A stretch of DNA of 64,000 bases from NCBI GenBank assembly GCA_905182355.1, contig CAJJBH010000037.1:42963-106962 (forward strand), in the 5' to 3' direction. The stretch comes from an uncultured Paracoccaceae bacterium (GTDB lineage Bacteria; Pseudomonadota; Alphaproteobacteria; Rhodobacterales; Rhodobacteraceae). The translations under genes were made by a program, and so were the position numbers. Shown piece by piece: positions 1 to 64,000 of the stretch (positions are counted from its first letter, which is position 1; each line of letters begins with the position of its first letter). Below the pieces are notes generated by a model. That model did not search any database, was not told the origin of the DNA, and saw only the letters and a list, made by a program, of their open reading frames with translations.

Positions 1-544
1 CAGCCAATACATCTCGGATCAGGCGTTCGTGATCGGGGTTAAGATAGGAGTGGATCAAGCCAACCGCGACACTGTCATATCCAGCTATGGCGATCTGATC
101 TGCAACGGCTTCAATATCCGTGTGATCCAAGGTGATCAAAACATCACCATTGGCATCAACGCGTTCGGGCACAGTGAAACGACTTTGACGGGGGATCAAT
201 GGTTCGGGCAGTTCTAGGTTTAGATCATATTGTTCAAACCTGCTTTCAGTGCGCATTTCGATAACGTCACGGAAACCTTGCGTGGTGATTAGGGCCGTCT
301 TAGCCCCACGTCGTTCGATCAGGGCATTGGTGGCTAGGGTTGTGCCGTGGATAATTTGACCGATATCTGCTGGCACAATGCACGCTTTGGCACAAACCTG
401 ATGCATTCCGTCAATAATTGCGTCTTCGGGGGCTGTGTAGGTTGTTAGAACCTTGGTTGAAAATTGTGCGCCTTCAACCTCTATCACCACGTCAGTGAAG
501 GTGCCGCCGATGTCGACGCCCATGCGAATTGCGCTGTTGCCCAT
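1..544 (-). CDS. Hydantoinase/oxoprolinase HyuA-type protein, N-terminal part, runs off left edge
   Basis: Minus-strand translation from ATG at 544 gives MGNSAIRMGVDIGGTFTDVVIEVEGAQFSTKVLTTYTAPEDAI..., with the DIGGTFTD motif of the HyuA family; open to the window edge. Confidence 0.85.
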   Translation of the reverse strand, partial: MGNSAIRMGVDIGGTFTDVVIEVEGAQFSTKVLTTYTAPEDAIIDGMHQVCAKACIVPADIGQIIHGTTLATNALIERRGAKTALITTQGFRDVIEMRTESRFEQYDLNLELPEPLIPRQSRFTVPERVDANGDVLITLDHTDIEAVADQIAIAGYDSVAVGLIHSYLNPDHERLIRDVLA

Positions 545-646
545 GTGTGGTGGCATCCCTGTGATGAAGATTTGGTTCCAAGTAGCTTAGGGGATAATAG
601 TGGATCAAATCAAATTGCTAATTTGAATTGATTAGATAAAGAAACT

Positions 647-1549
647 TTATGACCCGAGGGGGTGGGCCATAGCCAAGTCACGTGCGATTTTGGCAGCCTT
701 AGCGACGAAATTTGCGGCGCGATCAGCGTCAAAACGTGCTGAGAATTCCAAAGGCGCGGGTTGCCAGTCATACTCAACGCGGATCAAGGCACCACTTGCC
801 AATTCGTGACGCACCATGGCTGCGGGCAGTGTGGCAACGCCCATGCCATTCAGTGTCATGTGCAGGCATGCGGCTAGATTGCTGGAAGGGACCAAGCGTA
901 CGTTTAGATCTTTGCGCCTGCTAAAGTGGGCGGCAGTTTCCGCATAAAGGAGGGTGTCGCGACTGTGGGTCAGTATTGGATGGGCAGCAATGTGATCCAT
1001 TGTTAGGTTCTTGATTCCGCGCAAACCACTGTCACGGGCCGCGACCCAAACCAGTGGGTAATTGCCCAAGGGAATTTGCCCAGACATTTGCTGGCGAAAG
1101 GGGCCGTTTTGAAGGGTCAGATCAATTGAGCGGGCTGCAAGCTCCCGTTCCAGATTGACAGATAAGTCCACAGTTAGTTCCACATGCAGGTGTGGCAACG
1201 TCGTGCTAAGCGCCTTTAGGAAGTCGCTTAACCATGTATGAACGATCATTTCGGTGACCCCAAGACGCAAGGTGCTTTCGATCAAATGGGCCTCGGATGA
1301 GGCGTCCGCGAAATCATCAACAGCGTGCAGAACCTTGCGGGCGTGGTCCAGCAACTGCCGGCCTTTGGACGTTAGGCGGACCGACCCTGCATCGCGGTCC
1401 ATCAACGACTGGTTCAGCAGGGTTTCAAGGGTTGCAATGCGCGATGAAATGTTTGGCTGTGTGGTGTTCAACCGATCCGCTGCTTTGCGAAAACTGCCAA
1501 GGTCTGCGACCCAGACAAAGGCTTCTAGCTGTTTGAGGCTTAGTTTCAC
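647..1549 (-). CDS. LysR family transcriptional regulator
   Basis: 300 aa; N-terminal LysR HTH (LKQLEAFVWVADLGSFRKAADRLNTTQPNISSRIATLE). Confidence 0.93.
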   Translation of the reverse strand: MKLSLKQLEAFVWVADLGSFRKAADRLNTTQPNISSRIATLETLLNQSLMDRDAGSVRLTSKGRQLLDHARKVLHAVDDFADASSEAHLIESTLRLGVTEMIVHTWLSDFLKALSTTLPHLHVELTVDLSVNLERELAARSIDLTLQNGPFRQQMSGQIPLGNYPLVWVAARDSGLRGIKNLTMDHIAAHPILTHSRDTLLYAETAAHFSRRKDLNVRLVPSSNLAACLHMTLNGMGVATLPAAMVRHELASGALIRVEYDWQPAPLEFSARFDADRAANFVAKAAKIARDLAMAHPLGS

Positions 1550-1631
1550 ACTGGCTCCATCAAGTTTTGGTATGCAACACTCGGTGTTTGATAGCTTTTA
1601 TCGCGGACGATTCACCACCAAAAACACTCAG

Positions 1632-1677
1632 TTGCGATTCATTCTCATTCGCGATAAGTATTGCGAGCAGTTCGCAA
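1632..1677 (+). promoter_or_regulatory. Candidate metal-regulator (Mur/Fur-like) operator upstream of the sitABCD-like operon
   Basis: TTGCGA-N11-TCGCGA (1632-1654) followed by the perfect dyad TTGCGA-N5-TCGCAA (1661-1677), about 50 bp upstream of the start at 1724. Confidence 0.5.
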
Positions 1678-1723
1678 GTAGCATTTACGTACTGCAGAAC
1701 ACTTCTTTTAGGGGGCCTACACC

Positions 1724-2617
1724 ATGCAGCGGATCAAATTTGGATTTTACTCACTTGCTTTAAGTGCAGCGCTTGCCACGCCCAGCTTTGCTGCGGATGG
1801 GAAATTCAAGGCGATCACAACCTTTACCGTTATCGCAGACATGGCGCGCAACGTGGCAGGGGATGCGGCAATTGTTGAAAGCGTGACCAAGGCAGGTGCC
1901 GAAATCCATGGTTACCAACCGACGCCGCGTGACATTATTCGCGCCCAAGATGCGGACTTGATCCTGTGGAACGGCTTGAACCTTGAATTGTGGTTTGAAC
2001 AATTTTTTGCCAACCTCTCAGACGTTCCCAGTGCGACCCTGTCAGACGGTATTGTCCCGATGAGCATCACCGAGGGTGAGTATGATGGCAAACCGAACCC
2101 CCATGCATGGATGAGCCTAAGCAGTGGTTTGACTTATGTTGACAATATTCGGGACGCGTTTGTTCAGCACGACCCTGAAAACGCCGCGATCTATGTGGCA
2201 AATGCCGCGGCCTATAAACAACAGATCACCGACACCATTGCACCGCTGGCCAAACAGATCATGCAACTGCCTGCCGACAAACGATGGTTGGTCAGCTGTG
2301 AAGGCGCATTTAGTTATCTGATCCGTGATTTTGAAATGCAGGAACTGTACCTGTGGCCAATCAATGCAGGCCAACAAGGTACGCCGCAGCAGGTGCGCAA
2401 GGTTATCGATGATGTACGGGCCAATGATATTCCAGCGGTGTTTTGTGAAAGCACTGTCAGCCAATCCCCGGCGCAGCAAGTGGCGCGTGAAACGGATGCG
2501 AAGTATGGCGGCGTTCTGTATGTGGACAGCCTGACCCAAGCTGACGGCGCGGTGCCGACCTATATTGATTTGCTGCGTGTCACGATCGAAACCATTGCAA
2601 CTGGATTGATTGAATGA
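1724..2617 (+). CDS. sitA: Mn/Zn ABC transporter substrate-binding protein (SitA/ZnuA family)
   Basis: Signal peptide plus cluster 9 metal-binding protein features ([16 protein letters not shown]); heads an operon with ATPase and two permeases. Confidence 0.85.
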
Positions 2618-3477
2618 ATGTAACCGTTGTTTCTGAAACAGGTATCGTCGCCAAGGACGTCACCGTCACCTATCGCAATGGCAACACGGCCCTGCGCAAT
2701 GCCAGCTTCGAAATCCCCACGGGGACGATTACAGCGCTTGTGGGCGTGAACGGGGCGGGTAAATCCACGTTGTTCAAAGCGATCATGGGTTTTGTGCCAG
2801 CTGCCAAAGGTGAAATCACTGTGCTTGGCATGCCTGTCAAAGCCGCGCTGCGCCAAAACATCGTGGCCTATGTTCCTCAATCTGAAGAAGTAGATTGGAG
2901 TTTTCCAGTCCTTGTCGAAGATGTCGTAATGATGGGCCGTTACGGTCACATGGGATTTCTACGTCGCGCAAAACCTGCGGATCACGCTGCGGTAACGTCT
3001 GCGCTTGAGCGGGTGAATATGTCGGAATTTCGCCATCGCCAAATTGGTGAGCTGTCAGGGGGGCAACGCAAGCGCGTGTTTTTGGCCCGCGCAATTGCCC
3101 AAGAGGGCCAAGTGATATTGCTGGACGAGCCGTTTACTGGCGTTGATGTGCAGACCGAGGACGCGATTATCACCTTGTTGCGCGAAATGCGCGATGAAGG
3201 ACGAGTGATGTTGGTGTCGACCCACAACCTTGGGTCGGTTCCTGAATTTTGTGACCGTACAGTTTTGGTCAAAGAAACGGTGATTGCTTACGGTCCAACC
3301 GAAACGACATTTACCCACGAAAACCTTGAACTCGCGTTTGGTGGTGTATTGCGCCATTTTGTTCTGGGTGGGTCAGATTTACATGATGATGACGATGCCC
3401 GCTCAATCCGCGTTATTACCGATGATGAGCGCCCGTTTGTTGTGTACGGCGACGAAAAGAAGGTTGGCAAAAAGTGA
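2614..3477 (+). CDS. sitB: Mn/Zn ABC transporter ATP-binding protein
   Basis: Walker [10 protein letters not shown], signature LSGGQ, Walker B VILLDEP; overlaps the upstream gene. Confidence 0.9.
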
Positions 3478-4331
3478 TTGAAACGCTGCTTTTGCCGTTC
3501 AACTACAACTATATGTTCAACGCCATGTGGGTTAGTGCCCTTGTTGGTGGTGTTTGCGCATTTCTCTCGGCTTATCTGATGCTTAAGGGCTGGTCTTTGA
3601 TCGGTGATGCGCTGAGCCACTCAATTGTTCCCGGTGTCGCTGGGGCCTATATGCTGGGCCTTCCCTTTGCGCTGGGCGCATTTGCTGCAGGTGGTTTGGC
3701 AGCAGGTGCGATGTTGTTCTTGAACCAAAGATCCGGGTTGAAAGAGGACACAATTATCGGCCTGATCTTCACCTCTTTCTTCGGACTTGGCTTATTCATG
3801 GTGTCGCTTTCCCCCACATCCGTAAGCGTCCAAACCATCACGATGGGTAATATTTTGGCGATCACACCCTATGATACATTACAATTGGCGATCATAGGAT
3901 TTGTGACCCTTGCGATCCTGTTGGCCAAATGGAAAGATCTTATGGTCACCTTCTTTGATGAAAATCACGCGCGGTCCATTGGGTTGAACCCCGATCTTTT
4001 GAAAGCAATGTTCTTTGTGCTTTTGTCCGCTTCATGTGTCGCTGCATTGCAAACCGTGGGCGCGTTTCTAGTCATTGCGATGGTGGTCACACCTGGGGCG
4101 ACAGCCTACCTGCTGACAGATCGGTTTCCAAAACTTCTGATGCTAAGTGTAGCGCTGGGCGCGGGCACCAGTTTTGTTGGGGCATACCTTAGCTTTTTCG
4201 TGGATGGGGCGACTGGTGGTCTGATTGTATCTCTACAAACGGTGATCTTCTTACTCGCGTTCTTCTTGGCCCCTAAACATGGATACCTTGCTGCGCGACG
4301 CCGTGCCGCAGCGGAATTGGTTTCAGAATGA
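3474..4331 (+). CDS. sitC: Mn/Zn ABC transporter permease
   Basis: ABC-3 family membrane protein ([19 protein letters not shown]); overlapping gene chain. Confidence 0.88.
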
Positions 4332-5152
4332 TAAGTGAACTTTTACTCCCGTTCCAATTCGCGTTTATGAACAACGCGTTCTTAATCATGACCATCATCG
4401 CTGTGCCGACCAGTTTACTGTCGTGTTTTCTTGTGCTCAAAGGCTGGTCATTGATGGGCGATGCGATCAGCCACGCGGTTTTACCGGGGGTTGTGATTGC
4501 CTATATCGTTGGTATCCCACTGATTGTCGGTGCCTTTTGTGCGGGTATGTTCTGTGCGCTAGCAACTGGGTTTCTGTCGGAAAACAGTAGGATCAAACAG
4601 GACACTGTGATGGGTATCGTCTTTTCCGGAATGTTCGGGTTTGGGATCGTTTTGTACACAAAGATCACCACGGATGTGCATTTGGACCATATCCTGTTTG
4701 GAAATATGCTGGGAATCGACAGCACCGACCTTTGGACCGCAGGCCTGATCGCTTTATTTGTGGCCATTGTGGTGATAGCCAAACGCCAAGATTTCCTATT
4801 GCATGCCTTTGATCCGGTTCAGGCCCAAGCCGTTGGGCTGCGGGTGCATTGGCTGCATTATGGGTTGCTTTCGATGATTTCGCTTACCATCGTTGCTACG
4901 CTGTCTTCGGTTGGGATTATCCTGTCCATCGGGCTATTGATCGCACCGGGGGCCATAGCATTTTTGATCACAAACCAATTCAAGCGAATGTTGCCGATTG
5001 CTGTGGGCGTCACAGTTTTCTCTGGTATCTCAGGTGTTTATCTTAGCTTCTTTATAGATAGTGCCCCCGCGCCGACAATTATTTTGATCCTGACAATCAT
5101 CTTTATCGGCGCGTTTATTCGGTCTAATATGCGGGCAAGGCAAACGGCCTAA
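4328..5152 (+). CDS. sitD: Mn/Zn ABC transporter permease
   Basis: ABC-3 family (LKGWSLMGDAISHAVLPGVVIAY); overlaps sitC. Confidence 0.88.
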   Translation: MISELLLPFQFAFMNNAFLIMTIIAVPTSLLSCFLVLKGWSLMGDAISHAVLPGVVIAYIVGIPLIVGAFCAGMFCALATGFLSENSRIKQDTVMGIVFSGMFGFGIVLYTKITTDVHLDHILFGNMLGIDSTDLWTAGLIALFVAIVVIAKRQDFLLHAFDPVQAQAVGLRVHWLHYGLLSMISLTIVATLSSVGIILSIGLLIAPGAIAFLITNQFKRMLPIAVGVTVFSGISGVYLSFFIDSAPAPTIILILTIIFIGAFIRSNMRARQTA

Positions 5153-5179
5153 GCTGCTTCAATTGTCTGCAGCCCTACC

Positions 5180-5809
5180 TTAATTTGGCAATGGAATAGG
5201 TCCGGCATCTTTTGGCTGGGCATATCCACGGGCAAAAGCGGGACGTGCTGCCAACTCAAGATACCAGCGTTTTACATTTGGAAAATCGTTCAAATCAACC
5301 TGATGGTAATCGAACCTAGAGGCCCAAGGCCATATTGCGAAATCTGCAATACTTAATGTGCTGATAATGTAGGGCGAGGTGGCAAGGTGGCGATCCAAAA
5401 CCCCGTAAAGGCGCTGGGCTTCAGTTTGAAAACGCTGTTCAGAATACTTCGACTTGCCTTTGTTATATTTCTGAAAATGGTGCGCTTGTTCAAGCATGGG
5501 GCCAAATTCACCCATTTGCCACATCAACCATTGCATCATCTGCCAATATTCAGGGCTGGCGTATTCGGGGGTAAACTGCCTTGATTTTTTGGCCAGATAC
5601 ATCAGGATAGCACCTGATTCAAAAATCGATTGATCCCCGTCCACAATTGCGGGGATGCGATTGTTGGGGCTGATTTTCAGAAAATCTGGCGTGAATTGTT
5701 CGTCTTTTCCAATGTCTATGGTGTGGCTTTCATACTCCAATCCCATCTCTTCCAAAGCAATTGATATCTTGCGCCCATTTGGGGTTGTCCAAGAATAAAG
5801 TTGGATCAT
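5180..5809 (-). CDS. Glutathione S-transferase family protein
   Basis: 209 aa; MIQLYSWTTPNGRKISIALEEMGL and SPNNRIPAIVD, GST N-domain features. Confidence 0.9.
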   Translation of the reverse strand: MIQLYSWTTPNGRKISIALEEMGLEYESHTIDIGKDEQFTPDFLKISPNNRIPAIVDGDQSIFESGAILMYLAKKSRQFTPEYASPEYWQMMQWLMWQMGEFGPMLEQAHHFQKYNKGKSKYSEQRFQTEAQRLYGVLDRHLATSPYIISTLSIADFAIWPWASRFDYHQVDLNDFPNVKRWYLELAARPAFARGYAQPKDAGPIPLPN

Positions 5810-5819
5810 TTGAAGTTCC

Positions 5820-7136
5820 TTATTTAGGGGGCTGGGCCATCAGATCAAACATTGGCGCAACCGAAGGGGCATCTGCAATAGTGCGCGCGGTTTTTAAAAA
5901 TGTTTCGGACCATTCAGCGCCCATTACAGGGACCGTTAGGCTGCGAAACTTGTTCCAGACCACGTGATCATCCAACTTCGCCTCAGGATCGCCCTGTGCT
6001 TCTGTCACATCGGATGACAAGATCCGGCCGTCCGTAAGTAGAAAATGGGTGCGTGCAAAACGACGGGCAGGGAAGGCGGCGTTGAAAGTGTCGTCCTCGG
6101 AAATCTCGACCATTTTAGCAAGCGCGATAATTTGTGGATCGGTTAATCCGTCCGCAGTTACCTCGGCCACGCCAACTGTGCCGCGCACAACAGCAGCTGC
6201 CACTGGAAATGGCAGCGAATATTGCGCTTGTTCGGTTGTGGTTGGGATCGTGGCAAGGCGCTTTGCTTCGTGAAAAGTCTCTACATTGATCTTTGAGATT
6301 TGATCGGCACGGACATCGTGATCACGCATAAGAGGCAATGCGCCTTCAACAGCTGGCTGGGCCCAGCGGCATACCGGATAAAGTTTGATATACTGCTTTT
6401 CAATATGCCAATTCTGGCCTAGATCGCCCCAGAACCCAGCCAAATCAGGATCTTCCACCGTGATTGCAGGTGCGCCTGTAAAGCCGTCTTGCGCTAGATA
6501 AGCGGCGGACACACCTGCCATTGCGCCCCAACCTGATCCGTCTTTGACCATCGTAGGCGCATCAATCACACGCATCATCTTGCTGCGGGGGCCGTGATAT
6601 TCGGCAATCCCAATCGCTTCACGTGTTTGGGCCTTGGTCAACTTCAATTGGCGGGCTGTTATGGCTGCGGTTGCCATCGCGATCCATGCGCCTGATGAGT
6701 GGTAATCAAACGCACTTGCGTGCAGCGCGACACCTGCACGTGTGCCAATTTCGTAGCCAATCACGATGCTGGTCACAAACTCTTTAGGGTTATTAATTCC
6801 TTCAGCCTGCATCACAGCGATCAAGGCAGGAAATATGCCGCAGCCCATATGGCCTTTGGTTAATTTCATACCGTCATGGGCATCCAAGGCGTCAATGGTC
6901 ATACCATTGGCAAGTGCAGCACCAGCAGCACTAACGCGGCGCCCGTTTTGCCAAAGCGTGGCACCTGTACCGCTAAATTGGTGAGTGGCGTGGTTGTGGA
7001 TTATTCTGGATAATGGGATTTGCGATGCTGCAACACCAACACCCAAGGTGTTGACCAAACAGCGGATTGCCTCGTGAACCGTAGCTTCAGGCAGATCATC
7101 AAACATGGTGTCTAGAATGAAATCAACTGCCGACAT
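5820..7136 (-). CDS. MmgE/PrpD family protein
   Basis: 438 aa; ALANGMTIDALDAHDG and HASAFDYHSSG-type MmgE/PrpD features. Confidence 0.85.
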   Translation of the reverse strand: MSAVDFILDTMFDDLPEATVHEAIRCLVNTLGVGVAASQIPLSRIIHNHATHQFSGTGATLWQNGRRVSAAGAALANGMTIDALDAHDGMKLTKGHMGCGIFPALIAVMQAEGINNPKEFVTSIVIGYEIGTRAGVALHASAFDYHSSGAWIAMATAAITARQLKLTKAQTREAIGIAEYHGPRSKMMRVIDAPTMVKDGSGWGAMAGVSAAYLAQDGFTGAPAITVEDPDLAGFWGDLGQNWHIEKQYIKLYPVCRWAQPAVEGALPLMRDHDVRADQISKINVETFHEAKRLATIPTTTEQAQYSLPFPVAAAVVRGTVGVAEVTADGLTDPQIIALAKMVEISEDDTFNAAFPARRFARTHFLLTDGRILSSDVTEAQGDPEAKLDDHVVWNKFRSLTVPVMGAEWSETFLKTARTIADAPSVAPMFDLMAQPPK

Positions 7137-7148
7137 GTGTGATGTTCC

Positions 7149-8195
7149 TTAGGTGTAAAAGCTGCGAAACCCTGCAATTGCTGCGTCCAATCCTTCGTCG
7201 TCAATGTCGCGGTGCGTGACCATTCGGATGGTTGGGAATTGGCCGCCAATGCGCACGCCTGCCGCTTCCATATGTGCGCGTAAGTCAGCGTGGCCACCCG
7301 CATTTGGAGTAAAGAACACCATGTTTGTGCCGCTTTGCACGGTGCCAACATCTAAGCTGCGCAAAGCATCAGCCAAAGCGTTAGCGCGTTTGTGGTCAGC
7401 GGCCATTTTTGGGAAATGGTGGTCGAGCGCGTGAGAGGCTGCAGCAGCCAAAACGCCTGCCTGTCGCATCCCACCGCCCAATATTTTGCGATTGCGCCGT
7501 GCTTTGGCGATGATGGCGGACGATCCAACCAAAATTGAGCCAACTGGTGCACCCAAACCTTTTGAAAAGCAGACCGAGATGCTGTCGGCGCAATCGGCTA
7601 AGTCCTTGGCATCACACCCCAGTACCGTGATTGCGTTGAAAAAGCGCGCTCCGTCCAGATGCACAGAAAGACCAGCGTCCCATGCAACCTGCGCTGCGGC
7701 CTTCATCTGATCCAACGGGATCACTTGACCCCCAACCGTATTCTCCAGACATAACAGACGGCTGATGGCACTGTGAAAATCGTCTTCTTTGAGTGCACCG
7801 CGCACGGCATCTGGTGAAACGGCACCAATCTCATCCACTTCCACCGCGTGCATCGAAACACTTGCCAGAACGGATGCGCCTGCTGCTTCGTCGACATAAA
7901 CGTGGTAGGTGTTGCCGACGATCAGTTCATCGCCACGTCCACAATGGGCCATGATTGCGCACAGATTGCTTTGGGTGCCTGTTGGCATAAAGACAGCGGC
8001 GTCCTTGCCCAACAGTCCCGCCATGCGATGTTCTAATGCAAGAATGCTGGGGTCTTCGCCGTAGACATCATCGCCAACTTCTGCCGTGGCCATTGCAGCC
8101 CGCATGGCGGCGTCGGGGCCGGTCACTGTATCGCTGCGCATGTCGCAGATAACAGCGTTGCGGATGCCAGTTTTCATTCCACTATAATTGCTCAT
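7149..8195 (-). CDS. Threonine aldolase family protein (PLP dependent)
   Basis: 348 aa; MRSDTVTGPDAAMRAAMATAEVGDDVYGEDPS, CFSKGLGAPVGS. Confidence 0.92.
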   Translation of the reverse strand: MSNYSGMKTGIRNAVICDMRSDTVTGPDAAMRAAMATAEVGDDVYGEDPSILALEHRMAGLLGKDAAVFMPTGTQSNLCAIMAHCGRGDELIVGNTYHVYVDEAAGASVLASVSMHAVEVDEIGAVSPDAVRGALKEDDFHSAISRLLCLENTVGGQVIPLDQMKAAAQVAWDAGLSVHLDGARFFNAITVLGCDAKDLADCADSISVCFSKGLGAPVGSILVGSSAIIAKARRNRKILGGGMRQAGVLAAAASHALDHHFPKMAADHKRANALADALRSLDVGTVQSGTNMVFFTPNAGGHADLRAHMEAAGVRIGGQFPTIRMVTHRDIDDEGLDAAIAGFRSFYT

Positions 8196-8878
8196 TTTGT
8201 AACCTGCTTGTAAGCGAGGGCCGCAACAATATGGACCCGCGTCGTGTCCCCGCCATTCAGCGCCGTATGGTAGCCACGTGTGTCCGTGAAATAGACCGAT
8301 CCATCGGCGGGCAAGTGCGTTACGTGATGATTAACCACAAACAATGATCCGGGATTTGTGGTCACTGGGATATGCAAACGCGGTTCTGGATCGCGATGCC
8401 ATGAATTGCAGTTGTACTGTCCCTTGGACAACACACGTGTACGTCCAATTGGAAAGCGTTTGATCAACTCCTCATGTACATGTTCGAAATAAGTGCCCTT
8501 GAATTTCGGGTTAAATTCCGAAAAATCGATTTCGGGCACCAAATCTTCACGTGCCTCTTCTACATACCTTGCATCACCGCGCAGCCAATAGCGCCCCGAC
8601 AGATCGTTCTCTGTCCATTCCGTCTGACCGGGGCGTTGGGTCAGGGGGAGGGCGGCGAACCCTTGGTCTTGCATCCCACCTTTGAAGGCCTCACGCGACA
8701 GACATTCATCTAAAGCTTTGCGTAATTCATCGATGTCAAATTTGAGTTCCAGTTTCTGGATGCCTGGACCGGGTAAGAAATGCGCAACTGATTTTGTTTC
8801 GGGTGCGGTTTGCATCCAATTCGTAACGGAGTGCACATCGGTGTCATTGATTTCTGGAGTAAATCCCATCTCAAGCAT
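8192..8878 (-). CDS. Aspartyl/asparaginyl beta-hydroxylase-like 2OG-Fe(II) oxygenase
   Basis: 228 aa; SWHRDPEPRLHIPV resembles the AspH HxD...R.H.P signature, with a distal YHTALNGG...RVHIV; ATGA overlap with the aldolase. Confidence 0.6.
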   Translation of the reverse strand: MLEMGFTPEINDTDVHSVTNWMQTAPETKSVAHFLPGPGIQKLELKFDIDELRKALDECLSREAFKGGMQDQGFAALPLTQRPGQTEWTENDLSGRYWLRGDARYVEEAREDLVPEIDFSEFNPKFKGTYFEHVHEELIKRFPIGRTRVLSKGQYNCNSWHRDPEPRLHIPVTTNPGSLFVVNHHVTHLPADGSVYFTDTRGYHTALNGGDTTRVHIVAALAYKQVTK

Positions 8879-8994
8879 CCTGTGGTCTAATTAAATTTGA
8901 ATTTAGGTTACGCGCCGCATCGGCGAAACGAAAGCATGTAACCGACGTAAATGTCGTGATTTTACAAAATTGGGGATGATGTCGATTGCCTACC

Positions 8995-9663
8995 TTATGT
9001 GGGATTTGATGAGTTGCCCAAGGTAGATCGCTTTATCAGTTCGAATTGTCCGTCCATGCGCACACCAACCAAGGACAATGCATTGATGACAAAAGGCGAG
9101 GGGGTAAGTGGCGTGAAAACTGACTGCGCCTTTTGCTGAACAGCATCTTGTTGGTTCGCTTTTAAATTCCCACTTAAGGTCATGTGGAATTTAAATTGAT
9201 CAAAAACATAGGGGTATCCCCATTTGACTAGATTCACTTCTTGAGCAGGCGTCAGTCCTGATGTCCTGCGGCGTGCAAGCTTTGCTTGGTAAGGTGGCGC
9301 GCGAAAGGGGTCCAGTTCTGAAACGACCCGACCTGCCAATGTCGCAAGCGCATCCTTCTGCTTTGGGGGGGGGCAAAGCCACAAAACTGCCAATGCGGAT
9401 TGGTGTTAAGTCTGCCAAAGACGTGGGCCATAAGCCAAAAAAAGAGTGGTGAACGCAGCGTCCAGCTCTGTGATCGTCCTGTCATGTTTTAAAAAGAACG
9501 GTGGCTTGGTGGTCGCGTGGAAACCGTATTTTTGTGGACGTTTTACGATACTGATATAGGGCTCACCAACTGATTGTCCTGTTGCTAAATCCCACCCTAA
9601 CCATTGTGCTCCTGTCGGTGTGAAGAAAACACCAAAACGCCTATAGTCCTCAGACAAAATCAA
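8995..9663 (-). pseudogene. DUF1045 / phosphonate-metabolism-associated protein, disrupted by two compensating frameshifts
   Basis: 9406..9663 (N-terminal part) and 8995..9393 (C-terminal part, ELDPFRAPPYQAKLARRRTSGLTPAQEVNLVKWGYPYV) are in the same frame; the linking segment LADLTPIRIGSFVALPPPK is in another frame; a G9 tract lies at 9365-9373. Confidence 0.7.
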
Positions 9664-9916
9664 TGCTTTGACTGAACGTCGAATTTATCGCTGTACCTTG
9701 ATTGGATCGCGTGTATCTCTCAACGGCTCATTGCTGTTAACCTTTAAAGCTAAACAACTACTTCGGTAGGCCACTAATCAGCGCTGAATGTATTTTGTCC
9801 TAAGAAATAGAAGGTTTTCAAATGATGCTGGAAAGCATGGGAGGCGCGATTATTTCGTGCAAGAACACTGTCTGGCACTCGATGGGCAGTATTATCACCT
9901 GCCCATCGACTTTGCG

Positions 9917-10600
9917 TCAGGCTGTGACGCCTTGAACCAAACTGCTAAGTGATGCGCTTATTGCATCAATTGCGCCCATCGCGTCGACACGTTGCAATGC
10001 ACCTTTACCCTCGTAATAGCTGATCAAAGGTGCTGTTTGAGCGTGATAGGCGACCAAACGACCACCTACCGTCTCGGCATTGTCATCTGCACGGCGCTTC
10101 ATATCGATACTGCCACATCCGTCGCAGACACCAGCCCGTGTTGGGATCTTAAAGCTGTCGTGAAACCCTTCGCCGCAGCCCCCACAAGTGTAGCGACCTG
10201 CAACACGTTCCACCATGGCCGCGTCGTCAACTTCTAGGCTGATCGCGGCATTTATTTTCTGACCTCTTTCAGTCAACAAAACGTCCAATGCTTCGGCTTG
10301 AATGGCCGTACGTGGAAAGCCGTCCAAGATGACACCGCTGGCACAATCCGCTTCGCCCAAACGATCACGTAAGATATTAATGACGATCTGGTCACTGACA
10401 AATGCGCCCGATTTCATTACCGCATCGGCAGCTTTGCCTGCTGGTGTACCAGAAGCAACGGCGGCACGTAGAAGATCGCCAGTGGACAGTTGGACAAGAC
10501 CAAATTGTTTTTCCAGCTTACGGGCTTGGGTGCCTTTGCCGGCACCAGGGGGGCCAAGCAAGATAAGGACAGGGGCTGTATTCATGACATTGGTATCCAT
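9917..10600 (-). CDS. adk: Adenylate kinase with Cys4 LID
   Basis: LLGPPGAGKGTQA, DGFPRT, zinc-type LID YTCGGCGEGF...CDGCG. Confidence 0.93.
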   Translation of the reverse strand: MDTNVMNTAPVLILLGPPGAGKGTQARKLEKQFGLVQLSTGDLLRAAVASGTPAGKAADAVMKSGAFVSDQIVINILRDRLGEADCASGVILDGFPRTAIQAEALDVLLTERGQKINAAISLEVDDAAMVERVAGRYTCGGCGEGFHDSFKIPTRAGVCDGCGSIDMKRRADDNAETVGGRLVAYHAQTAPLISYYEGKGALQRVDAMGAIDAISASLSSLVQGVTA

Positions 10601-10654
10601 CGGTTATTCATGTGGGCCGTGATGCCCGCAGCTTTTGCGAACATCTTTGTCTCT

Positions 10655-12607
10655 TCAGACCATGCGGTTTTCGATTAGGTCTTCAACAACGCTTGGGTCA
10701 GCAAGTGTTGAAATATCACCCAGCGCGCCAAAGTCGTTTTCGGCAATCTTGCGCAAGATGCGGCGCATAATTTTACCTGAACGGGTTTTTGGCAGACCCG
10801 GTGCCCATTGGATCAAATCCGGTGACGCGATTGGGCCAATTTCAGTGCGAACCCATTTGCGCAGTTCCACACGCAATTCTTCTGTTGGCTCTTCACCGTT
10901 CATCAACGTGACGTAGCAATAGATGCCTTGGCCTTTGATTTCGTGAGGATACCCGACTACGGCGGCTTCTGCCACTTTGGGGTGGGCGACCAATGCGCTT
11001 TCAACTTCTGCGGTGCCCATGCGGTGGCCGGACACATTGATTACGTCATCGACGCGGCCTGTGATCCAGTAATCGCCGTCTGCGTCGCGTTTGCAGCCGT
11101 CGCCGGTAAAGTAATACCCTTTGTAGTCCGAGAAATAGGTTTTCTCGAACCGCTCGTGATCACCCCAAACAGACCGCATCTGGCCAGGCCAGCTGTCCTT
11201 GATACACAAGACACCTTCGACATCATTGCCTTCAATGATCTCGCCTGATGCAGGTTCAAGAACAACAGGTTCAATGCCAAAAAATGGTTTCATTGCTGAT
11301 CCCGGTTTCATCGCGTGTGCGCCGGGCAGTGGTGTCATCAAGTGACCACCTGTTTCCGTCTGCCACCACGTGTCTACGATTGGGCATCTGCCGCCGCCGA
11401 TAACTTCGTTGTACCAGTTCCACGCTTCAGGATTGATTGGTTCACCAACTGTGCCAAGCACTTTTAGGCTGCTTAGATCGCATCCCTTGGTGAAATCATC
11501 GCCTTTCGCCATCAGGGCGCGAATTGCGGTTGGCGCAGTGTAAAATTGCGCAACTTTGTGTTTTTCGCAGACCTGCCAAAAGCGGGAGGCGTCTGGGTAC
11601 GTTGGTACGCCTTCAAACATGACGGTGGTCGCACCGTTGGCCAGCGGACCATAAACGATATAGCTGTGGCCAGTGACCCAACCCACATCGGCTGTGCACC
11701 AGAATACATCACCTTCTTTATAGTCAAAGGTGATCTCGTGGGTCATCGCGGCATAGACGATGTAACCGCCAGAGGTGTGAACCACGCCTTTTGGCATGCC
11801 TGTTGAACCGGATGTATATAGAACAAACAACGGGTCTTCGGCGTTCATCTCTTCGGGTGGGCAATCGGCAGAGGCATTGGCAGCCAGTGCGTTATAATCA
11901 TAGTCGCGGCCATCCGTCCAAGTGGTCTGCCCACCTGTGCGTTTAACAACCAGACACTTCACTTCGTCAGAGGTGTGAAGCAATGCCTGATCCGCATTTG
12001 TTTTTAGCGGTGTGTTGCGTCCACCACGCGGGGCCTCATCCGCTGTAATGACAACTTTTGCTTCTGATCCATTAATCCGGGCGGCCAATGCGTCAGAAGA
12101 AAAACCAGCAAAAACGATTGAGTGGATGGCACCGATACGGGCGCAGGCCAGCATTGCATATGCGGCTTCAGGGATCATTGGCAGATAGATTACAACGCGG
12201 TCACCTTTGGATACGCCAAGGTCTTTCAACACGTTCGCCATTTTAGAAACTGAAGCGTGCAACTGTTTGTAAGTGATGTGCAGGGTTTCGTCCGTTGGGC
12301 TGTCAGGCTCCCAAATGATAGCGGTCTGATCGCCGCGTGTCGCCAAGTGACGATCAATGCAATTGGCAGATACGTTCAGCGTGCCATCGCCGTACCAATT
12401 GATCGACACATCACCCAAAGCAAAATTGACATCTTTGACTTTGGTATAGGGTTTGATCCAATCAATGCGTTTGCCATGTTCACCCCAGAATGCTTCGGGA
12501 TCAGCAATTGACGCTGTATACATGGCGTCATACTTCGCCGCGTCTACATGGGCGTTTGCTGCCATATCTGCAGATGGCGGATAGGTTTTGGATTTGGTGT
12601 CTGACAT
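10655..12607 (-). CDS. acs: Acetyl-CoA synthetase
   Basis: 650 aa; [37 protein letters not shown]. Confidence 0.96.
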
Positions 12608-13170
12608 GGTTGGTGCCTCCCTAGTGGCCGTGCCCCATCGGGGCGATCTTTATACATTCAAGCAAACTTTAATGCGTCACTCCCACGCGGTTTGCTTTGT
12701 CGTTGATGCGGATAATACCGTGAATTGAAAAGAAGGGAATAAGAGACCGTAATATAAGGATTTATCTGTAAAGGTTTTTCCCGCAGCCTAAGGAGCGTGT
12801 AAAGTTTTCGCATAGGGCTTGTAAATTTCCACGCTTTTTCGGGGGATTGCCTGTCAAAAATCTGTAAACCGAGTGCAAGTGGTTCTGTGAGCTGCCGTAA
12901 ATTCATGTGCGATAGAATAGCAAAGGTTGCTGTGCGGGTACGACATATTGTTTCGCGCCTAGTCTGCTTTAGGTGATCTCAGGCAGAATCGCCCGATTTT
13001 GAATTCGCAATGATCAACGCCTAATTCCAGCTGGCTTTTTATTGAAACTCATCTTTGACTCTTGGTTATGATTGGTTTTAGCCCTTGGAACTCTGTTAAC
13101 CTCACGTTAGCGTTTGCCACAAGCGGATCCCGGCATCATTGTCCACGGGTCCGCATATAGGGAGAATAAG

Positions 13171-14187
13171 ATGAACAAATTTGTATTTAGCGCTGTTGCC
13201 AGCACGGTCGCATTCGCATTCGCATTTGAGGCTGCTGCCACAGAATGGAACGTATCTGTTTGGGGCAAGCGCCGCGCGTTCACAGAGCACGTTGAAAAGT
13301 TGGCCGAACTGGTTTCCGAAAAGACCAATGGCGAATTCACCATGAACATCAGCTATGGTGGTCTGTCTAAGAACAAAGAGAACCTTGATGGTATTTCCAT
13401 TGGCGCGTTCGAAATGGCGCAGTTTTGTGCGGGCTATCACCGTGATAAAAACCGTGTTGTGACAGTTTTGGAATTGCCATTCTTGGGTGTTGAAAATCTC
13501 GCGCAAGAAGTTGCTGTGTCTGCGGCTGTTTATGCCCACCCAGCAGCAATTGAAGAAATGGCGCAGTGGAATGCACGTCTGTTGATGACATCACCAATGC
13601 CACAGTACAATTTGGTCGGAACGGGCGAACCACGTATGTCGCTGGCCGACTTTGAAGGTATGCGTGTACGCGCTACAGGCGGCATCGGTAAAGCATTTGC
13701 GTCAGTTGGCGCAGTTCCAACATCTGTGACAGCAACCGAAGCCTACCAAGCGATGGAAGGCGGTCTTGTCGACACAGTTGCGTTTGCCCAGCACGCGCAC
13801 CTGTCATACGGCACGATCAACCAAGCCACTTGGTGGACAGCCAACCTGAACCCAGGCACAGTGAACTGCCCAGTTGTTGCAAACATCGACGCCTATGAAG
13901 CCCTGTCTGACGCGGAACGCGAAGCATTGGACAGCTCGATCCCAGAAGCGGTGGACCACTATCTTGCCAACTACGGCAAACTATTGGCCCGTTGGGACAG
14001 TGTTCTGGACGAAAAAGGTGTGAAAAAAGTTGAACTTAGCGAAGATGTTCTTGCTGAATTCCGCACCACGGCTGCTGATCCAATCCGCGACGAATGGATT
14101 GCCGACATGGAAGCCCAAGGCGTTCCAGGTCAAGAGTTGTATGATCTAGTTGTAAGCACATTGGCTAAAGCCAAAATGGCTAACTAA
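13171..14187 (+). CDS. TRAP transporter substrate-binding protein (DctP family)
   Basis: Signal peptide after ATG at 13171 with GGGAGAA upstream; GMRVRATGGIGKAF and following DctQ/DctM genes. Confidence 0.88.
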   Translation: MNKFVFSAVASTVAFAFAFEAAATEWNVSVWGKRRAFTEHVEKLAELVSEKTNGEFTMNISYGGLSKNKENLDGISIGAFEMAQFCAGYHRDKNRVVTVLELPFLGVENLAQEVAVSAAVYAHPAAIEEMAQWNARLLMTSPMPQYNLVGTGEPRMSLADFEGMRVRATGGIGKAFASVGAVPTSVTATEAYQAMEGGLVDTVAFAQHAHLSYGTINQATWWTANLNPGTVNCPVVANIDAYEALSDAEREALDSSIPEAVDHYLANYGKLLARWDSVLDEKGVKKVELSEDVLAEFRTTAADPIRDEWIADMEAQGVPGQELYDLVVSTLAKAKMAN

Positions 14188-14206
14188 GCGACCTGAACTT
14201 ACCAGC

Positions 14207-14234
14207 AGGGCCGTCCCTTCCTTGGGGCGGCCCT
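14207..14234 (+). promoter_or_regulatory. Intercistronic stem-loop between TRAP P and Q genes
   Basis: AGGGCCGTCCC-TTCCTT-GGGGCGGCCCT; near-perfect stem, no U-run after it. Confidence 0.6.
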
Positions 14235-14270
14235 ACCTATAAAAAAATAGATACTCGGGGGAGTAGGACA

Positions 14271-14900
14271 ATGGCAGGATCAGCTGCGGTGCTGGAGGAT
14301 TCCAGTCTGCTAAGTCGACTGGATCGCGCATTGTTGCCACTGGAACGCTTTTGCGCGTTGCTCAGCGGCCTTGCGATATTCTCACTGATGTTTTTGGCGG
14401 CCTATTCCGTCATTACACGCAAATTCTTTGGCAGCCCCATGATGGGCTATGTCGACCTGATCGAAAGTGCCATGCCGATCATTGCGATCATGGGTGTGGC
14501 TTACGTGCAGCGCGATGGAACCCACATTCGAATGGACATGTTGGTCAGTAAATTAAGTGGCCGCACGCTTTGGCTGTTTGAACTGATTTCGGTCCTCATG
14601 ATCCTTTTGCTGATGGCGGCGCTGACATGGGGGGCGTGGGATCACTTCATGCGATCATTTGATTGCTCTCGCCCTTGGTGCAGTAAAGACAGCACCACCG
14701 ATATTTACCTGCCACTTTGGCCCTCCAAATTTGTTGTGCCGTTTGCCTTTTTTGTCTTGTGCTTGCGCCTGATATTGCAGGCATGGGGCTATGGCCGTGC
14801 GCTTGTGTATGGGTTGGAAAACCCTGCTGGCGTCCCTTTAACTCTGACCGTCGCGGAACAAGCGGCAATTGAGGCGCGTATCTTGGAGGGAGCAGACTGA
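14271..14900 (+). CDS. TRAP transporter small permease (DctQ)
   Basis: 209 aa membrane protein between DctP and DctM. Confidence 0.85.
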   Translation: MAGSAAVLEDSSLLSRLDRALLPLERFCALLSGLAIFSLMFLAAYSVITRKFFGSPMMGYVDLIESAMPIIAIMGVAYVQRDGTHIRMDMLVSKLSGRTLWLFELISVLMILLLMAALTWGAWDHFMRSFDCSRPWCSKDSTTDIYLPLWPSKFVVPFAFFVLCLRLILQAWGYGRALVYGLENPAGVPLTLTVAEQAAIEARILEGAD

Positions 14901-16300
14901 TGGATAGCATTACAATCGGATTATGTGTCAGCGGCGGAATGCTGGTCATGGTGCTTCTGGGTATGCGGGTGGCATTTGCTGCGGGTATGGCTGGATTTGT
15001 GGGCCTCGTTTGGCTGCGCTGGAATGGGTATGATTATGATCCTGAAAAGTTCGGCAAGGCCCTGACCATCAGCGTGCGCATTGCTGGGCTAACACCACAA
15101 TCAAAGGTCAGCGCTAATGTGCTAAGCCTTATCCCAGTGTTCATCCTTATTGGCTACCTCGCCTATTACGCCAAACTAACATCTGCTTTGTTCGAGGCCT
15201 GCAAACGCTGGTTCGCATGGGTTCCAGGTGGTTTGGCGGTATCAACCGTATTTGCGACCGCAGGTTTTGCAGCTGTGTCGGGTGCATCTGTGGCCACGGC
15301 CGCTGTGTTCGCGCGTATCGCGATCCCCGAGATGTTGAAGATCGGCTACAACAAACAATTCGCGGCTGGTGTCGTTGCCGCTGGTGGTACGTTGGCATCG
15401 TTGATCCCACCTTCAGCAATCCTTGTGATCTATGCGATCATCGTGGAACAAGACGTTGGCAAGTTGCTGCTTGCTGGCTTTATCCCCGGCGCGTTTTCGG
15501 CTGTGGTCTATGCGATATTGATCATCGGTATTGCGATGACCTTCAAAAACGTGGGTCCCCCAGTGCGCGGCTTTACATGGAAACAACGTTTTGAGTCTTT
15601 GCCGCCAGCGTTGCCAATTGTAGCGGTGGTCGTGATCATCATCTTCTTTGTCTACAACCCGTTTGGCGATGCATGGGGTACGCCAACCGAGGGGGGCGCG
15701 ATTGGCGCGTTTATCGTGTTCTTGGTGGCGATGTACCGCGGGATGCGCTGGGCGCAATTGAAAGAGGCGTTGTTAGAGACAGCCAAACTAACTGTAATGA
15801 TCTTCACCATCATCTGGGGTGTGCTGATCTATGTGCGCTTTCTTGGGTTCGCCAAATTACCGGATGCGTTTTCAGACTGGATTGTGTCATTGGACATGGC
15901 ACCTTTGGCGATTTTGGTGTGCATCCTTCTGGCCTATGCTGTTTTGGGTATGTTCATGGATGCCATCGGGATGCTGTTGTTGACGCTGCCCGTGGTTTAC
16001 CCTGCAATCATGGCCCTGAACGGGGGCGAGTACGTCAGTGCTGCTGACAGTGCGTTTGGCATGTCTGGTCCGATGTGTGCGATCTGGTTTGGGATTTTGG
16101 TGGTCAAAATGGCAGAGTTCTGTTTGATCACACCGCCCATTGGCCTCAACTGTTTTGTGGTTGCCGGTGTGCGTGATGACCTAACGGTTCAGGACGTGTT
16201 CAAAGGTGTGATGCCGTTCTTCTTGGCAGATGCAGTGACAATTGCGTTGCTGGTGGCATTCCCGGGTATCGTTTTGTGGTTGCCATCGCTTGTAGGGTAA
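14900..16300 (+). CDS. TRAP transporter large permease (DctM)
   Basis: 466 aa; GGTLASLIPPSAILVIYAI, LITPPIGLNCFVV. Confidence 0.93.
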   Translation: MDSITIGLCVSGGMLVMVLLGMRVAFAAGMAGFVGLVWLRWNGYDYDPEKFGKALTISVRIAGLTPQSKVSANVLSLIPVFILIGYLAYYAKLTSALFEACKRWFAWVPGGLAVSTVFATAGFAAVSGASVATAAVFARIAIPEMLKIGYNKQFAAGVVAAGGTLASLIPPSAILVIYAIIVEQDVGKLLLAGFIPGAFSAVVYAILIIGIAMTFKNVGPPVRGFTWKQRFESLPPALPIVAVVVIIIFFVYNPFGDAWGTPTEGGAIGAFIVFLVAMYRGMRWAQLKEALLETAKLTVMIFTIIWGVLIYVRFLGFAKLPDAFSDWIVSLDMAPLAILVCILLAYAVLGMFMDAIGMLLLTLPVVYPAIMALNGGEYVSAADSAFGMSGPMCAIWFGILVVKMAEFCLITPPIGLNCFVVAGVRDDLTVQDVFKGVMPFFLADAVTIALLVAFPGIVLWLPSLVG

Positions 16301-16305
16301 TCGCT

Positions 16306-17148
16306 TTAAAGCGCTAAATATCCTATGCCTGCAAAACTGATGGCGACGCCAATCCATTGTGGTGTCGTCATCCGTTCCTTTAAGAACAACCATGCCAAAA
16401 TAATCGTGATCATCCCGAAGGTCGAGGCAGCAACTGCCGCAAATTCAGGGCGGTGAAGGTTGCCTGATGCAATCACAATACCAAGGGCTATGGCATCCAA
16501 CAGTCCCATTAATGCCAACAATGGCCATGCGCTGCGTTCAGGTAACTTTACGCCTTCGGATGCCAACAATAAAATAACAGCCCCCATTGCAGCAGCCAAT
16601 CGAGTGATCAAAACCACGGGCAATTCGCTGCCTGCTTGTGTTGCGATGTGGCCCACGGCAAAGGTCAACGCAAACCCCACAGCCCCAACCAGTGACCAAC
16701 CTATTGCGGCGCGTTGCGATCCGCCGCTGTACTCTTGGTCAGACAACATGCTGACAATTGCGACGCCAAGGATCACAGCGCCTACAGCGATCCATTGGTC
16801 CCAATTTACGGGCTGTCCCATTACTGCGGCCCAGCCAATCGACAAAATCGGATAGGCACCCATGATTGGGGCCACCAAGCGCACGGGGCCGATCGAGAAT
16901 GCGTTGTACAGACCAATAGCGCCGATCAAATAAAGCAACCCGCTTAAAATGCTAAGCCCATAGCTGAGTAAACCCATTTGCGACCAATCGCCAAAGCCGC
17001 CTGCGATGGGTAGTAGGAATACCAAACCAACCACCATGACAGTCGTCAAAGCGGGCAGTACGCCACCGCGTTGCGAGACATAGCGCACACAAATGTCGTG
17101 GACACCCCATGCAAGGGCGGCAAACATTCCTAAGGTGAGTGAGAGCAT
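16306..17148 (-). CDS. EamA/DMT family transporter
   Basis: Ten-TM-like; likely start MLSLTLGMFAALAWGVHD at 17148 (ORF open to 17217). Confidence 0.85.
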   Translation of the reverse strand: MLSLTLGMFAALAWGVHDICVRYVSQRGGVLPALTTVMVVGLVFLLPIAGGFGDWSQMGLLSYGLSILSGLLYLIGAIGLYNAFSIGPVRLVAPIMGAYPILSIGWAAVMGQPVNWDQWIAVGAVILGVAIVSMLSDQEYSGGSQRAAIGWSLVGAVGFALTFAVGHIATQAGSELPVVLITRLAAAMGAVILLLASEGVKLPERSAWPLLALMGLLDAIALGIVIASGNLHRPEFAAVAASTFGMITIILAWLFLKERMTTPQWIGVAISFAGIGYLAL

Positions 17149-17501
17149 TTTAGGGTCCCGTTTCGTGATGTCTTTCAATTCGCCATAGGTGGCCTGTTGA
17201 AAGACTTGCGTAAACAATCCACCGGATCGTTTCTATCGCTTAATAACTGTATGACTTAAAAAGTAGTGGCCGGGAAACCGCTGATTTTCGTGCGCAATAC
17301 GCGAAATTCTATGCTGTCCAAAAACGGAAATTTCCATTTCAAAGGAAACCAGAGTGTTTGATAGCATCAACTGGGATAGTAACGTCTTAAACTATGATAC
17401 TTGAAGGCGCAAAATTCAGACCCCTTCAGACGAAAGTAAACGTACAAAATGAATGCTCAAATTTGCGGCGGTAAGGTGGGCATAACAGCCCACCTTTTGA
17501 T

Positions 17502-18836
17502 TTAGATATCCAGCGTGTTGGCTTTTTCCCAATCTGAGAAGTGACCGCAAAAATCATTCCATTCCTGCATCTTCATTTTGAGATAGGCGGCGGAAAATTC
17601 TTCGCCCATCGCAGCCTTCAGACCCTCATCCTCGTCATACAGGCGCAAGGCGTCCAGCATGTTCAGCGGCAACAAAGGTGCCCCTGTGATGGTGTGTCCT
17701 TCAGCGTACATGTCGATGTCATGACGTGGGCCAGGGTCGGCTTTGGACCGCACACCCGATAGTCCCGCCGCGATGATGATCGCCTGCAACAGATAGGGGT
17801 TCACAGCACCGTCGGGCAGGCGCAATTCAAAACGGCCGGGGCCGGGGACACGCACCATGTGTGTGCGATTGTTGCCGGTCCATGTCACAGTGTTTGGCGC
17901 CCATGTGGCCCCAGACATTGTGCGTGGTGCGTTGATGCGTTTGTAGCTGTTTACTGTTGGGTTGGTGATCGCCGCCAAAGCGGATGCGTGTTTCATTATG
18001 CCACCAAGAAAGTAGCGGCCTTTGTCGGACAGGCCCAGTTCTGCGGTTTGCGAACTGTTGTCTGCCTCCATCGCGAACACGTTTGTTTTGGACTCTTTGC
18101 CCGGCGCGTCCCAAACTGAGATATGAGCGTGACAACCGTTGCCTGTCAGACCCTCGATAGGCTTAGGCATAAACGTGGCGCGGTAACCGTGTTTTTCGGC
18201 CACGCATTTGGTCATGAATTTGAAGAAACTGTGCTTGTCAGCCGTTTTCAGGGCGTCATCAAAATCCCAATTCATTTCCCATTGACCGTTGGCGTCTTCG
18301 TGGTCGTTTTGGTATGCTCCCCAGCCCAATTCCAACATGTAATCAGATATTTCACGGATCACATCAAGGCGACGCATAAAGGCTTGTTGATCATAGCAAG
18401 GCTTGGCCGCGGTATCGAATTCATCACTGATTTTATCGCCTGCTGGGGTCAGCAGGAAGAACTCAGCCTCGATCCCAGTTTTGACGTGCATGCCCATCTC
18501 TGCTGCCTCGGAAACCAGTTTGCGCAACACGTTACGCGGGGCTTGTGCGACGTCTTCGCCTTCCATCACACAGTTGCCGGGCACCCATGCAATTTCCTTG
18601 TTCCACGGTAGGATAATCACGGCTTCTGGGTCCGGAACTGCCAGCATGTCGGGGTGCGCTGGCGTCAGGTCAAGCCATGTGGCAAAGCCTGCAAAACCTG
18701 CGCCATCTTCCTGCATACCTGCGATTGCACGGGCAGGGACCAGCTTGGCCCGTTGCCCACCAAACAGATCGGTGAAGGAGATCATGAAGTATTTTATGCC
18801 GTTCTTTTCGGCAAATTTTGCGAGGTCTGTGGCCAT
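17502..18836 (-). CDS. gmaS: Glutamine synthetase-like, GlnT/GmaS type (probable gamma-glutamylmethylamide synthetase)
   Basis: 444 aa GS fold (GNGCHAHISVWD, RFELRLPDGAVNPYLLQA); sits with three glutamate-synthase-like subunits and amt, as in N-methylglutamate pathway loci. Confidence 0.7.
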   Translation of the reverse strand: MATDLAKFAEKNGIKYFMISFTDLFGGQRAKLVPARAIAGMQEDGAGFAGFATWLDLTPAHPDMLAVPDPEAVIILPWNKEIAWVPGNCVMEGEDVAQAPRNVLRKLVSEAAEMGMHVKTGIEAEFFLLTPAGDKISDEFDTAAKPCYDQQAFMRRLDVIREISDYMLELGWGAYQNDHEDANGQWEMNWDFDDALKTADKHSFFKFMTKCVAEKHGYRATFMPKPIEGLTGNGCHAHISVWDAPGKESKTNVFAMEADNSSQTAELGLSDKGRYFLGGIMKHASALAAITNPTVNSYKRINAPRTMSGATWAPNTVTWTGNNRTHMVRVPGPGRFELRLPDGAVNPYLLQAIIIAAGLSGVRSKADPGPRHDIDMYAEGHTITGAPLLPLNMLDALRLYDEDEGLKAAMGEEFSAAYLKMKMQEWNDFCGHFSDWEKANTLDI

Positions 18837-18860
18837 GTGATTTAATCCTATTTTGCAACG

Positions 18861-18890
18861 TCGGTATTAGGTCGGTATTTTATCGGTACT
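18861..18890 (-). repeat. Three TCGGTAYT repeats at exact 11-bp spacing upstream of gmaS
   Basis: tcggtatt at 18861, tcggtatt at 18872, tcggtact at 18883 on the plus strand; start codon of the minus gene at 18836. Confidence 0.7.
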
Positions 18891-18916
18891 GCGTTGGTGC
18901 GTATGTATGTGTGCAA

Positions 18917-18943
18917 AAGGCGCGCCCTATCAGAGCGCGCCTT
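18917..18943 (-). terminator. Intercistronic stem-loop between mgsC-like and gmaS-like genes
   Basis: AAGGCGCGC...GCGCGCCTT perfect 9-bp stem; followed on the minus strand by a short T run. Confidence 0.6.
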
Positions 18944-18947
18944 GAAT

Positions 18948-20294
18948 TTAGTAACCCGTGCCGGGTTTGCCGGGATACCAATCGGTGCCACACAGCGGCA
19001 CCTTGGCCATTGCAGCCGCTTCCATTGTGAGGGCCACCAAGTCTTCTGGTTCTAGATTGTGCAGGTGATTTTTGCCACAGGCCCGTGCGATTGTCTGCGC
19101 TTCTAGTGTCATCACCTTGAGGTAATTCTTTAGACGGCGTCCACCCTCAATCGGGTCAAAGCGTTTCATCAGCTCTGGGTCTTGGGTGGTGATGCCTGCA
19201 GGATCGCGCCCTTCGTGCCAATCGTCATAGGCACCAGACGTTGTTCCAAGCGCGTTATACTCCGCCTCGTACTTTGGGTCGTTGTCACCAAGCGCGATTA
19301 GGGCGGCTGTGCCGATGGCAACCGCATCCGCACCAAGCGCCATTGCTTTGGCAACATCCGCGCCAGAGCGGATACCACCTGACAGGATCAATTGCACTTT
19401 GCGGTGCATGCCCAGGTCCTGAAGCGCCTGAACTGCAGGGCGAATGATGGCCAATGTTGGCTGGCCCACGTGTTCGATAAACACGTCTTGTGTCGCGGCT
19501 GTACCGCCTTGCATGCCGTCCAAAACAATCGCATCTGCGCCCGCTTTGATTGCAAGTGTCACGTCGTAGTAGGGACGTGCGCCAGCAACTTTGACGTAGA
19601 TTGGCACTTTCCAACCTGTGATTTCGCGCAGTTCCAAGATTTTGATTTCAAGGTCATCTGGACCAGTCCAATCAGGATGACGACAGGCAGAACGCTGATC
19701 GATCCCTTTAGGTAAATTGCGCATGCCAGCCACACGGTCTGAGATCTTTTGACCCAGCAACATGCCACCACCACCGGGTTTGGCACCTTGGCCCACCACG
19801 ATTTCAATCGCGTCCGCTTTGCGCAGATCATCTGGGTTCATGCCGTAACGCGACGGCAAATACTGGTAAACCAACTTGTCGGAATGCCCGCGTTCTTCAG
19901 GCGTCATGCCACCGTCGCCTGTGGTGGTCGATGTGCCTGCCATAGATGCACCACGGCCCAAGGCTTCTTTAGCTGGTCCAGAAAGCGCGCCAAAGGACAT
20001 ACCCGCGATGGTGATCGGGATATCCAGATGGATCGGGTTTGAGGCATGAAGCCCGCCGATAGTCACGGAAGTGTCGCATTTTTCGCGGTAACCTTCGAGT
20101 GGGTAGCGTGAAATGGAAGCGCCCATAAAAAGAAGGTCGTCAAATGACGGCACCTTGCGTTTGGCACCACCACCGCGAATATCGTAGATACCCGTGGCTG
20201 CGGCGCGGCGAATGTCGCTGTTTACATCAGCGGAGAAGGTCGCAGACTGCCGTGGCGTCGTGTGCGGGATACCTTTGTCGTCATGGCTGTTCAT
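18948..20294 (-). CDS. mgsC: FMN-binding glutamate synthase-like protein (N-methylglutamate synthase subunit MgsC / GlxD type)
   Basis: 448 aa; glutamate synthase central/FMN domain (GMSFGALSGPAKEALGRGASMAGTSTTTGDGGM, DAIVLDGMQGGTAATQDVF). Confidence 0.72.
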   Translation of the reverse strand: MNSHDDKGIPHTTPRQSATFSADVNSDIRRAAATGIYDIRGGGAKRKVPSFDDLLFMGASISRYPLEGYREKCDTSVTIGGLHASNPIHLDIPITIAGMSFGALSGPAKEALGRGASMAGTSTTTGDGGMTPEERGHSDKLVYQYLPSRYGMNPDDLRKADAIEIVVGQGAKPGGGGMLLGQKISDRVAGMRNLPKGIDQRSACRHPDWTGPDDLEIKILELREITGWKVPIYVKVAGARPYYDVTLAIKAGADAIVLDGMQGGTAATQDVFIEHVGQPTLAIIRPAVQALQDLGMHRKVQLILSGGIRSGADVAKAMALGADAVAIGTAALIALGDNDPKYEAEYNALGTTSGAYDDWHEGRDPAGITTQDPELMKRFDPIEGGRRLKNYLKVMTLEAQTIARACGKNHLHNLEPEDLVALTMEAAAMAKVPLCGTDWYPGKPGTGY

Positions 20295-20305
20295 TTTCAG
20301 TATCC

Positions 20306-20989
20306 TTAATACGCGCCGGCGTTGTCGACGTCGAAATTGTAAAGCGTACGGGCTGAACCGTAGCGCGTGAATTCTTCAGGTTTGGCATCTACACCAGATT
20401 CCGCGATAATATCTTTGAGAAATTCGATGTGTTCAGGACGCATTTCCTTTTTCTCACAATCGGCACCCAATGATTTCACGGAACCGCGCACAAAGAAACG
20501 TGCCTCGTAACAGCTGTCCCCCAGTGCGTCGCCTGCGTCACCGCACACAACAAGGTTGCCAGATTGGCCCATAAACGCCGACATATGGCCGATGCTGCCT
20601 TGAACGACGATGTTAACGCCTTTCATGGAGATGCCGCAGCGCGAAGACGCGTTGCCTTTGACCACGATCAAACCACCGTGGGCTGTCGCGCCCAAGTATT
20701 GGCTGGCGTCCCCTTCAATGATGATTTTGCCAGACATCATGTTTTCGCCTGTGCCGGGACCTGCGGACCCATGCACGTGGATCGTTGCCTGCTTGTTCAT
20801 GCCACCGCAATAGTATCCGGTAGAACCTTTGACATTCACCTCGATAGGGGCGTCTAGGCCAACAGCAATTGCATGGCTGCCTTTGGGGTTCTGAACTTCC
20901 CAAACCGTTTGGTTGGTATTGTCTGATTGGGCGTGAAGGGCGGTGTTCAGTGCACGCAATCCCTGCGCTTCAAGATCGAAACTTTGCAT
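20306..20989 (-). CDS. mgsB: GXGXG-domain glutamate synthase-like protein (MgsB / GlxC type)
   Basis: Internal start MQSFDLEAQGLRALNTAL near 20989; Gly-rich beta-helix GXGXG repeats. Confidence 0.72.
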   Translation of the reverse strand: MQSFDLEAQGLRALNTALHAQSDNTNQTVWEVQNPKGSHAIAVGLDAPIEVNVKGSTGYYCGGMNKQATIHVHGSAGPGTGENMMSGKIIIEGDASQYLGATAHGGLIVVKGNASSRCGISMKGVNIVVQGSIGHMSAFMGQSGNLVVCGDAGDALGDSCYEARFFVRGSVKSLGADCEKKEMRPEHIEFLKDIIAESGVDAKPEEFTRYGSARTLYNFDVDNAGAY

Positions 20990-21918
20990 TAGGCAGCTTT
21001 CTCTTTCGCTGTGGGGCCCTCGTTGTGGCTCCAGAAATAAACGGTTGCGGGCTCTGGTTCCCAAACGCGGGCATTTTCGATCCCCGGCAGGTTCACAAGG
21101 GCGCGGTATTCGGACCCAAAGGCGACGTATTGATCTGTTTCGGCCATCACGGCGGGTTTGCAGGCGATTGGATCACGCACCACGCCAAAACCGTCTTTGG
21201 TGCCAACGACGAAGGTAAAGAAACCGTCAAGGTCTTCAAGTGCGCTTTCCATGGCTTCGCCCAATGTCGCGCCTTCTTGCATTTTCCATGTCAGGTAGGC
21301 CGCACCAACTTCGGTGTCGTTTTCTGTTTCAATGTGGACACCTTCGCGGCGTAGGCGGCGGCGTAGGGAATTGTGGTTGGACAGCGATCCGTTGTGAACA
21401 AGGCACTGATCGGGGCCCGTATTAAACGGGTGCGCGCCCATTGTAGTCACGGCTGATTCCGTGGCCATACGGGTGTGGCCAATGCCGTGGGTTCCAGACA
21501 TGGAACGGATGTTGAACCGTTCAGCCACGTCTTTTGGCAACCCGACTTCTTTAAATATTTCAAGGGACTCACCGTGGCTCATCACGCGTACATTCGGGCG
21601 AATGTCTTTAAGCGCGGCGCGGGCTTCGCCAACTTGATCTGATTGCAATTCAAGAACGGCGTGGGTGTCGGTTACCCTAATAGTGACCTTGCCTTTGACC
21701 AGTTTACGCAAATCAGTGTCCAGCTTGGCAAAGTCTTCATCTGGTGTATCAGATTGAACTGTTAGTTTGGCATTGCCTGCGGTTTCAGCGCCATAAATAG
21801 CAATACCCGCACTGTCGGGTCCACGATCTGTCATGGTCACCAACATATCGGTCAACATGTCGCCCAGTATAGGTTCTAGCGATGGGTCTTTAAGAAATAG
21901 TCCAACAATACCGCACAT
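20989..21918 (-). CDS. mgsA: Class II glutamine amidotransferase (MgsA / GlxB type)
   Basis: MCGIVGLF N-terminal catalytic Cys; GHTRMATESAVTTMGAHPF. Confidence 0.75.
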   Translation of the reverse strand: MCGIVGLFLKDPSLEPILGDMLTDMLVTMTDRGPDSAGIAIYGAETAGNAKLTVQSDTPDEDFAKLDTDLRKLVKGKVTIRVTDTHAVLELQSDQVGEARAALKDIRPNVRVMSHGESLEIFKEVGLPKDVAERFNIRSMSGTHGIGHTRMATESAVTTMGAHPFNTGPDQCLVHNGSLSNHNSLRRRLRREGVHIETENDTEVGAAYLTWKMQEGATLGEAMESALEDLDGFFTFVVGTKDGFGVVRDPIACKPAVMAETDQYVAFGSEYRALVNLPGIENARVWEPEPATVYFWSHNEGPTAKEKAA

Positions 21919-21996
21919 GTTCAGAATCCTTTTTGTCGGGGCATAGCGTTTGTACCGAGGTTAGCACGGAAATTCCCGTGGTCAACCACAGGAAAC

Positions 21997-22015
21997 AAAT
22001 ATTACTGTTGGTAAT
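21997..22015 (-). promoter_or_regulatory. Candidate operator upstream of mgsA (AAATATTACTGTTGGTAAT)
   Basis: Perfect dyad ATTAC-N5-GTAAT; the 13-mer AACAGTAATATTT on the opposite strand recurs upstream of amt at 23692-23704. Confidence 0.5.
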
Positions 22016-22020
22016 TGAAA

Positions 22021-22057
22021 AAGGGGGCGCACAAGTGCCCGCCCCCTTAGTTTTTTT
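22021..22057. terminator. Bidirectional terminator-like hairpin between small ORF/amt and mgs operons
   Basis: AAGGGGGCG...CGCCCCCTT with T-runs on both strands. Confidence 0.75.
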
Positions 22058-22063
22058 AGTGGA

Positions 22064-22279
22064 TCAATAGCGATCTATGGCTTTTTTAATCGCTTCAGGG
22101 TCGCCCGATTTGCGTGCGGCCTCCAGTTCAGCGCTTTCGCTTCTGAACTGGATAATGTGCCACCCAATCCAGAACGCCACACCCACAACTGTCATGGCGA
22201 CTTCCCAGCCTTGGAAGGGGTAAATCGCCCCAACGTCGGCCATGTCGACGGCCCAGTCTTTGTATCCGATTGTAGACAA
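22064..22279 (-). CDS. Small single-TM protein downstream of amt
   Basis: 71 aa; MSTIGYKDWAVDMADVGAIYPFQGWEVAMTVVGVAFWIGWHIIQF; 11 bp after amt. Confidence 0.75.
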   Translation of the reverse strand: MSTIGYKDWAVDMADVGAIYPFQGWEVAMTVVGVAFWIGWHIIQFRSESAELEAARKSGDPEAIKKAIDRY

Positions 22280-22290
22280 AGTGATGCTCC

Positions 22291-23652
22291 TTATTCCGCT
22301 GGCATTGCAGCTTTGGTTGCTGCGTTGATATCGGCGATCGCAGTTTCGTAGGTATGCTGTTCTCCAAGGTCGAGACCCTGAATTTCAACTTCCAAGGGGA
22401 TGCGTAGAATGCCCATAGACGACTGAATTTTGGATATGATGTATGCAGGCAAGAAGCCCAACAAACCAAACATAATCAAAGCGCCGATGATTTGGCCAAG
22501 TGGATTGACTGCTGCGTAACCTTCAAATGGTGACGACGGTGCGCCCCAAAGAACGAAACCTGCGATGATCAAACCAACGACACCAGCATAGCCGTGTACC
22601 GCAACCGCCCCAACTGCATCGTCTATCTTGAACTTACGCTCAACATAGTAGTGCAGTTTGTAAACGATAACGACGCCCACAGCCCCAATGATCATGGCCT
22701 GAATAGGGTGATACAAATCGTTCCCTGCAGAGGCGGTGATAATGCCAGCCAGACCACCCGAAAGTGTCCAGAACGCATCGCCTTTTGAGACGACATAGGC
22801 TGCCATGAGGCCACCCGACAAAGACATCAAGAAGTTAAAGGTGATTGCCGACAGTGATGTTGGTGCCAAATAGATATTTGTGGCAGTCCAAGTTGTCCCG
22901 ATTATTTGGCCATCGATAACTTCAGGTGAAATCAAAGGTACGTTACATGCGGCGTAAAAGCCCCAGAACCCAGTATAGATCAACAAAATGCCAACCGCGA
23001 GCATCCAAGAGTTGTGTGGTGGAATATCACGCGGTGTCCCATCGGCGGCAAATTTGCCAATCCGTGGCCCAAGCACAACAATCACACCAAGGGCGTATCC
23101 ACCTGCGATCGCGTGGATAACGCCAGACGCATAGGCGTCGTGATAGCCCAAAACTTTGACCATCCAGCCATCCCAGTGCCAACCCCAAGCCGCGTCAACG
23201 ATCCAGAAGAATGAACCGATCGCAACTGCGTGCATCCAAAGCGCGGAGGACCGAATACGTTCGATAACGGCTCCAGAAACGATCGAAGCAGCTGTCCATG
23301 AGAACAACAAGAACGCGGCCCAGAACACACCAGTGATGCGGTCGTCCATGTTGGTGCCCATGTTCTCTGACCATGGTGTGTAGGCTGTTGCGGCCTCAAG
23401 GCTGATACCGCCCATGCCTGGAAACGCATTGGGGAAGGCCCAATAAATCCACCATCCAAAGAGGAAGAAGGTAACCGTGACCAATGGAATGATCATGATG
23501 TTCTTCATCAATGTGTGCATGTGGTTCTTACGTCGACTTGCGCCGACTTCGTATAAGCAAAACCCGACATGGATTAAGAACATAAAGACCACGGTGACCC
23601 AGTAGTAAAACTCGGTAAACACTGTGGTAAGTGCATTAAGATTGCCGTCCAC
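22291..23652 (-). CDS. amt: Ammonium/methylammonium transporter family protein
   Basis: 453 aa multi-TM; both Amt-type pore histidine regions visible (SGVIHAIAGG, GAVAVHGYAG). Confidence 0.88.
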   Translation of the reverse strand: MDGNLNALTTVFTEFYYWVTVVFMFLIHVGFCLYEVGASRRKNHMHTLMKNIMIIPLVTVTFFLFGWWIYWAFPNAFPGMGGISLEAATAYTPWSENMGTNMDDRITGVFWAAFLLFSWTAASIVSGAVIERIRSSALWMHAVAIGSFFWIVDAAWGWHWDGWMVKVLGYHDAYASGVIHAIAGGYALGVIVVLGPRIGKFAADGTPRDIPPHNSWMLAVGILLIYTGFWGFYAACNVPLISPEVIDGQIIGTTWTATNIYLAPTSLSAITFNFLMSLSGGLMAAYVVSKGDAFWTLSGGLAGIITASAGNDLYHPIQAMIIGAVGVVIVYKLHYYVERKFKIDDAVGAVAVHGYAGVVGLIIAGFVLWGAPSSPFEGYAAVNPLGQIIGALIMFGLLGFLPAYIISKIQSSMGILRIPLEVEIQGLDLGEQHTYETAIADINAATKAAMPAE

Positions 23653-23691
23653 TTTTCAACTCCCTCGTTGAGATAATAGGCATTTTTGCCT

Positions 23692-23704
23692 AACAGTAAT
23701 ATTT
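23692..23704 (-). promoter_or_regulatory. AACAGTAATATTT motif upstream of amt
   Basis: Exact 13-mer shared (opposite strand) with the mgsA upstream region. Confidence 0.5.
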
Positions 23705-23840
23705 TTTTCATTTGATTAAGCGTAGCAATCACGATTCTGTCAACAGTTTGTATGCATCGTTATTCAGCGCGCGGGCCATTTGGAGGCTTAGGGGAGAAAG
23801 ACTGGCGCAAACCTTGCTATTTTCAGAAGACATTCTGTCG

Positions 23841-23904
23841 CAACAAACCGTTACGCCAACAAACCGTTACGTCAACAAACCGTTACGCCAAAAAACCGTC
23901 ACGC
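23841..23904. repeat. Four 16-bp direct tandem repeats (CAACAAACCGTTACGC)
   Basis: Units at 23841, 23857, 23873, 23889; units 1-3 differ only at the last base, unit 4 has two changes. Confidence 0.9.
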
Positions 23905-24052
23905 CAACACATGGAGACGGCTTAAATTGGGAGGTTAAGATTCACGGTTTGACGTCGGGTATGAGGCATCCAACGCAGGTTGGACGGTATGCGATCGTGC
24001 GCTGTCTTTGGACAGATTAACGCTGCAAAAAGACCCGAATTTAGCTTAGAAA

Positions 24053-24712
24053 TTAGGCAGTTTGGGGATAGCTGATGATCGACAGATATCGTGCAGGCAG
24101 CTTTACCAATTTTTCAGGGCCGTGTGGCGCGTCGGCGTCAAAAAACAACGTATCCCCGGGCTTGAGCGCATGAATGTCGTCACCGTGGCGGTAATCAACT
24201 TCACCATCAAGCATGTAGATGGTTTCAATCCCATCGTGTTGGAAGGTGGGGAAAACGTCAGCCTTGTCGGACAGTGTGATGAGATAAGGCTCAACAATCA
24301 CACCTGACGCATTGGACCCGATGTGCCCCAAAAGGTTGTACTGATGATTGGCGCGAGTGCCCGCGCGATCAATCTCAACACCTTCGCCAGATTTGGTGTG
24401 AAAAGCTTGGCGGCTTTCCTCAAATCGGCGGAAAAAACTGGTCAATGGTACACTTAACGCATTTGCCAAAGTCTGTAGCGTGGTCAAAGATGGTGATGTG
24501 TTGCCGTTTTCAATCTTGGACAACATCCCGATAGACAGGCCTGTCATTTGCGAAAGCTCGGCCACGGTCACTTTTTGCTTGTGGCGATATGCGCGAACCT
24601 CGCGCCCGATTGCTACTTCAAGCACCTTTTCGCGATCCCCATCTCGCGTGCTGTGCGGGTCTTGGGTGAGTTGATTGGCAGTTTCGGCACTGATTTTTTC
24701 TATATTCTTCAC
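24053..24712 (-). CDS. XRE family regulator with C-terminal cupin domain
   Basis: HTH (TVAELSQMTGLSIGMLSKIENGNTSPSLTTLQTLA) plus cupin (IETIYMLDGEVDYRHGDDIHALKPGDTLFFDADAPHG). Confidence 0.92.
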   Translation of the reverse strand: MKNIEKISAETANQLTQDPHSTRDGDREKVLEVAIGREVRAYRHKQKVTVAELSQMTGLSIGMLSKIENGNTSPSLTTLQTLANALSVPLTSFFRRFEESRQAFHTKSGEGVEIDRAGTRANHQYNLLGHIGSNASGVIVEPYLITLSDKADVFPTFQHDGIETIYMLDGEVDYRHGDDIHALKPGDTLFFDADAPHGPEKLVKLPARYLSIISYPQTA

Positions 24713-24730
24713 GCGTCACCTACTACAAAG

Positions 24731-24772
24731 CTAAATTAAGAAAGGGCAATTCAGTGTTTGCCTAAATTAAGA
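24731..24772. promoter_or_regulatory. Direct repeat CTAAATTAAGA x2, 31 bp apart, in the divergent regulator promoter
   Basis: 24731-24741 and 24762-24772, between the XRE gene (minus) and the GlxA-type gene (plus). Confidence 0.6.
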
Positions 24773-24811
24773 TGCTATATAAAGCATGATTTTCCTCAGA
24801 GTCGATAACCT

Positions 24812-25810
24812 ATGAATAAGAGTGAAGATATCAACATCGGGTTCCTGATTTTCCCTGGGTTTCCCATGGCATGCCTGACGTCCATGATCGAACCACTTAG
24901 GGCCGCAAACGAGATCGCGGGGCAGGATAGGTTTGCGTGGCAGCTGGTATCTGAGGACGGGCAACGTGTCGTGTCGAGTGCAGGCGTGGCGTTTGAACCT
25001 GATTGCGCGTTATCGGCTGATTTGAAGACGGACGTTTTGTTTTTGTTAAGTGGCCCACCGGCTGTTCCGCAAAACCCAAACCACGCTAATGGAATCCTGC
25101 GCACGTTGGACCGACATGGTGCCGTTTTGGGTGGCATTAGTGGTGGGGTTTTCCCGCTGGTCAGAGCAGGAGTGATGGAGGGGTATAGCTGTTCAGTCCA
25201 TTGGTGCTACGAAGCGGCATTCAGGGGCGAATTCCCCCATATTCGCGCCGTAGAGGATGTGATTGTGACGGACCGCCGTCGATATACCGTCGCGGGGGCT
25301 GCAGCAGCCTTTGATCTTGCCCTGCGTTTTATCGAGGAACGATTGGGCGATGAAATCGCGCACGAGGTGGCATGTTGGTTCCAACATCCACTTATGCGGG
25401 GGGAGGGGGTGCGCCAGCGTGTGCCTTTGCAAACAAGCATTCAATCAGACCTGCCAGATTTGGTCACACGCGCTGTTGAGTTGTTTGCGAAACATTTGAA
25501 TGATCCGATTTCGGTGGCGCAGGTGGCGCATGTTTTGGGGGTTACGCCCAGACAGGTGGAACGGGCCTTTAAAAAGGCCACGGGTCAAAATCCCACACAA
25601 TATTATCGCAGCCTTCGTATGAAAGCTGCGCGTCAATTGGTGCTATATTCCAAAGACAGTATGATCGAAATCGCCACATCTGTGGGCTATGGATCTTCAG
25701 CTCCGCTTTTGAAACATTACCGAACAGCTTTTGGCGTTTCCCCCCAAGAGGATCGCCAGAACATCAACGCATTTCGCGTGCAGGGTCGCTTTTCTGTGCC
25801 GTCAGTTTAG
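24812..25810 (+). CDS. GlxA family AraC-type regulator (DJ-1/PfpI + AraC HTH)
   Basis: 332 aa; N-terminal PfpI-like domain, C-terminal AraC HTH (ISVAQVAHVLGVTPRQVERAFKKATGQNPTQYYRSLRM). Confidence 0.92.
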   Translation: MNKSEDINIGFLIFPGFPMACLTSMIEPLRAANEIAGQDRFAWQLVSEDGQRVVSSAGVAFEPDCALSADLKTDVLFLLSGPPAVPQNPNHANGILRTLDRHGAVLGGISGGVFPLVRAGVMEGYSCSVHWCYEAAFRGEFPHIRAVEDVIVTDRRRYTVAGAAAAFDLALRFIEERLGDEIAHEVACWFQHPLMRGEGVRQRVPLQTSIQSDLPDLVTRAVELFAKHLNDPISVAQVAHVLGVTPRQVERAFKKATGQNPTQYYRSLRMKAARQLVLYSKDSMIEIATSVGYGSSAPLLKHYRTAFGVSPQEDRQNINAFRVQGRFSVPSV

Positions 25811-25868
25811 GGGCTTTGCCCCCGCCGCTTGTCGCGGCTCCCCCAGGGTATTTTGGCCAAAAGAAGCG
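25809..25868. repeat. Roseobacter-type extragenic hairpin/terminator element, copy 1
   Basis: GGGGCTTTGCCCC + GCCGCTTGTCGCGGC + TCCCCCAGGGTATTTTGGCCAAAAGAAG. Confidence 0.6.
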
Positions 25869-25883
25869 GGAAGTCGGGCGCGT

Positions 25884-26444
25884 TTATCTCGCTGACGACA
25901 TGGCGGTGATAATTGCATGATGCAATGATCCGGCTGAAGCACGCGGCCCATAAATTCCGAAATGATCAGCAGATATATGACGCACAAAGCACCCTAAGTG
26001 ATGGATGCTGCTGCGACTGACTGCATCAACGGCCATCTGTCGTGTGTTCAAATTGCATAGCAATTCCATGACATTAAGCACGTTTTCGCCACTCACATCG
26101 AAACGCGTCCATGCGTCGGTTTGTTCGGCGACAGACGCATGGTCTTTTGTCAGTGCCTTAAGCTGCGCTGCAAGGTCTTCGTGACTGTCAAATGGGGCCT
26201 CAACCATCCATTGATCTGGGCCCATCCAAAATATGGTGAGTGTTTTAGAAGCAACCAGCCCAACATCAGGTGCGGTCAAACCAACAGCTTTTTTCAAAGC
26301 TGTTTTGGTCTGGCCTTCGTGTTTTAACCGTGCCGTGACAGATGCGAGTGCCACTTCTGGCACCTCGCGGCATGTTACGCCCCCAATGGTTTCTACGCGG
26401 GGCTCTGAGCCGCCTAAAGCTGTGATGGGTGTTAGGCTATGCAT
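25884..26444 (-). CDS. soxG: Sarcosine oxidase / N-methylglutamate dehydrogenase gamma subunit-like (cluster 1)
   Basis: Start MHSLTPITALGG at 26444; SoxG-like protein directly after the alpha subunit. Confidence 0.75.
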   Translation of the reverse strand: MHSLTPITALGGSEPRVETIGGVTCREVPEVALASVTARLKHEGQTKTALKKAVGLTAPDVGLVASKTLTIFWMGPDQWMVEAPFDSHEDLAAQLKALTKDHASVAEQTDAWTRFDVSGENVLNVMELLCNLNTRQMAVDAVSRSSIHHLGCFVRHISADHFGIYGPRASAGSLHHAIITAMSSAR

Positions 26445-26448
26445 TGAT

Positions 26449-29394
26449 TTAACCACGGACACGTTCCCCCTCGGGATCAACAAAATGGGCAGATACAATT
26501 TCGACGTCTACGGTTAGATCGGTAAGCGGTGAAACAAGGCGCATCTTTTCGCCCTGTCGATTGCCACCGTCTTTCAACATCCCCAACCCGATCATCGAAC
26601 TTAATGTCGGCGAGAAGGCGGCGGATGTGACGTATCCCTGATCATGGGCGGCGTCCACTGGACCATCTGCCGCCATTAAGTGACCACCAGAAGTGATTTT
26701 ATCTGCGGGATCAAGAGGTTGAATGCCAACTTGCATCAACGCATTTTCTTCGTTCATGCCTGCACGTTCGGACAAAGTACTGCCGATGCTGTCCTTTTTC
26801 TTGGACACCATCCGACCCATTCCAAGGTTCAAAGCACTGGTTGTGCCGTTCAACTCATTCCCGGCCGCGTGACCCTTTTCGATACGCATAACGCCCAAGG
26901 CCTCAGTCCCATAGGGTGTGACGTTGAACTCTTCACCTACGTCCATCAAACGGCGCATCAGCGCGTCGCCATAGCGTGATGGCACAGCAATTTCGAACGC
27001 CAATTCGCCAGAGAACGAGATGCGGAACAGTCGCGCCCGCAACCCGCCGCAAACCGTGATGTTGCCACAACCCATGAAAGGGAAAGCTTCGTTCGAGATG
27101 TCGAATTCGGGATCAACAATCTTTTGCAACAACGCGCGTGAATTGGGGCCTGCGACGGCATATTGCGCCCATGCTTCGGTCGTCGAGATCAGCTGAACAT
27201 CCAAATCAGGATACAAGCATTGGCGCACAAATTCGAGGTGTTGATAAACGGCGGCGGCTTTGGCGGTGGTGGTGGTGACTACAAAATGATCCTCTGCCAA
27301 TCGGCCTGCCGTTCCGTCATCCATCGCGATGCCGTCTTCGCGCAACATCAACCCATAACGTACCTTGCCAACAGCAAGTTTTGCGAAGGCGTTACAGTAA
27401 ACTTTATTTAGGAAAGTAGCTGCATCGCTGCCTTGCACGTCGATTTTTCCCAATGTGGTGCAGTCGCAAACGCCAACTGACGCGCGTGTTGCCGTGACTT
27501 CGCGGTCGACAGATTCACGCCAATGGGTCTCGCCTGCAATTGGGAACCATTGGGCACGTAGCCAGTTGCCCACTTCGACAAACACCGCGCCACGTTCTTT
27601 TGCCCAGTAATGTGATGGTGTCAGGCGGGTAGGGTGGAATTCTTTGCCCCGCATACGCCCTGCCAGAACACCGATGGATGTCGGTGTGTAAGGTGGGCGG
27701 AATATTGTGGTGCCAACTTCGGGGATCGATTTGCCAGCCAGTTCGGCCATGATCGCAAGGCCACCCATGTTTGACGTTTTGCCCTGATCGGTTGCCATGC
27801 CAAGCGTGGTGTAACGTTTAAGGTGCTCGACGGATCGAAAGCCTTCCTGGTGGCTTAGCTTCACATCTTTAACGGTCACGTCGTTTTGCTGGTCAAGCCA
27901 TGCGCGGCTGCACCCTTCGACGTACCAGAATGGGGTTTGGGACACTGGTGCGTCTTCTGCCGTTGGTGTTTTGGCGCTGCGCCCCTTCAGGCCCAAGGCT
28001 GCTTTGGCTGCTGCTGCGCCTGTTTTGAGGGCCATGTGTGTGGACAAATCGCCGTTCGCGGCCCCTGTGACTGTCATCCCTGGGGGCAGTGTGCCACCGG
28101 GAACAAATGCCGCCAAGCTTTCGTTCCATGTTGGGCGCCCCCGTTGATGACAGGTCATGTGGACATTGGGGTTCCAGCCGCCAGAGACACCAAGTGCGCC
28201 ACATTCAATTGTGCGTGACGACCCATCAGCCAATTTCACTTCGACAAATTTCACGCCAAGACGGCCCTTGCTGTCGACTACTTGTGCGCCTTGGACCACT
28301 TCATAATCAAGCGAACGTGGTGCATCTGCGCGGCTGTCGATTACGGCGGCGATCTTGACCCCTTTGGCGTGTAAATCGGCCGCGGTGCTATGCCCGTCGT
28401 CATTGTTGGTAAAAATCGTAACACGTTGGGCAGGCGTTGCGGCCCAGCGATTGGCATAAGAGCGCATGGCCGAAGCCAGCATGATGCCCGGGCGATCATT
28501 GTTTTCAAACGCGATAGGACGTTCCGTGGCACCTGCGGCAAGGATGGTTTTGGCTGCATAAATGCGCCACAAGATTTGACGGGGTTTGCCAGCGGCGGGC
28601 ATGATCAGGTGGTCAGATACCCGTTCAACGGCGCCGTAAATGCCATGGTCGAATGCGCCGATAACCGTTGTGCGGGTCATCATGCGCACGTTCGACATTG
28701 CGGACAGTTCGGCAATTGTTGCTTGAACCCAAACGTCGGATGCCTCGTCATTGATTGCGAATGTCTCGCTGTTCAGACGTCCGCCAAATGCAAAGTCTTC
28801 GTCTGCAAGGATCACGTCGCTGCCTGCGCGACCAGCGGTAAGGGCTGCCATCAATCCAGAAGGCCCTGCACCAATGATCAGCAGATCGGTGTGGCGGAAA
28901 CCTTTGTCATATTCGTCGGGGTCATCAAGCAGCGATAGCGATCCAAGACCAGCGGCCTTGCGGATAATCGGCTCGTAGACTTTTTCCCAAAACACCGCAG
29001 GCCACATGAAGGTTTTGTAGTAAAAGCCCGCCGTCAGGAAGTTTGAAAAACGGTCGTTGATCGCCATCGCGTCAAAGGCCAAGGATGGCCAACGGTTCTG
29101 CGATTTAGCGGTCAGCCCCTCATACAACTCTGCCGTCGTGGCGCGGGTGTTGGGTTCTTGGCGATTGCCGCTGCGCAGCTCAACGATTGCATTTGGTTCT
29201 TCAGAACCTGCAGTCAACGGACCCCGTGGGCGGTGATATTTAAACGAGCGGCCCATAAGCCGTACATCGTTGGCAAGCAGCGCGGAAGCAAGTGTGTCAC
29301 CTGCAAACCCGGCATATGACTTACCGTCGAATTTGAAATTTAGCGGTTGGTTGCGGTCGATTTGACCGCCTTCTAAGCGATTGATCTGGCTCAT
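26449..29394 (-). CDS. soxA: Sarcosine oxidase / NMGDH alpha subunit-like (cluster 1)
   Basis: 981 aa; SFKYHRPRG, LIIGAGPSGLMAALTAGRAG, C-terminal GcvT-like domain. Confidence 0.85.
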   Translation of the reverse strand: MSQINRLEGGQIDRNQPLNFKFDGKSYAGFAGDTLASALLANDVRLMGRSFKYHRPRGPLTAGSEEPNAIVELRSGNRQEPNTRATTAELYEGLTAKSQNRWPSLAFDAMAINDRFSNFLTAGFYYKTFMWPAVFWEKVYEPIIRKAAGLGSLSLLDDPDEYDKGFRHTDLLIIGAGPSGLMAALTAGRAGSDVILADEDFAFGGRLNSETFAINDEASDVWVQATIAELSAMSNVRMMTRTTVIGAFDHGIYGAVERVSDHLIMPAAGKPRQILWRIYAAKTILAAGATERPIAFENNDRPGIMLASAMRSYANRWAATPAQRVTIFTNNDDGHSTAADLHAKGVKIAAVIDSRADAPRSLDYEVVQGAQVVDSKGRLGVKFVEVKLADGSSRTIECGALGVSGGWNPNVHMTCHQRGRPTWNESLAAFVPGGTLPPGMTVTGAANGDLSTHMALKTGAAAAKAALGLKGRSAKTPTAEDAPVSQTPFWYVEGCSRAWLDQQNDVTVKDVKLSHQEGFRSVEHLKRYTTLGMATDQGKTSNMGGLAIMAELAGKSIPEVGTTIFRPPYTPTSIGVLAGRMRGKEFHPTRLTPSHYWAKERGAVFVEVGNWLRAQWFPIAGETHWRESVDREVTATRASVGVCDCTTLGKIDVQGSDAATFLNKVYCNAFAKLAVGKVRYGLMLREDGIAMDDGTAGRLAEDHFVVTTTTAKAAAVYQHLEFVRQCLYPDLDVQLISTTEAWAQYAVAGPNSRALLQKIVDPEFDISNEAFPFMGCGNITVCGGLRARLFRISFSGELAFEIAVPSRYGDALMRRLMDVGEEFNVTPYGTEALGVMRIEKGHAAGNELNGTTSALNLGMGRMVSKKKDSIGSTLSERAGMNEENALMQVGIQPLDPADKITSGGHLMAADGPVDAAHDQGYVTSAAFSPTLSSMIGLGMLKDGGNRQGEKMRLVSPLTDLTVDVEIVSAHFVDPEGERVRG

Positions 29395-29678
29395 TTGGAA
29401 CGCCCCAATTTGCGGGCCACATCACGGGCCAGTTCAACATTCGAAATCTCGTGGGTTACTGTGTCGCGGGTCACAACAAGGTAGGACCGATCGCCCCCTT
29501 CGTGAAACCACAGTTCGCGGTGAATACCCGCAGGATTATCGCGCAAATATGCGTATTCATAGAAATCTTGCGCGGCTGTCTCGGATTCCCAATCAGGCCG
29601 TTCAATCATTTTTGCGTCACCCAGATAGGTGAATTCCGCACTGTCGCGTGGGCCAAGGAGGGGGTGATTGATAATCAT
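29391..29678 (-). CDS. soxD: Sarcosine oxidase delta subunit-like, lacking zinc-ligand cysteines (cluster 1)
   Basis: 95 aa MIINHPLLGPRDSAEFTYLGDAK...; SoxD position, no cysteine in the ORF. Confidence 0.8.
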   Translation of the reverse strand: MIINHPLLGPRDSAEFTYLGDAKMIERPDWESETAAQDFYEYAYLRDNPAGIHRELWFHEGGDRSYLVVTRDTVTHEISNVELARDVARKLGRSK

Positions 29679-29691
29679 TTTCTAACGTCCC

Positions 29692-30942
29692 TCAATGCAG
29701 GTTGGGCTGATTGCCCATGCCTTTTTCATCGATCATGTGTCCGGTTTTGAAACGGTCAAATCGATAGGCTGTGGCTGTTGGATGTGGTTCGTCTTTTGAC
29801 AGCAAGTGGGCGAACACGTAACCCGAAGCCGGTGTGGCTTTGAACCCACCATAACACCAGCCGCCGTTGAAATAGAGGCCGTCGATATGCGTGCGGTCGA
29901 TGATGGGCGATCCGTCCATGGACATGTCCATAATCCCGCCCCACATACGCAACATTCTGGCGCGTCCGATCATCGGCATGATCGCCATGCCACCTTCGCA
30001 GACGTCTTCGACCACAGGCAAATTACCACGTTGGGCATAAGAGTTGTAGCCATCCAGATCGCCCCCAAAGACAAGGCCGCCTTTGTCCGATTGGCTGACG
30101 TAGAAGTGGCCTGCGCCGAAGGTTATGACACCGGGGATCAAGGGTTTAAGACCCTCGCTAACGAACGCCTGTAATACATGTGATTCAATCGGCAGGCGCA
30201 TGTTGGCTTTGGCCATTAAGCGGCCAGATGAACCGGCGACTGCGCAACCAACTTTGGTGGCCCCGATAAAACCGCGTGAGGTTTCAACACCTTTGCAGAC
30301 GCCATTTTCGATGCGGAACCCCGTGACTTCGCAGTTTTGGATGATGTCAACGCCGCGGCTGTCTGCTGCGCGGGCATATCCCCATGCAACCGCATCGTGG
30401 CGCACTGTGCCGCCGCGTCGCTGGGCCAAGCCACCTTTTATAGGAAAACGTGCGTCGTCAAAGTTCAGGAACGGGTATTCCTTTTTGATCTGATCGATAT
30501 CAAGATATTCCGCATCGGCGCCGTTCAACATCATCGCATTGCCACGACGTACGAACGCATCGCGCTGCGCGTCCGAGTGGATCAGGTTCATGATCCCGCG
30601 TTGGCTGACCATAGCGTTATAGTTCAGGTCTTGTTCCAGACCTTCCCATAATTTCAGCGAAAATTCATAGAACGGTTCATTTCCATCCAGCAGGTAATTT
30701 GAGCGCACAATGGTTGTGTTGCGTCCGACGTTGCCGCCGCCAATCCAACCCTTTTCCAGCACCGCAATCTTTTTCTCGCCGAATACTTTGGAAAGGTAAT
30801 GCGCCGTTGCCAGACCATGCCCGCCGCCACCAATGATGATAATATCATAATGAGCCTGTGGTTCAGGGTCACGCCAAGCTGGCCCCCAGCCTTTGTGCCC
30901 TGTCAGTGCTTCTTTTATGACTTTGAAACCGGAATAACGCAT
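29692..30942 (-). CDS. soxB: Sarcosine oxidase / NMGDH beta subunit-like (cluster 1)
   Basis: 416 aa FAD oxidoreductase; IIIGGGGHGLATAHYLSKVFGEKKIAVLEKGWIGGGNVGRNTTIVRSNY. Confidence 0.85.
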   Translation of the reverse strand: MRYSGFKVIKEALTGHKGWGPAWRDPEPQAHYDIIIIGGGGHGLATAHYLSKVFGEKKIAVLEKGWIGGGNVGRNTTIVRSNYLLDGNEPFYEFSLKLWEGLEQDLNYNAMVSQRGIMNLIHSDAQRDAFVRRGNAMMLNGADAEYLDIDQIKKEYPFLNFDDARFPIKGGLAQRRGGTVRHDAVAWGYARAADSRGVDIIQNCEVTGFRIENGVCKGVETSRGFIGATKVGCAVAGSSGRLMAKANMRLPIESHVLQAFVSEGLKPLIPGVITFGAGHFYVSQSDKGGLVFGGDLDGYNSYAQRGNLPVVEDVCEGGMAIMPMIGRARMLRMWGGIMDMSMDGSPIIDRTHIDGLYFNGGWCYGGFKATPASGYVFAHLLSKDEPHPTATAYRFDRFKTGHMIDEKGMGNQPNLH

Positions 30943-31207
30943 GGAATCAGACTCCTCTTGGGGTGATAGTTACTTAAATATCAGCTTTAGTCCCTTTCAA
31001 ACCCGACATCCGAATGCCCAGATCGGACCTATGTGGTTAATAGGTCGTGGTGTTCTGCGAAGCTCGTTTGCTATAAGTTCAAAAAAGGAAACCCAATGTT
31101 AGTCGGCGTATTCACACATAATTTCTGATGTTTCTGGACAAGAATGACAGGACGGCTAACTCCCGCAATTCTAGACTAACACCCAAGCCACAGTTAATGG
31201 TGGAATT

Positions 31208-32122
31208 ATGAAAATAGTAAGTTTTTTTCTCTCAGGAGTGTATTTTGTTTATGTTTTTCAGAAAAATTATAGTCGAATTTTAGGTGTGGTTTTGTGCGTC
31301 GGGACGATAGGGGCACCTGCATCTGCGCAAAGCGTTTTGGCGTGGTGGAGCCAGATCATAGGATCCCACAGTGCGCCCGTCAGCAATGGAACACTAACCG
31401 CTTAATCTTCACGCACGCTTTGTGGTGCGTGATGACAGTTTGTCATCCACATCAGATGCGCAGGCTGTGTGTGATGGATACACATCGAGTGACCCAAACG
31501 GCCAAGCGTTAACCACTCGCTTCACTGCCCGTCACAACACAGAATATTTCCAAAATCATACGGTATGTGATTGGCCGTTCAACGATGGTCAGGGGCTTAG
31601 CTTGGCTGCGTTGAATGGCGCCTAATCCAGTGGGGCGCTTGGCCCTACGTGATACCCACACGTCGAGATCCAATCGGTTGCAGTCGCTTTTCATGGATCA
31701 ACTCCCGTGGGGCGTTCTGGAAATGGTGTTCGCATGGCGGTGTTCTATGATTCAGGGTGCCGTGGTCCCGGTGGAGATAGCGGGCAAGCGTGTCAGGTGA
31801 TCCTTCAAGCCAAAGCGTTGATTGGGTGTTTCCTGTTTTTGGACGGGACAGAGACACCTGTAAAAGCAACAATTTCATAAACGAGACCACTTTGATAAAG
31901 CCGTGGTTTTTTGATTTGGCTGACCCGTTGGGGAACACTACAAAAACCCACCACGGCATCATTATGATCAATAACGCCTCCAATCGAGGGGAAAGAACAC
32001 ATGTAAACGATTGCCAAACTGCATTTGAATGGGCCCAGACGGGTTGGGCAGGTGCCGCACCAAGCGCATGCATCGCTTCGCATTGCCTGATCTTTGGTCT
32101 GGATACAGAGTACGAAGATTAA
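31208..32122 (+). pseudogene. Decayed gene for a secreted Cys-containing protein of unknown function
   Basis: Signal-like start, then protein-like segments in several frames: ARFVVRDDSLSSTSDAQAVCDGYTSSDPNGQALTTRF..., GNGVRMAVFYDSGCRGPGGDSGQACQVILQAKALIGCFLFLDGTETP, PWFFDLADPLGNTTKTHHGIIMINNASNRG...CIASHCLIFGLDTEYED. Confidence 0.5.
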
Positions 32123-32465
32123 AACGACACCCGCGACCTTAGTTTCATCCAAAAGGCTTTTACCGCAACAACTCGTCGTAGGGAATTCAGGTGTACGCTT
32201 ACGTGAAACGACCACGGGGGCGTTCACACATATGCTGCATGACGCGCTTCTTTCTGGCTGTAAGATTAATCTGAATGACCCTCAAAAATATTTAGGTGCG
32301 CGGGTTTGCAGCGCTGCTGCGCCAATTAAGAGGTTAAGCTAAGCAATATACCGTGCCTTCAGCAAAAACCGTGTGCCAATTGTTACTTGTCCCTACCTAT
32401 TGTTGTCCGCCCAATTTTCGACTAATTACACATTTGGCTAATTGCATAACACATGGGTCCATTAA

Positions 32466-33500
32466 GTGTCTGAAAGTATTAGGTATAATTTACACCACCA
32501 TGCGCGCCTTTCCGTTGCGCCGATGATGGACTTAACTAATCCGCATTGCCGGTATTTCCACCGGCAGCTGAGTTCTCAGGCGCTATTATATACTGAAATG
32601 GTGACGTCTCCTGCATTGGTAAGGGGTGGGGCGATGCATCTTTTGGATCACGACGTTTCAGAACACCCCGTGGCGTTGCAGTTGGGGGGATCAGACCCGG
32701 TTGAGCTGGCGAAAGCGGCACGATTGGGTGCGGATGCTGGATATCAAGAGATCAATTTGAACGTGGGGTGCCCATCAGATCGGGTGCAATCGGGTACGTT
32801 TGGGGCAGTGCTGATGAAGCATCCTAAATTGGTTGCGGAGTGTGTTGCGGCCATGCGGGCCGAGGTCGATGTCGAAGTCACCGTGAAATGCCGCATCGGC
32901 GTGGACGACCAAAACCCAGAAGAAGTGCTACCAGAGTTTTTGGCTCGTATAGTCGGGGCAGGGTGCGAACGTGTCACCATCCATGCACGCAAGGCGTGGC
33001 TTAAGGGGTTAAGCCCTAAAGAAAACCGCCAAGTGCCGCCGCTGGATTATGCCTTGGTCCACCAGATGAAAGGGTACTTCCCGAACTTGCATATTTCGGT
33101 CAATGGCGGGATTTCAACACTTGAGCAGGCGTCTGAATTTCTGGATAATGGATTGGACGGTGTAATGATTGGGCGGGCCGCGTATCACCAGCCTGCTGAT
33201 GTTCTAAGTGCCGCTGATCCGCTGATCTTTGGCATCGCAGATGTGACAACAGTTGATCAAGCTATTCACGCGATGTTGCCCTATATGGAGGCGCATATGA
33301 TCGCGGGTGGTCGCTTGCATCAGATCACGCGTCACATGCTGGGACTGTTTGCGGGCCGCCCGGGCGCGCGGGCATGGCGCCGTATGCTGTCAGATGATGC
33401 AAATAAGCCGGGTGTTGGCCCTGAATTGGTTTTGGCCGCATTGGCGAAGGTCAAACAAACCGCCCAAGAACTTGAAGCCGCGCAAGCGTCTGTAAATTAA
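32466..33500 (+). CDS. dusA: tRNA-dihydrouridine synthase A
   Basis: 344 aa; SVAPMMDLTNPHCRYFHR, EINLNVGCPSDRVQSGTFGAVLMKHP; GTG start. Confidence 0.93.
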   Translation: MSESIRYNLHHHARLSVAPMMDLTNPHCRYFHRQLSSQALLYTEMVTSPALVRGGAMHLLDHDVSEHPVALQLGGSDPVELAKAARLGADAGYQEINLNVGCPSDRVQSGTFGAVLMKHPKLVAECVAAMRAEVDVEVTVKCRIGVDDQNPEEVLPEFLARIVGAGCERVTIHARKAWLKGLSPKENRQVPPLDYALVHQMKGYFPNLHISVNGGISTLEQASEFLDNGLDGVMIGRAAYHQPADVLSAADPLIFGIADVTTVDQAIHAMLPYMEAHMIAGGRLHQITRHMLGLFAGRPGARAWRRMLSDDANKPGVGPELVLAALAKVKQTAQELEAAQASVN

Positions 33501-33509
33501 GGATATACC

Positions 33510-34331
33510 ATGCCAGAAACGATGCTGTTGATCCAAATGCTATTGGTTCTGTTGGTGATTGGGGCCTTTGCTGGCGTGCTTGCTGGACTGTTGGGCGTGG
33601 GCGGTGGCATCGTCTTGGTACCTGCATTTTTCTACGCATTTCAGACGCTTGGCTATGATGGTCCGCAACTGATGCAGATGTGTCTGGCAACGTCTTTGGC
33701 AACAATTATCGTGACCTCTTTGCGATCCGTTCACAGCCATAACAAAAAAGGTGCGGTGGATTGGGACATCTTGCGTGGCTGGGCTCCTGGCATCGCTATA
33801 GGCGCAGTGTGTGGAATGCTGGTTGTATCGCAGTTGCGATCTACCACGTTGCAAGCCATCTTTGGCGTGTTGGCGCTGGTGGTAGGTGTCTACATGAGTT
33901 TTGGCCGCGCTGAATGGCGTCTTGGGCAGGCAATGCCAAAAGGCCCGTTGCGTTTGGTACTTTCACCGGCTGTGGGCTTTATGTCGGTGCTGATGGGCAT
34001 TGGTGGTGGCAGTTTTGGGGTGCCATTGATGAACCTGTTTAACACGCCTATCCACCGTGCCGTTGCCACCGCTGCAGGTTTCGGCGTCGTAATTGCAGTG
34101 CCCGCGGTCATAGGTTTCCTGCTGGTTGATATGCAGATGGAGGTGCCGCCCTTTACCATTGGTGCCGTCAATTTAATTGCCTTCTTTGTCATTATTGCCA
34201 TGACCCTTATCACGGCCCCTTGGGGCGTTAAGCTTGCGCATGCGATGGATGCTAAGCCACTAAAACGCGCCTTTGGTGTGTTTTTGGTGCTGGTTGCGAT
34301 CAACATGCTGCGCCAAACTTTGATGGGATGA
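33510..34331 (+). CDS. TauE/SafE family sulfite exporter-like permease
   Basis: GVLAGLLGVGGGIVLVPAFF and a second MGIGGGSFGVPLM repeat. Confidence 0.9.
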   Translation: MPETMLLIQMLLVLLVIGAFAGVLAGLLGVGGGIVLVPAFFYAFQTLGYDGPQLMQMCLATSLATIIVTSLRSVHSHNKKGAVDWDILRGWAPGIAIGAVCGMLVVSQLRSTTLQAIFGVLALVVGVYMSFGRAEWRLGQAMPKGPLRLVLSPAVGFMSVLMGIGGGSFGVPLMNLFNTPIHRAVATAAGFGVVIAVPAVIGFLLVDMQMEVPPFTIGAVNLIAFFVIIAMTLITAPWGVKLAHAMDAKPLKRAFGVFLVLVAINMLRQTLMG

Positions 34332-35062
34332 TGGAACGTGATGGGTTTGTGACCTTCGGGTCAGATCCACGGGTGCTGCGTTGGGCCAATGCAGCATATC
34401 AACGGACCAATAAATTAACAGCCGTTGATGGTGTTTTGGATGCACAGTTGCGTCATCAACAGACTTGGTTTGTTGGCGTTGATACCCTCGACAATACCAG
34501 CGATGGGACTGTGGGTGATGTTCAATTTCTGGGACCGTGGGACGTACCAAAACTGCCGCTACACCGCGCCCAAATCTCGATTGTATATGCGGGATACCCG
34601 CAAAAAGATGTGGACGAGAGTGAGGCGAACCACCGTTACCGCGTAAAACGCCGCGCAGCCCATGTGGACGGGTTACTGCCGGTCGGGCCAGAGAAACGCC
34701 GCTTTGTCCATGAACCCCATGCTTATATTTTGGGGCTGCCCTTGAATGACGTCTCTGCCGCTCCAACCGTTGTGTGGAAGGGCAGCCATCACATTATGAA
34801 GCGCGCTTTGGTCAATGCGATTGGCGATAAGATGCCTGCTGATGTGGACATCACGGATGTCTATCAGGCTGCACGGCGGGAAGTGTTTGAACGTTGCGAA
34901 ATGGTCCCTATTACTTGCAAAGTGGGTGAATCATTTCTGCTAGATCGTTTCGCTTTACATGGTACGGAATGTTGGGACAGCACACATAAACCCGTCAAAG
35001 AAGGTCGCATGATCGCGTTTCTTCGGCCTGAATTTCCAAACTCACGTGACTGGCTGGGTTAG
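34328..35062 (+). CDS. Conserved protein, possibly phytanoyl-CoA dioxygenase-like
   Basis: 244 aa; HVDGLLPVG ... FALHGTECW pattern; overlaps the tauE-like stop. Confidence 0.5.
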   Translation: MMERDGFVTFGSDPRVLRWANAAYQRTNKLTAVDGVLDAQLRHQQTWFVGVDTLDNTSDGTVGDVQFLGPWDVPKLPLHRAQISIVYAGYPQKDVDESEANHRYRVKRRAAHVDGLLPVGPEKRRFVHEPHAYILGLPLNDVSAAPTVVWKGSHHIMKRALVNAIGDKMPADVDITDVYQAARREVFERCEMVPITCKVGESFLLDRFALHGTECWDSTHKPVKEGRMIAFLRPEFPNSRDWLG

Positions 35063-35295
35063 CGTTTTAGACGTGCGGCCCGACCACCGCGACGCCCTGT
35101 TGGCACGGATTTACGCAAAGGCAATTCTGCCATAATTTCAGAGCGTTCATCTGAATTCATTTTGGACCATCGGCCGATTTCATCAATCGAACGATTGCAG
35201 CCAGTACACAGCCGCGTTTCAGGATGCACCACGCAAATTTGTATACACGGGCTATCGATTTCGTTGCGTCTCCATACTGGTGGTGTGCTGGTCAT
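35059..35295 (-). CDS. DUF1289 domain protein
   Basis: 78 aa; IDSPCIQICVVHPETRLCTGCNRSIDEIGRW. Confidence 0.88.
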   Translation of the reverse strand: MTSTPPVWRRNEIDSPCIQICVVHPETRLCTGCNRSIDEIGRWSKMNSDERSEIMAELPLRKSVPTGRRGGRAARLKR

Positions 35296-35768
35296 AGTGT
35301 GGCCCTTAATACGCGTAGACGGTCTAGCAATCCTTGTAGGATAAACCCGGCAGCCACATGGTCAATGACTTCGGCGCGACGTTTGCGGGACGTATCCGCC
35401 TCTAACAAAACCCGTTCGGCGGCAACGGTGCTTAGGCGTTCGTCCCAATAAGTGATTGGTCCGGCCCACAGTTTTTCCAGATTGCGGGCAAAGGCGCGGG
35501 TGGCTTGGCAGCGTGGGCCTTCTGATCCGTCCATATTGCGGGGCAGGCCAAGGACAAGACCGCAAATCTGGCGCTTTTCCATCACCTCAAGTAAACGGGC
35601 CGCATCAATTCCGAACTTCTTGCGTTTGATGGTCTCGAGGGGGGAGGCAACACCAAGGAACGTGTCTGACACTGCTAGACCAATGGTGACCGTTCCCAAA
35701 TCCAATCCGATGACGGGGCGCATTGGGGTGAGGGCTGCGTTAAATTCGGCGACGTCATCTAGGATCAT
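35292..35768 (-). CDS. ruvX: Putative pre-16S rRNA nuclease / Holliday junction resolvase YqgF
   Basis: GLDLGTVTIGLAVSD, GLPRNMDGSEGPRCQATRAFARNL, WDERLSTVAAERVLLEADTSRKRR. Confidence 0.92.
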   Translation of the reverse strand: MILDDVAEFNAALTPMRPVIGLDLGTVTIGLAVSDTFLGVASPLETIKRKKFGIDAARLLEVMEKRQICGLVLGLPRNMDGSEGPRCQATRAFARNLEKLWAGPITYWDERLSTVAAERVLLEADTSRKRRAEVIDHVAAGFILQGLLDRLRVLRATL

Positions 35769-37006
35769 TCGGCCACTCCTGCGCGTTGTGCGGCGCGGGT
35801 AATCATATCCATTGCAGATGGATCACCCCCAAATACTATTTCGGCGTTTTTGAAAATTGCAAAGGCTTGATCTGTGCGCTCCAGAACACCTAAGGCACCA
35901 ATCAATTGTGCCCATTCTTCTGGCGGACCACCATCTGTGGCAAGGCGATCAGATAGGCCAGCCACCATACCTTCGATCATTTCGATGCGATCTGCCCCCG
36001 TCATGTTGCCAGCAGACTCAATATCTTCTGATGTTGGACCTTTTGTCTTGGCACTCCCAATTGCTGGTATTTGGTAATTTACGCCTGCGCGTTGGGCCAC
36101 TTCTGGGATCTGCGCAAGGATCGGCGCAATCCATAATGCATCTTCCGGCCCAGTCCGAAGTTGGCGGTCCCAGACGCGAAAGGCGAGGTCTGGGCGGCCT
36201 GTTTGGGCCATCATCAGACCCATATAGTAGCGTGCGATACCATTGTCGGGGGAGCGCGCCAAAATAACACGGGCCGCTTTTTCTGCTTCGGGTGACACAT
36301 AACCACCCGCGGCAAGCACCAGTAAATCCATGTAGTCAGTCAGGTCTTGAACCGTGGACTGATCACCTTTGAGGTCCAAAATGCGCCCCTGCGCCTGATA
36401 AGCGGCAGAAAAATTTCCCAAATTTGATTCGTTTTGCGCCAATAGAACATGGCCTTGGATGTCGTCTGGGCGTCCAACAACCGTATCGCGAAGGGTCTGA
36501 ACCAACCTTAAATAATCTGCGTTGAATTCAGCAATTGGGGCTTGGGCAGGTAGGCTGGCTTCTGCCTCGGCTTGCGATGGGCGGGTTTTGCGCAACTCAT
36601 CGGCGTATGCGATCCGTTCGACCAATGCCAAATCGCCGTACCCCGGTGCGCCAAGACCTGTGATTGGCCCGATGCCCTTATACAGTGCAAAACTGCCGCC
36701 GGCCAAAATAAGGGTAATGACCAAAGCAAGTGCTTTGGGAGCACCACTGACAAGGTCGCTGTCTACGCGCCGTTCCGTGTCAGCAGCCAAAATGCGACGC
36801 GAGACCTCAGTGCGCACACGTGTGGCGTCAGCCCCACTAAGAACCCCACGTTCAAGATCACGTTCAACTTCGGTTAACTGATCGCGGTAAACGCGTAAAT
36901 CGTAGTCCGCTTCGCCGCTGAATTTGTCATCACGCCGCAGTAATGCGAGGGCCAAAAGCCCAGCGACAACGGCAGTTAATCCAATAGTTATAATCCAAAA
37001 TGCCAT
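35765..37006 (-). CDS. ccmI: c-type cytochrome biogenesis protein CcmI
   Basis: 413 aa; N-terminal TM, DLRVYRDQLTEVERDLERGVLS, TPR-like C-terminal part. Confidence 0.88.
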   Translation of the reverse strand: MAFWIITIGLTAVVAGLLALALLRRDDKFSGEADYDLRVYRDQLTEVERDLERGVLSGADATRVRTEVSRRILAADTERRVDSDLVSGAPKALALVITLILAGGSFALYKGIGPITGLGAPGYGDLALVERIAYADELRKTRPSQAEAEASLPAQAPIAEFNADYLRLVQTLRDTVVGRPDDIQGHVLLAQNESNLGNFSAAYQAQGRILDLKGDQSTVQDLTDYMDLLVLAAGGYVSPEAEKAARVILARSPDNGIARYYMGLMMAQTGRPDLAFRVWDRQLRTGPEDALWIAPILAQIPEVAQRAGVNYQIPAIGSAKTKGPTSEDIESAGNMTGADRIEMIEGMVAGLSDRLATDGGPPEEWAQLIGALGVLERTDQAFAIFKNAEIVFGGDPSAMDMITRAAQRAGVAE

Positions 37007-37281
37007 CTCGACCTCTTCCGCGTGTTTAGATGGATGTAACCGTGCCAGAGCGTTAAAAAAAGGGGCAATTGGACGCGTACCCTATCAACCCACGTGCAAT
37101 TGATCGCGAACACTAGTCTTTGCATGTGTAGACGTGTCGCAAAACCACAAAAAAGTGCCGCGCGCAGTATCCTCTTATTTTGCATCTTGGCCAGAACAGA
37201 GACAAGATACCGGCGAACCGCGAATCCTGCTTGCGGCCCCGTTTGATCTACCCCGTTGATCCTTTTTCGAAAGCTATGCAC

Positions 37282-38526
37282 ATGAAACGATATTCAGCCT
37301 TTGCCATCGCCCGCGAAGCGATCCGCTATCATGCAGGCTGGGAACGCGCATGGCGTGCCCCTGAACCTAAAGCCAAATACGACGCGATCATTATCGGGGC
37401 AGGTGGGCATGGTTTGGCAACAGCTTACTATTTGGGTAAGAATTTCGGCATCACGAACGTAGCGATCATCGAAAAGGGCTGGCTTGGTGGCGGCAACACG
37501 GGGCGCAACACCACGATTATCCGCTCTAACTATTTGCAAGACCCGTCGGCAGCTTTGTACGAAAAGTCGCGGTCTTTGTACGAAACGATGTCTCAAGACC
37601 TGAATTATAACGTCATGTTCAGCCCACGCGGTGTGATCATGTTGGCCCAGACCCAACACGAGGTCCGCGGTTATCAACGTACCGCCCACGCCAACGCTTT
37701 GCAGGGGGTGCCAACGGAATGGATCAACCCGCAGCGCGTCAAAGAACTGTGCCCGATCATCAACCTTGAAGGTCCACGTTACCCTGTCTTGGGTGGCCTG
37801 TTACAAGCACGCGGCGGCACGGCCCGTCACGATGCGGTGGCTTGGGGTTACGCGCGTGCGTGTTCCGACATGGGTATGGACGTGATCCAACAATGTGAAG
37901 TCACCAATATTCGCCGCGAGGGTGGCAAAGTTGTTGGCGTTGACACCACCAAAGGCGCGATTGATTGCGACAAACTGGGCATCGTGGTCGCGGGACATTC
38001 AGGCGATCTGGCCAAAATGGCGGGCTTCCGTCTGCCGCTTGAATCCGTGGCCTTGCAGGCATTGGTGTCAGAGCCGATCAAACCGGCAATGGACGTGGTG
38101 ATCATGGCCAACACCGTGCACGGCTATCTGTCGCAATCGGACAAGGGCGAAATGGTCATTGGCGGTGGCACGGATGGCTACAACAATTACACCCAACGCG
38201 GATCGTTCCACCATGTGGAAGAAACTGTACGAGCGCTGAACGAAACCTTCCCGATGCTTTCGCGCCTTAAGATGTTGCGCCAATGGGGTGGCATTGTGGA
38301 CGTCACTGGGGACCGTTCCCCGATCCTTTCGAAAACGCCAGTAGACGGCGTGTTCATCAACTGTGGTTGGGGGACAGGCGGGTTTAAGGCGATCCCTGGG
38401 TCAGGTTGGGCCATGGCTGAATTGATGGCCAAAGGATCGTCTCCACTAACAGAAGCATTCGGGATGGAGCGGTTCATTGAAGGCCGGTTTATTGACGAAA
38501 GCGTTGCGGCTGGGGTAGCGCACTAA
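37282..38526 (+). CDS. soxB: Sarcosine oxidase / NMGDH beta subunit-like (cluster 2)
   Basis: MKRYSAFAIAREAIRYHAGWERAW...IIIGAGGHGLATAYYLGKNFGITNVAIIEKGWLGGGNTGRNTTIIRSNY; alternative start 37276. Confidence 0.87.
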   Translation: MKRYSAFAIAREAIRYHAGWERAWRAPEPKAKYDAIIIGAGGHGLATAYYLGKNFGITNVAIIEKGWLGGGNTGRNTTIIRSNYLQDPSAALYEKSRSLYETMSQDLNYNVMFSPRGVIMLAQTQHEVRGYQRTAHANALQGVPTEWINPQRVKELCPIINLEGPRYPVLGGLLQARGGTARHDAVAWGYARACSDMGMDVIQQCEVTNIRREGGKVVGVDTTKGAIDCDKLGIVVAGHSGDLAKMAGFRLPLESVALQALVSEPIKPAMDVVIMANTVHGYLSQSDKGEMVIGGGTDGYNNYTQRGSFHHVEETVRALNETFPMLSRLKMLRQWGGIVDVTGDRSPILSKTPVDGVFINCGWGTGGFKAIPGSGWAMAELMAKGSSPLTEAFGMERFIEGRFIDESVAAGVAH

Positions 38527-38714
38527 TGCATTGTGCCACTTGTATTGGGGTGAAGCATACCCGCGCTTCTGATCGCTTCGCGGTCGCTTTCGGATTGCGC
38601 AGAATGATTTCGTATTTTGTTACTATTGAATGTTCGGCCGCGTCGTCGTTCAAGAATGGCTATGATCACACCTGCCACAGCGCAGACCCCGAGAATAATA
38701 CCAATGATTTTCAA
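38523..38714 (-). CDS. Small single-TM protein
   Basis: 63 aa from a TTG start with GGAGGA upstream; MKIIGIILGVCAVAGVIIAILERRRGR. Confidence 0.5.
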   Translation of the reverse strand: MKIIGIILGVCAVAGVIIAILERRRGRTFNSNKIRNHSAQSESDREAIRSAGMLHPNTSGTMH

Positions 38715-38908
38715 AAGCCGTCCTCCCGCGAGAAATATGCCTTTAATATGCCAGTGACAGGGTCAAATTACAAGTTTTCGGCCACATCTAGCCCATTCAT
38801 CCCTCAAATTTTGGCCAATTTACGCCCAAATCATCCGGCAATTTCCGTCTATGTTGAGCCACAGCGAAACCCTGTTTTTATGGAATCCCTTAACAAGGAG
38901 ATTTCCCA

Positions 38909-39112
38909 ATGTCAGATTATCAAAATCCAAACATCCATCGCGGCCAAGGTATCTCGGGCCGCGGATTGCTTATCGCAGCCGTTGTACTTGTTGCCGCAAT
39001 CTTTGCTTTGTCGTTTATTGGCACAAGTACAGTGCCTGCTGGGGACGGCTTGGGCACACAGCCTTCAATTGCTGAACCTGCAATTCAAACGGCACCTGTC
39101 CAACTCTACTAA
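38909..39112 (+). CDS. Small single-TM protein
   Basis: 67 aa; AAGGAGA ribosome-binding site; GLLIAAVVLVAAIFALSFIG; lies between soxB and soxD of cluster 2. Confidence 0.65.
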   Translation: MSDYQNPNIHRGQGISGRGLLIAAVVLVAAIFALSFIGTSTVPAGDGLGTQPSIAEPAIQTAPVQLY

Positions 39113-39199
39113 CCCAAATCAACACTCACGGACCGCATTAGGCGGGTGTCTTTCGGCACCCGTCTTTTGTGTGTCTAAATCCCAGATCGGAGCGGTCCA

Positions 39200-39529
39200 A
39201 TGCTGATCCTTGAATGCCCATGCTGTGGTATCACTGCAGAAGAAACTGAATTTCACGGCGGCGGCGAAGCGCATCTGAAACGCTTTGGCCCTGACTCTGA
39301 GGATAAAGATTTCGAGAACTACCTGTTCATGCGCGAAAACCCTAAGGGTGTGCACTTTGAACGCTGGCGTCACAACAACGGCTGCGGGAAATGGTTTCAT
39401 GCAGCGCGCTGCACAATGACGCTTGAAGTGTTTGGCACCTACTCGGCGCAGACTTACGAACCACCCAAAGCCCTTTGCGACGCCATCTCGGCTAAACGGC
39501 CTGGTTGGTCATGGGGGGCGTTCTCATGA
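39200..39529 (+). CDS. soxD: Sarcosine oxidase delta subunit, zinc-binding type (cluster 2)
   Basis: MLILECPCCG...ERWRHNNGCGKWFHAARCT retains the C..C / H...C zinc ligand pattern. Confidence 0.87.
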   Translation: MLILECPCCGITAEETEFHGGGEAHLKRFGPDSEDKDFENYLFMRENPKGVHFERWRHNNGCGKWFHAARCTMTLEVFGTYSAQTYEPPKALCDAISAKRPGWSWGAFS

Positions 39530-39572
39530 TCTTTTATTGTTCTAAAAACACTCAATTCGAAGGCCGAAACAC

Positions 39573-42500
39573 ATGAGCACACGTCTTGCCACAGGTGGCC
39601 GCCTGTTGAACAAATCCAAAGCGCTGAACTTTAGCTTTAACGGCACAACCCTCAAAGGGTTCGAGGGCGACACGCTGGCCTCGGCCCTATTGGCTAATGA
39701 TCAAGTCCTGATGGGCCGTTCGTTCAAATATCACCGTCCACGCGGCGTTGTGGCGTCTGGCGCGGAAGAACCCAACGGACTGGTCAATCTGGGTGAGGGC
39801 GGGAAGTTCGAGCCAAACCAACGCGTCACCACAACTGAATTATTTGATGGGCTAAAGGCTAAAAGCCAAAACCACTGGCCAAGCCTTGAGTTTGATGTGG
39901 GGGCGGTGAATGCCAAGCTTAGTCGCTTTATGCCCGCAGGTTTTTATTACAAAATGTTCATCCATCCAAGGTCCTTTTGGAAGCACGTGTATGAACCGAT
40001 CATCCGGCATGCGGCTGGCCTAGGTGCTGCGCCCAAAGATCGCGATGCGGATACCTACGAACACTTCTATGCGTTCTGCGATGTTTTGATTGTTGGTGGC
40101 GGCATCGCTGGTTTGCAAGCGGCCAAAGCGGCTGGTGCAACGGGCGCAAAAGTTATCTTAGTCGAACAAACGGCCCATCTTGGTGGCCGTGCTCCTGTTG
40201 ATGGCGGGATGGTTAAGGGGCAATCAGTTGCCGACTTCATTACAGCAACCGTTGCTGACCTCGAAGCGATGGATAACGTTACGGTCCGTACGCGAATGAT
40301 GGGATCAGGCGTGTACGATCACGGCTATGTCTTGGGTTATGAACGTCTGACGGATCATGCGCCTGAAATGACTGGCCCGCGTCATCGCCTGTGGCGCATT
40401 CGTGCGGCCCAAACGATCACAGCAACGGGTGCAATTGAACGCCCACTTAGCTTTGCGGGTAATGATATACCGGGTGTCATGCTGGCCTCTGCCGTTCGTG
40501 ATTATGCCGTGAACTTTGGCGTGTCTTCTGGCGACCGTACAGTTGTTGTCACAAACAATGACGATGCGTACCGCACAGCGATTGCGCTGAAACATGCGGG
40601 CCTTGATGTGCCCGCGATCTTGGATGCACGGCCAGCTGGCACCGATAGCGATCTGATGACCCAAGCCAAGGCATTGGGCATTCGCATCATGATGGGTCAC
40701 GGCATTGCCACGGTTAAAGGCGGCAAACGCGTTACTGGCGTTGAAGTTTGCGCCCAAGCTGGCGAAGGCGCTGTGCTTGAAGAAATCGTGTGCGACGCCG
40801 TTGCCATGTCAGGTGGCTGGTCACCTGTTGTGCACTTGTGGTCCCATTGCGGTGGAAAGTTGACGTGGGATGACACCCAAGCCAGCTTCCGCCCCGACCC
40901 GAACCGCCCACCATTGGGTGACAGGGGCCAAGCATTTGTAAGGGCTGCGGGCAGTGCAAATGGTGAAACGACGTTGAACGCGGTTTTGTCGGACGCAACG
41001 GCTTGTGGCGCTGCGGCTGCTAAAGCGGCTGGGTTCAAAAGCAAGGCAGCGAAAGCTCCAACAGCTGATGAACCAACCGAACGCGCCATGATCCCGGTGT
41101 GGTTGATGCCGCAGGGGGCAGGATACAAACTGCGCTCTAAAACGTGGTTGGATTATCAGAACGATGTGAAAGTCAGCGATGTACAATTGGCGGCCCAAGA
41201 AGGGTTCACCAGCGTCGAACACGCCAAACGCTATACCACGCTTGGTATGGCTACTGATCAAGGGAAGTTGAGCAATATCAACGGCCTTGCGATCCTGTCA
41301 GATGCGTTGAATCAACCTATCCCGCAAACAGGAACGACGACGTTCCGCCCACCATATACCCCGATCTCAATGGGCTCTATCGGTGGCGAGGCACGTGGAG
41401 ATGTGTTCCAGCCGATCCGCCGCACACCTATGTACGACTGGCATGAGGCGAATGGTGCCGATTGGGAGCCTGTTGGCCAATGGCGTCGCCCCTATGCTTA
41501 TGTCCGCGATGGCGAGACGGTTCATGATGCTGTGATGCGTGAAACTAAGAACACGCGCGAAAACCTTGGACTGCTTGATGCCTCGACTCTTGGCAAGCTG
41601 ATCGTCAAAGGGCCGGACGCGGGCAAATTTTTGGACATGATGTACACCAACATGATGAGCACCCTGAAAGTTGGCAAATGCCGCTATGGCCTGATGTGTT
41701 CTGAAAACGGGTTCTTGATCGATGACGGCGTTGTTGCACGTGTTTCTGAGGATAAGTTTCTTTGCCACACCACGACGGGTGGAGCAGAAACGATCCACGG
41801 TCACATGGAAGAATGGCTGCAAACCGAATGGTGGGATTGGGACGTTTACGTCGCCAACGTCACCGAGCAATACGCGCAGGTTGCCGTTGTCGGTCCTAAT
41901 GCACGTAAGGCATTGGAAGCTTTGGGTGGCATGGATCTAAGTGCTGAGGCGCTAGGATTTATGGAATGGGCTGATGGCACTCTTGGCGGCTTCGATGTGC
42001 GGGCATACCGCATCTCGTTCTCGGGCGAATTGTCTTACGAGATTGCCGTGCCTGCGTCGCAAGGTCAGGCGTTCTGGGATGCGCTTGTTAAGGTTGGCGC
42101 AGATTTGGGCGCAATGCCTTACGGGACCGAATGTCTGCACATTCTACGTGCAGAAAAAGGGTTTATCATGATTGGCGACGAAACCGATGGAACCGTAATA
42201 CCCCAAGATTTGGGCCTGCACTGGGCGATTTCCAAGAAGAAAGACGACTTTCTTGGCAAACGTGCCCAACAGCGCGAGCACATGGTCAGTGACGAACGTT
42301 GGAAACTGGTCGGCCTTGAGACGGTAGATGGATCAACTTTACCAGACGGCGCATATGCTGTGGGTGAGGGGACCAATGCTAACGGTCAACGCAATATGAT
42401 TGGGCGTGTGACGTCCAGCTATCATTCCCCGAATTTGGACCGTGGTATCGCAATGGGGTTGGTCTTGCATGGTCCAAGCCGGATGGGCGAGGTTATTACT

Positions 42501-42587
42501 TTCCCCGGCACAGATGGCAAAGACTATCAGGCTAAAATCGTGAACGCAGTTTTCTATGATCCCGAAGGGGAGAAGCAAAATGTCTAA
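39573..42587 (+). CDS. soxA: Sarcosine oxidase / NMGDH alpha subunit-like (cluster 2)
   Basis: 1004 aa; SFKYHRPRG, VLIVGGGIAGLQAAKAAGATG, C-terminal aminomethyltransferase-like domain. Confidence 0.87.
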   Translation: MSTRLATGGRLLNKSKALNFSFNGTTLKGFEGDTLASALLANDQVLMGRSFKYHRPRGVVASGAEEPNGLVNLGEGGKFEPNQRVTTTELFDGLKAKSQNHWPSLEFDVGAVNAKLSRFMPAGFYYKMFIHPRSFWKHVYEPIIRHAAGLGAAPKDRDADTYEHFYAFCDVLIVGGGIAGLQAAKAAGATGAKVILVEQTAHLGGRAPVDGGMVKGQSVADFITATVADLEAMDNVTVRTRMMGSGVYDHGYVLGYERLTDHAPEMTGPRHRLWRIRAAQTITATGAIERPLSFAGNDIPGVMLASAVRDYAVNFGVSSGDRTVVVTNNDDAYRTAIALKHAGLDVPAILDARPAGTDSDLMTQAKALGIRIMMGHGIATVKGGKRVTGVEVCAQAGEGAVLEEIVCDAVAMSGGWSPVVHLWSHCGGKLTWDDTQASFRPDPNRPPLGDRGQAFVRAAGSANGETTLNAVLSDATACGAAAAKAAGFKSKAAKAPTADEPTERAMIPVWLMPQGAGYKLRSKTWLDYQNDVKVSDVQLAAQEGFTSVEHAKRYTTLGMATDQGKLSNINGLAILSDALNQPIPQTGTTTFRPPYTPISMGSIGGEARGDVFQPIRRTPMYDWHEANGADWEPVGQWRRPYAYVRDGETVHDAVMRETKNTRENLGLLDASTLGKLIVKGPDAGKFLDMMYTNMMSTLKVGKCRYGLMCSENGFLIDDGVVARVSEDKFLCHTTTGGAETIHGHMEEWLQTEWWDWDVYVANVTEQYAQVAVVGPNARKALEALGGMDLSAEALGFMEWADGTLGGFDVRAYRISFSGELSYEIAVPASQGQAFWDALVKVGADLGAMPYGTECLHILRAEKGFIMIGDETDGTVIPQDLGLHWAISKKKDDFLGKRAQQREHMVSDERWKLVGLETVDGSTLPDGAYAVGEGTNANGQRNMIGRVTSSYHSPNLDRGIAMGLVLHGPSRMGEVITFPGTDGKDYQAKIVNAVFYDPEGEKQNV

Positions 42588-43152
42588 TCTAGTCAGCGCC
42601 TTGGACAAGGCAACAGACAGCAGCGGCATCGCTGTAATCGAAGAGATGGGCCTTCAGGGTATGATTACCCTGCGCGGTGATCTAAGCGCAGAATCTGTGA
42701 AAATAGCGTCAACATCCGTCACAGGTGTCGAAATGCCTGCGCAGAACATGGCGAATCATGCCGGCGCATCTGGCATCTGTTGGATGAGCACAGACGAGCT
42801 GTTGATTCTTTGCCCTTATGACGGCGTAGCCGATACTTTGGCAAAGATGCATAAGCTGTTGGGCGACACACATTCATTGGCTGTGGACGTTTCCGATGCA
42901 CGTGCTTGTCTTCGAGTATCGGGTCCAAATGCCCGCGAAGTCATGGCAAAGTTAGCGCCTGTTGATCTGGCACCTGAAGGATTTAGCGTTGGTATGTTCC
43001 GTCGCACACGTTTGGCGCAGGTTGCTGCTGCGTTCTGGATTGTGGATGCGCAGACGTTCCAAATTGTTTGTTTCCGCTCTAATGCTCAATACGTGTTCGA
43101 CGTGTTGAACGTTGCGGCGCAATCGGGGTCCGAGGTCGGGTTTTTCAAATAG
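42580..43152 (+). CDS. soxG: Sarcosine oxidase / NMGDH gamma subunit-like (cluster 2)
   Basis: Start MSNLVSALDKATD at 42580; overlaps the soxA end. Confidence 0.82.
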   Translation: MSNLVSALDKATDSSGIAVIEEMGLQGMITLRGDLSAESVKIASTSVTGVEMPAQNMANHAGASGICWMSTDELLILCPYDGVADTLAKMHKLLGDTHSLAVDVSDARACLRVSGPNAREVMAKLAPVDLAPEGFSVGMFRRTRLAQVAAAFWIVDAQTFQIVCFRSNAQYVFDVLNVAAQSGSEVGFFK

Positions 43153-43225
43153 ACGTTATGATCTTGTTGTCGGGATTGCGATTACAGCATTAGCGCGCAT
43201 GATTGCGACAACGCTGGGAGAGATT

Positions 43226-43645
43226 GTGAAAACCTGTTGGAAACATTTGATTTTTGGCGTTTGTCTGTGCTTTGGCGGACAAGCCCAGGCTGTTGGTTTT
43301 TTGTATGATTGTACAATTGCCAAAAAACCGTCGCGACTTCAGTGGGTGTCTGACACACTTGCGTTTGTTGTCCCTGGTGATGGCAAGATTCTGGTGATCG
43401 ATGCGATCACGCTGTATTTCAAACTTAGCCCAATGACGGCAAAAGTATCGCGCAATACAGATACTAAATTGGTTATGCGGTGAGTGATAAGGGGTGTAAA
43501 AGACTCGAATGGGTTGAAGGTGCCACCCATTGATTACACCGCGCGTCTGAACAAAATAACCAATGCCATAACGCTCGAAGCGAACCCGCGTGCTTTTTCG
43601 CAAAACTGGGTTGGGCGGGGAAGGTGCGTAAAGCGTACGAAATAA
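43226..43645 (+). pseudogene. Small secreted protein gene with in-frame TGA
   Basis: GTG start at 43226 after GGGAGAG; signal peptide; TGA at 43481-43483, then 53 more open codons (VIRGVKDSNGLKVPPIDYTARLNKITNAITLEANPRAFSQNWVGRGRCVKRTK) to TAA at 43643. Confidence 0.6.
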
Positions 43646-43775
43646 CGACGACTACAATCAGGGGCAGACAGGTGCGGGCAGGTAACTTTACGTCCAAACT
43701 GTCCTTGAACTTGAAGTAGATCGCGCTTCATGTCACCTAGGACACAGACAAACACATTCCCAAAGGAACACAAAA

Positions 43776-44375
43776 ATGGCTTTTCAACTTCCAGATCTTC
43801 CTTACGCACACGACGCGCTTGCAGCACACGGTATGTCTGCTGAAACTATGGAATTCCACCACGACCTGCACCACAACGCCTATGTCACAAACGGCAACAA
43901 AGCGATTGAAGGCACCGAGTGGGAGGGTAAATCCCTAAAAGACATCATCACGGGCACCTATGACGCGTCTTCTGTCGCGCAAAGCGGCATCTTCAACAAC
44001 ATCTCGCAGCTTTGGAACCACAACCAGTTCTGGGAAATGATGAGCCCGAAGTCAGGCGCAATGCCGTCTGAATTGGAAGCCGCAATCAAAGAGAACTTTG
44101 GGTCTGTTGATGATTTCAAATCTCAGTTTTCAGCAGCCGGCGCTGGCCAGTTCGGGTCTGGCTGGGCATGGCTTGTGAAAAACGCTGATGGGTCATTGGC
44201 CGTGACAAAAACAGAAAACGGTGTCAACCCACTTTGCTTTGGTCAAACAGCACTTTTGGGATGCGACGTTTGGGAACACTCCTACTACATCGATTTCCGC
44301 AACAAGCGTCCAGTTTATCTGACCAACTTCATGGACAATCTTGTGAATTGGGAAAATGTAGCATCTCGTATGTAA
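43776..44375 (+). CDS. sodB: Superoxide dismutase (Fe/Mn family)
   Basis: MAFQLPDLPYAHDALAAHGMSAETMEFHHDLHHNAYV; DVWEHSYYIDFRNKRPVYL. Confidence 0.95.
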   Translation: MAFQLPDLPYAHDALAAHGMSAETMEFHHDLHHNAYVTNGNKAIEGTEWEGKSLKDIITGTYDASSVAQSGIFNNISQLWNHNQFWEMMSPKSGAMPSELEAAIKENFGSVDDFKSQFSAAGAGQFGSGWAWLVKNADGSLAVTKTENGVNPLCFGQTALLGCDVWEHSYYIDFRNKRPVYLTNFMDNLVNWENVASRM

Positions 44376-44481
44376 TCGTTTTCTAACAATCGAACAAAAC
44401 GCCCTGATTGAAAAATTAGGGCGTTTTGCGTCGTGGAAGTCTGGGTGCTGACGCAGGTTGCAAACAACACATGAGGTTCTG

Positions 44482-45402
44482 ATGAAGTCATCCACGATAG
44501 GCATCTTGGCCATGATCGGCTCTTGTACGATCTGGGGTCTTTCTGGGCTGTTCTACAAGCAACTTGTTCAAGTGCCTGCGATCGAAATTTTGGCGCACCG
44601 CACGGTCTGGTCGTTCCTTTTTTTCGTTTTGCTGTTGGGTGTGCAGGGGCGGTTGGGCCACGTCCGCGGATCCTTCGCAAATTGGCGCAGTTTTTGCTTA
44701 ACCATCGTCGCCGCTTTGATGATTTCAGCCAATTGGTTTTTGTTCATCTGGGCAATTGAGACTGAACAAGCCACTCAAAGCAGCATTGGTTACTACATCT
44801 ATCCGTTGGTTGCTGTTGTCTTAGGGCGTATGCTGTTCTCCGAGAGGCTTACGCCCCTTCAATGGGTTGCTATTGGGATTGCAGCGATAGGAGTCTGCGT
44901 ATTGACCTATGGCTTGGGTGGTGCGCCGTGGATCGCGCTGACCTTGGCCATCACATTTGCCATCTACGGGGTTATTAAAAAACAACTTTCGGTTGGACCT
45001 GTTGTGTCCGTCACGGCCGAAGTTCTATTGGTCGTCCCGTTTGCCGTCATTTTTCTGTTGCTAACATGGCACAACGGGCAGGGCGCTTTTGGCCGTGATT
45101 TAGCAACAACGGGTTTGTTGATCTTAGCTGGACCACTCACGGCTGTGCCGCTGATTTTGTTCAGCATTGCAGCGTGGCGTACATCGATGGCTACGGTTGG
45201 GTTGGTTGGATATTTGAACCCAACGCTGCAATTTATATGCGCAGTTATCGTGTTTTCAGAACCTTTTACCAGCTGGCATGTCACTGCATTTTCGATGATT
45301 TGGACTGCACTTGCCGTATACTCAGCGGTTTTGTGGTCTCAGGAAAGGGCAACCCGCAAAGCGGCAGTTGCAGCGACGGTATCTGGAACAACCGTGATGT
45401 AA
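44482..45402 (+). CDS. rarD: EamA family transporter RarD
   Basis: GILAMIGSCTIWGLSGLFYKQLVQVPAIEILAHRTVWSF. Confidence 0.9.
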   Translation: MKSSTIGILAMIGSCTIWGLSGLFYKQLVQVPAIEILAHRTVWSFLFFVLLLGVQGRLGHVRGSFANWRSFCLTIVAALMISANWFLFIWAIETEQATQSSIGYYIYPLVAVVLGRMLFSERLTPLQWVAIGIAAIGVCVLTYGLGGAPWIALTLAITFAIYGVIKKQLSVGPVVSVTAEVLLVVPFAVIFLLLTWHNGQGAFGRDLATTGLLILAGPLTAVPLILFSIAAWRTSMATVGLVGYLNPTLQFICAVIVFSEPFTSWHVTAFSMIWTALAVYSAVLWSQERATRKAAVAATVSGTTVM

Positions 45403-45890
45403 TCCAGTAGGCTTGCATCAGCGAAACCTTGGGTCACGACATGGTTCATCAACTTAATCAAAGGATCCCAGTAGCCATTTGTATTTAATAGTAAAATAGG
45501 CTTCTCGTGTAGACCCAGTTGACGCCATGTCAGGGCCTCGAACAGTTCGTCCAAAGACCCAGCACCACCGGGTAAAACCACGACCGCGTCACAGTTCATA
45601 AACATGACTTTTTTGCGCTCATGCATCGTTTCGGTCACTATATATGTGGTTAAATCAGTTTTGCCGACCTCCCAATCCACAAGATGTTGGGGGATGACGC
45701 CAAAGGTATCTGCGCCCGCGTCTTGCGCGGCACGTGCTACGGTTCCCATCAGCCCCACATCGCCTGCGCCGTAGACCAACCGCCAGCCATTTGCAGCCAA
45801 AGCTTTGCCAATTCCATCGGCGTCAGCCGTGTAAGCTGGATCAACTCCTGGGCGTGAACCGCAATAAACACAGACTGACTTAGGTGGCAT
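45339..45890 (-). CDS. LOG family protein (TIGR00730-type)
   Basis: MPPKSVCVYCGSRPGVDPAY; LPGGAGSLDELFEALTWRQLG (PGGxGTxxE-type motif); 64-bp antisense overlap with rarD. Confidence 0.9.
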   Translation of the reverse strand: MPPKSVCVYCGSRPGVDPAYTADADGIGKALAANGWRLVYGAGDVGLMGTVARAAQDAGADTFGVIPQHLVDWEVGKTDLTTYIVTETMHERKKVMFMNCDAVVVLPGGAGSLDELFEALTWRQLGLHEKPILLLNTNGYWDPLIKLMNHVVTQGFADASLLDYITVVPDTVAATAALRVALS

Positions 45891-46042
45891 AGGTGGCTCC
45901 TGCACACGGGAAATTATGTAAATGTGGCCCAACGGGTTTTGACCGCTCATATCCTGCTTGTTATGTAAGCTCAATCAATATGGACGCGTGGCGTTCTAAG
46001 AGATGTTTGACATCTGTGCGCACTGCGCCGAGGAACAAAAAA

Positions 46043-47251
46043 ATGAGCAAACTGGCAACTTTTTTAGGTGCGAATTCTGGCCCGATTATTGGCGCAGCTG
46101 TGTTGGTTGTCGGCTTGGTCGGGGCGGGTGCATATTTTGGTGTTTTGTCTCCGAAAGATGCCGTTCTATCTGTTCCACAAGAAGCAGCATTGCCGGCCGT
46201 GGATCTGCCCGAAGTACAAGAAACACAGGCAGACACATCACCCAAAGTTAAAGTGGAGCCTGAGGAAATTTCGACTGCTGTACGTGCGCCCAGCATTGAC
46301 GAAGTGCGCAGCGAAGAGGATGGCCTGACAATTTTGGCGGGTCGGGGTGAACCTGGCGCGGCATTGACGTTGATGGTTGACGCTGTTGAGAAGACAACTG
46401 TGCAGGTTGGCAATGATGGAGCGTTTGCAATTGTCGCGTTTTTGGGTGCAAGCCCTGAAGCACGGGTTTTGAGTGTAATCCAACGCGTGGACGATGTGGT
46501 ATTGTTTGCCGCAGATATAATCCTCGCCCCCCAAGCTGTAACGCAAGCCGAAGCTGCCACGGTTGAAACTACGACCACACAAACGGTTGAAGTTACGGCT
46601 GAACAAGCGGCAGAATCCGCTGCGATCACTGAGCCTGAAACGGCCGAAATACTTGCGGCTGTTCCCGCTGCGAAGGTCGAACCTGCATCTGCTGCTCTTC
46701 CAGCCAAACCCGCAACTGAAGTGGCGATTTTGAAGTCTGATGAAGATGGCGTTCAAGTCATTAACCGATCCAGCGCACCCGAACTGATGTCAAACGTGGA
46801 AATAGACACTATCAGCTATTCGGAAGAGGGTGATGTCTTGATAAGTGGACGCGCCCAATCTGACGCTTTTTTGGTGCGCGTGTACCTCGACAATGATGCC
46901 ATTACGACTTTGGACGTGGACACATCGGGCCGTTGGCGTGGTGATCTACCCGATGTTGATACGGGTATTTATATGCTGCGGATTGACGAAGTTGACGCTG
47001 AAGGCGCGGTTACCAGTAGCGTTGAAACCCCGTTCAAACGCGAGTCTGCGGAAGTTTTAGCAGCCACTGTTGGGACCGAAGATGCCCCTGCCAAAGCCAT
47101 AACTGTTCAGACCGGTGCAACGCTTTGGGCAATAGCGCGTGAACGTTACGGGGACGGTACCTTGTTTGTACGCGTGTTCGAGGCAAATGCCGATACAATC
47201 AAAGACGCCAATTTGATCTATCCTGGTCAGGTATTTGACTTGCCCGACTAG
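46043..47251 (+). CDS. LysM peptidoglycan-binding domain protein
   Basis: N-terminal TM, acidic/Ala-rich middle, C-terminal LysM-like AITVQTGATLWAIARERYGDGTLFVRVFEANADTIKDANLIYPGQVFDLP. Confidence 0.85.
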   Translation: MSKLATFLGANSGPIIGAAVLVVGLVGAGAYFGVLSPKDAVLSVPQEAALPAVDLPEVQETQADTSPKVKVEPEEISTAVRAPSIDEVRSEEDGLTILAGRGEPGAALTLMVDAVEKTTVQVGNDGAFAIVAFLGASPEARVLSVIQRVDDVVLFAADIILAPQAVTQAEAATVETTTTQTVEVTAEQAAESAAITEPETAEILAAVPAAKVEPASAALPAKPATEVAILKSDEDGVQVINRSSAPELMSNVEIDTISYSEEGDVLISGRAQSDAFLVRVYLDNDAITTLDVDTSGRWRGDLPDVDTGIYMLRIDEVDAEGAVTSSVETPFKRESAEVLAATVGTEDAPAKAITVQTGATLWAIARERYGDGTLFVRVFEANADTIKDANLIYPGQVFDLPD

Positions 47252-47360
47252 GCATCGGATCGAAGAAAATTGTGCCCTGTATTGCAATGTATTTACGGGC
47301 ATTGGCTGGAACATTCCCAAGTGTAGCTCTATGCAGTAGGTACGCCATTTAGGACTGCCC

Positions 47361-49184
47361 ATGCCCCCTGAAAATCATGAAGACCCCACTGTTTCTATAG
47401 AATCGCAAGAGCGTGCATCAGGCATGCGAACACTGCGCAAAGTGACGCCGTATCTGTGGCCTGACGATCAGCCGTGGGTAAAACACCGTGTTGTCTGGGC
47501 GATGGCCGCTTTGGTTGCCTCAAAATTGGTGGCTTTAGCGAGCCCGTTTTTGATTGGTTGGGCAGTCAACGTTATGGCCGGTGAAGAAGTCTCGGTGCTG
47601 ACCCTTGGTGCCATTGGTCTTGCCGTGGCCTCTGCGCTTGCCCGTCTAATGAACGTTGGGTTTCAGCAGTTGCGGGATGCGATTTTTGCCCCTGTGGCAC
47701 AGCGCGCTTTGCGCACACTGGCCCGCGAAACGTTTGAACATATTCACCAATTGAGCATGCGCTATCATATCACCCGTAAGACTGGTGGTTTAAGTCGGAT
47801 CATTGAACGTGGGGTAAAAGGTGTTGAGTTTTTACTCCGTTTTTTACTGTTTTCGATTGGCCCATTGATTTTGGAGCTGGCGCTGACTGGCGTTGCATTT
47901 GGCTTGTATTTCGACATGCGATATCTGGCGATTTTGGCAGTGACGATCGCTTTATATGTCTGGTTCACCTTCAAAGTGACAGAATGGCGCGTAAAACTAC
48001 GCCGCGAGATGAATGATCAAGACACTGATGCAAACCAAAAGGCTGTTGATAGTCTTCTGAACTATGAGACGGTCAAATATTTTGGTGCAGAAAAGCGCGA
48101 AGCTGGCCGTTATGATAAAGCGATGGCTGGTTATGAAGCGGCGGCGCTGAAGACGTCTTATTCATTGGCAGGCCTAAACTTTGGCCAATCCATGATCATC
48201 ACGGCTGGGCTGGTTGGCGTCATGGTTTTGGCGGCAATTGGAGTTGAAAATGGGGATCTGCCAGTTGGTGATTTTGTCATCGTAAATGCATTGATGATCC
48301 AAATCATGCTGCCGTTGAATTTCCTTGGTTCGGTTTACCGCGAAATCCGTCAGGCATTGGTCGACATGGGCGAGATGTTTAATCTGCTGGATCAACCTGC
48401 TGACGTTACGGATGCGCCTGACGCCAAGCCGCTGGTTGTGACTGGTGGGCAGATCGAATTGGACAATGTCCACTTTGGCTACGACAAAGCACGTCCGATT
48501 TTGAAGGGTGTGTCTGTTGTTGCTGAGCCAGGGCAGATGGTGGCGATTGTTGGCTCGACTGGATCGGGCAAGTCGACAATCGGGCGGCTGCTGTTTCGCT
48601 TTTACGATGTCTCTGACGGAGCTTTGCGCATCGATGGGCAAGACGTGCGTGATGTCACCCAAGAAAGCCTGCATAACGCTATTGGCGTGGTCCCGCAGGA
48701 CACGGTGCTGTTTAACGACACGATCCGCTACAACATTGCCTATGGCCTTGATGGTGCATCCCAAGACCAGATTGAAGATGCCGCCCGTGCGGCGCAAATC
48801 CATGACTTTATCGTTGCCTTGCCAGAAGGGTATGAGACAGCCGTAGGTGAACGTGGTCTGAAATTATCAGGTGGTGAGAAACAACGTGTTGGCATCGCAC
48901 GAACACTGTTGAAAGATCCACCGATTTTGCTGCTAGACGAGGCAACATCTGCGCTGGATTCCGAGACTGAGCAAGATATTAAAGAGGCCTTGATGCAGGC
49001 AGGGCGGGGGCGGACGGTTCTGACCATCGCGCACCGACTTAGCACAATTGCCGAAGCAGATCGTATTATCGTGCTTGAGCAGGGTCTGATTGTCGAAACC
49101 GGTACGCATGATGAGTTGCTGCATGCAGACGGGCGTTATGCCTTGTTGTGGCATCATCAACAGGCGGACGAAAGTGTCACCTAA
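47361..49184 (+). CDS. ABC transporter, fused permease/ATPase, Atm1/HMT1-like
   Basis: 607 aa; GSTGSGKSTIGRLLFRFYD, LSGGEKQRVGIARTLLKDPPILLLDEATSALD. Confidence 0.9.
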   Translation: MPPENHEDPTVSIESQERASGMRTLRKVTPYLWPDDQPWVKHRVVWAMAALVASKLVALASPFLIGWAVNVMAGEEVSVLTLGAIGLAVASALARLMNVGFQQLRDAIFAPVAQRALRTLARETFEHIHQLSMRYHITRKTGGLSRIIERGVKGVEFLLRFLLFSIGPLILELALTGVAFGLYFDMRYLAILAVTIALYVWFTFKVTEWRVKLRREMNDQDTDANQKAVDSLLNYETVKYFGAEKREAGRYDKAMAGYEAAALKTSYSLAGLNFGQSMIITAGLVGVMVLAAIGVENGDLPVGDFVIVNALMIQIMLPLNFLGSVYREIRQALVDMGEMFNLLDQPADVTDAPDAKPLVVTGGQIELDNVHFGYDKARPILKGVSVVAEPGQMVAIVGSTGSGKSTIGRLLFRFYDVSDGALRIDGQDVRDVTQESLHNAIGVVPQDTVLFNDTIRYNIAYGLDGASQDQIEDAARAAQIHDFIVALPEGYETAVGERGLKLSGGEKQRVGIARTLLKDPPILLLDEATSALDSETEQDIKEALMQAGRGRTVLTIAHRLSTIAEADRIIVLEQGLIVETGTHDELLHADGRYALLWHHQQADESVT

Positions 49185-49214
49185 AAGGGTTAGGGTGCGC
49201 GAGGCACAGATCTG

Positions 49215-49262
49215 ATTGAGGGGCTGCCTCAAACTCCGGAATATTTGGGTCAAAAGAAATCT
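49215..49262. repeat. Degenerate copy of the extragenic hairpin element (copy 2)
   Basis: GAGGGGCTGCCTC...CTCCGGAATATTTGGGTCAAAAGAAA, same tail pattern as 25809 and 60452. Confidence 0.4.
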
Positions 49263-49639
49263 AGCCAAAGATGCGCATGTCGTGCACCTTTGGCTAACAA
49301 TTATTCGGCGGCAATGGCCTTGTTGGTCAATTTGTCCAAGGCACCCGTAATTTTTTGTAGTGCAGGCCTGTCTGCAGGGATGCCATGCGCGTCTGCAAGC
49401 GCGGTAGGTGTGTGGTAGACGACGTGTACTTTTCCATCGGCATCTTCAAAAGAGACCACGCGCAGTTGCAGATCAAGACCCATAGATTGCTGTGTCAGCA
49501 TCAGGGGGGCCCCAAGCTTTGGGTTGCCAAACATCAGCATCTGAGTTGGGCGTAATTCTTCACCAACCGAGGCGGCCCCTTTTGGACCTGTCGCGGTTTG
49601 ATGCCGATTCTTTGATAGCATTTACGGCAACAAAGGAGA

Positions 49640-49921
49640 TTGACTTTGGGACTGAAACGGACGGATGAATTCCGCCAAGATGCGGTGCGTCTGGCACTGA
49701 CTAGTGGGCTGACACGCAAGCAGGTCGCTGATGATCTTGGTGTGGGCATGTCGACGCTGAACAAGTGGATCACAGCGCATCCGGATACTGACGTGGTGTC
49801 GAAAGATGATTTGGGACTAGCCCAAGAGAATGACCGGCTTCGGCGCGAGAACCGTATTCTCAAGGAGGAAAGGAAAATTCTAAAAAAGGCCACGGTGTTC
49901 TTCGCGAGCCAAAAGCCGTGA
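49640..49921 (+). CDS. IS3 family transposase OrfA
   Basis: LKRTDEFRQDAVRLALTSGLTRKQVADDLGVGMSTLNKWI...RILKEERKILKKATVFFASQKP; annotated start 49640 overlaps the element by frame. Confidence 0.88.
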   Translation: MTLGLKRTDEFRQDAVRLALTSGLTRKQVADDLGVGMSTLNKWITAHPDTDVVSKDDLGLAQENDRLRRENRILKEERKILKKATVFFASQKP

Positions 49922-50174
49922 GGTTTAGGTTTATTGAAGAACACTGATCTGCATTTTCCATTGGACGTGTGTATCATGTCATGAATGTCAGCACGCGCGG
50001 CTTGCGGGCATTCCGCAGCCGTCCTGCAAGCCGCAGGCAACGGTCTGATTTGGTCACGCTGGCGCATATCAAAGAACAGTCACGTCTCAGTCTGGGCAGT
50101 TATGGTCGCCCACGAATGACGGAAGAGTTGAAAGACATTGGCCTGGATATCGGCCATCGCCGCGTGGGGCGTTT

Positions 50175-50211
50175 CCCTCTCATCGCTGCAAGCAGCGACT
50201 AAGGGCAGTGG
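50175..50211 (+). repeat. Palindromic mini-element A in IS3 orfB
   Basis: CCCTCTCATCGCTGCAAGCAGCGACTAAGGGCAGTGG; stem TCGCTGC-AA-GCAGCGA. Confidence 0.7.
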
Positions 50212-50263
50212 ATGCTCCAGAACGGCATATCAGTGATCAGAACACGTAAACACAAGGTGACGA

Positions 50264-50305
50264 CCATTGCCCGGCAGGCGATTGCAAGGCAATCTGCCGA
50301 GAGGG
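50264..50305 (-). repeat. Palindromic mini-element B in IS3 orfB (inverted orientation)
   Basis: Reverse complement CCCTCTCGGCAGATTGCCTTGCAATCGCCTGCCGGGCAATGG; stem GATTGC/GCAATC. Confidence 0.7.
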
Positions 50306-50638
50306 AGACAGTAATCACAAGTTCAACATCGCTCCGAACTTGTTGGATCGTAACTTCTCAGCAGAACAGCCAAACGAGAAGTGGGCTGGTGACATTACCT
50401 ATATCTGGACCCGGGAAGGCTGGCTGTATCTTGCTGTGATCCTGGACCTTCATTCTCGGCCAGTCATTGGTTGGGCCGTCAGCAATCGGATGAAGCGTGA
50501 CTTGGCGATCCGGGCTTTGAACATGGCCATAGCATTCCGAGCGCCGCCCAAGGGCTGCATCCATCATACCGACCGTGGCAGTCAATATTGTTCGTACGAT
50601 TACCAGAAGATCCTGCGCCAGCATGGCTTCAAGGTCTC

Positions 50639-50678
50639 CTCTCTCATGGTTGGCAAGCAAACCACTGCCGGGCAGCGG
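50639..50678 (+). repeat. Palindromic mini-element C in IS3 orfB
   Basis: CTCTCTCATGGTTGGCAAGCAAACCACTGCCGGGCAGCGG; stem TGGTTGGC-AA-GCAAACCA (one mismatch). Confidence 0.7.
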
Positions 50679-51224
50679 GTGAGCGGCAAGGGTAATTGTT
50701 ACGATAACGCCGCCGTCGAGACCTTCTTCAAAACCATCAAAGCCGAATTGATTTGGCGGGACACATGGGAAACGCGCAGACAAGCTGAAAGGGCGATCTT
50801 CGAATACATCAACGGCTTCTACAATCCGCGACGACGCCACTCGGCATTGGGGTGGAAAAATCCGGTCGCTTTCGAACGAAAAGTGGCTTAAACGAGCGCT
50901 TGGGGCGGCACTAAAGCGTGACAGGCCCCTTTTGCATGATCAACACGGGCGAAGACTGTAGCTCCTGCGCCATTAACGGCAGCTTCTAGTCGATCAATTG
51001 TAACATCAACGGTGTGTGGGCTGGTTTTTGTGATCATTTTGGCACCTGCTTGGCTGGTTGGAAAAACGGTGGTGGTCGCCGCGACAATAGTAGTTTTGAG
51101 GAACGTTATATTTGAAACGCCCAAGGCTACGCATGTGCAGTATTACAATCACAAGCGTATCCAACTGTCCCATCACATTCTTGAGACCAGTGGGTGCCCA
51201 CCTTAGGGGGCGGGCACCCACTGG

Positions 51225-54200
51225 TTATTCCGCTGCGGCGATTGGGGCTTTGCTGACTTTTTGTATAGCGAGGGGTGCATCGTCGAAATCCCAAATGACA
51301 TCATGGGCAGACGATTTACGCGCTTGTTTTTGCAATGCCCAATCACGTGCAGACCTGCTGGCGCGGCCCAATGACAATTTGGCAAGCAGGCTTGCGAACC
51401 ACAAAACGTATGTGCTGGCCCAGACCCGCATCGCCAGCAGGGACGGCGTAATCATGAGCGTCAAAACCGTTGCAATCCCCAGCCCGAAGACGACAGCCGT
51501 TGCCAATTGCTTCCACCACAATGCTGTTGGGCTGTCGACGGTGTAACCGCCATCAGCAAAATCTAGGCTAAGACCAAACATCATCGGTGCAAGGCCTGCC
51601 ATTGTTGTAATTGTGGTCAACAAAACTGGGCGAATACGGTCTTGTGCCGTGCGAATGATCGCTTCGATCCGCGGCATGTAGCGTTCGTATTCCTGATAGG
51701 TGTCAATCAGAACAATGTTGTTGTTCACCACAATGCCTGCAAGCGCCACGATCCCTGTCCCCGTCATAATGATGGAGAATGCTTGATCCATGACCAACAT
51801 ACCAATCAATACACCCGTTGTGGAAAGGATGACGGCTGCAAGCACCAGCACGGCGTTATAAACACTGTTAAATTGGGCCAGCAGGATGATGAACATCAAG
51901 CCCAATGCGCCCGCAAAGGCGTTCATCAAGAAGGCCCCACTTTCGGCCTGATCCTCTTGATCACCAGTCCATTCATGTTCCAATCCAGATGCAAATGGCT
52001 TCGTTTCAAGCCACTTGTCCAACTGTTCAATGCGCTCACCCGCGGTGACGGGCTGCCATCTTAAGGCACCGGCATTAAGCAACGCATCAAGATCAGCCGC
52101 TGTTGTCGAGGGATCAAGCGCCATGATGCTGTAATTTTCGCCGTCGGAAGACGATAGCGGTCCGTCTTTGTTGGGGCGCAGGGTGGCGATGATTTGTTCC
52201 ACCTCTTCACCGTCCACATCAACTGTACGTGTTAATTTTTGGATACCGTTTTCAAGACCTGCTTTGACGTCGAAGTACCGTTTCTGTCCAATTCGATTGA
52301 TCTGCGCAAGCTTTGGCACTGGTGTCCGTGTGATGAAGTTGGCCAAAGGAACAAGGCCATCACGTGTGCGCACCTTAAGCGTGTCTAAAGTGCTTAGAAC
52401 ACGATCGTTTTCTGGCAAGCGTACGCGGATTTCAATTTCCTCGTCCGAGCTGTCAACGCGCATCGTGTCCAGCAACAAGCCGCGTGTTACAAGTTGAACC
52501 ATTGCCCCAACTGTGGCCACATCGGCACCGTAGCGACCCGCTTTTTGGACGTCTACATCGATCTGCCAGTCAATGCCGGGCAGGGGACGTGTGTCTTCGA
52601 TCAAGAACAGTCCCGGTGTGGCATCGAACTGTTGGCGGGCCGATGTTGCTGCTGCAATCAGGTCCTCCCAGTTGTCGCCCTTGATCCGCAGATGCACAGG
52701 TTTTCCGCTTGCAGGACCACGCGACAGGTTCAGGATTTCGACCTTTATACCTGGGATGGATGACAATTGCGCCGTCAGTTCGTCGATCACAGTGTCGCCG
52801 TCGAAGGCTTCGGCTTTGACTTCGCGCGAAATAGCGTAATCGATAAATGGAAGGGTAAACCAGATTTCGCGGCTGTTAGGACGGTCTTCCCAAGGAATGG
52901 TTTCCAACTGGATTTGCCCAATAGTGTCTTTTGGCGCCTGAGCACCACCCGTATTTGCGTTCAATCCACCGTTGCCTGCAAATGCAAATGCAGTGTCGAT
53001 GCCGGGGTGTTGACGGATGATGTCTTCGGCCTGTTTTACCAAATCGTCCTTTTCATTAAGGCTAAGGTTGCCGCGCGCCATAACATAAACAATGGCCTGT
53101 TCAGGTTCGGATTCAACGAAGAATTCGACCCCTTTGTTGTTGTTGCCAAAGTGAATGAAAGTCGATCCCACAAAAACAAAGACAATGCCAACCATGACCA
53201 ATGGCATGATTGGGTTACCAACAATAAATTCCATAACGTGACCAAAACGCGAGCGATGATATCCCGAGCTTACTTTGCGTTCGCGGTTGCCAATGATCTT
53301 GTGGGCCAGCCAGCGTCCGCCACGTCCAAGACGGGGCAGGATGGCCAACGCACCGATAAACAGTCCCAATGCGCTGGCAAGCACTGCACCAGCCGCAATT
53401 GCAATCAAAAGAATAACGCCAAAGGCTTTGGCGAAAGTGGGTATGACCGAACCAATGATATTAGTTCCGTCCATGCCCGCAAAGGCGTTGCTCATCAAAG
53501 CGATCAGGGGGGCAGAGCCAGTCGGGACGCCTGTTTTGTCTACAGGTGGCATAAAGCCAAGCATCATGACCACACCAGCTATGGCAGCTAAGGCCACCAT
53601 CATGGCGATGTGTGCCAAAAACGGTAGGCGGGAAATCGCATCCATGCCGTCGGTGATATACCGCTCAATCCGGCCTGTGACGCCGCCCATAACAGGTAGA
53701 TAGACCAAGGCTACAACCAATGATGCCGACAAAACGAAGATCAATGTCACAGGCAACATGCCCATAAACTGACCGGGAACACCGGGCCAAAACAGCATGG
53801 GCAAAAATGCACACAGCGTGGTGGCTGTGGATGATATAACAGGCCAGAACATGCGTTTGGCAGCGTCTACATAGGCCTCCATTGGGCCAGCGCCCTCCGC
53901 CTGTCGTTTGTCGGCGTATTCGACCACAACAATAGCTCCATCCACCAACATTCCAACGGCAAGGATCAAACCAAACATCACGATGTTGGAAACCGAAATC
54001 CCCATAAGCGCAAGCAGCACGAAGCACAGTAGGAACGAGGTTGGGATTGCAAAGCCGACCAACAATGCAGCGCGGATGCCCAAGGCGGCCAAAACCACAA
54101 TCATGACCAATGCGATGGCCGTAAAGACCGATCCTTGCAGCTGTTGCACCATTGAATTCACAACACGCGATTGGTCGTTTGAGGTGCCCACATCCACGGC

Positions 54201-55145
54201 TGTAATCAAACCTTCAGGCCATTCAGCAGATTTTTTTGCCACGATTTCTTTGACCGTTGTGGCCGTGTCGATCAGATTAAACCCTTTGCGCTTGACGACT
54301 TGTAGCGCGATGGTTTCAGCGCCATTGAAACGGGCTGTGCTTTCGCGATCTTCAAAGGTCAGATTGATTTCGGCCAGATCGCCCAAGGTAACAACACGGT
54401 CGCCGTTGGTTTTGACGGGTAGGCCATAAACGTCTTGTGGATCATTGAAGGAGGACGGGATTTTGACGGCAAAGCTGCCCTGTTTCGTGGTTACTTCACC
54501 TGCTGCAATCAGCTGGTTGTTGTTGCGTACAACACTGATCAATTCGCTAGCAGTCACGTTGTATGCTTCAAGCCGCAGGGGATCGATGATCACCTCTAAC
54601 ATCTCGTCACGGTTGCCGGTGATTGGGGCCTCAAGGACCGCATCAAGGCTCTCCAGCTCGTCCTGTAAGTCTTTTGCCACACGGGCCATTGTACGCTCTG
54701 GAACGGGGCCAGACAGGTTTACAATAATGATTGGAAATTCGGAAAAGTTGAATTCTGAGATGGAATAGGTATCGGCCCCATCGGGAAACTTAGCTTCAGC
54801 CTTGGACAGCGCGTCACGCGCATCTGCCATGACTTGGGTTTTGTCCCAGCCAAATTCGAATTCTAACACAAGGTTGGCATAGTTTTCCGCAGCCGTGCCG
54901 GTCATTTTCTTTAGGCCGTCCAGATCGGCCAATTCGGTTTCCATCGGCTTAATAAGCAGTGTTTCGCTGTCTGCCGCTGAAATACCAGGGAAAGGAACCG
55001 ATATGATAAGCATCGGGATTTCGATGTCAGGTTCACCCTCTTTGGGAAGTGTAGAATAAGCAAATCCCCCCACAACAAGTGAGAGGACAACAAAAGCAAT
55101 AACCATTCGCGCCCGTTCAGCGGCCCAATCTACAAGACCGGTCAT
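51225..55145 (-). CDS. RND family efflux transporter permease (AcrB/HAE1-like)
   Basis: 1306 aa; AcrB-type layout, LVGFAIPTSFLLCFVLLALMGISVSNIVMFGLILAVGMLVDGAIVVVEYADK. Confidence 0.92.
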   Translation of the reverse strand: MTGLVDWAAERARMVIAFVVLSLVVGGFAYSTLPKEGEPDIEIPMLIISVPFPGISAADSETLLIKPMETELADLDGLKKMTGTAAENYANLVLEFEFGWDKTQVMADARDALSKAEAKFPDGADTYSISEFNFSEFPIIIVNLSGPVPERTMARVAKDLQDELESLDAVLEAPITGNRDEMLEVIIDPLRLEAYNVTASELISVVRNNNQLIAAGEVTTKQGSFAVKIPSSFNDPQDVYGLPVKTNGDRVVTLGDLAEINLTFEDRESTARFNGAETIALQVVKRKGFNLIDTATTVKEIVAKKSAEWPEGLITAVDVGTSNDQSRVVNSMVQQLQGSVFTAIALVMIVVLAALGIRAALLVGFAIPTSFLLCFVLLALMGISVSNIVMFGLILAVGMLVDGAIVVVEYADKRQAEGAGPMEAYVDAAKRMFWPVISSTATTLCAFLPMLFWPGVPGQFMGMLPVTLIFVLSASLVVALVYLPVMGGVTGRIERYITDGMDAISRLPFLAHIAMMVALAAIAGVVMMLGFMPPVDKTGVPTGSAPLIALMSNAFAGMDGTNIIGSVIPTFAKAFGVILLIAIAAGAVLASALGLFIGALAILPRLGRGGRWLAHKIIGNRERKVSSGYHRSRFGHVMEFIVGNPIMPLVMVGIVFVFVGSTFIHFGNNNKGVEFFVESEPEQAIVYVMARGNLSLNEKDDLVKQAEDIIRQHPGIDTAFAFAGNGGLNANTGGAQAPKDTIGQIQLETIPWEDRPNSREIWFTLPFIDYAISREVKAEAFDGDTVIDELTAQLSSIPGIKVEILNLSRGPASGKPVHLRIKGDNWEDLIAAATSARQQFDATPGLFLIEDTRPLPGIDWQIDVDVQKAGRYGADVATVGAMVQLVTRGLLLDTMRVDSSDEEIEIRVRLPENDRVLSTLDTLKVRTRDGLVPLANFITRTPVPKLAQINRIGQKRYFDVKAGLENGIQKLTRTVDVDGEEVEQIIATLRPNKDGPLSSSDGENYSIMALDPSTTAADLDALLNAGALRWQPVTAGERIEQLDKWLETKPFASGLEHEWTGDQEDQAESGAFLMNAFAGALGLMFIILLAQFNSVYNAVLVLAAVILSTTGVLIGMLVMDQAFSIIMTGTGIVALAGIVVNNNIVLIDTYQEYERYMPRIEAIIRTAQDRIRPVLLTTITTMAGLAPMMFGLSLDFADGGYTVDSPTALWWKQLATAVVFGLGIATVLTLMITPSLLAMRVWASTYVLWFASLLAKLSLGRASRSARDWALQKQARKSSAHDVIWDFDDAPLAIQKVSKAPIAAAE

Positions 55146-56419
55146 TGGCTAAGCTCCCGAAAGGTTGGGGCGACTTGCACGCCTGCTGTGACGTATTCCT
55201 GACCGACAACAATGACGTCTAGTTTTTCGGGTAATCCAGTTAACCAAACACCTTCTACAGTGTCGCGCAGCAATTTGACGGGCTGAAAGCTGACGATGCC
55301 GTCACCGTCAATGACGCGAAGCCCCAAGGCACCATCATTGTTCAATGTGAGAGCGGATTGAGGCAACAAGTGCGCAGAGGCCCCATTGGCCCCAATCAAG
55401 ATTTCTGCAGTTTGCCCATCGCGGATTGCTAGGTCGGTATTAGCGACTTCGATTTCAACACGGAAAGTGCGTGTGGTAGGGTCAGCTGCGCGGCTGAGGA
55501 AGGTCACCATACCGCGCACATCATCTCCGCCAGCCGCAAGACGTGCCCCTGCGGGGGCACCCATTTCGATGCGGTTCACTTCGGTTTCAGGGGCAAAGGC
55601 CACCAACATGATAGGGTCAAGTTGAAGGATTGTGGCACACAAGGAGCCAGGTTGTAGCAAGCTGCCCAATTCCGCTGTGGTGCTTTCTAATAGGCCTTCA
55701 AAGGGTGCTCTGATCTGCAAACGTGAAATTTCTTTGTCTGCTGCGGCAACGCCAGCGATTGCGGATTCAATTCCAGCTTCAGCGGATTGTATTCCTGATG
55801 TCGCGGCGGTTAAGCCTGATTTAGCGGCCTCAACACCAGCTTCTGCAGCGGCAACGGCAGCGTCTGCCCCTTTGACACGCGTGTCGGTGGCAAACCCGCC
55901 AGCGCTTAGCTTGGCAGCGGCGTTCTGGTTAACCAATGCTTCGTCCAGACGGGCACTTGCCTCAATAACGCGGGCGCGGGATTCTGGAACGCGGCTTTGG
56001 GCTTCAGACAGGCGGGCTTTTGCTTCGGCTAATTTTGCTTTGGCGGACGCCAAAGATGCGCCACGGGTTCCCGAATCCAATTGGCACATCAATTGTCCCT
56101 CTTTAACAAAGGTTCCTTTGTGCAATGGGGGAGAGATTACTGTGGAAGACGTTTCGGCCCGTACTTCAACCTGACGTGCGGCTTCTGTTTGGCCGCGAAG
56201 AACCACGGCGCTGTCAATTTGTTGCGCGGTGGAATGCTGTGCGACAACTTTGATTAAGGCTTTTTGAATGGGCGTATCAGGCGTTTTTGTTTCTGCCAGC
56301 TGTTCTTGTTCTGCAGTGTTATTCATCCCTAGAAACGCACGGGCCGTTTCGCGATCAATAATTGCAAAATACAAAATAACTGCCACAACAATAGCCATTA
56401 GGATTGGGAGAATTCGCAT
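55142..56419 (-). CDS. RND efflux periplasmic adaptor (HlyD/MFP family)
   Basis: 425 aa; VRAETSSTVISPPLHKGTFVKEGQLMCQLD lipoyl-like half motifs; overlaps the RND gene. Confidence 0.9.
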   Translation of the reverse strand: MRILPILMAIVVAVILYFAIIDRETARAFLGMNNTAEQEQLAETKTPDTPIQKALIKVVAQHSTAQQIDSAVVLRGQTEAARQVEVRAETSSTVISPPLHKGTFVKEGQLMCQLDSGTRGASLASAKAKLAEAKARLSEAQSRVPESRARVIEASARLDEALVNQNAAAKLSAGGFATDTRVKGADAAVAAAEAGVEAAKSGLTAATSGIQSAEAGIESAIAGVAAADKEISRLQIRAPFEGLLESTTAELGSLLQPGSLCATILQLDPIMLVAFAPETEVNRIEMGAPAGARLAAGGDDVRGMVTFLSRAADPTTRTFRVEIEVANTDLAIRDGQTAEILIGANGASAHLLPQSALTLNNDGALGLRVIDGDGIVSFQPVKLLRDTVEGVWLTGLPEKLDVIVVGQEYVTAGVQVAPTFRELSQ

Positions 56420-56792
56420 GTGTCGCCTCGTTCAAAAATATGTAGGGTCAAACCAAACGACCCACGAGAGTACATATGCATTGGGTCGCGCCAAATTAAC
56501 CAGTTCTGATTATTTCTTTTTACCTCTTGATGCAACGAGGGCTAAAGGTCGCAATTTACGTTGGGTTATTAATGTATTTTGGCGGTTTTCAGGCAATTTC
56601 TGGCAAAGATCATGTCTGACAGTTGGGTAAAGCCCTTAGGCGACGTTTGTGCGCCAATGTTCCGATGTATGTAGTGCTAACTATAATATAGATTGTGACG
56701 CATTTCAGCACGGGACTTGGCTTGGCCTTGATGGCGCGATATGAGGGGCAAAAGAGGGGGCGAAATCAGCCCCCAATACTTTAGGGGCAGTT

Positions 56793-57470
56793 ATGAGCAA
56801 CACAGATAGTTTTATCGAAGAAGTCACCGAAGAAGTGCGGCGCGACAAGCTGTACGCGGCTTTGCGTAAATACGGCTGGATTGGTGCTGTCGCCGTTTTG
56901 GCCATTGTTGGTGGTGCGGCGTATTCCGAATACAGCAAGGCGCAAGTGCGCGGGCAGGCTGAGGCTGCGGGTGACGCGATGTTGGCGGCCTTAACCCTTG
57001 ATGAAAGCACGGATCGCGCGGCAGCTTTGGCCAAGGTCGAGCTGGAAAATCCAAGTGCAAATGCAGTTTTGTCTTTGATGACCGCTGCTGAGCAGTCAGA
57101 CGCAGGTGAAACAGTCGCCGCCAACGCAACATTGCAAAGTGTTGCGACGTCCCAAGACCTGCCATTGATCTATCGCCAGATTGCGGCGTTTAAAGCTTTG
57201 GCATTGTCAGCCAGTGATTTGCCTGCCGATGAGCGCCGTGCTGGTTACGAGGCATTGGCACAACCGGGCAACCAATTGCGCCTGATGGCACAAGAACAAC
57301 TTGCCTTGATTGATATCGAAACAGGGGACGTGGACGCTGCTTTGGTTCGGTTTCAAGGGATTATCGACGATTCTGAAACGACGTCGGACTTGCAGCAGCG
57401 TGCCCTACAAGTGATGATAGCGTTGGGGGCGGAGCCTGATCTGACACAATTGACACAGGGCGACAATTGA
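56793..57470 (+). CDS. YfgM-like tetratricopeptide repeat protein
   Basis: 225 aa; FIEEVTEEVRRDKLYAALRKYGWIGAVAVLAIVGGAAYSEY, upstream of bamB-der. Confidence 0.8.
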   Translation: MSNTDSFIEEVTEEVRRDKLYAALRKYGWIGAVAVLAIVGGAAYSEYSKAQVRGQAEAAGDAMLAALTLDESTDRAAALAKVELENPSANAVLSLMTAAEQSDAGETVAANATLQSVATSQDLPLIYRQIAAFKALALSASDLPADERRAGYEALAQPGNQLRLMAQEQLALIDIETGDVDAALVRFQGIIDDSETTSDLQQRALQVMIALGAEPDLTQLTQGDN

Positions 57471-57548
57471 CAGTTAGCGGCAATTAGCCAATTTATACTA
57501 TAAATCGCGGCTAAGACACCTCAAGACCGCAACAAAGCGAGCAGAGTT

Positions 57549-58913
57549 ATGACACTTCACTTCGAAAATCCAGCCATCCCGCGTCGGTCTTGGACCATAA
57601 TTGGGGCCTGTACTATTGCTGCGATGTTGCTTGGGGCCTGCCAAGAAGCAGAAGTTATTTTGCCTGGAAAACGTGAAGACATCCGATCTGTCTTGAGCTC
57701 AACAGAGAGTGGTGCGGATGCCAGCAGTTTTGTAGCGAACCAAACGCGCGCAATATCGCTGCCCAAAGCGGCAAACAACTCTGCTTGGGCGCAGGGCACT
57801 GGATCCCAAGAAAACCGTGTTGCACATGCAGCCCTTGGTGGCACCCTGCAACTGGTGTGGTCGACAAGCATCGGTCAAGGAGACAGCCGCAAGCAACGTA
57901 TTACGGCTGATCCCGTGGTGGCCGGTGGCCTAATCTATACCCTTGATTCAGGAACAAATGTCGCGGCCACAAACACATCAGGCACCACAGTCTGGACCCG
58001 TGACGTACGACCATCACGTGACGAGGCCGGTGATGCAACGGGCGGTGGCTTGGCTGTCCACAAGGGCACTGTTTATGCTTCTGTGGGCTTCGGCGAGTTG
58101 ATCGCGATGGACGCGGCCACAGGACAAGTACGCTGGACACAACAATTGGATGCAATTGGATCGGGGCAACCCGCTGTACACGGCAATCTGGTTTATTTGA
58201 TGGCTGGGGACGACACAGGTTGGGCAGTTGAAACTGACACTGGTCGTGTTGCATGGCAAGTTGGTGGATCGACATCGATTTCAAATATTTTGGGCGCACC
58301 TGCTCCTGTGATTTCTGATGAATTGGCCATATTTGCATTTGGGTCTGGCGAATTGCAGGCGGTGTTTCGCCGTGGTGGTTTGCGTCGTTGGAATGCATCT
58401 GTGTTGGGCAAACGACCAGGGCGCGCGTTGTCAAAAATTGATGACGTGACTGGTTCACCCGTTGTAAACAATGGTGTGCTTTATGCGGGCAACCAAGCTG
58501 GTCGAATCGTTGCTATTTCCGCAGCCAGCGGTGCGCGCATTTGGACGGCCAATGAAGGCGTTATTGGTCCAGTATGGCCAACGGGTGACAGTGTATTTGC
58601 GATTACTGATAGAAACGAACTGGTCCGCTTGGACGCCAGAGATGGGTCGAAAATCTGGGGCTATGCTTTGCCAAACTTCGTCAAGGATCGCCCGAAAAGA
58701 ATTTCCGAAGTATTTGCCCATCATGGCCCAATCTTAGCGGGTGGGCGCATTGTTGTCTCCTCGAATGACGGTAAGTTGCGCAGCTTTGATCCACGTGATG
58801 GTCGCCTGATCAACAGCGTTGAAGTGCCAAGTGGCGCAACAACCGCACCAGCTGTTGTGGGTGGCATATTGTATGTTGTTGGGCGCAACGGCCAATTGCA
58901 CGCTTTCCGTTAG
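57549..58913 (+). CDS. bamB: PQQ-like beta-propeller lipoprotein, BamB family
   Basis: Lipobox-like LLGACQ; repeated propeller blades; gene order TPR-bamB-der. Confidence 0.85.
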   Translation: MTLHFENPAIPRRSWTIIGACTIAAMLLGACQEAEVILPGKREDIRSVLSSTESGADASSFVANQTRAISLPKAANNSAWAQGTGSQENRVAHAALGGTLQLVWSTSIGQGDSRKQRITADPVVAGGLIYTLDSGTNVAATNTSGTTVWTRDVRPSRDEAGDATGGGLAVHKGTVYASVGFGELIAMDAATGQVRWTQQLDAIGSGQPAVHGNLVYLMAGDDTGWAVETDTGRVAWQVGGSTSISNILGAPAPVISDELAIFAFGSGELQAVFRRGGLRRWNASVLGKRPGRALSKIDDVTGSPVVNNGVLYAGNQAGRIVAISAASGARIWTANEGVIGPVWPTGDSVFAITDRNELVRLDARDGSKIWGYALPNFVKDRPKRISEVFAHHGPILAGGRIVVSSNDGKLRSFDPRDGRLINSVEVPSGATTAPAVVGGILYVVGRNGQLHAFR

Positions 58914-58963
58914 GCGCGATATAGTCTAAAGGCAGCGCTTGAACCTTATCCGGAGCGGACGAC

Positions 58964-60445
58964 ATGTCCTTTACCCTTGCGATCGTGGGCCGTCCAAACG
59001 TCGGTAAATCCACACTTTTTAACCGCCTTGTTGGCAAACGTCTGGCTTTGGTCGATGACCAGCCTGGGGTGACTCGGGATCTGCGCGAAGGTGCTGCTCG
59101 TTTGGCCGACCTGCGTTTTACGGTCGTCGACACTGCTGGATTGGAAGAAGCAACGGACGAGTCCCTAGAGGGGCGGATGCGAAAGTTGACCGAACGGGCT
59201 GTGGAAATGGCTGATGTTTGTTTGTTTATGATCGATGCCCGTGTCGGCGTGACACCGACCGATCAAGTGTTTGCTGAAATCCTGCGTAAGAAGGCTGATC
59301 ATGTGATCCTGGCCGCAAACAAGGGTGAAGGTGCTGCAGCTGATGCCGGTTTGATTGAGGCTTATTCACTCGGCCTTGGCGAACCAATCCGCTTGTCTGC
59401 TGAACATGGCGAGGGGTTGAACGACCTTTATTCCCAGCTGCAACCCATAGCGGACCGCTTTGACGAACTGGCCAAAGAAGACGACACGCCTGATGTCGAC
59501 GTCAGCATTGATGAGGACGAGGACGGTCTTGGTGAAATTCCAGTTCCCTCGAATGCAAAGCCGCTTCAGGTCGCTGTTGTAGGCCGGCCAAACGCGGGTA
59601 AATCCACGTTGATTAATCAGATTTTGGGTGAAGAACGGCTTTTGACTGGACCAGAGGCAGGAATCACACGTGATGCGATTTCCCTGCGCATTGACTGGAA
59701 CGGCACACCGATGCGTATCTTTGATACGGCGGGCATGCGCAAAAAAGCCAAGATTCAGGAAAAATTAGAGAAACTAAGCGTAGGCGACGGTTTACGTGCC
59801 GTTAAGTTTGCCGAAGTGGTTGTGGTTTTGTTGGATGCGGCCATCCCGTTTGAGCAGCAAGATCTGCGTCTGGCCGACTTGGCGGAACGCGAAGGTCGTG
59901 CGGTTATTGTCGCGGTGAACAAATGGGATATCGAGGACGAGAAGCAGGCCAAGCTGAAAGACCTTAAAGAAAGCTTTGAGCGACTGCTGCCGCAGTTGCG
60001 CGGCGCACCTTTGATAACTGTCTCGGCCAAAACTGGTCGCGGTCTGGACCGTCTGCATGAAGCAATCATGAAGGCCTATGATGTTTGGAACCGTCGCGTT
60101 ACCACGGCGCATCTGAACCGTTGGTTGGCTGGCATGGTTGAGGCGCACCCGCCCCCGGCACCGCAAGGCAAACGCATCAAACTGCGCTACATGACACAAG
60201 CCAAAACACGTCCTCCAGGGTTTGTTGTGATGTGTTCACATCCCGATAAAGTGCCCGAAAGCTATTCGCGTTATTTGGTGAATGCTTTGCGGGTGGATTT
60301 TGACATGCCTGGCACACCGATCAGGCTGTACATGCGCGGTCAAAATGACGCGAACCCTTATAAGGGCCGCAAGAAGGCACCGCCTTCCAAATTACGTAAA
60401 CACACTGCAGGGCGTAAGCACACTGACGGTAACGGACGCAAATAG
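58964..60445 (+). CDS. der: Ribosome biogenesis GTPase Der (EngA)
   Basis: Two GTPase domains ([29 protein letters not shown]), C-terminal KH-like domain. Confidence 0.97.
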
Positions 60446-60451
60446 GTGTAA

Positions 60452-60510
60452 GCGGGGGCGCTGCCCCCGCGTTTCACGCGCCCCCGAGATATTTTAATCT
60501 AAGAGAAATT
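60452..60510. repeat. Extragenic hairpin/terminator element, copy 3
   Basis: GCGGGGGC-GCT-GCCCCCGC perfect stem, then GTTTCACGCGCCCCCGAGATATTTTAATCTAAGAGAAATTT. Confidence 0.65.
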
Positions 60511-61208
60511 TAGCGGGCGGCACGCAGTGTTGGCAAGATAAGTGCGACTGCTCCTGCGATTGCCAGTGGGGCAACGCTGTTCAACGCAAAATCGTTTCGG
60601 ACTGCGATCGCAATTAGCGCCCATATTACAGCGATGCCATAGGTTGGAGCACGTCCCAATTTCAACTGAACTGCGAAACCCAAAAGGCTTGCAAAGCCCA
60701 CGCAAAGCCACGCTGCAGTTGTTTGACTGGTCCAACCATATCCCGCCAATATCAGGCCAATCGCTGCGAAACTGGCAGCACTTAGCCACCCAGTGTATAG
60801 CCCGACGGGCCAGCTTGCCCATGCTTTGTCAGCAACTGGGCTTTGAGACAGCGCGACAAGGGCGGGTATCAGCATCAGCCAAATCAGGATCGTTGCCCAA
60901 ATTGGGCTAAACGTCGCGACGGGCAACCAAGCTGCCCCGATGGTCAAGGACACCAAGAGGGCAGGCCGCATGGCGTTCCATTGCGGGGCATCGGCCCGTT
61001 TCCAAAGGCCGTAGATCACGCCCACTATCAGCCATGCGTATATCAACCCCCAGATCGCGAACGCGTATCCCGCAGGCTGTACAGGCGCGTCTTGTTGAGG
61101 CACAGGGAATTGGTTTGGATCGAAGCCCCCAAAATCAGGCACCCAGATTGGTGATATTGCAAAAGCCAAACTGGCAAGAAGAGTAAGGACGGCGATCAAC
61201 TTGGGCAT
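60510..61208 (-). CDS. TspO/MBR-like membrane protein
   Basis: PAGYAFAIWGLIYAWLIVGVIYGLW; start MPKLIAVLTLL at 61208. Confidence 0.65.
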   Translation of the reverse strand: MPKLIAVLTLLASLAFAISPIWVPDFGGFDPNQFPVPQQDAPVQPAGYAFAIWGLIYAWLIVGVIYGLWKRADAPQWNAMRPALLVSLTIGAAWLPVATFSPIWATILIWLMLIPALVALSQSPVADKAWASWPVGLYTGWLSAASFAAIGLILAGYGWTSQTTAAWLCVGFASLLGFAVQLKLGRAPTYGIAVIWALIAIAVRNDFALNSVAPLAIAGAVALILPTLRAAR

Positions 61209-61287
61209 TTGAGGCTCCGTTTTAAGCAACAGGGGTAAGGTAAAACTGCATTTTCATCTAGCGTCATGTCCCTACAGTCAATGGCAT

Positions 61288-62412
61288 TTGAGACTGAAAT
61301 TGGAAGGAGCGAACGCGATGACACGCATAGCTATATTTTGCGACGGGACGTGGAATTCGGCCGATTTGTATCAAACAACCAGCGTTCATAAGCTACAAGA
61401 TTTGTTAAAAAATGAACCGACCAAAGGGCAGGTTTGCGCCTATTTTGCGGGCATCGGCACGGATGACCGCTTTGTCGGCCCGTTGCGCCGGTTTTTCAAC
61501 AAGTGGGGTGGGGGCGCATTTGGTTGGGGATTGGATGGCAAAGTCAAACAAGCCTATGAGTTTTTGTGCCATGCCTATCAGGCGAATGACGAGATTTACC
61601 TATTTGGGTTTTCCCGTGGGGCCTACACTGCGCGTTCCGTTGCAGGAATGATCCGCAAATGTGGTCTAATTGACAACCCAACCACAGAGCGTGTTAATGA
61701 AGTCTTCGCGCTTTATCGCAAGAAGGGGGCACGAAATGCACCTGATAAACCTCATATTATGGCTGAACGTAAACGTTTGTCACCACGGTTTGCGACCTCC
61801 CAAAAGGATGCGGCGTGGCGTGGGGGTGGTGACATTGTCAAGATCGCCTATCTTGGCGTTTTCGATACGGTAGGCGCACGTGGTATGCCCCCATCAATCC
61901 TTGGTCCCTTGGCTACAGCGTGGAACAACCAATATAAATTTCACGATATGGCGCTGTCTAGTCTTGTCAAAAGTGCGCGTCACGCGTTGGCAATTGATGA
62001 ACGGCGTTTGTTTTATGTGCCCGCCAAATGGGACAATTTGGACAACACTGGGGGCAAGGCCGGACTGAACAATGGCAACACCGGCACATCACGCGCTTAT
62101 CAACAGATGTGGTTCACGGGTGATCACGGTGTGATTGGGGGCAGCGCGGTTGAGCAGCCGTTGTCGGCCATCGCGCTTGAATGGATGGTGGAAGGGGCTG
62201 GCGATCTAACACTGAAGCACGGGGTAAAGTTTCCGCCAACCACCGCCAACCCATTGTTCCCGACAAAGCGATTTAAGACGGGTTGGTCACCGCTGAAAAA
62301 ATGGCGGGCGGGGCCAAGTTCAAAGTGGGAACTGCATCCCTCCGCCCGAACACGGGTCAATTCGATGTCTGATTACAGGCCAAAAAGCTTGCACAAGATG
62401 TTCAACGGGTAG
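61288..62412 (+). CDS. DUF2235 domain protein (alpha/beta hydrolase-like)
   Basis: IAIFCDGTWNSAD, LFGFSRGAYTARSVAGMIRKCGL, YLGVFDTVGARG. Confidence 0.88.
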   Translation: MRLKLEGANAMTRIAIFCDGTWNSADLYQTTSVHKLQDLLKNEPTKGQVCAYFAGIGTDDRFVGPLRRFFNKWGGGAFGWGLDGKVKQAYEFLCHAYQANDEIYLFGFSRGAYTARSVAGMIRKCGLIDNPTTERVNEVFALYRKKGARNAPDKPHIMAERKRLSPRFATSQKDAAWRGGGDIVKIAYLGVFDTVGARGMPPSILGPLATAWNNQYKFHDMALSSLVKSARHALAIDERRLFYVPAKWDNLDNTGGKAGLNNGNTGTSRAYQQMWFTGDHGVIGGSAVEQPLSAIALEWMVEGAGDLTLKHGVKFPPTTANPLFPTKRFKTGWSPLKKWRAGPSSKWELHPSARTRVNSMSDYRPKSLHKMFNG

Positions 62413-62420
62413 GTGTTGGC

Positions 62421-63713
62421 TTACGCCAATACACCATCCGCGCCGATGGTTGTTTTGCCGCCAAGGTAAGGGACCAATGCGTCTGGCAATTTCACTGACC
62501 CGTCTGCTTGCTGCCCGTTCTCAAGCGCTGCGATCAGGCAACGGCCCACGGCCAAGCCTGAACCATTCAGCGTGTGTACAAACTGCGGCTTGCCACCATC
62601 AGCTGGTTTATATCGGGCGTTCATGCGCCGCGCTTGGAAAGCACCAGTGGAGGACACCGAGGAAATCTCGCGGTAGGCATTTTGGCCCGGCAACCACGCT
62701 TCGATGTCATAGGTGCGGCGTGCGCCGAATCCCATGTCGCCCGTGCACAACTCGACCGTGCGGTATGGGATGTTCAAGCGTTCCAATAGGTCTTCGGCGC
62801 AGCGCAACATGCGCTTTTGTTCTGCGTCACTTTGATCAGGATGGGTGACCGATACCATTTCGACCTTTTCGAACTGGTGCTGACGCAGCATGCCTGATGT
62901 GTCACGACCTGCTGAACCTGCTTCAGAGCGAAAACAAAGTGTGTGAGCGGTCATGCGGATCGGCAATGCGGCCTCTTCCAGCACATCGCCGGACACGGAG
63001 TAGGTCAACGGCACCTCGGATGTTGGAACCAACCACCAGCCGTTTGTGGTTTGATAGCTGTCTTCACCGAATTTAGGCAATTTGTCAGTCCCGTACATTG
63101 CCTCGTCACGCACCAAGACGGGTGTGTTGTATTCGGTCAGACCATTTTCATCGACATGGGTGTCGATCATGAATTGGGATAAGGCGCGGTGCACACGCGC
63201 CACGGCACCTTTCAGCATGACAAAACGGCTGCCGGCTACTTTTGCGGCTGTCTCAAAGTCCATCGCTTTGCCAACAGCTGCAATTTCAAAATGTTCTTTC
63301 GGGGTGAAATCGAATGTGGGCAGGGTGCCCCATTTGCTGATTTCGACATTGTCATCTTCACTTGCCCCGTCTGGTACATTGTCAGCGGGCAAGTTCGGGA
63401 TACGGGCAAGGGCGTCTGTCAGTTGGGCGTCCAGCACATTGGCCTCGTCGCGCATGACGGCAACTTCGGCTTTCTTTTCACCAACAAGGGCACGCAGACG
63501 CTCAAATTCCGCGTCATCCCCACGCCCTTTGGCGGCGCCAACTTCTTTGCTGGCTTTGTTCTGCTCGGCCTGCGCCTGTTCGGAGGCGAGGATTTTAGCG
63601 CGACGCGATTCATCAAGGGTTAGGAGTGCCGCGGACATCGGCGCATCGCCACGACGGGCAAGGCCCGCGTCAAAAGCAGCAGGGTTTTCGCGGATGGCTT
63701 TGATATCATGCAT
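62421..63713 (-). CDS. serS: Serine-tRNA ligase
   Basis: 430 aa; [68 protein letters not shown]. Confidence 0.96.
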
Positions 63714-63783
63714 GGGCTTTGGTCCTATGTGTGGTCGAGTCGTGTTTGTTTGCAGAGCTTATGCCTGAATCTGGGGTGGGGGG

Positions 63784-64000
63784 CTAGATGTGGTTTTTGG
63801 GGTCAAAACCGTTGTCGGCTAGGAACTTACGCCATTGGGTTCTGAATTCATCCCAGTCCAATTTTTCCTTGCTCCAATGATCTGGCCACTCAGGATCATC
63901 AGTGCCTTTGCCACCTGGTAAGGTCACACTGGCATCACCAAATGCTGTTTCCAGTTGTTCCTGTTTGATTAAAGTTTCTGAAAAATCTACTACCCTCAGT
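63784..64000 (-). CDS. Hypothetical protein, C-terminal part, runs off right edge
   Basis: Minus frame open from window end to TAG at 63784: ...GTDDPEWPDHWSKEKLDWDEFRTQWRKFLADNGFDPKNHI*. Confidence 0.5.
   Translation of the reverse strand, partial: LRVVDFSETLIKQEQLETAFGDASVTLPGGKGTDDPEWPDHWSKEKLDWDEFRTQWRKFLADNGFDPKNHI

Follow-up and report, generated by a model that had tools for sequence, protein, structure and literature searches.

A family of small, probably mobile hairpins residing mostly in the transposase genes of insertion sequences in Rhodobacteraceae

The window, which is the whole 64,000-nt stretch analyzed here, lies on contig 37 of a draft genome (2.74 Mb, 100 contigs, 87% complete) and contains an IS3-family element whose orfB is interrupted by three short self-complementary segments, the mini-palindromes A, B, and C. 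The features of the locus are as follows.

49583–50911, + strand: IS3-family element hosting A, B, and C, aligned to positions 1–1213 of the intact relative L119
49640–49921, + strand: orfA of the IS3 element (Pfam domain HTH_Tnp_1)
49969–50891, + strand: orfB remnants (HTH_21, rve), broken by A, B, and C, plus a TGA stop upstream
50175–50210, + strand: mini-palindrome A, 36 nt, CCCTCTC-ATCGCTGC/GCAGCGA-..GGGCAGTG, at T^GATG in OrfB (VGRL^M)
50265–50305, − strand: mini-palindrome B, 41 nt, stem GGCAGATTGC/GCAATCGCC, at C^GTCG in OrfB (TT^DSN), antisense to OrfB
50639–50677, + strand: mini-palindrome C, 39 nt, stem ATGGTTGGC/GCAAACCAC with one mismatch, in OrfB (KVS^VSGKG)

An alignment assuming no motif showed that the window IS3 contains exactly three segments, measuring 36, 41, and 39 nt, that are absent from L119, an element of plasmid pDSM107133_f of Pseudosulfitobacter sp. 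that is annotated as an IS3 family transposase. The intact relatives are 1213 bp long, are annotated as full transposases, and lack all three segments. A sequence-only reading of this DNA had already placed the three interruptions correctly, with each segment drawn one base beyond the precise insert, and had predicted that their removal would restore the order of OrfB. Exact excision of CCCTCTC..CARTG, with the next G kept, indeed recovered VGRLMLQNGIS, HKVTTDSNHKF, and GFKVSVSGKGNCYDN. The pattern CTCTCN{10,40}GGCARYGG occurs four times in the window, always within A, B, or C, compared to 0.27 occurrences expected from shuffles. Both the site and the stem of A are matched in the C79 copy L002, and the site of B is also filled in L105, L152, L161, and L163. 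In addition, the window OrfB carries, near its start, an extra TGA stop (approximately 49945–49947) where the relatives have CAA. This stop, which is unrelated to the inserts and had been missed by the sequence-only reading, leaves the window IS3 copy inactive with or without them. The IS3 element itself splits a DUF302 gene (pieces at 49301–49621 and 50888–51124, both on the − strand; PF03625 matched the first piece only), and an 11-nt direct repeat, GGCCCCTTTTG, is found at 49574–49584 and 50924–50934, which is long for an IS3 target duplication.

A covariance model (R1), built from exact-pattern hits, detected approximately 24 clustered copies in the window genome (E ≤ 1). The sequence-only reading had named two findings that would speak against a mobile family, namely, that active relatives carry the segments as normal OrfB sequence and that the genome holds no further copies with these ends. 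Neither was the case, and dispersed copies with the same ends were found both in the window genome and in many relatives. In a sample of 151 genomes of Rhodobacteraceae, the family of the window genome, 67 were carriers, with a maximum of 43 copies per genome; in a class-wide draw, 10 of 242 genomes were positive, four of which belonged to the same family. The very weak matches L126 and L128 were left uncounted, and the plain IUPAC pattern was too loose for use outside the family, where its forward counts were close to those of the control. Copies also reside on plasmids with finished public sequences from Sulfitobacter, Leisingera, Phaeobacter, Roseobacter litoralis, and Octadecabacter arcticus, and one rich genome was identical over 951 bp to pDSHI04 (NC_009958.1) of the laboratory strain Dinoroseobacter shibae DFL 12, where the IS5 concerned, carrying two inserts, is present at four places. 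One of these IS5 copies spans 2049–2999 of pDSHI04, with its elements at 2482–2523 and 2789–2830. In the window genome (G000), three stretches dense in IS remnants (L010, L018, and L004 on contigs C21, C44, and C1) hold about five elements per 1–3 kb. A genome of another alphaproteobacterial family (G264; L183–L186 and L124) contains a homogeneous REP-like set with the same ends and the stem GGGTGTGC/GCACACCC. These look-alikes occupy non-IS, apparently intergenic, positions, so that residence in IS is not universal; the set may be a non-IS relative of the mini-palindrome family.

All the copies share one build: CCCTCTC is fixed at the 5′ end and CTGCCGGGCARTG, which is able to form a second tiny hairpin, at the 3′ end, and between them lies a short-looped, self-complementary stem that varies in both sequence and length; the overall length is 36–46 nt. 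The 81 distinct stems fold at a mean of −5.9 kcal/mol, compared to −2.4 kcal/mol for chimeras of half-stems, and the outermost stem pair is of the Watson-Crick type in 77 of them (37 expected). In the model-fitted alignment, which leans towards structure, paired cells amounted to 93% (73% in shuffles), and the covariation score was 0.43 (0.14 in shuffles; 0.08 in the best slid control). Individual elements fold just modestly better than shuffles, and thus the evidence for the stem is comparative. Covariation of the stem between fixed ends, which the sequence-only reading had noticed in the three segments, is strong, and the stem is real. No Rfam 15 family matched any element in six loci.

The insertion sites share a short motif. 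Among 106 distinct sites, the 5′ base is C (67%), T (21%), or A (9%), pyrimidines making up 88% and G being absent, and the bases following the insertion point are G (83%), A (65%), T (62%), and G (64%). GATG follows in 32 of the 106 sites, compared to a background of 0.6%, and many target sites are merely GA- or GT-like. Comparison of filled and empty copies revealed no target duplication (e.g., GGGCC^GTC with a 40-nt insert). Insertion occurred in either orientation, and the lengths and positions of the inserts are independent of codon phase. In 52 related IS3 copies, position 353 is filled in five lineages and positions 589–592 and 646 in several; the reused positions often hold different stems, and intact copies are nested between filled ones on the tree. 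In the intact element, positions 353, 592, and 979 each have the sequence NGATG. Recurrent insertion at preferred GATG sites is the simplest account of these shared positions, and explains why unrelated IS copies are filled at the same places. Common descent of the shared sites was rejected because the tree needs 4–5 changes per site with intact copies between the filled ones; close filled pairs such as L161 and L163 may nevertheless share one insertion.

For 67 distinct loci, the site was classified from the ORFs surrounding it after excision, and Pfam was applied to a subset; duplicates, the look-alikes of G264, and two very weak hits were left out. In this set of best-scoring hits, which is no full census, 60 of the 67 sites are in or at IS, most of them inside transposase ORFs, and the IS belong to at least ten families (IS3, IS5, IS21, IS1182, IS256, IS6, IS91, IS110, IS30, and IS630). 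Repeated landing in this IS3, as proposed by the sequence-only reading, is thus part of a wider habitat formed by IS transposase genes in general. Four sites are non-IS: two follow a glf gene and a dksA/traR-like gene, respectively, and two lie within ORFs, one of a RelE-type toxin and one RHS-like; the other three were assigned to neither group. The RelE-type ORF (L190, G014 C1 near 2485222) belongs to a toxin-antitoxin pair (PF06296). No intact host gene carrying an element was found among the classified sites. Precise excision regained ORFs of IS3 OrfB (308 aa, four inserts; 339 aa, two inserts), IS21 IstA (516 aa, three inserts), and IS1182 (369 aa, one insert). Up to seven model hits lie within about 1 kb in L094. 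Part of this preference for IS could stem from carriage and survival on them and not from targeting.

Our preferred interpretation, to which we assign a probability of roughly 0.8, is that A, B, and C arose through three separate insertions of members of a single family of very small non-autonomous mobile hairpins that, in Rhodobacteraceae, reside almost entirely in IS transposase genes. The comparisons show the family with its ends and covarying stem, the preference for Y^GATG, the lack of target duplication, the residence in IS, and the recurrent use of sites; orientation is free, and the inserts disrupt the frame of the host transposase gene. Because of the hairpin, the short target, the absence of duplication, and the free orientation, we presume that they move as a folded strand by means of an enzyme supplied in trans that recognizes the hairpin feet; neither such a mover enzyme nor an autonomous relative was found. 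The hairpin, carried by many marine Rhodobacteraceae, looks like a parasite of parasites.

The family was compared with known small palindromic elements. REPs and REPINs, which are associated with RAYT transposases, are dispersed, non-autonomous, imperfect palindromes of 20–40 nt with many stem families and possible inverted pairs (PMC3733652, PMC3116915). The mini-palindromes are likewise small imperfect palindromes of that kind in many dispersed copies, with many stems and no autonomy. In contrast to REPs, which bear a GTAG or CGTC tag and lie between genes, the mini-palindromes end in CCCTCTC and CTGCCGGGCARTG, with no such tag beside the hairpin in either orientation (ends CCCTCTC and GCARTG), and reside inside IS transposase genes rather than in extragenic positions, the G264 copies excepted. 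Their target is Y^GATG, and no general RAYT is present in the carriers: PF01797 was detected in 15 of the 151 genomes, and three of the four genes examined are not flanked by the repeats. Rhodobacter, Roseobacter, and Ruegeria are absent from the main text of the main survey of tagged REPs (PMC3733652). The Rickettsia palindromic elements (RPEs) are about 150 bp long and translated, being inserted into metabolic genes with the frame preserved (summarized in PMC10969869). The mini-palindromes resemble them as palindromic selfish DNA within ORFs of an alphaproteobacterium, whereas they are about 40 nt long, shift the frame, and occupy transposase genes, with none of the 100–150 bp in-frame insertions in host genes that characterize RPEs. 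The sequence-only reading, which had called the segments REP/RPE-like, was thus right about a mobile palindrome family, as filled and empty sites, dispersed copies, conserved ends, and a covarying stem attest; membership among RAYT-driven REPs or Rickettsia RPEs did not hold, as far as tested. With classical MITEs they share the state of small non-autonomous mobile DNA, but they consist of one hairpin only and have neither the terminal inverted repeats of a resident IS nor target duplications at their boundaries. IS200/IS605 elements and their PATE derivatives are hairpin-based, cause no target duplication, and use a short target motif. The mini-palindromes agree in these three respects and differ in having no body flanked by a left and a right hairpin end and in the lack of a Y1 gene in most carriers. 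A keyword search of the open-access literature, which is no proof of novelty, yielded no description of such elements in Rhodobacteraceae. The family is apparently undescribed, being REP-like in size and different in ends, target, and habitat. A dedicated class of hairpin inserts inside IS, which are among the most abundant bacterial genes, seems to be unreported. Such inserts account for some of the transposase annotations in roseobacters that are split or marked as pseudogenes; in Octadecabacter, for example, one transposase is annotated as three CDS around one element copy.

Alternative explanations were also considered. That A, B, and C represent normal or ancestral parts of OrfB, or artifacts of assembly, is very improbable. 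The window genome is admittedly a draft, but the intact relatives lack the segments, and the family occurs on finished plasmids, including those of Sulfitobacter, Leisingera, R. litoralis, O. arcticus, and D. shibae. Mobilization of ordinary REPs by a Y1/HUH (RAYT) transposase is unlikely, yet the least unlikely of these alternatives. Single-strand HUH chemistry is consistent with the size, the hairpin, the short target motif, and the lack of a target duplication, and elements occur in 12 of the 15 Y1-bearing genomes compared to 55 of the 136 others (Fisher p = 0.005), an association that could be explained by a general excess of mobile DNA. However, 55 of the 67 carriers, including the rich carriers G024, G088, G096, and G013, have no PF01797 match, so that a resident Y1/RAYT transposase, for which the sequence-only reading had proposed a check, is not the general mover. 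Three of the four Y1 genes examined (G000, G145, and G112) have no nearby element, and the fourth, in G105, sits between two elements that each lie in a different IS remnant. The consensus of the family also lacks the REP tag. We rejected RAYT as a general mover on the weakness of the association and the many carriers without a Y1 gene.

Another explanation is that the laden IS stay active and tolerate the inserts because these are removed, be it by RNA splicing, by translational bypass, or by precise excision from the DNA. Such IS have indeed multiplied: G024 has six copies of an IS3 with four inserts each, and G096 has four laden IS3 copies (two with the full six inserts and two with deletions and fewer inserts), in addition to the IS5 of pDSHI04. 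Neither G024 nor G096 yielded a full-length intact copy of the same IS3, and the laden ORFs are often free of stops apart from the inserts. Their dN/dS is 0.05–0.1 over long distances, like that of intact ones, and mainly reflects the time before insertion. On the other hand, the free orientation, the disregard of codon phase, and the absence of intact host genes with an insert are opposed to removal, and the change after insertion appears near neutral. Post-insertion differences were 3 synonymous and 12 nonsynonymous in G024 and 11 and 15, plus one stop, in G096, compared to 321 and 77 in two diverged intact pairs (p = 5e-10), although a comparison of short with long time scales is not strictly valid and a recent intact pair also showed 0 and 7. 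Comparison of excision, orientation, codon phase, and post-insertion divergence provided no evidence for splicing or bypass, and we rejected removal as the main reading; its probability is low, marginally below that of the defense considered next. Mobilization of disabled copies in trans is more likely: the IS copies would mostly be disabled by the inserts and multiplied by the transposase of other copies. A host or plasmid system that directs hairpins into IS as a transposase-inactivating defense might be suggested by the location of about 90% of the classified sites in IS of so many unrelated families, by the density at L094, and by the sharing of this niche with one or more further hairpin types. 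This is improbable, since no linked gene was found, a tetranucleotide that is common in DNA serves as the target, part of the bias is accounted for by survival in dispensable DNA, and the insert-bearing IS still multiply. If the preference for IS is targeting, it would represent a new kind of interaction between mobile elements and possibly a natural brake on transposition.

In the same IS, the motif-free alignment also revealed further inserts of comparable size. A type 2 hairpin, CCATTGTCCTCGGACCAATGGCGGACAA, of about 36–38 nt, likewise within IS, was observed at no fewer than 12 distinct sites in the loci examined (L138, L140, L148, L174, L093, L098, L108, L111, L187, L191, L196, and L197) and was not found in the window genome. 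At least one further hairpin type thus shares the IS niche. A possible type 3 hairpin, GGAAA..TCCGGGGGA..TTTCC, of about 43 nt, showed the exact pattern at two sites, with looser copies seen by eye (L105 at IS3 position 302, L155, L174, L178, and L045:1711); several copies lie at the orfA/orfB overlap near the IS3 frameshift region. We can speculate, with considerably less confidence than for the main interpretation, about a guild of hyperparasitic mini-palindromes, comprising at least two and possibly three unrelated types, that actively seek IS transposase genes and are moved in folded form by a novel enzyme, with stems that may stay complementary through arm-copying during movement and not through selection. 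Finally, a 32-nt part just outside an IS3 end in G024 (L032:2869–2900) recurs at a dozen places in that genome, which hints that the IS3 in G024 may insert beside another repeat.
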